Source: Treponema sp.
Lineage (GTDB): Bacteria > Spirochaetota > Spirochaetia > Treponematales > Breznakiellaceae
Direction: 5' to 3'
NCBI GenBank assembly: GCA_031275325.1
Contig: JAISOX010000174.1
Span: 1-32,738, forward strand
DNA: 32,738 nucleotides
A program made the position numbers and the translations under genes. The first letter of the stretch is position 1. The number at the start of each line of letters is the position of its first letter. The notes beneath the pieces are model-generated. The model did not search any database. It worked only from the letters and a program-made list of their open reading frames with translations, and was not told the DNA's origin. Positions 1-32,738 of the stretch are shown piece by piece.

Positions 1-545
1 CCCGCGTTGTCGACAACCTGAGCCGCGTTGTCGACAACCTGACCCGCGTTGTCGACAACCTGACCCGCGTTGTCGACAACCTGACCCGCGTTGTCGACAA
101 CCTGACCCGCGTTGTCGACAACCTGACCCGCGTTGTCGACAACCTGAGCCGCGTTGTCGACAACCCAACCCGCGTTGTCGACAACCCAACCCGCGTTGTC
201 GACAACCTGAGCCGCGTTGTCGATAACCTGACCCCCGTTGTCGACTCCCCGCCTCGCGTTGCCGGCAACCTGACCCGCGCTGTCAACTCCCTGCCTTGTG
301 TTGTCGATAACCTGACCCCCGTTGTCGACTCCCCGCCTAGCGTTGTCGCCAACCTGACCAGCGTTGTCAACTCGCTGCCACGCGTTTTATATACCCTGAC
401 CCGAGTTGTCGACTCCCGGACTCGCGTTGACGTCAACCTGACCCGCGTTGTCAACTCCCTGCCTCGCGTTGTCGACTCCCCGCCTCGCGTTGCCGGCAGC
501 CTGACCCGCATTGTCAACTCCCCGCCCCGCGTTGCCGGCAGCCTG
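1..545 (+). repeat. Tandem array A: about 26 units of 21 bp, consensus ACCCGCGTTGTCGACAACCTG; continues beyond the left window edge
   Basis: GTTGTCGACAAC recurs at 6, 27, 48, 69, 90, 111, 132, 153, 174 and 195, exactly every 21 bp. Degenerate units continue in the same register to 545 with no indels. Confidence 0.98.
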
Positions 546-671
546 ACCCCTGATCCTGGGGATCCGCTAATACATGGGGCTTCGGCTCTGATTTTCCTGT
601 ACCATAAACCCAGCGTTACTTTTTCTTATCTCCTCCCACCCAAGGAGGGTTTTCTCGATACGGCCATCTAA
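3..671 (+). other. Open frame through array A, heptads TRVVDNL (no start in window); possible but unproven CDS
   Basis: Frame starting at position 3 stays open to TAA at 669-671. The ORF track omits it because it is open at the left edge. It overlaps the 3' end of the 567-1307 gene antisense. Confidence 0.35.
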
Positions 672-1307
672 TTCGGCAATCTGCTTTCTCATCTCCTGGC
701 TCTTGTCCCGCAGGAGCTGCAGCAACCAGGAGAAGCCCTGCCCAGAGGTTTCGGGATGCTCCTCCCGCTTCTGGGATAGGAGCGCCCTTTCCCAGGGGGC
801 TATCTGGGCAATAGCATCATCTAAGACGTCAATAATGCGTATAAAATCCGTAACCTTCGCTTTTATGTCCAGACTTAATGTTTCTGCCAGGCTCAAATAG
901 GACTCCTGCATCCTGATATGGGTAAAGGCTTCCCGGTTACGAAGCAGCGCCCGGATCCGGGCAAACACCTCAGAAAAATTGAAGGGTTTGGTGATATAAT
1001 CATCCACCCCTAGTTCAAAACCTTCGACCTTATCTTTCACATCATCCAAAGCAGAAAGCATAATAATAGGAATTTCCCGGAATTGGGGATCCGCTTTTAA
1101 GGTTTTAGTACACTCCCAGCCGGACATCCGAGGCATGATATTATCCAGTATGATAAGATCCGGATTAAACCGCCCTGCTTTTTCCAGCGCCTCCACCCCG
1201 TCTGTCGCTTTTTCTACAATGAACCCAAGTTTGGTAAGCATCACTTCAAAGAACTCAAGATTGATAATCTCATCATCCACAATAAGTATTTTTTTATGGG
1301 AGTTCAT
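567..1307 (-). CDS. Response regulator with N-terminal REC domain and helical C-terminal extension
   Basis: ILIVDDE, DLIILDNIMPRMSGWE, IMLSA and YITKPF are canonical receiver motifs. Confidence 0.93.
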   Translation of the reverse strand: MNSHKKILIVDDEIINLEFFEVMLTKLGFIVEKATDGVEALEKAGRFNPDLIILDNIMPRMSGWECTKTLKADPQFREIPIIMLSALDDVKDKVEGFELGVDDYITKPFNFSEVFARIRALLRNREAFTHIRMQESYLSLAETLSLDIKAKVTDFIRIIDVLDDAIAQIAPWERALLSQKREEHPETSGQGFSWLLQLLRDKSQEMRKQIAELDGRIEKTLLGWEEIRKSNAGFMVQENQSRSPMY

Positions 1308-1367
1308 ATCTTCCTTTCTTGTCGAACATACCTGCAGCGCCTTATTTCGTTTATTTTCCTATGATGT

Positions 1368-3023
1368 TCATTCTGTTGTCAATCCACAAGGGTCTCTTTT
1401 TTTGATATGGTTTAGTATACTCCCTCCTATACCAAGTATCAACAGGATAACTGCGGCAGCAACACATCCACGGGGTAAAAAATCCCCGTATTGGGTATAC
1501 CACGAATTCAGCGTAACCACCGGAACCTGGACCGTCAACTGGGTTTCAGCGAAAGGTTCCGCCATGGCTATAATCGCGCCGTTGGGATCTATGGCGCAGG
1601 TTTGGCCCGATGCAGTGGATCGGACCATGGATCTCCGGTTTTCCACTGCCCGAAACAGGGCCATGGAAAGATGCTGCATCTGAGCCGGAAGACTGTTCGA
1701 CCACGCATCATTGGAAAGGTTGACGATAAGTTCCGCTCCATTCCGTACAAAATCCCGGGACAGGTAGCCAAAGGTATCCTCAAAACAGATGGGGCTGGAA
1801 AAGCGCAACCCATTAACGGTAAACACCGTGGCCTCATCCCCCTGCTCCCAGAAATGGGTATCTGCGTTCAGGAGCGCCTCATAGATCAGGGGAAGCTGTT
1901 TTTTATAAGGGAAATGCTCCGTAAAAGGTACGAGACGCACCTTACGATACACCCCGGTAATGGCCCCCCCCTCGAAAACCATGACCCCGTTATAATCAAC
2001 CCGGTGATCCGCTTGGGGGTTCTTGGCCGGTTCCTTGCGGGCATCATCGTTTCCAATTACAAAGGGTACGTCCTGAGCGGATAAGTAATCCATAAGTTCC
2101 TTCACTAAACTATAGGACGGCTGATCATCTCGATAGGTGATATGCCAGTAAATGCGAGGAACAAAAGCCGTCTCAGACCATACGACCATATCCGGTTTGG
2201 GATCTGCCTCAAGGGCTTCATCCGAGAGCCGTTTTAAGACCTCATAATTTTTCCGGTATTCCTTAATACCTCCCCGCCAGGGATCCGTATTATGCTGAAT
2301 CAAGGCTATTCGCACCAAGGGAGCGTCAGCATAATCTACCCGGGCAGTATACCCATAAACCAGCGTACCGATTAAGGCCCCAAGCCACAGGATCCCCCAT
2401 ACCCTTTCCTGCCTCCAGAAACGCTTAATCCGATCCCCCCAGGGCATCCCTTCCGCGTTTTCTATGCGGGCTATAGCCGCGGCTATCCACGCCGAGGGAA
2501 ACACCACTAACAGGGAAACTCCCCAAACCCCGAATATATCAGCAATCTGGATAAGCGGAATCAAACGCCACTGGGAATATCCTGTGATACCATAGGGATA
2601 CCCTAAAAAACCCTGCGTACGAAGGTATTCAAAACTCATCCATAGCAGCACTTGCAGCAGATACCCCCGCCGGGGAAAAAGGACCGCCGCTAATTTCAGA
2701 AGGGGAAAAAGGACCATAAAAAACACCAGGTAAATGATCCCTACGATTACCCCTGCGAGAGGATGAAAAACACTTAACCAGTAATTAAAAAGGCCGTATG
2801 CACTATACCCGTAAAACGCGCCCCAGAAACAGGAACTACCCCACCCGCCTCGATAGCTCAACCAAAAGACCGGCGCATAGGCAATCCATGCTAATAAGGG
2901 CAAACCCTCTTGCCATATAAGGTTAGGAAACCCACCGGCAAATAACACTGCCCCCAGCAGGACCGCGCCCAAAGGAACAAGCCCCTTGGGTAGTATCCAT
3001 TTCCACGCTTGAGTCCCAATCAT
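1368..3023 (-). CDS. lnt: Apolipoprotein N-acyltransferase
   Basis: Multi-TM N-terminus and a nitrilase-type domain with WSETAF, YRKVRLVPFTEHFP and ICFEDTFG. Confidence 0.93.
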   Translation of the reverse strand: MIGTQAWKWILPKGLVPLGAVLLGAVLFAGGFPNLIWQEGLPLLAWIAYAPVFWLSYRGGWGSSCFWGAFYGYSAYGLFNYWLSVFHPLAGVIVGIIYLVFFMVLFPLLKLAAVLFPRRGYLLQVLLWMSFEYLRTQGFLGYPYGITGYSQWRLIPLIQIADIFGVWGVSLLVVFPSAWIAAAIARIENAEGMPWGDRIKRFWRQERVWGILWLGALIGTLVYGYTARVDYADAPLVRIALIQHNTDPWRGGIKEYRKNYEVLKRLSDEALEADPKPDMVVWSETAFVPRIYWHITYRDDQPSYSLVKELMDYLSAQDVPFVIGNDDARKEPAKNPQADHRVDYNGVMVFEGGAITGVYRKVRLVPFTEHFPYKKQLPLIYEALLNADTHFWEQGDEATVFTVNGLRFSSPICFEDTFGYLSRDFVRNGAELIVNLSNDAWSNSLPAQMQHLSMALFRAVENRRSMVRSTASGQTCAIDPNGAIIAMAEPFAETQLTVQVPVVTLNSWYTQYGDFLPRGCVAAAVILLILGIGGSILNHIKKRDPCGLTTE

Positions 3024-3029
3024 GTAACC

Positions 3030-3377
3030 CTAGTCAGGATATTCTTCATAAACTTCTGTATCCTTAGAAGCAGCTACCACACCTAAGTTCCATAGATCCT
3101 GCTTTAATTTTCTCCCCGGTCTGAAGGTAACTGCCCCGTGAGCCTGAACCGACAAGATTGCTCCGGTTCTGGGATTTCTTGCCTTTTCCCTGCCCTTTCT
3201 TATTTTGAATTCAAAAGTCCCAAATCCCCGTAATTCCAGGGTCGCCTCTTCTATGAGGGCAGACTGTATCGCATCCAGGAAACACTCAACAACCGTCTGT
3301 ACCTCTTTACGATCAACCCCGGTCTTATGATGCACCGAATCGATCAGATCAGCTTTGGTATACTTTTTCTCTGCCAT
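3030..3377 (-). CDS. HU/IHF family DNA-binding protein (start chosen at MAEKKYTKADL; ORF track start is 3407)
   Basis: KADLIDSVHHKTG...LRGFGTFEFKIRKGREKARNPRTG...VTFRPGRKLK is a typical HU signature. Confidence 0.93.
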   Translation of the reverse strand: MAEKKYTKADLIDSVHHKTGVDRKEVQTVVECFLDAIQSALIEEATLELRGFGTFEFKIRKGREKARNPRTGAILSVQAHGAVTFRPGRKLKQDLWNLGVVAASKDTEVYEEYPD

Positions 3378-3451
3378 GATACCCTTATTCCATTTCCCGC
3401 TCACCAATCATACCACTTGATATGCACACTTGGCCATTGTGTAGTCCCTGC

Positions 3452-3736
3452 TTACTGTGCTGCTGCAGCTTGGTTAATAGTATTAAAGAACCGCTGCATC
3501 CTGGATTTTTTACGGGCCGCAGTATTTTTCTTGATGATCCCCTTTCGGGCAGCGGTATCAATTTTCTTGATCATCTCTTTGAGCGCCGCCTTCGCTTCAC
3601 CAAGCTCTTTTTTTTGAGCGAGAACCACAAATTTCTTTGTGCTCGTCCTGACGGAACTTTTTACCGCCTTATTCTTGATACGCCGTTCTTCGCTCTGCCG
3701 ATGCCGCTTGAACGCGGAACTGTTTTTGCCTGTCAA
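3452..3736 (-). CDS. rpsT: 30S ribosomal protein S20
   Basis: RIKNKAVKSSVRTSTKKF...IDTAARKGIIKKNTAARKKSRMQRFFN matches the S20 pattern. Confidence 0.92.
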   Translation of the reverse strand: MTGKNSSAFKRHRQSEERRIKNKAVKSSVRTSTKKFVVLAQKKELGEAKAALKEMIKKIDTAARKGIIKKNTAARKKSRMQRFFNTINQAAAAQ

Positions 3737-3831
3737 AGGAAAATCCTCCTTCCATCAATTTTTTCTCTTTTCCTCATACCTGTTTGGCTACAAAAAGCAA
3801 CCTGGGTTATGGGAAAATCCCTGGAAATACC

Positions 3832-4002
3832 TTATTTGAAATCCGAAGGCCGCCGTTCCAAACGCTTGCATTTCTCACATTCGGCCACATTCTTGACCTT
3901 ACCCTTCTCAAAGAGGGTCTTCATCTTAACTTCCCCACCGCAGGAAGAACAAAAAAATTTTTGCGTAGCGCTGGATGTACGAGAATTCTTACTCTGAGCC
4001 AT
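3832..4002 (-). CDS. Small zinc-ribbon protein, 56 aa (MAQSKNSRTSSATQKFFCSSCGGEVKMKTLFEKGKVKNVAECEKCKRLERRPSDFK); absent from the ORF track
   Basis: Manual translation of the minus strand: two CxxC pairs, ATG with AGGAG upstream, TAA stop. Co-oriented with flanking genes. Confidence 0.8.
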   Translation of the reverse strand: MAQSKNSRTSSATQKFFCSSCGGEVKMKTLFEKGKVKNVAECEKCKRLERRPSDFK

Positions 4003-4052
4003 AGAAGCATCTCCTCGCCATTATATGACGTTTTTGCTTTAATAAAATGAGG

Positions 4053-4081
4053 CTTTTTCAAAATTGTTGATTTTGAAAAAG
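4053..4081. repeat. Inverted repeat ctttttcaaaat-tgttg-attttgaaaaag
   Basis: 12-bp perfect arms with a 5-nt loop in the 4003-4125 intergenic region. Confidence 0.9.
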
Positions 4082-4125
4082 GCTTAAACGTATTTATAAA
4101 AAATACTATAAAGACGCGCTGCTTG

Positions 4126-4482
4126 TCAATTGACCAATTGGTACAGATAGGACAGGAGTGTTTCTTTCCATGTTCCTGACTTGAGGATATGAGCTTTGAT
4201 TCCCAAAGCCTTCAAACCGTACTGCTCGGCTTCTGAGGTATTGGAGGTAAGAACAATAACCGGAACATTAGAAGTAATGATAATCTTTTTAATAAATTTC
4301 CAACCATTCATATCGGAAAGGACCATACCGGTAATGACCACGGCAACATCCCCTTGAGCAATAGCTTCAAGCGCTTCGGATCCTTGAGAAAAACTTTCAC
4401 CCAGAAAGCCATGCTCCGCAAGAAAACTTTTCAGTATTTTTCTGAAGAACAAGCTATTATCCACATGAACAATCGTTTTCAT
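4126..4482 (-). CDS. Receiver-only (CheY-like) protein with atypical active site
   Basis: REC-like fold pattern (IVHVDNS..., VVITGMVLSDMNGW, VIVLTSNTS, HILKSG), but the phosphoacceptor Asp position reads Thr-Gly. Confidence 0.8.
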   Translation of the reverse strand: MKTIVHVDNSLFFRKILKSFLAEHGFLGESFSQGSEALEAIAQGDVAVVITGMVLSDMNGWKFIKKIIITSNVPVIVLTSNTSEAEQYGLKALGIKAHILKSGTWKETLLSYLYQLVN

Positions 4483-4563
4483 TAACTACTCCTCCATGAC
4501 AGGCATTTTTTCTAAGATCAAGTCCCCCTCGTCGTTATCTCACCCATAGGCACCATGTAATGC

Positions 4564-4592
4564 TGTTTCAAACCTAAGCAAGTTTTGAGACA
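4564..4592. repeat. Imperfect inverted repeat tgtttcaaac...gttttgagaca
   Basis: Complementary arms in the intergenic region; shares the TTCAAA/TTTTGA core with the repeats at 4053, 7443 and 29630. Confidence 0.7.
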
Positions 4593-4611
4593 AGCTCACA
4601 TACAAAAAATA

Positions 4612-5730
4612 TCAGGGCATTTCTACCATCTGCTCTACAAAGGGACTCCGTAACTGAGTGTTCGCCCTGCCGCCCCATTCGCCTGCATCAAAACGGCCGC
4701 TTAAAAAGGTCCAAAAACGTCTCGCAGGAACCAACTTGCCATCCCCATACAAAGCCGCTCCCAAATAATAGAGGGTCTTATAGTATTCAGCATCTTCCAC
4801 ATAGTCCGCTAAAACCGGACGTCTCATAACCTCAACCAGCAAGTTTTCCAGACTGGTAAAGGTAAAATCATATTGATTACGGATTACTTCCTCAATCATA
4901 ACGGTATTCTGAATCAAAAAAGCAAACATCAGATGTTCCACTGCCCGGTTATGCCGTCCCGAAATGTAGTAATATAAGCCCAAAACCCGATGGGCCCGCT
5001 CTACCAGTGCGTTATTATACCGATACACGGTTAAAAAACGGCTGATTCCATCATTTTCCAGTATCCTGAGCATGACGCTTTTCGTATTTTTATTTATTTC
5101 GCCGGACCATAAGGTATCCTGTTCCAGGATCTCCAAAAGCCGCTTTTCCATCTCCGTATAATTTTGTCTGATTTTAAGAATATCAACGATTTTATATAAA
5201 ATTTCTATATCAAACCCAGGGTTTTCCAAAAAGGCCCGCTGTTCATGGGCCTTTTGGTACTGCCGCAAAGCCACCGTCAATTCTCCCTCGACCCGATAAC
5301 TTTCCCCTATCCAATATTCCGCCTCAGGGTAATTCTTGAGACGCCCCAAGGCTTCCAATGCCTTGGTAGCAGATCCTTCTAAAGATGCCCGGGGCACCCG
5401 AAAATACACTTCCCGCAGGGCGGCCCCTGCATTCACCTGATACCGTTCAGCAATGTACGGCTCTATTTGAGCCAGAGAATCCCCTAATAAACGGACTTCC
5501 GGGATAGAGAGCAGATCAATGAGATCCTGTTCCATCCGGGTATATATGTCCCTCCGATCCCGCCGGGCATCTTCAAAGGCCAAAAGGGCATTCCCATAGT
5601 CCCCTTTTCTAAATAAGGATTTTCCCCGTTCCAAGCTAAACCAATAAGGACGCTCCGCTTGTCTTTGCCCCCACCCCAAGACCTCGCAGAGAAAAAACAC
5701 CAAGCATCCTAACATCCGCGCTTTTTTCAT
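4612..5730 (-). CDS. Exported TPR-like protein (start chosen at MKKARMLGCLVFFLCEVLGWG; ORF track start is 5805)
   Basis: Signal-peptide-like N-terminus followed by helical repeat-like segments (GKSLFRKGDYGNALLAFEDA, YWIGESYRVEGELTVALRQYQKA). Confidence 0.7.
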   Translation of the reverse strand: MKKARMLGCLVFFLCEVLGWGQRQAERPYWFSLERGKSLFRKGDYGNALLAFEDARRDRRDIYTRMEQDLIDLLSIPEVRLLGDSLAQIEPYIAERYQVNAGAALREVYFRVPRASLEGSATKALEALGRLKNYPEAEYWIGESYRVEGELTVALRQYQKAHEQRAFLENPGFDIEILYKIVDILKIRQNYTEMEKRLLEILEQDTLWSGEINKNTKSVMLRILENDGISRFLTVYRYNNALVERAHRVLGLYYYISGRHNRAVEHLMFAFLIQNTVMIEEVIRNQYDFTFTSLENLLVEVMRRPVLADYVEDAEYYKTLYYLGAALYGDGKLVPARRFWTFLSGRFDAGEWGGRANTQLRSPFVEQMVEMP

Positions 5731-5734
5731 TTTT

Positions 5735-6865
5735 TCACTTCCCTTCCCCAGGGTACAACCTTTCCAGTTCTTCCCCAAAGGCGGCATCCGCTGCATCAGC
5801 TGCAATGGTCCTCACCACCTTCCCTTGCCGGAATAGAAATACCTTGTCTCCGAGGCCCGTGATACCTATATCCGCGTGCCGCGCTTCTTCTGGTCCATTG
5901 ACCGCACAACCCATAACTGCGATGGTAAGATTCTGGTCTATGGCATACAGGCGATGCTGCCAACGCTCAGTAAAATCGTGGGTATCGAAACTGTTTCTGC
6001 CGCACCGGGGACAAGAGACCAGGGTTACTCCCTTCCACGCCCCCTTTTTTCTAGTACCCTCCCCTAAGTTCCCCAGGATCTCCTTCCCGGCAATGATCTC
6101 CTTCTCCATGGTATCCGACAAAGACACCCGAATCGTATCCCCGATCCCTTCCCCTAACAAGGCATGAAGGGCCAGGGTATTCCGAACCACCCCGGGGATA
6201 AGGGGCCCTGCTTCAGTAACCCCGATATGGAGAGGCGCATCGGTCCGGTCCGCCAGAATCTGGTTGGCTTTTATAGTATCGGCTACAGAAGAGGCTTTCA
6301 TTGACACGAGGACCTGCTGAAAATCAAATTCCCGACAAAACTCCAGTTCCCGTTCCGCTGCCTCCACTAAAGCCCCTGCCCGCTCAAGCCGGCCTTCTGC
6401 CACAGCACACCGCAGATCCCGGGGGAGGCTTCCCCCATTCACCCCTATCCGTATGGGCACTCCCTGAGAAGCGGCTTTAGTAAGCACCTGTTTGACCTTC
6501 TCACGATTGCCAATATTACCAGGATTGATACGAATTTTAGCAATAGGAAAATCAAGGCATCGCAGGGCCAGGGTATGATCAAAATGGATATCCGCCACCA
6601 AAGGCATGGAAGTCATGGATGCCAGATTTCCCAGCGCCTCTGCCGATTCCTTATCCGGTACTGCAAACCGGAGCAGACCGCACCCCATATCTCCCAAAGC
6701 CTTAATACGGGAAAGGATCGCATCTCCTGTAGATCCAGTGAGATCTGAAAAAGAAAGGCGGTCTTTCCACATGGTCTGTATAAGCACCGGAAAAGTACCG
6801 CCTATCATGACCGGTTTAACTGCACCAAACCCGCCAATCTTGATTATCCGTGTAGTATGACCCAT
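5735..6865 (-). CDS. ispG: 4-hydroxy-3-methylbut-2-en-1-yl diphosphate synthase (IspG/GcpE)
   Basis: RIGVNGGSLP, LHIGVTEAG, VSCPRCGRNSFD and MGCAVNGPEEARHADIGITG. Confidence 0.96.
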   Translation of the reverse strand: MGHTTRIIKIGGFGAVKPVMIGGTFPVLIQTMWKDRLSFSDLTGSTGDAILSRIKALGDMGCGLLRFAVPDKESAEALGNLASMTSMPLVADIHFDHTLALRCLDFPIAKIRINPGNIGNREKVKQVLTKAASQGVPIRIGVNGGSLPRDLRCAVAEGRLERAGALVEAAERELEFCREFDFQQVLVSMKASSVADTIKANQILADRTDAPLHIGVTEAGPLIPGVVRNTLALHALLGEGIGDTIRVSLSDTMEKEIIAGKEILGNLGEGTRKKGAWKGVTLVSCPRCGRNSFDTHDFTERWQHRLYAIDQNLTIAVMGCAVNGPEEARHADIGITGLGDKVFLFRQGKVVRTIAADAADAAFGEELERLYPGEGK

Positions 6866-6913
6866 CCCTTTAAGCGCCCTAAAGCCCGATAGAGGGTATA
6901 CCCCGATACACCT

Positions 6914-7342
6914 TTACAAGTTACCTGCAAGACCCAAGGAGAATACCATTACGAACAGAGCCACCGTTTCAATAAGACCAACCACCAAGATATAGTTACC
7001 AAAGCCCTGACCGGTTTCTCCATAGGCATCCGAAGCGCAGGCGCTGCATTTGCCTTGGTATAGAGCCGAAGCGCCCATGGCCAATCCGGCAAATACCCCA
7101 ATACCTAATTGCGCGCCCGGGTTATTTAGCCCCGCCAAGGTATTCATCAAAATGAACCCGTAAATGGTTTGCGTCAAAGGCGCACCTGCAAAAGCTACCA
7201 GGATGAAAGGCACCGGTTTATTCTGGATAAAACATTTTTTCCATGCCCCGATGGCGGACATACCCGCAGCGCCTGCTCCTAGGGCAGAACCCAAGGCGGC
7301 AAGACCAAGACAGGCAGCAACTCCAATCAATCCAATATTCAT
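6914..7342 (-). CDS. atpK: V-type ATP synthase subunit K (proteolipid)
   Basis: Four-helix Gly/Ala-rich proteolipid; position in the V-ATPase operon. Confidence 0.92.
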   Translation of the reverse strand: MNIGLIGVAACLGLAALGSALGAGAAGMSAIGAWKKCFIQNKPVPFILVAFAGAPLTQTIYGFILMNTLAGLNNPGAQLGIGVFAGLAMGASALYQGKCSACASDAYGETGQGFGNYILVVGLIETVALFVMVFSLGLAGNL

Positions 7343-7361
7343 ATATACTCCTTAATTTTGG

Positions 7362-7391
7362 TTTGTTAAATAAATGGATTTATTTAACAAA
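7362..7391. repeat. Inverted repeat tttgttaaataaat-gg-atttatttaacaaa upstream of atpK
   Basis: 14-bp perfect arms with a 2-nt centre, 20 nt upstream of the atpK start on the minus strand. Confidence 0.92.
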
Positions 7392-7442
7392 AAATTAACC
7401 ATCGGAACATCCGGATTTTTTAAACTCTTTAACCATTGGACC

Positions 7443-7467
7443 GGTTCAAAACGTGAGGTTTTGAACC
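7443..7467. repeat. Inverted repeat ggttcaaaac-gtgag-gttttgaacc
   Basis: 10-bp perfect arms with a 5-nt loop in the atpI-atpK gap. Confidence 0.9.
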
Positions 7468-7596
7468 AGCCTCCCTTCGTTTAAAATTTCCGAATCGCTT
7501 CTCCTTTGGACCATATAAAAATTTCCGAAACCGGTTTAAGCATCTATATGAGCTGTTTCAACCCTCATGGCCCAGCAGCTCACCACCCCTTAAACC

Positions 7597-9408
7597 CTAG
7601 TCCGGCCGCGCTTTATGTTTGAGCGCAAAAGGTGAATATGTATAACCGGACCACTCCATACCAAGATGGCCGGCATATTCCAATAAATTAAGCCGTACCC
7701 CATGAACCACCACCGAAAGCGCGTTCATAGCAAGGTTAAGCCCATGACCAAACAGGAGAATAAGTCCCCCTGCAATGATCCGGACCGGACCTGCGGGAAG
7801 CCCCCCCGCCATGCCGTTAAAACTGCTTGCTATGGCAGCTCCTGCAAGGCCCACCGCAAAAAGACGGATATAACTGATAATATCCGAGAAACTCGATACT
7901 GCACTCAAGAAGGTAGGCAGGAAGTTTGCAAAACCCTTCCCTATATTTTTGAAAAAATTTCCTCCTTTCTGCTCAACAAAAATAAAGAAGGTCCCCAATC
8001 CGCCTCCAATAAGATACAGGGCAAAAGGGGGAACGGGGAATTCGGTTTTGGACAACACCAGGTTTAATACTAGAAAATAAAGACCCACCACCATACAGAG
8101 CCAGCCAAGCTGGGCTAGAGCAGTAAGGGAAGGCAGGGCCTTCTTGATGTTCTTGAGATGGGCCAGCACGATCTGTCCCGCCCCAACCACGAAACAAATG
8201 TGCTTAATATTCTGCTCCGAAGCGAGAAAAGGAACCTTGAAGGCCGCTAAAAACTCAGGAATATGCTGCATGGCAAACCACGAACCCGTAAGGGTTCCCC
8301 ACAGGATAGTGGTCAGAGAAAGCAAGCCTAAAAGCAGTACCCCATCGGGAACTTTCCCGGTTTGCTTTACTGATTTTATCCCAAAAATAAGCGCCCCCAG
8401 GAACAAGATAGAACCGTATCCTGCATCCCCGAAGATCATAGCAAAAAAGAAGCTAAAAAAGAGCAGATACGATAGGCTAATATCATATTCCCGATACCCT
8501 GGAGTGGTTCCCAAGAGCTTAAACAGCGGCTGAATCAGCCGGGTAAAAACATTGCTCTTGACCAAGGTCGGGGGATTATCCGTTTCATCGGGATCCCGCA
8601 AGGCCAAGGCCCAACCGTTTTCCGCTGCAGCCCGTTTTAAGGTCCCCACCGCGTCATCAGGCACATACCCGGTAAGCCATGAAACCGTAAGGTCCACCGG
8701 AACCGATTCTACCCGATCCATACCAGCCCGGGCAGTCTCAAAGGCAATACGCTGATTAAGCTCCTCAATTTCCGCTTCAACACCCGCTTGCCCGCGGGCA
8801 AACTCTGAAAAACGGGTCTCTATATCCTGCAGCTTTCCCTGGATCCCTTGGATGATCCCTCCCAGCTCCTCAAGGGAATGTTCCGGCAGGACAAAGGGCA
8901 TTTCCCCGGCAATCTCTTTGCCTACACTAAGTCCATACACCACCGCTTTATCTTCCGCAAGCCGGATAAATAGATCCTCTTTTCCCAAGGAGGCATATAC
9001 CTTACGGGGGAGTTTATAGGGGATAAGCAGGACCCCTTGGGAAGCCAAGTCTTTAAACGACCCAGGGTTGAAATTGCCCCAGCTTTCAATACGGCTTCGT
9101 TCTTTAATGGTAACCAGCAACCGTTCCTGGAGGGCCTTACGTTCATCCCCCAGGGCCAAAATTTGCTTCACTAGGTCCGCTTCACCCGGTTCCTGTATCG
9201 GCGCGACCTGAGCCGCTCCTTGATAAGGCCGCAACAAACCCAAAGCCTTTTCCGCATCGGCCTTCCGATCCAGCAACGCAGAAAGGGTGTCTGAAACAAC
9301 AGTCCGCTTCTCCAAGTGGACCACTCCCAGTTCCCGGAGCTTTTCCAGGGATACTTCCCGGGTCTTATCCATGACCACAAGGGACACTTTTTTCATCGGT
9401 ACGATCAT
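7597..9408 (-). CDS. atpI: V-type ATP synthase subunit I
   Basis: N-terminal MIVPMKKVSLVVMDKTREVSLEKLRELGVVHLE; C-terminal multi-TM domain with FGDAGYG, SYIRLFAVGLAGAAIA and LLEYAGHLG. Confidence 0.95.
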   Translation of the reverse strand: MIVPMKKVSLVVMDKTREVSLEKLRELGVVHLEKRTVVSDTLSALLDRKADAEKALGLLRPYQGAAQVAPIQEPGEADLVKQILALGDERKALQERLLVTIKERSRIESWGNFNPGSFKDLASQGVLLIPYKLPRKVYASLGKEDLFIRLAEDKAVVYGLSVGKEIAGEMPFVLPEHSLEELGGIIQGIQGKLQDIETRFSEFARGQAGVEAEIEELNQRIAFETARAGMDRVESVPVDLTVSWLTGYVPDDAVGTLKRAAAENGWALALRDPDETDNPPTLVKSNVFTRLIQPLFKLLGTTPGYREYDISLSYLLFFSFFFAMIFGDAGYGSILFLGALIFGIKSVKQTGKVPDGVLLLGLLSLTTILWGTLTGSWFAMQHIPEFLAAFKVPFLASEQNIKHICFVVGAGQIVLAHLKNIKKALPSLTALAQLGWLCMVVGLYFLVLNLVLSKTEFPVPPFALYLIGGGLGTFFIFVEQKGGNFFKNIGKGFANFLPTFLSAVSSFSDIISYIRLFAVGLAGAAIASSFNGMAGGLPAGPVRIIAGGLILLFGHGLNLAMNALSVVVHGVRLNLLEYAGHLGMEWSGYTYSPFALKHKARPD

Positions 9409-10007
9409 TGTACAGCCTTCTCCATTCCCCGTTTAGCGATCTTTCCCCGGACCACTGCAGAGGTCTGTTGATCCCCCAAGTAGACCCGGATCTTCTTGAT
9501 GTTACTCTTGGTTTCTGGGATCATGATCTTTTCAAACAGATTGACCCGCTGGGTGGTTACCCGTAATTCGTGATCCAGCCGTTTCCGCTGCTCCTCCAAA
9601 ACCTGGGCCTCCAAATCCAACAACAAGACCTGCTGCATCTTCACCACTGCCTTATCAAGCCACAGGGGACTGCGAGCCAAATCATAGGGGGCAGTGTAAA
9701 ATTCCGCCCCATGAAAGAGGGGAATAGATACGCCTGCAATATTTCCCTGACTCGTGGTAATGCTCCGTATCTGCAGAAGTTCAGGGGTAAAGAACCCGGT
9801 TTCACAAAACACCCCTATCCACGGCTTAAAAGATTCATCTACCCCTTCTTTTGCAGCTAACAATTCTTTAATGCGTAACTCAGTGGTCCTGATTTCGGCC
9901 TGAAGCTGCTGCTTCTTAAGCATCAAAGTCGGAAGGTATCGCTGATACATTTTAAGGGCGTCCTTCTGCTTCTTGAGCTCATTTTTGGTCAGCTTGATCT
10001 TTGCCAT
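9405..10007 (-). CDS. atpD: V-type ATP synthase subunit D
   Basis: KIKLTKNELKKQKDALKMYQRYLPTLMLKKQQLQ...TTQRVNLFEKIMIPETKSNIKKIRVYLGDQQ. Confidence 0.95.
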   Translation of the reverse strand: MAKIKLTKNELKKQKDALKMYQRYLPTLMLKKQQLQAEIRTTELRIKELLAAKEGVDESFKPWIGVFCETGFFTPELLQIRSITTSQGNIAGVSIPLFHGAEFYTAPYDLARSPLWLDKAVVKMQQVLLLDLEAQVLEEQRKRLDHELRVTTQRVNLFEKIMIPETKSNIKKIRVYLGDQQTSAVVRGKIAKRGMEKAVQ

Positions 10008-10013
10008 GCCTGA

Positions 10014-11312
10014 TTATTCCTTCTTGGGCCAGAACTTCGCAATCAGTTCAGAACGAAGCCCCGTTTCTTCAGGACTGAAACAATCCGCCAGGATCTCCCA
10101 GCCCAAATCCAGCGCCCGTTCCAAAGGAATGTTGACCGACAAATCCATCATCCCCTTTTCAAAACGATCCCCGTACTTGAGCAGCTTATCATCCCATAGG
10201 GTCATAATAAAGCCCATAGCTTTCTTTTCCAGAGTATCCTTATAGGCTGAGTAGAGCTTGATCATACCATCCATCAGGGCCCGGTGGTCCGGCCGGGTTT
10301 TGCCGTTGATCTGCTGTTTCAACCGGGACAGGGAGCCGAAGGGCTCGATGCGGCCGTTTTTCAGGTAGTACTGGCCCTCGGTGATATAGCCCGTGTTGTC
10401 CGGTACCGGGTGGGTTACGTCATCTCCCGGCATGGTGGTAACTCCCAAGATGGTAATGGACCCTGCGGTATCGAAATCCACGGCCTTTTCATAACGGCTT
10501 GCCAACTGGCTATAGAGGTCTCCGGGATACCCCCGGTTAGAGGGGACCTGCTCTTGAATGATGGAGATTTCCTTCATGGCGTCGGCAAAGTTAGTCATAT
10601 CCGTGAGCAGTACCAGTACATCCTTACCTTGCAAGGCAAACTGTTCCGCCACTGCCAGGGACATATCGGGAATCATAAGGCACTCTACCGTAGGGTCTGA
10701 GGCGGTATGCACAAACATCACGGTACGGGAAAGGGCGCCCCCTTCTTCCAAGGCGTCTTTAAAAAACAGGTAGTCGTCGTATTTAAGCCCCATGCCCCCC
10801 AAAACAATCACATCCACCTCGGCCTGCATCGCAATCCGGGCCAAGAGATCGTTATAGGGTTCCCCGGAAACCGAAAAAATAGGCAACTTCTGAGAAACCA
10901 CCAGGGTATTAAACAGATCGATCATGGGAATACCGGTCCGGATCATCCTCCGGGGGATGATCCGCTGCGCGGGATTTACCGAAGGCCCTCCAATGGGGAT
11001 GAGGTTCTCATGGAGCGCCGGCCCTCGATCCCGGGGATCCCCGGAACCGGAAAAAACCCGGCCCATGAGATTTTCCGAAAAAGACACCTGCATGGGATGT
11101 CCCAGAAACCGCACCGTATCCCCGGTAGAAATACCCCGGCCCCCGGCAAATACCTGGAGAGAAACCAAATTACCTTCCAGGCGGTTTACCTCCGCCAAGG
11201 AGGTTCCAAATACCGTATCCACCTCCGCCAGATCTCCATACCGGATATCTTCGGCCTTGACGGTGATAACGCTCCCCGTGATGGATTCAATCTTACTATA
11301 TACCTTGTTCAT
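10014..11312 (-). CDS. atpB: V-type ATP synthase subunit B
   Basis: [12 protein letters not shown]-like [25 protein letters not shown] and [32 protein letters not shown]. Confidence 0.97.
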
Positions 11313-11333
11313 TGCTGATTCTCCCTCTGTACC

Positions 11334-13094
11334 CTACGCCAGGAATTGCTCCGCAGCCTTATCCACCCCTTGGGACCGTTCAGCCACCACGGCATCCAGT
11401 TCCTTTTGCAATGCCTTGAACTGCTCACTTTTCCACTCCGTACCATTGTAATCCAGGAACCGCTGTCTAAGCCGGTTGAACCAGGTCCGGGCCTCATTCT
11501 TATCCGTAAAAGTAAACTTAGAGGCCAAGATCTTGAGGATAATGGTGAAGATATACTGCTGTCTCTCAGGAATCGCAGCACAATCCACAGGATTGAAGGA
11601 GTCCTGCTGGAAATACACCGCATCCAGGAAATCCCCCTTGAGGTAAACCACATAGTCATCAAGGCTGGTTCCTTCCTCACCCACCACCTTCATCATCTGC
11701 TCCACTTCACTGCCCCGGAACATGAACCTATGGGCATAGGCAACCTTATCTCCCGGGATAATCCCCTTGTATTTAGACCAGGACTCCAGAGGATGAATGG
11801 CAGGGTACTTACGGGCATCTGAACGTTCCCGGGAAAGCCCATGAAACGCCCCCACCACCTTGAGGGTCGCCTGGGTTACCGGCTCTTCAAAGTTACCTCC
11901 TGCAGGGCTTACGGTTCCGCCTATGGTAACCGAGCCCATAGAACCATCCCGGAGCCGCACCAAGCCCGCTCGTTCATAGAAACTGGCAATGGTAGATTCC
12001 AAGTATGCAGGGAAAGCCTCTTCCCCAGGGATCTCCTCCAAACGGCCAGACATCTCACGCATGGCTTGGGCCCACCGGCTCGTAGAGTCCGCCAAAAGCA
12101 GGATGTTCAGCCCCATCTGGCGGTAGTATTCCGCCAGGGTTACCGCTGTATACACCGAAGCCTCCCGGGCCGCTACAGGCATGGAAGAGGTATTACAGAT
12201 GATTACGGTCCGTTCCATAAGGGATCGGCCGGTTTTCGGGTCGGTGAGTTCTGGAAATTCCTTGAGGGTCTCCACTACTTCCCCTGCCCGTTCACCGCAG
12301 GCCGCAAGGACCACAATATCCACATCCGCATTACGGCTGGTGATCTGCTGGAGTACGGTTTTACCCGCGCCAAAAGGTCCAGGAATACAATACGTCCCCC
12401 CCCGGGCTACCGGGAAGAAGGTGTCAATCAGCCTGACCTTGGTAACCATAGGATCTTCCGGCTTGAGCCGTTCTTCATAGCAATCCACCGGACGTTTTAC
12501 CGGCCACCGGAAGGACATAGCCACCGGAAAACGGTTGCCTTTCTCATCCTTTAATTCCGCAATAGTCTCCCGGATGGTATAGGACCCCGCTTCCCTGATG
12601 GACGCCACAGTATAGGAACCGTACAGGTTAAAAGGGACCATGATACGATGGGTAAAAGAACCTTCCGGCACGGTTCCCAGGGTATCAGCCCGTTCCACCG
12701 GATCCCCTACCTTTACCGCGGGGGTAAAGGCCCAAGGCACATCCAAGGGAAGGGGATCCAGGTACACCCCCCGTTCCAAGAAATAACCCGCCTCTTGAGC
12801 CAGTTTAGGGAGGGGGTTCTGGAGCCCGTCAAAGACCTGCCCTAAAAGGCCGGGCCCCACTTCTACGGCCAACATATCCCCCGAATATTCCACCGTATCT
12901 CCTACGGCGATCCCTTTGGTGATCTCAAACACCTGGAGCTGGGATATATCCCCCCGGATGCGGATCACCTCACTCTTGAGCCGTTTATCTCCCACCTTAA
13001 CATAGCCGACTTCGTTCATGGAAACCGCGCCTTCAAAACGGACGCTCACCATATTGCCGTTAACCGCGACTACTGTTCCTTTTGTTCCGGTCAT
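11334..13094 (-). CDS. atpA: V-type ATP synthase subunit A (catalytic)
   Basis: Walker A GPFGAGKTV, ERAGEVVETLKEFPEL, LLADSTSRWAQAMREMSGRLEEIPGEEAFPAYL. Confidence 0.97.
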   Translation of the reverse strand: MTGTKGTVVAVNGNMVSVRFEGAVSMNEVGYVKVGDKRLKSEVIRIRGDISQLQVFEITKGIAVGDTVEYSGDMLAVEVGPGLLGQVFDGLQNPLPKLAQEAGYFLERGVYLDPLPLDVPWAFTPAVKVGDPVERADTLGTVPEGSFTHRIMVPFNLYGSYTVASIREAGSYTIRETIAELKDEKGNRFPVAMSFRWPVKRPVDCYEERLKPEDPMVTKVRLIDTFFPVARGGTYCIPGPFGAGKTVLQQITSRNADVDIVVLAACGERAGEVVETLKEFPELTDPKTGRSLMERTVIICNTSSMPVAAREASVYTAVTLAEYYRQMGLNILLLADSTSRWAQAMREMSGRLEEIPGEEAFPAYLESTIASFYERAGLVRLRDGSMGSVTIGGTVSPAGGNFEEPVTQATLKVVGAFHGLSRERSDARKYPAIHPLESWSKYKGIIPGDKVAYAHRFMFRGSEVEQMMKVVGEEGTSLDDYVVYLKGDFLDAVYFQQDSFNPVDCAAIPERQQYIFTIILKILASKFTFTDKNEARTWFNRLRQRFLDYNGTEWKSEQFKALQKELDAVVAERSQGVDKAAEQFLA

Positions 13095-13735
13095 TTCGGT
13101 TCTCCCGATTCAATACTGATTTCAGATACTCCTCCGCCTGCTGACGCACGTCCACCGGCAGCCGCCATGATAGCGGTATAAAGCCCCTTATACGCCACAA
13201 ACCCTTCCTCTGCGCTGAATGAAGCGCGCCGTTCCATGAGGAGCAGCCGCAGAAGATAGGCGTAGATAGTAGTAACTCCAAAATAATCAAGCCCCTGCAT
13301 GGCCTCAATGGCGTTCCACCGGGCCTGGTCAAGGAAAAGTTCCGCTTCCAAAGGCGATTCTATCCCTAAAGCAGCCTTAGCAAGGGCCCCTGCCTCCACC
13401 GGATCTTCCGGCGGGTCCACTGGCGCAACCCCTTCCTGCCCCAAAACCTGGGCCCGGTACCGGGCAAGGTTCAGCCGCAAAGCCCGCTCCCAATGCCGCC
13501 ACGTATTGATGAAGGGGGACGGGGTAGCCCTAGACGCGTCCCGGTACGAACCAGGCTTCCCTTCCTCCAGCGGCAGGGCTTCCGGATCCGGGTCTAAGGT
13601 ACACCAATCCAACAGGGCCGCATCCTGGGGACGCAACGCGGTTTTACAGAGCGCCTTGAACTGCACCGAAGATAAAGGGACCGCCTGGCCGTAGATGAGA
13701 TAGGGAAGCTGGGACACTAAATAATAATAAGCCAC
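13091..13735 (-). CDS. DUF2764-like protein in the V-ATPase operon
   Basis: MAYYYLVSQLPYLIYGQAVPLSSVQFKALC; 4-nt overlap with atpA; position between atpE and atpA. Family call is from memory. Confidence 0.7.
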   Translation of the reverse strand: MAYYYLVSQLPYLIYGQAVPLSSVQFKALCKTALRPQDAALLDWCTLDPDPEALPLEEGKPGSYRDASRATPSPFINTWRHWERALRLNLARYRAQVLGQEGVAPVDPPEDPVEAGALAKAALGIESPLEAELFLDQARWNAIEAMQGLDYFGVTTIYAYLLRLLLMERRASFSAEEGFVAYKGLYTAIMAAAGGRASAGGGVSEISIESGEPK

Positions 13736-13738
13736 CGC

Positions 13739-14353
13739 CTAGCTTCCTTTTACCGCTTGTTTCAGAATTGCCCCCAGCCGGGGGTTAAGATATGCGGAAA
13801 GCAGCGCCCCTACGGATTCAGCGGAAAAATCATAATACGCGGAACCGTCCTTATGGGCAATACGAAAACCGGCAGCCAGATTCCGGCTGGATTTGAGCTC
13901 AAGCCCCTGGGCCAATACCGCGGCAAGCTGATCGTTAAAATAGGCCTCCAGGTTTTTGAGCGCCCCTTCGCTGAGGATAAGATCCAGCTTATCCCCTCCT
14001 TTGGCGGCCCAGGCCTGTATCAATTCAGGGAGGACCGCCTTGAGGGTATCCTCGGTATAGGATTCCTTCAACCGTTGGGCAATAATGGTATCCAAAAGCG
14101 CCTGAATTTCACCCTTAAAGGCCAAGACGAGATTCCGGGACGCTTGCTCAAGCGCGACGACACCCGCCTTTTCCAGCCGTTCCGCATCTCCTTTTCCCTT
14201 GGCGATGATAGCCGCCGCGTCTCGCTGGGCAGCTTCGACAATACCCTTGGCCTGTTCCTCAGCCTGAGATTTCAACCGCGCCGCCTCTTCCGCAGCGGAT
14301 TCGATTCCATCCTTTTTTATCTTATCAATAAGTTCCTGAAGTTGGATGTCCAT
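13739..14353 (-). CDS. atpE: V-type ATP synthase subunit E (start chosen at MDIQLQELIDKI; ORF track start is 14404)
   Basis: DIQLQELIDKIKKDGIESAAEEAARLKSQAEEQAKGIVEAAQRDAAAI, an E-subunit coiled coil at the operon head. Confidence 0.88.
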   Translation of the reverse strand: MDIQLQELIDKIKKDGIESAAEEAARLKSQAEEQAKGIVEAAQRDAAAIIAKGKGDAERLEKAGVVALEQASRNLVLAFKGEIQALLDTIIAQRLKESYTEDTLKAVLPELIQAWAAKGGDKLDLILSEGALKNLEAYFNDQLAAVLAQGLELKSSRNLAAGFRIAHKDGSAYYDFSAESVGALLSAYLNPRLGAILKQAVKGS

Positions 14354-14643
14354 AATCTCCTCTTTCAAATAGTTCCCTTTATTTCCTCTATTTACCCACA
14401 GCATCCGGCGGTTCCACCGGGAAGTTCATACCCTTACCCGCTTGCGTTCACCCCAGACCGGTTACATTGAACCCTAAATTACCTATTACTATAGCATACC
14501 ATGTTTTTTTCTACAAGGGACATCCGGCGTTTTTTCATTGTAATTTTGCCGTTTTCGCGTATTTTTTTCGGGTATCCCCTGAGGCGCCTGCATGGAGCCG
14601 CGCGGCCCGGCGCTGCCTCCGGGCATTATAGGCAGGGGCGTAC

Positions 14644-15135
14644 ATGAAGTATCCTGAGGATAGAACGGAGTATCCGCTGGACAGAACGGAGTATCCGCTG
14701 GACAGAATGAAGTATCCGCTGGACAGAATGAAGTATCCGCTGGACAGAATGAAGTATCCGCTGGACAGAATAGAGTATCCGCTGGACAGAACGGAGTATC
14801 CGCTGGACAGAACGGAGTATCCGCTGGACAGAACGGAGTATCCGCTGGACAGAATAGAGTATCCTGAGGACAGAATAGAGTATCCTGAAGCCAGAATGGA
14901 GTATCCGGTGGACAGAACGGACTATCCGGACGGCAAAATAAAGCGTCCGGACGCGCCCATGAAACAGGCCCGGTTTTGCAAAGCCCGGCTACCGTTCCGC
15001 GCTATCACCAATCAAAGGCAAAAAGCGCTTTCTCATGGTAATCCCGGTCAGGGCCGTAGATCGATGAGGGAAACTGGGGCTTGTTGGGCGCGTCTGGAAA
15101 GTGCTGGGTTTCAAGGCAGAAACCGCTGTGTTTGA
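14644..15135 (+). other. Array B heptad ORF, 163 aa; coding status uncertain
   Basis: Open frame starting with ATG at the array edge and a weak AGGGG upstream. The non-repeat tail is antisense to the galM 3' end. Confidence 0.35.
14647..14961 (+). repeat. Tandem array B: about 15 units of 21 bp, consensus RAGTATCCGCTGGACAGAAYR
   Basis: Heptads KYPEDRT, EYPLDRT, EYPLDRM, KYPLDRM and so on to KRPDAPM; perfect 21-bp register. Confidence 0.98.
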
Positions 15136-16036
15136 CGTACACTGAACCGGCTTTCCCCGGAACCGTACCGATCTGGTTCCCTGTATAAAACTGCACCCCC
15201 GGCTGGGTGGTGAAGACCCGCAAAGATCTGCCGGAGCTCCTTTCATAGACTTCTGCGCAGGGCCGCAGTTTCCCTGCCTCCCCTTGCAGTACAAAGCAAT
15301 GATCATAGCCTCCGGGGAGGGCGGCAAAATCCTGTTTGATCGGTTTTGGGGTCCTAAAATCCCAAGGGCCGCCTGCCACCGGTACTAATTCGCCTGTGGG
15401 AATCAGGGATGCATCCACGTGCACATAAGCATCCGCATAAATGACCGCTTCATGGGAAAGAATATCCCCATTCCCTTCCCCGGCAAGGTTGAAGTAGGCG
15501 TGGTTGGTTAAATTCACCGGACAGGGGGCGTCTACCCGGGCCTGGTAATCGGCAATCACTTCGTTAGTCTTGGTAAGGCCGTAACTCACCGCCGCCTTAC
15601 AGGTCCCGGGAAACCCTTCATCCCCGTCAGGGCTGGTCAGTTCAAAACGCACAAAGACCCCATCCCGATCTTCATAGGCGTCGGCTTTCCACAGCGCTTT
15701 ATCAAAGCCCCGGCGGCCCCCATGCAGGGTATGGGCTCCATCGTTCTGGTACAAGACATATTCCGCGTCCTGGAGGGAAAATCGCCCGCGGCTGATCCGG
15801 TTGCCAAAGCGGCCGATGGTAACCCCGAAATAGGGGGTATTATGGGTGTAGCCTTCTAAGCAGGAATACCCCAAAAGCACATCCCCCTTCCCCTGGTTAC
15901 GGGAAGGGACCGCCAGGGAGGTGAGGCTTGCCCCAAAATCCGAGAGGGACAAGGAGAGATCCCCTGCCTTCAGGGTATACAGGTATACCTTCTTTCCCGA
16001 TGAAAGAAGGCCGAAGGTTTTTTTGCTGATTTTCAT
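15005..16036 (-). CDS. galM: Aldose 1-epimerase (start chosen at MKISKKTFG; ORF track start is 16054)
   Basis: TIGRFGNRISRGRFSL, NDGAHTLHGGRRGFDKALW, NLTNHAYFNLAG, GVQFYTGNQ and FCLETQHFPDAPN. Confidence 0.95.
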   Translation of the reverse strand: MKISKKTFGLLSSGKKVYLYTLKAGDLSLSLSDFGASLTSLAVPSRNQGKGDVLLGYSCLEGYTHNTPYFGVTIGRFGNRISRGRFSLQDAEYVLYQNDGAHTLHGGRRGFDKALWKADAYEDRDGVFVRFELTSPDGDEGFPGTCKAAVSYGLTKTNEVIADYQARVDAPCPVNLTNHAYFNLAGEGNGDILSHEAVIYADAYVHVDASLIPTGELVPVAGGPWDFRTPKPIKQDFAALPGGYDHCFVLQGEAGKLRPCAEVYERSSGRSLRVFTTQPGVQFYTGNQIGTVPGKAGSVYVKHSGFCLETQHFPDAPNKPQFPSSIYGPDRDYHEKALFAFDW

Positions 16037-16060
16037 AGGACCCCCAGGATACAATCAGAC

Positions 16061-16074
16061 GGTATGGCCATACC
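16061..16074. promoter_or_regulatory. Perfect 14-bp palindrome GGTATGGCCATACC upstream of galM; candidate operator
   Basis: Exact dyad 24 nt upstream of the galM ATG on the minus strand, in the divergent intergenic region. Confidence 0.5.
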
Positions 16075-16319
16075 AGTACGGCATGGTTTCAATACGAGGT
16101 GTTCAATCACCCCGCGGGAGGATTATACCCATACTCCTCAAGAAGCGGCTAGGGGCGCATGAGCCCCCAGGGTTTCCAAGCCGAAAAAGGAACCCCCGGA
16201 GGTCCGGCCTCATGATCCCCCGGGGAACCGCGTAAGGGGGATTTTGCATACCCCAGCCGTGCTACATCTCCCCGGACCAATTTTGACCTGCTCCCGTCCG
16301 CGGGGATCCCGCTTTTCCG

Positions 16320-16349
16320 TTGACTTCTTATCCTTAAATGTAGTATACC
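16320..16349 (+). promoter_or_regulatory. Candidate sigma70-type promoter for the plus-strand TPR/mre block
   Basis: TTGACT (16320-16325), 18-nt spacer, TATACC (16344-16349). Confidence 0.5.
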
Positions 16350-16359
16350 TTATAAAAAT

Positions 16360-17340
16360 ATGATTAATAGACATTTTCGGTCTGCTTATGGCATGTATCT
16401 GCACCGAAAACAGACCTTATACACTGTTTTCGTGACTGTTTTTGTGGTAATAATCATTGGACTCTTAGCGGTATTTCTGATACCTTGGAATAATAAGGCG
16501 GGAAACGAAAAAAACGAATTGGTACAGTTATGGGAAGCCGGATCCTATGATGAAGCCTTTAAGGTAAGCGGTGAAATGCTTCAAGAGAAACCCCTGGATT
16601 ATTTTCTCTTAACCCTTCATGGATTCTCATCGTATCAGCTTGCCATCGCCCAGATCAACAATTTTGATACGCTGGCCTATATAGATACGTGTATATGGTC
16701 TCTGCGGAAAGCCCTCTTAGCCAAAGAAGGAGCAGGGGATGGCCGTGTGCAGTATGTGTTGGGAAAGGCCTATTATTATAAAGGGTTCGGTTTTGCGGAT
16801 TTAGCGGTTAAATTTCTTGAGGAGGCCCGGCGGGCGTCCTATCCTGCTCAGGATATTCCTGAGTACTTGGGGCTCTCCTATGCGGCATTACAGGATTACC
16901 GGAATAGCGTGGCTTCTTTTACCCTGGCTTTGGATCCAGGGGATGAGGCAGGAGCAGGAGTAGGGGAGGCAATAAAGGATATGCCCTACCCTTCAGACCT
17001 GCTGCTCCTCTCCATTGCCCGATCCTATCTGGCCCTGGAAGATGGGGATACTGCCCGTGCCTATCTGCAGCGTTGTGTGGATATATCCAAGGATTCCCGG
17101 ACCATGGCGGTGGCCCGGCTGCTCTTGGGTTCCCTGCTGGGTAAAAATGGCGATGTCAAGGGAGCGGAAGCCCAGTATATGGCCATCCTGGCCGAAGGCG
17201 GTGAAAATGCGGATGCCCATTATCAATTAGGCGAACTGTATGCCGGAGGAGGAGACCCAATCCGGGCCCGGGCAGAATGGCGGAAAGCCTATAGTATCGA
17301 TCCAAGTCATAAGCCGACCAGAGTACGGCTCAATATGTAA
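16360..17340 (+). CDS. Membrane-anchored TPR protein (start may be 16393)
   Basis: One N-terminal TM, then TPR-like units (VKGAEAQYMAILAEGGENADAHYQLGELYAGGGDPIRARAEWRKAYSIDP). Confidence 0.85.
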   Translation: MINRHFRSAYGMYLHRKQTLYTVFVTVFVVIIIGLLAVFLIPWNNKAGNEKNELVQLWEAGSYDEAFKVSGEMLQEKPLDYFLLTLHGFSSYQLAIAQINNFDTLAYIDTCIWSLRKALLAKEGAGDGRVQYVLGKAYYYKGFGFADLAVKFLEEARRASYPAQDIPEYLGLSYAALQDYRNSVASFTLALDPGDEAGAGVGEAIKDMPYPSDLLLLSIARSYLALEDGDTARAYLQRCVDISKDSRTMAVARLLLGSLLGKNGDVKGAEAQYMAILAEGGENADAHYQLGELYAGGGDPIRARAEWRKAYSIDPSHKPTRVRLNM

Positions 17341-17361
17341 GCGGGTTGTGCGGGAACTGAA

Positions 17362-17392
17362 GTTGCCGCCGAACCAAAGGTTCGCCGGCAAC
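17362..17392. repeat. Hairpin gttgccgccgaacc-aaa-ggttcgccggcaac between the TPR gene and mreB
   Basis: 14-bp arms with one mismatch and a 3-nt loop, 22 nt after the TPR stop; no T-run follows. Confidence 0.85.
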
Positions 17393-17494
17393 CGCGTAAA
17401 AACGGCAAAATGCGGAGTATTTTGCAAGACTTGTGAGACAACCAACCGGGTTCTCGAACAAGTCCAATAAAGGGCTTTGGCCTATGGAGGGAAT

Positions 17495-18523
17495 ATGTTT
17501 GGGAATAATTCTTCAGATATCGGCATTGATTTAGGGACCTGTAATACCCTTGTCTATATCCATGGAAAAGGCATTGTGCTTAACGAGCCTTCGGTAGTGG
17601 CCGTGGAGCGGGGTACTAAGCGGGTGGTCGCGGTGGGGACCGATGCGAAACGGATGCTCTGGAAGACTCCGGGAAATATCATCGCTATCAGGCCCATGCG
17701 GGACGGGGTGATTGCGGACCTGGAATCCACCGAGAAGATGATCCGGTTTTTCATCTCCAAGGTGCTTCCCCGTTACCGTTTTGTCAAACCTCGGATGGTT
17801 ATCGGCATTCCTTCCTGTATTACCGAGGTGGAACGCCGGGCGGTAGAGGAATGCGCCTATAAAGCAGGAGCCCGGGAAGTGATTGTCATTGAAGAAAGCC
17901 TGGCCGCAGCGATTGGCGCGGATATTTCCATCTTTGAACCTATGGGGCACATGATCTGTGATATAGGAGGAGGGACCACGGAGATTTCCGTTATTTCCCT
18001 GGGGGGCATGGTGGTTACCAATGCCATACGCTTAGGGGGAGATGAATTTGACGAGGCCATCATCAAGCAGGTCCGCAGCGTCCACAACCTCATCATTGGG
18101 GAACAGACCGCGGAGCGGCTTAAGATCGAAATTGGCAATGCTGCGCCGGATAAAACCATTGAAAAGGTGGAAATCAAGGGTACGGATGCCATCACGGGGC
18201 TTCCCCGAAGGCTGGAGATCGATTCCGTGGAAGTCCGGGAGGCCCTCAAGGATCCCATCACCCAGATCATTGATGAGATTAAGGCCACCCTGGGGAAGAC
18301 CCCGCCGGAATTAGCTGCGGATATTGTGGAGCGGGGGATCGTTATGACCGGCGGAGGCTCGCTCCTCAAGGGATTGTCCAAGCTCGTTTCCAAAGAGACC
18401 GGGGTGCCGGTTATTGTGGCGGAAGCTCCTCTGGATTGTGTGGCCCTGGGAGCGGGAAAATATTTTGAATACGCAAGGAATTTCGATAACAGCCGTCAGA
18501 TTTACGATACCTTAAACAACTAG
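17495..18523 (+). CDS. mreB: Rod shape-determining protein MreB (start at [17 protein letters not shown] track start is 17477)
   Basis: [50 protein letters not shown] upstream of ATG. Confidence 0.97.
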
Positions 18524-18532
18524 GACCGGGAA

Positions 18533-19462
18533 ATGGAGGAGGGTAAAAAGCAAAAGGGCCGTTTTTTTGCCGAGGTGTACGTGTTTGCGGTCCTTACCCT
18601 GATTTCTTTTTTGATACTGTATTTCTCAAATACCGGTTTTATTCTTAACTTTAAAGATCTGGGTTTGTCCTTGTTTTCCGGCATCCGTATTGGTATCTAT
18701 GAAGTTACCTCTTTCGTCTCCCGGACGATTCTGTCAGTGGGGGAATTGGCTACCTTGCGGGAGGAATACGCGGAATTGACCAGCCGCATGAGCCGGTATG
18801 AGCAGCTTGAACGGAGCGCTGCAGAGATCCGCCAGGAAAACCGGCGTTTGCGGGAACAGTTGGGATTTTCCGAATCCCTCGGGTACAAGCATATTCCTGC
18901 GGAGATCTCAGGCCGGGATCCGGATAACCTGTTTTCCGCTTTTGTGATCAACAAGGGAAAACTCGCGGGGGTTGCTAAGGACATGCCGGTTATTGCCTAT
19001 CAGAACGGGGTACAGGGCCTGGTGGGGCAGGTCCTGCAGGCAGGGCAGCTTGAAAGTTTGGTGATGCCCCTGTATGCAACCACTTCTTTTGTGGCTTCCC
19101 GGTTTGCGGAACTCCGGTACGAAGGTATTGTAGAAGGTCAAGGAAGTCCGGAACTCCCCCTGCTCATGCGGTTTATACAGAAACGGGCCCGGAATGAAAT
19201 CAGTCAAGGGGATCTGATCATCTCAAGCGGTATGGGTTTAAGCAGCGGCCGGGGGGGCGTGTATCCTCCAGGAATCACCCTGGGCCGGGTGAGCAAGGTC
19301 CTCTATCAGGAATACGAAATTTCCATGGAGGTAGAAGTGGAACCGGCCATTGATTTCTCCCGGCTTGAATATGTTTTTGTCATTGATGCCGAGATCCGGG
19401 AACAGCCTCTGGAACAAGAAGCGCTCGAAAAAACAGATGCCCTGGAGGAAGGGGATGGGTAA
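18533..19462 (+). CDS. mreC: Rod shape-determining protein MreC
   Basis: N-terminal TM, coiled coil, beta domain (VINKGKLAGVAKDMPVIAYQNGVQGLVGQV); follows mreB. Confidence 0.93.
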   Translation: MEEGKKQKGRFFAEVYVFAVLTLISFLILYFSNTGFILNFKDLGLSLFSGIRIGIYEVTSFVSRTILSVGELATLREEYAELTSRMSRYEQLERSAAEIRQENRRLREQLGFSESLGYKHIPAEISGRDPDNLFSAFVINKGKLAGVAKDMPVIAYQNGVQGLVGQVLQAGQLESLVMPLYATTSFVASRFAELRYEGIVEGQGSPELPLLMRFIQKRARNEISQGDLIISSGMGLSSGRGGVYPPGITLGRVSKVLYQEYEISMEVEVEPAIDFSRLEYVFVIDAEIREQPLEQEALEKTDALEEGDG

Positions 19463-19961
19463 GCACGTGGTATGGGCCACGGTATTTGCCCTGGTAGCAG
19501 CCATGCTGCAATCCACGCTCCTGGCCCGGTTGGCAGTGTACCGGGCGGTTCCGGATATCGTGCTGGGTATCATTGTCTACATGGCCTATACCCACGGTAC
19601 CATGACCGGACAAGTAACCGGTTTTTTTTCCGGCCTGATCCTGGATTTTCTGTCTGCAGCTCCCCTGGGGCTTAACGCCTTAATCCGAACCATGATTGGG
19701 GCTGCTGCAGGACTCATGAAGGGAACCTTTTTCCTGGATCCCCTGTTTCTTCCCATGGCTTTATGTGCCGGAGCGACCTTGCTTAAGGCCCTGCTGCTTG
19801 CAGGGCTGCACCTGCTCTTTACGCAGGGGGTTCCTATGTATGACTTAAAAGAACCTGCCCTCTGGGTTGAGCTCCTGAGTAATAGCATTTCCGCTCCCCT
19901 GTTATTTGCCTTTCTCAAACGCTTTAAAAACCTGCTGGCTGATCGGAGGAAATCCCCATGA
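19455..19961 (+). CDS. mreD: Rod shape-determining protein MreD (start at MGKHVVWATVF; ORF track start is 19350)
   Basis: Multi-TM protein of about 168 aa between mreC and PBP2 with short overlaps on both sides. Confidence 0.85.
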   Translation: MGKHVVWATVFALVAAMLQSTLLARLAVYRAVPDIVLGIIVYMAYTHGTMTGQVTGFFSGLILDFLSAAPLGLNALIRTMIGAAAGLMKGTFFLDPLFLPMALCAGATLLKALLLAGLHLLFTQGVPMYDLKEPALWVELLSNSISAPLLFAFLKRFKNLLADRRKSP

Positions 19962-21832
19962 CTTCTCGACAGTTTCCTTCTGGAGACCCCCGGCCTCAAG
20001 GCCGGGTGAGTATAATCACCCTGTTCTTTGTCGCTATTTTTATCATCTATACGATCAAACTGTTCACTATGCAGATTGTGAACGGCGAGGTGTACCGGCT
20101 CCGGGCTGAAAGTATCGCCCGGCGGGTTACGGTCATTCCCGCACAGCGGGGGGAGATCTTTGACCGGAACTTTACCCAGCCGCTGGTGTTTAATACCGAT
20201 TCATTTGCGGTGAGTATTACCCCTGCGGAAGTGCCGGAAGGAACCATCCCGGACCTGATCGGTAAGATGGCCCATATCCTGGGGATAGCCCGGGATCAAA
20301 TCGACAAGAGAATACCGGTCCAGTACTATTACCTCTATCAGCCGGTGGAAGTGGCGGTGAATGTACCCTTTAGTACGATTGCCGCTTTAGCGGAACAGGC
20401 GGATTCCCTGCCGGGAGTCTCCTGGCAATCCAAGCCCATGCGGACCTATGGGGACATCGGAAGCCTCTCCCATATCCTGGGGTATGTGGGGGATATTACC
20501 CGGGATGAACTCACCATGCTGTACAACAAGGGCTATCAGTCGGGGGATAAGATCGGCAAGGCCGGTATAGAACGGCAGTATGACGACCTCCTCCGGGGTA
20601 AAGAGGGAAAAGAGATCCGTACCGTGGATGTCCGGGGAAGGCGGGTGGCCTCGGAACGGACCAGCCGGGAAGCGCCGGTAACCGGCAAAAACCTGGTGCT
20701 TTCCATAGATCAGCGGATTCAATTATTGGCAGAACAAGCCTTGGGTAAACGAATCGGCGCAGCAGTGGTCCTGCGGCCTGCGACCGGTGAAATCCTGGCC
20801 ATGGTTTCCTATCCATGGTACGATCCGAATATTTTTAACCAGAATGATAACGGCACCGTATACCAGGCCATGATCAACGATCCGAATAAACCTTTCATCA
20901 ACCGGGCCATACAGTCCAGTTATCCTCCTGCATCGACCTTTAAGATCGTGATGACCACCGGGATCCTCAGGGAACGGGTCTTTTCAACAGAACAGACCGT
21001 GGACTGCCTGGGGGAATTGACCTATGGGGACAGGCTCTGGCGTTGCCATATCCGAAAGCCTGGACACGGGCGGCTTAATCTGCAGCAGGCCATGGCCCAA
21101 TCCTGCGATATTTATTACTGGGTGGTGGGGCGAGATTACCTGGGAGTGGAACGCATTGTCTCCTATGCCCGGGAATATGGATATGGAGAGATCACCGGTA
21201 TTGACCTGCCTGGGGAGATTGGGGGCTTCATTCCTACCCCGCAATGGAAGGATCGCCGTTTTCATGAACGGTGGCTAGGAGGGGACACCATGAATATGTC
21301 CATTGGTCAAGGGTATACCCTCGTTACCCCTATCCAAATGGCCAATATGGTGGCTATGACCGTGAATGAGGGGATCATCTACCAACCCCACCTCCTCAAG
21401 GAAGTGCGGAATCCCCTTACCGGGGCAGTGGAAGAAACCATAAGCCCCAAGGTACTCCATGAAAGCGATATTGAGCGGAATATTTTCAGGACGGTCCGCC
21501 GGGATATGCGGCAGGTTATCAGTGAGGGGACTGCCCGGTTCCCCCTGAATATCAAGGCCGTAGAGATTGCGGGAAAGACCGGTACCGGTGAAATAGGGTA
21601 TCAAGATCGGTGGCACTCCTGGTTTGCCGCGTATGCGCCATACCAAACGGACAATCCTGAAGAACAGGTGGTGGTTTCCGTGATTGTTGAAGCCGCGAAT
21701 AAGTGGGAATGGTGGGCCACCTATGCATCAGCCATTATTTTTCAGGGCATTTTCGCAGATCAAAGTTATGAGGAGGCAGTTGCTGCCTTGGGGTTCCAGT
21801 ATCTCATGCCTATCCAGGTCCGCCGGGAATAA
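19958..21832 (+). CDS. mrdA: Penicillin-binding protein 2
   Basis: AQRGEIFDRN, SYPPASTFKI (SxxK), SCD, KTGTGE; mre-rodA context. Confidence 0.95.
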   Translation: MTSRQFPSGDPRPQGRVSIITLFFVAIFIIYTIKLFTMQIVNGEVYRLRAESIARRVTVIPAQRGEIFDRNFTQPLVFNTDSFAVSITPAEVPEGTIPDLIGKMAHILGIARDQIDKRIPVQYYYLYQPVEVAVNVPFSTIAALAEQADSLPGVSWQSKPMRTYGDIGSLSHILGYVGDITRDELTMLYNKGYQSGDKIGKAGIERQYDDLLRGKEGKEIRTVDVRGRRVASERTSREAPVTGKNLVLSIDQRIQLLAEQALGKRIGAAVVLRPATGEILAMVSYPWYDPNIFNQNDNGTVYQAMINDPNKPFINRAIQSSYPPASTFKIVMTTGILRERVFSTEQTVDCLGELTYGDRLWRCHIRKPGHGRLNLQQAMAQSCDIYYWVVGRDYLGVERIVSYAREYGYGEITGIDLPGEIGGFIPTPQWKDRRFHERWLGGDTMNMSIGQGYTLVTPIQMANMVAMTVNEGIIYQPHLLKEVRNPLTGAVEETISPKVLHESDIERNIFRTVRRDMRQVISEGTARFPLNIKAVEIAGKTGTGEIGYQDRWHSWFAAYAPYQTDNPEEQVVVSVIVEAANKWEWWATYASAIIFQGIFADQSYEEAVAALGFQYLMPIQVRRE

Positions 21833-21907
21833 GCAGGGGAAGGGCTTGGGTAGTAGGAACTTCTGCCGCGGCTTAGTTCGTACCCTGCCTGCGTAGTAAG
21901 GGAAAAA

Positions 21908-23218
21908 ATGAAAGTTCAGGATATATGGGAGATTGATTTTTTGCTGTTATGTGCAGCTATCACGCTCACGGTATTCGGGGTGCTCTTTATCTATTCATCA
22001 GGGCTCAGTTCCTCTGGAACCCAGAGTTCCACTGAGTATATCCGGCAGATCATTTGGGGGGCCAGCGGCTTGTCCCTTGCCTTAACCCTTGCCGTGATCG
22101 ATTACCGGCGTTTGTATAACCTGTCCCCCTATTTGTATCTGGGAACCCTGGGACTGCTGGGCTATACCTGTATTTTTGGTCATACGGTAAATGGGGCCAA
22201 GGCATGGATCGGCATCGGCAGCTTCGGCATACAGCCCTCGGAATTTACCAAGATTACCACCATCCTGTTTCTTGCCCGGTATTTGGAGGCTTCAAAACGA
22301 AACGCCAATTCGTTTATCCGATTTTTACTGGCTTGTCTTATTGTATTTACCCCCATGGCAGTAGTGCTCATCCAGCCGGATTTTGGGACATCCCTGGTAT
22401 TCATTCCCATACTCCTGGTGATGACCTTTATCGCAGGGATTTCCATAAGGTATATTATTTTTTTAATAGCCTTTATTGGTTTAACCGCGGTCTTTATGGT
22501 TTTACCCCTGTGGCAGGATTATATTTTCAAAAATGCCTTACCCTCCCTTATGATCATTACCAATCTCCGGTTTATCGGGATTACCACCCTTGCCTTGTTC
22601 CTCATTGGGATCCTCGCCTTGGTGGGATTCCTCCTTTATAAAAAAGGGTATTTTTTCTGGATAGTATACGGCGTCGGAATCCTTATCTTCTCCCTGGGAG
22701 CCTCCTATATGTCCCATAAGGTGCTCAAGGATTATCAGCTCATGCGGCTCATCGTATTTCTTAATCCTGATGTGGATCCTCGCGGGGCAGGGTGGAACAT
22801 CATTCAATCCATTACCGCGATTGGTTCTGGAGGACTCTGGGGCAAGGGATATCTGGCAGGAACCCATAGCCATTACCGTTTTTTGCCCCAGCAAAGCACG
22901 GATTTTATCTTCTCCATTTTTTCCGCGGAGTGGGGGCTTATGGGGGGGATTCTGGTGTTTGCCTTGTTCCTCCTTATTTCCTTACGGCTTGTACGGATCA
23001 TGAAAACTGCAGCGGATCCCTTTGGAACCTATATCGCCGCGGGCTTATCCGCTATGTACAGCTTCCATTTCCTTATCAATGTGGGGATGACCATGGGGAT
23101 CATGCCGATTACCGGTATTCCCTTGTTGTTTATGTCCTACGGGGGTTCCGCCATCATTTCCGCGATGACCGGCATAGGCTTAGGCTTGAGTATTTATATC
23201 AGAAGGTTTATCCGTTGA
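21908..23218 (+). CDS. rodA: Rod shape-determining protein RodA (SEDS)
   Basis: GAKAWIGIGSFGIQPSEFTKI, QPDFGTSLVF, FNPDVDPRGAGWNIIQS-like segment, GIPLLFMSYGGSAIIS. Confidence 0.96.
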   Translation: MKVQDIWEIDFLLLCAAITLTVFGVLFIYSSGLSSSGTQSSTEYIRQIIWGASGLSLALTLAVIDYRRLYNLSPYLYLGTLGLLGYTCIFGHTVNGAKAWIGIGSFGIQPSEFTKITTILFLARYLEASKRNANSFIRFLLACLIVFTPMAVVLIQPDFGTSLVFIPILLVMTFIAGISIRYIIFLIAFIGLTAVFMVLPLWQDYIFKNALPSLMIITNLRFIGITTLALFLIGILALVGFLLYKKGYFFWIVYGVGILIFSLGASYMSHKVLKDYQLMRLIVFLNPDVDPRGAGWNIIQSITAIGSGGLWGKGYLAGTHSHYRFLPQQSTDFIFSIFSAEWGLMGGILVFALFLLISLRLVRIMKTAADPFGTYIAAGLSAMYSFHFLINVGMTMGIMPITGIPLLFMSYGGSAIISAMTGIGLGLSIYIRRFIR

Positions 23219-23315
23219 ATTGGATCATGTTTCAGGAGGAGAACCGCGCTATTACCCCTTGACGCCGCCCGATCAAAGTCTTGACAAAAGCCCCTCCCTA
23301 ATGGAAAGTTAAATA

Positions 23316-23792
23316 ATGTCTATACGAGGGGTGCCGCTAAAAAGTTTTTTTGAAAATCTCATTTTTTTATCTTCTATTTCAAGCTGGTTTTTTGCACAGC
23401 TTATCAAAACGATGATTGTATTGCTTAATGCCCGTAAAAAAAGTACCCGGGAAATACTCGCGATTATGGTCTGGCGTACCGGGGGGATGCCCTCAAGCCA
23501 TGCGGCCTTAGTTTCATCTTTAACCACATCGGTCGCTTTTAAAGAAGGGATCGGGTCGAATTTGTTTGCCGTATCTTTTTGGTTTGCCCTCCTTGTTATG
23601 CGAGACGCCATGGGGGTACGTCGCTCTTCAGGAATCCAAGCCAGGGTGCTCAATCTGCTCGGGCGGAATGTGGCGGATCGCCTGGATGTGGAATATCATC
23701 CGGTCAAAGAAGTCCATGGACATGCGCCGCTGGAAGTAGTGGTAGGGGCATTTCTGGGTATCTTCATTGCTGCGGCATACGCTAGTTTATAG
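23316..23792 (+). CDS. DUF212 / divergent PAP2-family membrane protein
   Basis: QLIKTMI..., MVWRTGGMPSSHAALVSSLTTSVAFKEGIGSNLFAVSFWFALLVMRDAMGVRRSSGIQA. Confidence 0.85.
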   Translation: MSIRGVPLKSFFENLIFLSSISSWFFAQLIKTMIVLLNARKKSTREILAIMVWRTGGMPSSHAALVSSLTTSVAFKEGIGSNLFAVSFWFALLVMRDAMGVRRSSGIQARVLNLLGRNVADRLDVEYHPVKEVHGHAPLEVVVGAFLGIFIAAAYASL

Positions 23793-23803
23793 GGTCGCGG
23801 CGC

Positions 23804-25366
23804 ATGTCCTCTGGGAAGTCCCTGCTCTTAGCGTCCCTGCTCTCCCTTGGCCTTGGGGCTTTCATGGTTTTTCTCGTCCTTACTCTTATGCCGTTGGCAA
23901 GTAACCGGGGTTATGCGGTACTTACAGTGGATGCCTCCTATCCAGATCAGCTTATTGGAGACCTGCTTGCATCGGAAGCCTTTACCCAAGGGTTTCTATC
24001 CGAGTCTAATCAATGGGTGTTTTTGGATGATTTTGGAACCTTGCAGCGGATACCCTTGGATGCGTACCGGGATCGGGTTGAACCTTTTGATCTTCGGGAT
24101 GACGGCTACGCGGAAAAGCTGAGGGCTTTTTTTGTGCATGAGGGAAAACGGCTTTTCTTTATCCCCTTTTCAGGAGGCTCCCGCTTCTCCGATCCCTGGC
24201 TTAATAAGCCCGGAATCAGGGCTTTTGAAGCGTCCCTGGCCGCAGTTTTGAAAACCATTCCTTTTTCTCTTACCTTTCTCGGTTCTGAGAAGCCTATGTT
24301 GTTTTATTTCCTCCTCTTTGCAGCGGCTGCCGGGGCAACCCTGGTTCTTTCTGGAGATCCCCTGATCATCTTGGCGCTTCTGCCGATCCTGGGATCTTTG
24401 GTATTTGCCGGGCCTCCGGGTTTTGCCCTTTGTGCGGCTCTCGTGGTTCTGGCCGGAATAGCTGCTGAACCCCTCAGGAAACGCTGGGCCGCCTACCGGT
24501 ACGGCCAGGATTGTACCCAAGGCAGGGACCCTGCTAAGAACCGTGCTAAGGTATACCCTGCATTGGCAGTCCTCTTGACAGGGGCGCTGCTCTTTTTAGG
24601 GATATTTGGTATCTTGTATGGTATGGCTGTACCTGCCGGGAGCATGACCAGAACCTCAGGAAAAAGCCTAATAAAGGTAGGAATCGCGGTCTTGGTATGT
24701 TCTGGGTTTATGCTCTGGGTGGCCCTCTGGCTCGAAGCAAACCAAGGGAAAGCTCAGAATCATGTACGGTTTATGCCGGTACGGATCATGGAATCTGCCA
24801 AGTGGGGACCGATTAACCGGACCATCCTTCCCTTTGCCCTGGTTTCCCTGGTTGCCCTCTATGGACCCTGGTTGTATGAGGGCCTGCATGCCTATGATGA
24901 TCCGGAGTTTATCGTTGACCCTCGGTATCTCATTGATGCAGGGGCCTATGAAAACCATGCATGGTATCAGGCTTCTTTTTCCTTGATTCCTCTGGGAAGC
25001 AGTCAGGACCTGGATTATCCCCATAAGGGCGATCCACCAGGATTGACCTATCGACAGTACCGCTTAGGGGAAGATGGGCTCATCGCAGGCATGGGAGGGT
25101 ATGAACAGACCCTTTCCCCTGATGACAACCAGGTGATTCCCCCCTTCCCCTTGGAAGACCTCATAGCATTTCTTGAAGGTTTCCGGCATACTGGAGGAGG
25201 GTCGCCAAGCCGTATGAAGATGTTTACGGCTACGTTGCTTAATATGATAGGATTGCTATTACTATGTATGGCTTCGGGTTTGTATAGTACGGTTCTAAGC
25301 TGGTTTAAGCAGGCTGGAAAAAAGAGAAATAGCGTGGTATATAATGAGAAACGGATAGCCGCATGA
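23804..25366 (+). CDS. Polytopic membrane protein of unknown function, translationally coupled to the rnfC-like gene
   Basis: 520-aa ORF with multiple hydrophobic segments and a large hydrophilic region; its stop overlaps the rnfC start (ATGA). Confidence 0.8.
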   Translation: MSSGKSLLLASLLSLGLGAFMVFLVLTLMPLASNRGYAVLTVDASYPDQLIGDLLASEAFTQGFLSESNQWVFLDDFGTLQRIPLDAYRDRVEPFDLRDDGYAEKLRAFFVHEGKRLFFIPFSGGSRFSDPWLNKPGIRAFEASLAAVLKTIPFSLTFLGSEKPMLFYFLLFAAAAGATLVLSGDPLIILALLPILGSLVFAGPPGFALCAALVVLAGIAAEPLRKRWAAYRYGQDCTQGRDPAKNRAKVYPALAVLLTGALLFLGIFGILYGMAVPAGSMTRTSGKSLIKVGIAVLVCSGFMLWVALWLEANQGKAQNHVRFMPVRIMESAKWGPINRTILPFALVSLVALYGPWLYEGLHAYDDPEFIVDPRYLIDAGAYENHAWYQASFSLIPLGSSQDLDYPHKGDPPGLTYRQYRLGEDGLIAGMGGYEQTLSPDDNQVIPPFPLEDLIAFLEGFRHTGGGSPSRMKMFTATLLNMIGLLLLCMASGLYSTVLSWFKQAGKKRNSVVYNEKRIAA

Positions 25367-26694
25367 AAGTATATACATTTCCTCAGGGGGGGATACATTT
25401 CACAGACCCTACCGCTCCTCCTGCATCGGAGAGTGTGGTGGCGTTTCTTCCGGTCCTTTCGGTCATACCCCTGGTACAGCATCCAGGAGCCAAGGCCCTT
25501 CCCCTTGTTTCAGGGGGTTCTTCTGTTCGAGAGGGTATGCTCATAGGTCGTGCTCAAGGTCCTGGATCCGCGCATATTCATGCCACGGTTCCCGGCCAGG
25601 TGGTCCGGATAGTTTCCTGGGAAATGGCCGAGGGGCTTACCAATGAGGGCCTTGTGGTGCGCCTGAAGGGGAGTTTCGAGCAACTGGGAAAACCTGAGGA
25701 GCGGTTTGCTTGGGAACAATTAGAACCTGGGGAACTACAACAGCACATAGTGGAATATGGTATTGTGGAAATGGAAGGTTCCGGTCGTCCCTTAGCGGAT
25801 CTGTTTGCTTCATTAGATAAAACGCCTGAACCCATCACCCTGGTGGTCCGTTGTGTGTTTGACGACCCCTGGCTGGTAGCGGACTATGTACTATGCCAGG
25901 AACGGGCCGCAGCAGTGGTGGAAGGAAGCATCATTCTAGGACGGGCCTGTAGGGTCAGCCGTATCGTGTATGCGGTCTCTGCCAAAGAGAAGGATCTGGG
26001 GACTATGCTGTTGGCAGAGGCCCAGTCCTATGCTATACCGGCATCCTTGGTTTTGGTCAGTTCCCGGTATCCCCAGCGAAACCCCCGGGAATTGGAACTG
26101 GCCTTACGGGCTTATGAAAAGTCTGAGAAAAGTGAAGTCCCTGCAGAGCCCGCCTTAGGGTCCCTTCTCATCCAAGGCCCTGCTACCTTGGCTGCGGTTC
26201 GAGACGCCCTGGTCTTGCACCGGCCTATTCTGGATCGATATGTGGCGGTAGGAGGTTCGGCAGTAAAGAAACCCCAAGTTATGAAAGCAAGGATAGGTAC
26301 CCGGATAGGGGATATCTTCGCTGAATGTGGAGGGTTTACCGGCGAACCGCAGCGGATCATCCTGGGGTCTCCCCTGTCAGGCCGGAGGGTCTTTGAGAAA
26401 AATATGGACGAACCGGTGATTAAAACCAGTTATGCCCTGAGCGCGCTCTTGGCCAAACAGACCGGCGGTAAGGTTGTGCGGAACTGTATCGGCTGTGGGG
26501 CATGCAGGACCGTGTGTCCTGTTGGTTTGGATCCAGAAGCCTTATTCAAGGGCCTTGTTTTTTTTAAAAAAAAGCAGAAACAAAATAACGGAAGGGGCGT
26601 GGAATGTCACGGCTGCGGCTGCTGCGATCTGGTGTGTCCTTCACGGTTTTCCTTGAGTACCGCCATCGTAAACGCCGCCCTGGGGGAACGCTGA
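25363..26694 (+). CDS. rnfC: RnfC-like electron transport complex subunit
   Basis: GGIHF N-terminus, CIGCGACRTVCP and CHGCGCCDLVCPS 4Fe-4S motifs, C-D-G-E-A gene order. Confidence 0.88.
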   Translation: MKVYTFPQGGIHFTDPTAPPASESVVAFLPVLSVIPLVQHPGAKALPLVSGGSSVREGMLIGRAQGPGSAHIHATVPGQVVRIVSWEMAEGLTNEGLVVRLKGSFEQLGKPEERFAWEQLEPGELQQHIVEYGIVEMEGSGRPLADLFASLDKTPEPITLVVRCVFDDPWLVADYVLCQERAAAVVEGSIILGRACRVSRIVYAVSAKEKDLGTMLLAEAQSYAIPASLVLVSSRYPQRNPRELELALRAYEKSEKSEVPAEPALGSLLIQGPATLAAVRDALVLHRPILDRYVAVGGSAVKKPQVMKARIGTRIGDIFAECGGFTGEPQRIILGSPLSGRRVFEKNMDEPVIKTSYALSALLAKQTGGKVVRNCIGCGACRTVCPVGLDPEALFKGLVFFKKKQKQNNGRGVECHGCGCCDLVCPSRFSLSTAIVNAALGER

Positions 26695-27774
26695 ATGCCG
26701 GAAAAAGACGTCTTATGGTATCAACGGGCCCAGATACATCTTTCCTGTCCTAGTGCAGAACGGATGTGGCTGGTCAGTTTATGCGCAGGCTTGGCTATCT
26801 TCCAGTCTTCCCTGAGCGACTCCTTTGCTTCGTTGTTCATCGCCCTCAGCACGGTGCTTGCAGCGGTACTTACCGAATTTCTGTTCTATTTCAGAACCGA
26901 AAAAGCGGGCATGGTCCGGGATGGGAGTTCTGTGGCATCCGCCTTGGTCCTGGCGCTCCTCTTGCCGAATAACCTCCATCCCATATACGCGGTCATGGGC
27001 GGGGTATTTGCTATGGCAGTGGTGAAGCACAGTTTTGGCGGCCTGGGATCCAACTGGATGAATCCTGCCATAGGAGGCTGGCTTTTTATCCGCTGTTCCT
27101 GGCCTGACACCTTTAATAAAGCCTTGGAAATGTCCCCCTTGGCCATAGTATCAGCGGGGATGGGGCAGGGTCTTTTGGATCCGAGCGGTTCTCCTTTGGA
27201 GATCCTCCACCTGGCGGAGGCCGGTTATTTTTCTTCTCCTGCCGGTTCTTTGGAGTGGATGGTCCAGTCCTTCCTGAACAGCCGTCTTTTTTCCATCATC
27301 GGCATTGAATTACCTGACGGGTATATCGAGTTTTTCAATTCATCAGGGATAGGTATTATTGCAGACCGGGGTGTTTTTGCCTTGCTTCTGGGAACTATCA
27401 TCATTACCGCTTCCCAGATAAGCCGGTCCTGGGTTCCTGCGGTCTACTTGGGGGTGTATGGCTTGCTCATTAGACTGTTTGGGGCCCTGCCTTTTGGAGG
27501 CGCCCTGGGGAATGGGGATATATTCTTCGGATTCTTTTCAGGGGGTACCATGGTAGCAGCTTTTTTATTGATTGCCGATCCCGCGACCGGGCCAAAGTCG
27601 AATTGGGGAGCCTTGCTTATGGCAGCAGGAGCAGGAGGGTTGACGTTTATATTCCGCTATCACGGCTTAGAGGCCTATGGCGCTTTTGTCGCCGTAGGCA
27701 TGATCAACGCCTTAGTTCCCTTGATGCGAGATATGGAAAGCCGGAGGTTTTATGAAACGGGGAGCACGGTATGA
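26695..27774 (+). CDS. rnfD: RnfD-like membrane subunit
   Basis: NqrB/RnfD-like: VRDGSSVASALVLALLLP, HPIYAVMGGVFAMAVVKHSFGGLGSNWMNPAIGGWLF, LIADPATGPKS. Confidence 0.88.
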   Translation: MPEKDVLWYQRAQIHLSCPSAERMWLVSLCAGLAIFQSSLSDSFASLFIALSTVLAAVLTEFLFYFRTEKAGMVRDGSSVASALVLALLLPNNLHPIYAVMGGVFAMAVVKHSFGGLGSNWMNPAIGGWLFIRCSWPDTFNKALEMSPLAIVSAGMGQGLLDPSGSPLEILHLAEAGYFSSPAGSLEWMVQSFLNSRLFSIIGIELPDGYIEFFNSSGIGIIADRGVFALLLGTIIITASQISRSWVPAVYLGVYGLLIRLFGALPFGGALGNGDIFFGFFSGGTMVAAFLLIADPATGPKSNWGALLMAAGAGGLTFIFRYHGLEAYGAFVAVGMINALVPLMRDMESRRFYETGSTV

Positions 27775-28295
27775 GGCATGGGGATAGCGAACCGGTAGGC
27801 GCTTGGGATAGGGCAAAAGCAGCAGGTTATTCGTTCAGAACCCAGGATACCCTTAAAGAGCGGGGTATCTACATTGGATGGATTGCCGGGATCCTCCTCG
27901 TGGGAGGGGGGCTCTGGTTTTTTACCCAGTCTCTGCGGACCACCCTGTTGTTGCAAACCGTAAACCAGGTCTTAGAAACCCTGCAAGACTCCCGGCGTTT
28001 GGAAAGGCGTATCCCCGGGCAGGTATTTTGGGGCCGCCTCCCCTGGGGAAACTGGTATACCCTGGCGGATTCGGAAGACCGGGTCCTGGTATTTTCCCTG
28101 ATGAGTAATGGTATCTTCATTCCCTGTATGGCAGTGGTTTCTTCAGGTACGGGTAAGGTGGTGGATGATAAGATCCTGCCCTTAACCAGCCACCCGGAAC
28201 AGACCCTCAAACAGATTCCCCGGGGACTCATTAAAACCTATATCCGGCGTATAGAAAGCCCCTCATTCTCACAGACAGGAGCGGCAAGGCAATGA
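27771..28295 (+). CDS. rnfG: RnfG-like subunit, short, no SGAT motif
   Basis: Single N-terminal TM plus periplasmic domain; position between rnfD-like and rnfE-like genes with 4-nt overlaps. Confidence 0.65.
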   Translation: MRHGDSEPVGAWDRAKAAGYSFRTQDTLKERGIYIGWIAGILLVGGGLWFFTQSLRTTLLLQTVNQVLETLQDSRRLERRIPGQVFWGRLPWGNWYTLADSEDRVLVFSLMSNGIFIPCMAVVSSGTGKVVDDKILPLTSHPEQTLKQIPRGLIKTYIRRIESPSFSQTGAARQ

Positions 28296-28927
28296 ATCGA
28301 CGGCTTCAAACCTATGTGCTGGGGAATTCCCATACCCCCCTTTCCACCTTGGCAGGGGGAGGGCTTTTGATCATCGCCTCAAGCCGATTTGCCTTTGCCT
28401 TGGTTGCCTGTGTTGCCCTCTTGTGGGTCTACGGATTGACCGGGCTTACCGCTTTTGTGGCAAAGCCGATTCTGCCGAAACAAGGGGTCAGGGTGATTCT
28501 CCTCTTTTTATCAAGCCTCATAGGAAGCCTTTTCCTGTTACTCCTCTGGTTGATGAGCCCCCTCCTTGCTCTGGGAAGCGCGTTTATCATCCTGCTCTGT
28601 CCGGTGTACTGCATGGGTTCTGAGATTTTTGCCCATCTTGCTTCTGAGACCTTGGAAAAGGTCTTGGTTAAAACCCTGATAGACGCTGCGATACTGGGGT
28701 TTCTTATCATCGTCTTTGCCCTAATCCGGGAACCCCTGGGTTTTATGACCCTCTCGCTCCCTGTAGGAAAGGGTCAAGGGATGGTGGAACTCTTCAAGGA
28801 TGAAGATGGGACGTCTTTGTTCCCGATTCGGATCCTGGCAAGCGCCGGAGGGGCCTTACTGCTGTTGGGATACGGGGCGGCCTTGTTTCGTTACCTGAGA
28901 AAGCCCTACAGCAAAGAGGAGTTGTGA
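28292..28927 (+). CDS. rnfE: RnfE-like membrane subunit
   Basis: RnfE/NqrD-like pattern: TLIDAAILGFLIIVFALIREPLGFMTL; operon position. Confidence 0.75.
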   Translation: MNRRLQTYVLGNSHTPLSTLAGGGLLIIASSRFAFALVACVALLWVYGLTGLTAFVAKPILPKQGVRVILLFLSSLIGSLFLLLLWLMSPLLALGSAFIILLCPVYCMGSEIFAHLASETLEKVLVKTLIDAAILGFLIIVFALIREPLGFMTLSLPVGKGQGMVELFKDEDGTSLFPIRILASAGGALLLLGYGAALFRYLRKPYSKEEL

Positions 28928-28928
28928 T

Positions 28929-29507
28929 ATGCTGGGCTTGCTTGTTTTTTCAGGTTTTACCTTAAACCTGGTACTACACGGCGCCTTGGGAATAGGCAGC
29001 ATCGCGGAAGGGCAGGAGCAGTCCCATCCTATTCCCCTGTTTCAATTAGGGATCCTCTTTGTATCGGTATTCCTCCTCTGGATGCTTGCATCCTATGGCC
29101 TGGTTTTTCTTGCGTTTGGTTTCTTGGAATATGCGCTGCTGTTTCCCCTGAGCGCCTTGGTTTGTATGGGCCTTGAGGGTCTCTGTACCCGTTTGCTCCC
29201 CTCCCTGGCGCCGGAATACAAAGTGTTTAACCCTGCTACTGCTTACGACGGTCTGGTCTTAGGTTCTCTGATGATGAGCCTTCATATCGCCCGGACCATT
29301 ATGGAAGCCCTTATCCTGTCTTTGGGGTTTTCTTTGGGCGCCTTGCTTTCCATGGCGCTGCTCAACGAAATCCGTAAGCGTTCTTCCCTGGAGCTGGTTC
29401 CTCCCTTTATGCAAGGCCGCCCCCTGATGCTCATATCCGGGGGACTCTTATCTTTGCTTTTTACCGCGCTGGGGCTTATCTTCTTCAGCGCCTTGGGGAT
29501 ATTCTGA
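28929..29507 (+). CDS. rnfA: RnfA-like membrane subunit
   Basis: RnfA/NqrE-like C-terminus (LILSLGFSLGALLSMALLNEIRKR...LVPPFMQGRPLMLISGGLLSLLFTALGLI); operon position. Confidence 0.75.
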   Translation: MLGLLVFSGFTLNLVLHGALGIGSIAEGQEQSHPIPLFQLGILFVSVFLLWMLASYGLVFLAFGFLEYALLFPLSALVCMGLEGLCTRLLPSLAPEYKVFNPATAYDGLVLGSLMMSLHIARTIMEALILSLGFSLGALLSMALLNEIRKRSSLELVPPFMQGRPLMLISGGLLSLLFTALGLIFFSALGIF

Positions 29508-29629
29508 GGGAAGGGCCTATTTCTTTGGAAAGGTATAGGGGGAGCGCTTGCCTAGACCCCCGCAAGGGACTCGTCGGGACTGGTCTGAAAAGCAGGATCA
29601 GTCAAAAATACCTGTGTACAGTCGAGGTT

Positions 29630-29654
29630 GTTTCAAAGCCTTTAGTTTTGAAAC
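29630..29654. repeat. Inverted repeat gtttcaaa...tttgaaac
   Basis: 8-bp arms in the rnfA-GH57 gap; same core as the repeats at 4053, 4564 and 7443. Confidence 0.75.
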
Positions 29655-29700
29655 TGGCTCAGATAGCTATAGAAAATAATAGGAAATCTAAATAAAAAAC

Positions 29701-31653
29701 ATGGATCATATATTACGGTTTATCTTGGGCTCCCATTATCATATCCCCTATGGAGTGGGGGATGATGAATTTGAAGCAGCCTATAAAACGAACTTGAAAC
29801 CTTTTGTCTCAACATTATACAAATACCCCACAATTCAGGCGACCCTGCATTATTCCGGCGTCTTGCTGTATTGGCTTGAGAAAGCCCATCCTGAATTTTT
29901 CATGCTCCTTGAAGACCTGGTTTCCCGAAAACAGATCGAATTGCTGGGAGGCGGTTTCTATGAACCCATGATGCCCCTCATACCCCTCTCCGATAAGATA
30001 GGGCAGATCGAGATGCTGACCACCTACCTGCGCAAGCACTTTGGGAAGCGGCCCCAGGGTTGCAGGCTGCCGGCCCTGGCCTGGGAACCGCATATTGTGG
30101 GGCCTTTGAGTACCTGCGGGATGAGCTATACCTTCTTGGAAGAGCGGCAATTCACCCTGGCAGGGGCTGAGGTAACAGAACCCTGCATCACCGAGGATCA
30201 GGGCAAGCTCCTCACCATTTTTCCGGTTTCAAACCGGTTTAAGGAAGCCTTTGCCCAAAGAAGGGCGGCTCAGGTATTAGAGGAATGGGTACACGAACAG
30301 GACTATGGTGATGAGTCTGTGCAGAACCCCGCAGGAGGCGGGAATAAGCTCATCTGTGTTTTTCCAGAACAGCTCTTTGCCGAAAACCGCGCTTCCGAGT
30401 CAGTGGAAATGCGGTTCCACCGGTTTTTTGAAGACCTTTCCAGTTTTGAGTCCCGCATTGAGTTTACCAGTCCAGGAAAACTGTTTAAGGGGCTGCGGGG
30501 CTTAAAAAAAATATACTTTCCCGTTTCCCAGGAAGCAGGGGCCTTATCCGAAGACAGGGCCTCTAATCCTGCGGTCCGGCAATTTTTAATCGACTACCCG
30601 GAGGCAAACCATATCTATGCCAAGATGATGTTTACCCACGTATTGATCAACCAGCTTAGAGGGGATAAATCCCGGAAACGTATTGCCCGGGAGGAACTGT
30701 GGAAGGCTCAAGGGTTTGACGCGTTTTGCCCCGGAGCCTATGGAGGGGTATGCCGGCACTCCATCAGGAAGGCGGCCTACAAAGCCCTTTTGCAGGCGGA
30801 GAAGATAAGCCGGGAACAGAGCGGTTTTATCCCTTCGGTATTGCATTTTGATTTTGATCTGGACGGTGAAGGGGAGTATCTGTTTAGGAATGGGTATATC
30901 AACTGCTATATACAGCTTGAAGGCGCAGCGGTCTTTGAGTTAGATTATCTTCCCAAGGTCTGGAATTATCTGGATACCTTTGCACCGGGATTCAGGCGGA
31001 CTAGTTTTGCGGATTATCTGGTTTCCCCGGAACTCACCTTTCAGGATGCCTTGGAAGGAGTTTTACAAAGTCCCCAGGCCCGGTTTACCCACCGGTATTG
31101 CGGAGGGGAACCTTTTGAGCTGGTCAGCATGGATAAGGAGCATGAGCAGGTTCATTTTCGGCTTCCGGTACATCCAGGGCTGCCTTATGGGAATATAGAA
31201 CTGGAGAAGCGTTATCAGATAAGAAAAGATACCCTCAAGGTAACCTATGTGCTTATCAACCGAGGAACCGGCACGGAAACCGGCAGGTTTATCCCCAGCT
31301 TGGACCTTTCTTTTCCTGGAGAGGGGGAATCGTTTGTACGCCTGGTGAAGTTCCCGGCAGCGCCTAGTACTACGCCTGCATCTGAAGAACCAGAAACAGC
31401 CAGCTTGGCTCTGGAAGGGACGGTTATTACCGATGCAGAAGGTATTACCTTGGAAGACCTCAAGAACGAGGTCTTCATTACGCTAAAATCGGACCTCAAT
31501 TTTGACGCCTGGATTGTGCCTATCCGTACTCCCTGCCGTATCCAGGGAGCGCTGCACCCGATGTACCAATCCACCTGTATCATGCCCATAAGACCCTTCG
31601 TGCTTGAACCGGGGGATTGCCTTGCCGCTGAGTTTAGTTTAAGGATTTATTGA
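29701..31653 (+). CDS. Glycoside hydrolase family 57 (alpha-amylase / 4-alpha-glucanotransferase type)
   Basis: HYHIPYGVGDDEFEAAY, ELLGGGFYEPMMPLIP, LPALAWEPHIVGPLSTCGMSYTFLEE; DUF1925/1926-like C-terminus. Confidence 0.9.
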   Translation: MDHILRFILGSHYHIPYGVGDDEFEAAYKTNLKPFVSTLYKYPTIQATLHYSGVLLYWLEKAHPEFFMLLEDLVSRKQIELLGGGFYEPMMPLIPLSDKIGQIEMLTTYLRKHFGKRPQGCRLPALAWEPHIVGPLSTCGMSYTFLEERQFTLAGAEVTEPCITEDQGKLLTIFPVSNRFKEAFAQRRAAQVLEEWVHEQDYGDESVQNPAGGGNKLICVFPEQLFAENRASESVEMRFHRFFEDLSSFESRIEFTSPGKLFKGLRGLKKIYFPVSQEAGALSEDRASNPAVRQFLIDYPEANHIYAKMMFTHVLINQLRGDKSRKRIAREELWKAQGFDAFCPGAYGGVCRHSIRKAAYKALLQAEKISREQSGFIPSVLHFDFDLDGEGEYLFRNGYINCYIQLEGAAVFELDYLPKVWNYLDTFAPGFRRTSFADYLVSPELTFQDALEGVLQSPQARFTHRYCGGEPFELVSMDKEHEQVHFRLPVHPGLPYGNIELEKRYQIRKDTLKVTYVLINRGTGTETGRFIPSLDLSFPGEGESFVRLVKFPAAPSTTPASEEPETASLALEGTVITDAEGITLEDLKNEVFITLKSDLNFDAWIVPIRTPCRIQGALHPMYQSTCIMPIRPFVLEPGDCLAAEFSLRIY

Positions 31654-31683
31654 TACCATAGGGGAATTGGGCTTACTGCTCCT

Positions 31684-32298
31684 ATGGAATTTCCTGCCCG
31701 GAGCATGAAACTTCCTGCCCGGAACGAGAAACTTCCTGTTCAGAACTTGGAACTTGCTGCTCGGAGCATGGAACTTGCTGTTCAGAGCATGAAACTTCCT
31801 GCCCGGAACGAGAAACTTCCTGCTCTGAGCATGAAACTTGCTACTTGGAGCATGAAACTTCCTGTTCAGAACATAAAACTTGCTGCTTGGAACATGGAAC
31901 TTCCTGTTCAGAACTTGGAACTTGCTGCTTGGAACATGAAACTTCCTGTTCGGAACATAAAACTTCCTGCTCAGAACTTGGAACTTCATGATTGGAGCAT
32001 GGAACTTCCTGCTCTAAGCATGAAACTTGCTGCTTGGAGCATAAAACTTCCTGTTCAGAACTTGGAACTTCCTGCTCGGAACGAGAAACTTCCTGTTAAG
32101 AGCATAGAACTTCCTGCTCAGAGCATAGAACTTGCTGCTTGGAGCATGAAACTTCCTGTTCGGAACATAAAACTTCCTGCTCAGAGCTTGAAACTTCCTG
32201 CTCCGAGTACGGAGCTTGCCGTTCATAAAGAAGAACATGCTGTTCGGAACCTGGGGGACACTTTACCGAAACGACTCCGGGGAACCCGTCTCGGTTGA
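31684..32298 (+). other. Array C heptad ORF, 204 aa; coding status uncertain (minus-strand ORFs 31639-31989 and 32014-32238 cover the same array)
   Basis: ATG at the array edge, no clear ribosome-binding site; both strands lack stops because the unit is 7 codons long. Confidence 0.3.
31687..32253 (+). repeat. Tandem array C: 27 units of 21 bp, consensus RAACTTSCTGYTYRGARCATG
   Basis: (32253-31687+1)/21 = 27 exactly; heptads EFPARSM, KLPARNE, KLPVQNL, ELAARSM and so on to EHAVRNL, no indels. Confidence 0.99.
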
Positions 32299-32311
32299 TG
32301 ATTTTAAAGGG

Positions 32312-32738
32312 CTATATAACCGCTCGTTCCAGGAAGGCCGGAAGCAGGGTTCCTGAATAGGCGCTGAACTTCAAGGTTCCCGTCCCCGCGCCGGCTCTGA
32401 TTATTACCAGGGCTTTTCCTCCAGAGGTAATGGTTTTCGGCAGGGCATACCCCCAATGGCCTCTTATGTCCGGGGAGCAGGAACCCAGGATGATCCCGTC
32501 CCCGGCCAAGGCGAATTCCACCAGCCTTTCCTCGTTGGGACAGAGAACGCCCGTTTCATCGGTGATGGCAACTTCCACATGAGCAATATCGCCGGCGGCA
32601 AGAACATCTTTGTCCGGACGCAGCAGTATCCGCCGGGGAGGGCCGGCGGTCCTGAGTATATGTGAACAGACTTCTTTCCCTTTCCGGTATCCGATGGTTT
32701 TTACTTCTCCCGGAGCATATTCAAAGGTCCATTCGATG
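32312..32738 (-). CDS. C-terminal part of a GH2-type beta-galactosidase-like protein; 5' end lies beyond the window
   Basis: Frame is open through the right edge: IEWTFEYAPGEVKTIGYRKGKEVCSHILRTAGPPRRILLRPDKDVLAAGDIAHVEVAITDETGVLCPNEERLVEFALAGDGIILG. The ORF track start at 32578 is internal. Confidence 0.82.
   Translation of the reverse strand, partial: IEWTFEYAPGEVKTIGYRKGKEVCSHILRTAGPPRRILLRPDKDVLAAGDIAHVEVAITDETGVLCPNEERLVEFALAGDGIILGSCSPDIRGHWGYALPKTITSGGKALVIIRAGAGTGTLKFSAYSGTLLPAFLERAVI

Follow-up and report, generated by a model that had tools for sequence, protein, structure and literature searches.

The Rnf complex passes electrons along a U-shaped path from ferredoxin through RnfB, RnfA/E, RnfG, RnfD and RnfC to NAD+. 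In Acetobacterium woodii, mutations of the AE1 cysteines, of RnfG T185 or of the RnfD riboflavin contacts, which are N123 and D249, abolish activity (PMC11889175). For Treponema pallidum, published work treats the RNF as a flavin redox pump and gives this pump a central place in models of energy metabolism (PMC7512555, PMC10194888, PMC11717252). GH57 proteins of the "4-alpha-glucanotransferase-like" type without catalytic residues are also known (PMC6037648). Here we describe an operon in a 32,738-nucleotide stretch of Treponema sp. DNA (the window). Comparison with related loci indicates that many spirochaetes keep, under selection, an Rnf-derived complex predicted to be without nearly all transmembrane electron carriers.

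Gene content of the locus

All genes of the locus are on the + strand. The first, at 23316..23792, encodes a DUF212 (divergent PAP2 family) membrane protein (PF02681, E 1e-42) and is conserved in this position across the class Spirochaetia. It is followed by the gene for X520 (23804..25366), a 520-aa membrane protein with an N-terminal TM helix, a periplasmic domain and then more TM helices, which matched no Pfam or NCBIfam family. Copies with intact cofactor sites and stripped copies alike have X520 as a constant partner; it is absent from T. pallidum. Its AlphaFold model (pLDDT 74) weakly resembles one half of RND transporters (best E 0.003, TM 0.26), and its best PDB matches in the fold search are RND-superfamily proteins only; as these matches are weak, we did not assign X520 as RND-like.

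The five genes that follow, at 25363-29507, have the order rnfC-D-G-E-A, with the reading frames and coordinates given in the initial annotation. The RnfC-like (25363..26694; TIGR01945, E 2e-64) and RnfD-like (26695..27774; PF03116, E 2e-50) proteins are recognised by family models. The RnfA-like protein (28929..29507) matches its family weakly (TIGR01943, E 3e-11; it scores 44 bits, and the cut-off is 229), and the RnfE-like (28292..28927) and RnfG-like (27771..28295) proteins had no match of their own in the family-model search. Six-sequence profiles compared with solved Rnf chains confirmed RnfE and RnfA as Rnf subunits, with E values of 4e-45 and 1e-52. RnfG was assigned from synteny, from its topology of one TM helix and a small periplasmic alpha/beta domain, and from a weak fold match: the top three PDB matches of its AlphaFold model (pLDDT 81.5) are the RnfG structures 8rb9, 8rb8 and 8ahx, at E 0.13-0.31. 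The operon encodes homologues of the C, D, G, E and A subunits of Rnf, of which G is recognised only weakly.

The last gene of the conserved locus (29701..31653) encodes a GH57-family protein (PF03065, E 2e-31). In an alignment to 1k1w, the position of the catalytic nucleophile (E123 in the T. litoralis 4-alpha-glucanotransferase) is occupied by Ala124. The nucleophile Glu is missing from the GH57 protein of the locus throughout the window's family, and is kept in some other families. The GH57-like proteins of PMC6037648 likewise lack catalytic residues, but here the protein is tied to an Rnf locus; it is possibly catalytically dead and acting with the complex. Upstream, mreB-pbp2-rodA genes adjoin the locus in the window and in one other locus (L035). 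The other stretches that we examined do not show these genes beside the locus; we therefore take the neighbourhood to be local and rejected a link to them.

Cofactor sites lost and kept

We compared the motifs with those of canonical copies, including the copy from the same genome (L033), and surveyed 80 related loci of the window's family. RnfC keeps both CxxCxxCxxxC motifs for [4Fe-4S] clusters (C375/378/381/385 and C415/418/421/425), as had been annotated. Both motifs occur in 78 of the 80 family RnfC proteins, the two exceptions lying at contig ends, and the eight Fe-S cysteines are present in 94/94 aligned RnfC proteins. Such retention makes it very probable that RnfC really carries the clusters, though the cysteines could instead hold structural clusters or another metal. 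The FMN/NADH motifs of RnfC have been rewritten and read EMEGSGRP, FDDPW and YPQRNPREL against the canonical GMGGAGFP, AECEPY and YPQGGEKML. The replacements are themselves conserved in the family, as EMEGxGxP, VFDDPW (78/80) and YPQRNxREL; the canonical GxGG..FP and ECEP were each found in 0/80.

Both [2Fe-2S] cysteines of RnfA are missing, with GIGS and AYDG at the positions of the cysteine motifs, and the counterparts of A. woodii Y105 and T111 in the alignment have changed too. RnfE has lost its first cysteine; the second aligned cysteine, C107, is present in the window and in only roughly half of the family members. Of the four RnfA/E cysteines, the window thus retains one, and motifs with both cysteines were found in 0/74 RnfA and 0/75 RnfE proteins of the family. 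Neither RnfD nor RnfG contains the flavinylation motif D-x-x-[ST]-[GA]-[AS]-[TS], and the same holds across the family (0/78 RnfD, 0/76 RnfG). No rnfB lies between rnfA and the GH57 gene, which is the next gene in the window, and a single weak match to RnfB was obtained across the 80 family loci. RnfD keeps the riboflavin contacts, FGGLGxNWxNPA (N123) and the Asp of xADP, which correspond to N123 and D249 of A. woodii RnfD. Not every family member has these contacts: Asp is replaced by Glu in 16/78, and 7/78 gave no match to the Asn pattern. Several other stripped lineages have altered them.

In some f3 genomes an RnfB survives that is shortened and has cysteine motifs of the ferredoxin type; here too, what is kept is Fe-S parts on the cytoplasmic side and not the path through the membrane.

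Ligands at shifted positions were considered and rejected. A scan of all A, E, D and G columns over ~75-80 family loci found, besides the partial RnfE C107, no A or E cysteine conserved in more than 50%. With RnfB, the full set of A/E ligands, the FMN sites and the RnfC motifs gone, the path from ferredoxin to NAD+ is shown, as read from the residues, to be broken at five points. The complex is almost certainly no ferredoxin:NAD+ pump, and coupling of oxidoreduction to Na+/H+ transport would not be possible. The view that this is not a standard ferredoxin:NAD oxidoreductase is upheld, since the ligands have not merely moved.

The initial annotation had proposed searching for a second rnf operon, and a canonical one is indeed present on contig 30 of the window's genome, together with apbE and two further FMN_bind proteins elsewhere. 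These genes give some ground for a hybrid electron-transfer pump that borrows from other loci RnfB, RnfG or flavoproteins such as TP0171-like FMN_bind lipoproteins, as do the ApbE of T. pallidum, the listing of TP0171 among flavinylated proteins (PMC12052999) and the published models that assume a noncanonical flavodoxin-driven RNF there (PMC7512555, PMC11717252). We regard such a pump as highly improbable. The genome's only rnfB above the cut-off is that of the canonical operon, and neither a distant rnfB nor an ApbE substrate can replace the RnfA/E cluster: RnfA and RnfE lack the cysteines for the sole membrane-crossing cofactor between RnfB and RnfG, no replacement cysteine is conserved in them, and because of this loss electrons would not cross through RnfA/E. 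RnfB is also unmatched in T. pallidum, and in a second genome (G194) the sole match to the RnfB model is a fragment far below the cut-off and no FMN_bind protein is present. Mixed assembly with canonical Rnf subunits may occur where both are present, which does not apply to G194 or to a further genome, G045.

Ancestry and selection

What the window carries is the Rnf locus that the class Spirochaetia has passed down vertically, DUF212-X520-rnfCDGEA(B)-GH57. The window shares both the synteny DUF212-X520-rnfCDGEA-GH57 and the RnfC clade of this ancestral GH57-linked locus: the RnfC tree places it with the intact loci of other families in the class and gives the canonical second copies a clade of their own (SH-aLRT 99 and 100). 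This grouping indicates that it was the ancestral locus that was stripped and that the canonical copy belongs to another lineage. The proposal of a repurposed Rnf paralogue therefore stands in part: repurposing is likely, but the RnfC tree rejects a recent duplicate of the genome's own canonical Rnf. The suggestion that the degenerate forms might be a conserved clade is borne out by the 80-locus motif survey and the RnfC tree.

In many families the locus is intact and usually the sole Rnf of the genome; in other families the same operon is half-stripped, and several lines have independently lost the full set, the GH57 tree requiring at least 4-6 losses. The cysteines of the RnfC clusters are retained throughout the intact, half-stripped and fully stripped versions. 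Stripped copies usually share their genome with a second, canonical Rnf of the separate clade; this holds for T. denticola too, if genome G037 is that species. Canonical RnfC is found elsewhere in the genome for 24/26 stripped against 6/21 intact copies (Fisher p 8e-6, uncorrected for kinship), and outside the order for 4/4 against 3/18. As only 2-4 phylogenetically independent pairs were available to confirm this association, the idea that a second Rnf permits stripping is only suggestive. Stripped complexes are also retained with no canonical Rnf beside them, because G045 and G194 carry the stripped complex only and have no PF02508 RnfA/E match at all.

The coexistence of stripped and canonical copies is what might be expected if a redundant Rnf were slowly decaying into pseudogenes beside a second one and were functionless now. 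Pseudogenisation is nevertheless very improbable. The correlation is not confirmed by so few independent pairs, a 1.14-Mb genome without canonical Rnf still keeps the operon, and RnfC bears new family-invariant motifs. Reading frames are intact across the family, and dN/dS is 0.155 for C, 0.178 for D, 0.328 for G, 0.219 for E and 0.211 for A (0.16-0.33 overall), and 0.173 for GH57. These values show purifying selection on the stripped genes, and together with the reading frames they led us to reject pseudogene decay.

The pattern of constraint is inverted. Among four family genomes, the identity of RnfA/E is 0.78/0.77 in canonical copies and 0.29/0.33 at this locus, and that of RnfC/D is 0.70/0.71 and 0.52/0.49; in intact copies no subunits are more conserved than RnfA and RnfE, and once stripped these two are the least conserved.

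The remaining module and its relation to known systems

We consider it reasonably probable that the operon is the ancestral Spirochaetia Rnf locus after loss of its redox core, with the cytoplasmic Fe-S module retained in a putative role. This surviving module at the cytoplasmic face would consist of a riboflavin-bearing RnfD and, docked on it, an RnfC that carries two [4Fe-4S] clusters, as suggested by the residues kept, and RnfA, RnfE and RnfG would form its redox-dead scaffold. Two roles seem most likely for it, each by itself less likely than not. RnfC may relay electrons locally between RnfD and a putative soluble partner that would bind the former FMN/NADH site, now the VFDDPW/YPQRN surface. 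Scarcely less likely, the complex may be a sensor or regulator whose clusters respond to redox state and alter the conformation of the membrane core, X520, DUF212 and the GH57-like protein.

The complex could also have turned into a path for ions or solutes, or into a structural scaffold, in either case without redox role, with structural clusters in RnfC and with X520 driven or supported as a half-RND-like transporter. RnfD is described as a structural relative of ammonium/urea transporters (PMC12174285), X520 is the constant partner whose modelled fold drew only RND-superfamily proteins as best matches, and NqrA, a homologue of RnfC, stays as a structural subunit after losing all cofactors (PMC4014512). 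However, NqrA lost its cluster cysteines, and here all eight persist in every aligned RnfC while all else decays; the X520 matches are weak and T. pallidum has no X520. We judge a path or scaffold of this kind unlikely, and an ion or solute path as the function of the complex would be improbable. The reading we prefer remains a retained cytoplasmic Fe-S module.

A complete 1.14-Mb genome matching T. pallidum (tp0147-tp0153) carries only the stripped version, in the order GH57-A-E-G-D-C-DUF212, with the eight RnfC cysteines, no canonical Rnf and no match to the RnfB model. Its "noncanonical RNF" (tp0147-tp0153 region) is the same stripped locus as that of the window; unlike the window, it is without X520, and its RnfA/E have diverged even further. 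By its gene content, the one Rnf-like complex that T. pallidum has is of the stripped kind, although it is often taken for a working pump; this conflicts with the proposed flavin redox pump. If so, the pump cannot work as drawn, and the source of the ion gradient becomes a testable question. More broadly, chances seem even that spirochaetes have repeatedly made the Rnf pump into a redox-decoupled complex with a new function under selection, in which only the [4Fe-4S] module (with riboflavin here) works, that T. pallidum depends on it and is without any Rnf pump, and that GH57 and RND-like proteins are possible partners. The stripped loci offer a natural experiment on which parts of an ion-pumping respiratory complex are dispensable and what stays useful, and counting "rnf genes present" in surveys of treponeme genomes can overstate energy conservation.

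The intact GH57-linked Rnf loci of other Spirochaetia families (e.g. L155, L174 and L163) share with the window the DUF212-X520-rnf-GH57 synteny and the place in the RnfC tree. Unlike the window, they keep RnfB, all four RnfA/E cysteines, the RnfC FMN/NADH motifs and, in most, the RnfD flavinylation motifs, and are usually the sole Rnf of their genome. With the Rnf complexes of A. woodii (9eri), C. tetanomorphum (7zc6) and A. vinelandii (8ahx) the window shares the order C-D-G-E-A, homology of C, D, E and A, two RnfC [4Fe-4S] motifs and the RnfD riboflavin contacts; it differs in having no RnfB, no full set of RnfA/E [2Fe-2S] ligands and no covalent FMN sites in D and G, and in the replaced RnfC FMN/NADH motifs. 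The Na+-NQR (NqrABCDEF) sets a precedent for divergence from rnf in which RnfB was lost and RnfC rewritten (PMC4014512). The window does not belong to that family: no NqrF-like gene and no flavinylation motifs are found at the locus, and the RnfC Fe-S motifs are present. In NQR the membrane redox core persisted and the RnfC clusters disappeared, whereas the stripped locus lost the core and kept the cluster motifs, the reverse of what is proposed for the origin of Na+-NQR.

Gene content and cofactor sites of the Rnf-like locus

From position 23316, the plus strand of the window encodes a DUF212 protein (23316-23792), a 520-aa membrane protein (X520, 23804-25366), homologues of RnfC (25363-26694), RnfD (26695-27774), RnfG (27771-28295), RnfE (28292-28927) and RnfA (28929-29507), and a GH57-family protein (29701-31653). 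Upstream lie mreB, pbp2 and rodA and, ~10 kb from the Rnf-like genes, a V-type ATPase operon on the minus strand (7597-13735; subunits I, B and A recognised). Tandem arrays of a 21-bp repeat (13-26 copies, 75-90% matches) occupy 1-549, 14644-14928 and 31684-32203. In open frames, the arrays at 14644 and 31684 can encode heptad repeats; a comparable heptad-repeat frame is found beside a canonical rnf operon on contig 30 of the same genome (L033, 9756-10196).

The family assignment of RnfC and RnfD is clear, the RnfA match is weak, and RnfE and RnfG alone have no family hits of their own. Profiles of the window proteins and their relatives recover the solved chains of RnfA (E 1e-52) and RnfE (E 4e-45). 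When the AlphaFold model of RnfG (pLDDT 81.5) is compared with the PDB, RnfG chains take the first three places, though with weak E values (0.13-0.31), so that the identity of this protein derives mainly from position and topology.

We aligned the window proteins with solved complexes and with canonical copies, and compared 80 related loci from public genomes, comprising Treponema MAGs to which Breznakiella homolactica is related ("the family"). The flavinylation motif, D-x-x-[ST]-G-A-[ST] (PMC12052999), is absent from window RnfD and RnfG. RnfA has neither [2Fe-2S] cysteine, RnfE has one of the two aligned cysteines (C107, found in only about half of the family), and the FMN/NADH motifs of RnfC are replaced. 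The alignments thus bear out the motif changes listed for all five subunits in the initial annotation. The absence of rnfB after rnfA, also reported there, is confirmed: the window locus has none, and the 80 family loci contain a single weak RnfB match. The expected motif was found in 0 of 74 RnfA, 0 of 75 RnfE, 0 of 78 RnfD and 0 of 76 RnfG sequences of these loci. The ligands have not simply shifted, a possibility raised earlier, since no further cysteine is conserved in RnfA or RnfE of the family.

In Rnf, electrons pass from ferredoxin through RnfB, the RnfA/E [2Fe-2S] cluster, RnfG FMN, RnfD FMN and riboflavin and the two RnfC clusters to FMN and NAD+; in A. woodii, removal of the RnfA/E cluster, the RnfG FMN or the riboflavin contacts abolishes activity (PMC11889175). 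Judged by sequence, the window complex has no RnfB, no RnfA/E cluster, neither covalent FMN and none of the RnfC FMN/NADH motifs, and so very probably does not pump by the Rnf mechanism. Features that define an Rnf oxidoreductase are absent, and despite its homology the complex should not be annotated as one.

Conserved features and partner proteins

Both four-cysteine motifs of RnfC are present in 78 of the 80 family loci; the other two loci are cut by contig ends. A wider alignment of 94 RnfC proteins shows the motifs in every one. Window RnfD retains the Asn and Asp corresponding to the riboflavin contacts N123 and D249 of A. woodii RnfD (PMC11889175). Across the family, the Asn pattern is found in 71 of 78 RnfD sequences; at the Asp position, 57 carry Asp and 16 carry Glu. 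The new RnfC motifs VFDDPW and YPQRN are invariant or almost so. Single cysteines of window RnfD (C30, in 87% of the family) and RnfG (C119, in 78%) are also conserved.

Within the genus, purifying selection acts on all the genes (dN/dS: C 0.155, D 0.178, G 0.328, E 0.219, A 0.211, X520 0.296, GH57 0.173). Comparison of four family genomes shows that A and E vary least of all subunits in the canonical copies (identity 0.78 and 0.77) and most in the stripped locus (0.29 and 0.33, with C and D at 0.52 and 0.49). Such an inversion would be expected if the membrane redox function was lost and a function at the cytoplasmic face was retained. The remaining path would be one continuous stretch at the cytoplasmic face, with the RnfD riboflavin adjoining the two RnfC clusters. 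We favour a local electron relay or redox sensor at this face, which may serve a putative new partner at the rewritten RnfC nucleotide site.

The nucleophile Glu of GH57 is replaced by Ala124 in the window protein, by residues other than Glu in nearly all of the family, and is also absent in most of f3, a family of the order, T. pallidum included. It is kept in 31 compared sequences, mostly from other families. The other conserved acidic residues are all kept. Absence of this Glu suggests that the adjoining GH57 protein has also become non-catalytic in the window's family. X520 matches no Pfam or NCBIfam family; the best PDB matches of its AlphaFold model (pLDDT 74) are solely RND-superfamily proteins at weak E values, a weak hint of resemblance to half an RND transporter. 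In two loci of the class (L160 and L180) X520 and GH57 are direct neighbours without intervening Rnf genes, DUF212 also being present in L160, and both genomes have Rnf elsewhere. The X520-GH57 linkage thus outlives Rnf.

Origin of the locus and number of losses

The DUF212-X520-rnfCDGEA(B)-GH57 locus is class-wide, with the X520 profile matching 91 of 148 genomes. Many other families have it as a complete Rnf, RnfB and every motif included, and in most genomes with an intact locus it carries the sole RnfC. The window genome (2.15 Mb, 66% complete) has a second, canonical rnfCDGEAB with all motifs on contig 30. This is the second operon for which the initial annotation proposed a search. Its reading of the window operon as a repurposed paralogue needs correcting as to descent, repurposing itself being likely. 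In the RnfC tree, intact and stripped copies of the locus form one clade (SH-aLRT 99) and the order's second, canonical copies another (SH-aLRT 100). It follows that the window operon represents the old locus and that the canonical one, perhaps acquired, belongs to a different lineage.

Half-stripped states occur within the order. RnfB, the four cysteines and an RnfD with SGAT are all present in one genome (G036). Family f4 and some members of f5 retain RnfB and most cysteines, and these are lost in f1, f3 and other f5 members. Shortened RnfB-like proteins (~170-195 aa) with ferredoxin-type Cys motifs are present in three loci of f3 (L088, L090, L093) and one of f1 (L050), despite the loss of the RnfA/E cysteines. 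On the best tree of GH57, built without Rnf genes, loss of the [2Fe-2S] cysteines takes six changes, at least four by well-supported branches; the count comes from that one gene tree. A second canonical RnfC accompanies 24 of 26 stripped and 6 of 21 intact loci (Fisher p 8e-6, uncorrected for kinship), and outside the order 4 of 4 and 3 of 18, respectively, the independent pairs on the tree being too few for proof. Because the MAGs are incomplete, absence of a second Rnf is uncertain in some genomes.

Treponema pallidum and comparison with Na+-NQR

A genome that is T. pallidum by its size and by the position of this locus (G045), a single contig of 1,139,633 bases, carries the locus at 170.4-177.0 kb in the order GH57-A-E-G-D-C-DUF212, without X520. 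This is probably the tp0147-tp0153 region (gene numbers other than tp0151 presumed), to judge from the position of its RnfD (173,895-174,914) relative to that of a published tp0151 variant. The variant lies at 174,174 in a 1,139,562-bp T. pallidum genome (PMC7162541). The G045 proteins lack the RnfA/E cysteines, any recognisable FMN/NADH motif in RnfC and the flavinylation motif of both D and G; all eight cluster cysteines of RnfC are present. The genome holds no further RnfC, and searches with PF02508 and for RnfB find nothing in it. Another genome (G194, 99% complete) likewise has the stripped locus only, and neither a PF02508 hit nor any FMN_bind protein. An RNF in T. pallidum was reportedly first proposed in a 2015 paper, and a literature search that did not reach this paper found no mention of the stripped state of the locus. 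In published models, T. pallidum has an RNF pump that is driven by flavodoxin and depends on flavin (PMC7512555, PMC10194888, PMC11717252); judging from the encoded proteins, a flavin-dependent pump of this kind is unlikely.

The proposed ancestor of Na+-NQR is a duplicated rnf operon in which rnfB and the RnfC cofactors disappeared and the membrane core remained (PMC4014512). The spirochaete locus has taken the opposite course to this proposed origin, in which the RnfC cofactors were lost and the membrane core stayed.
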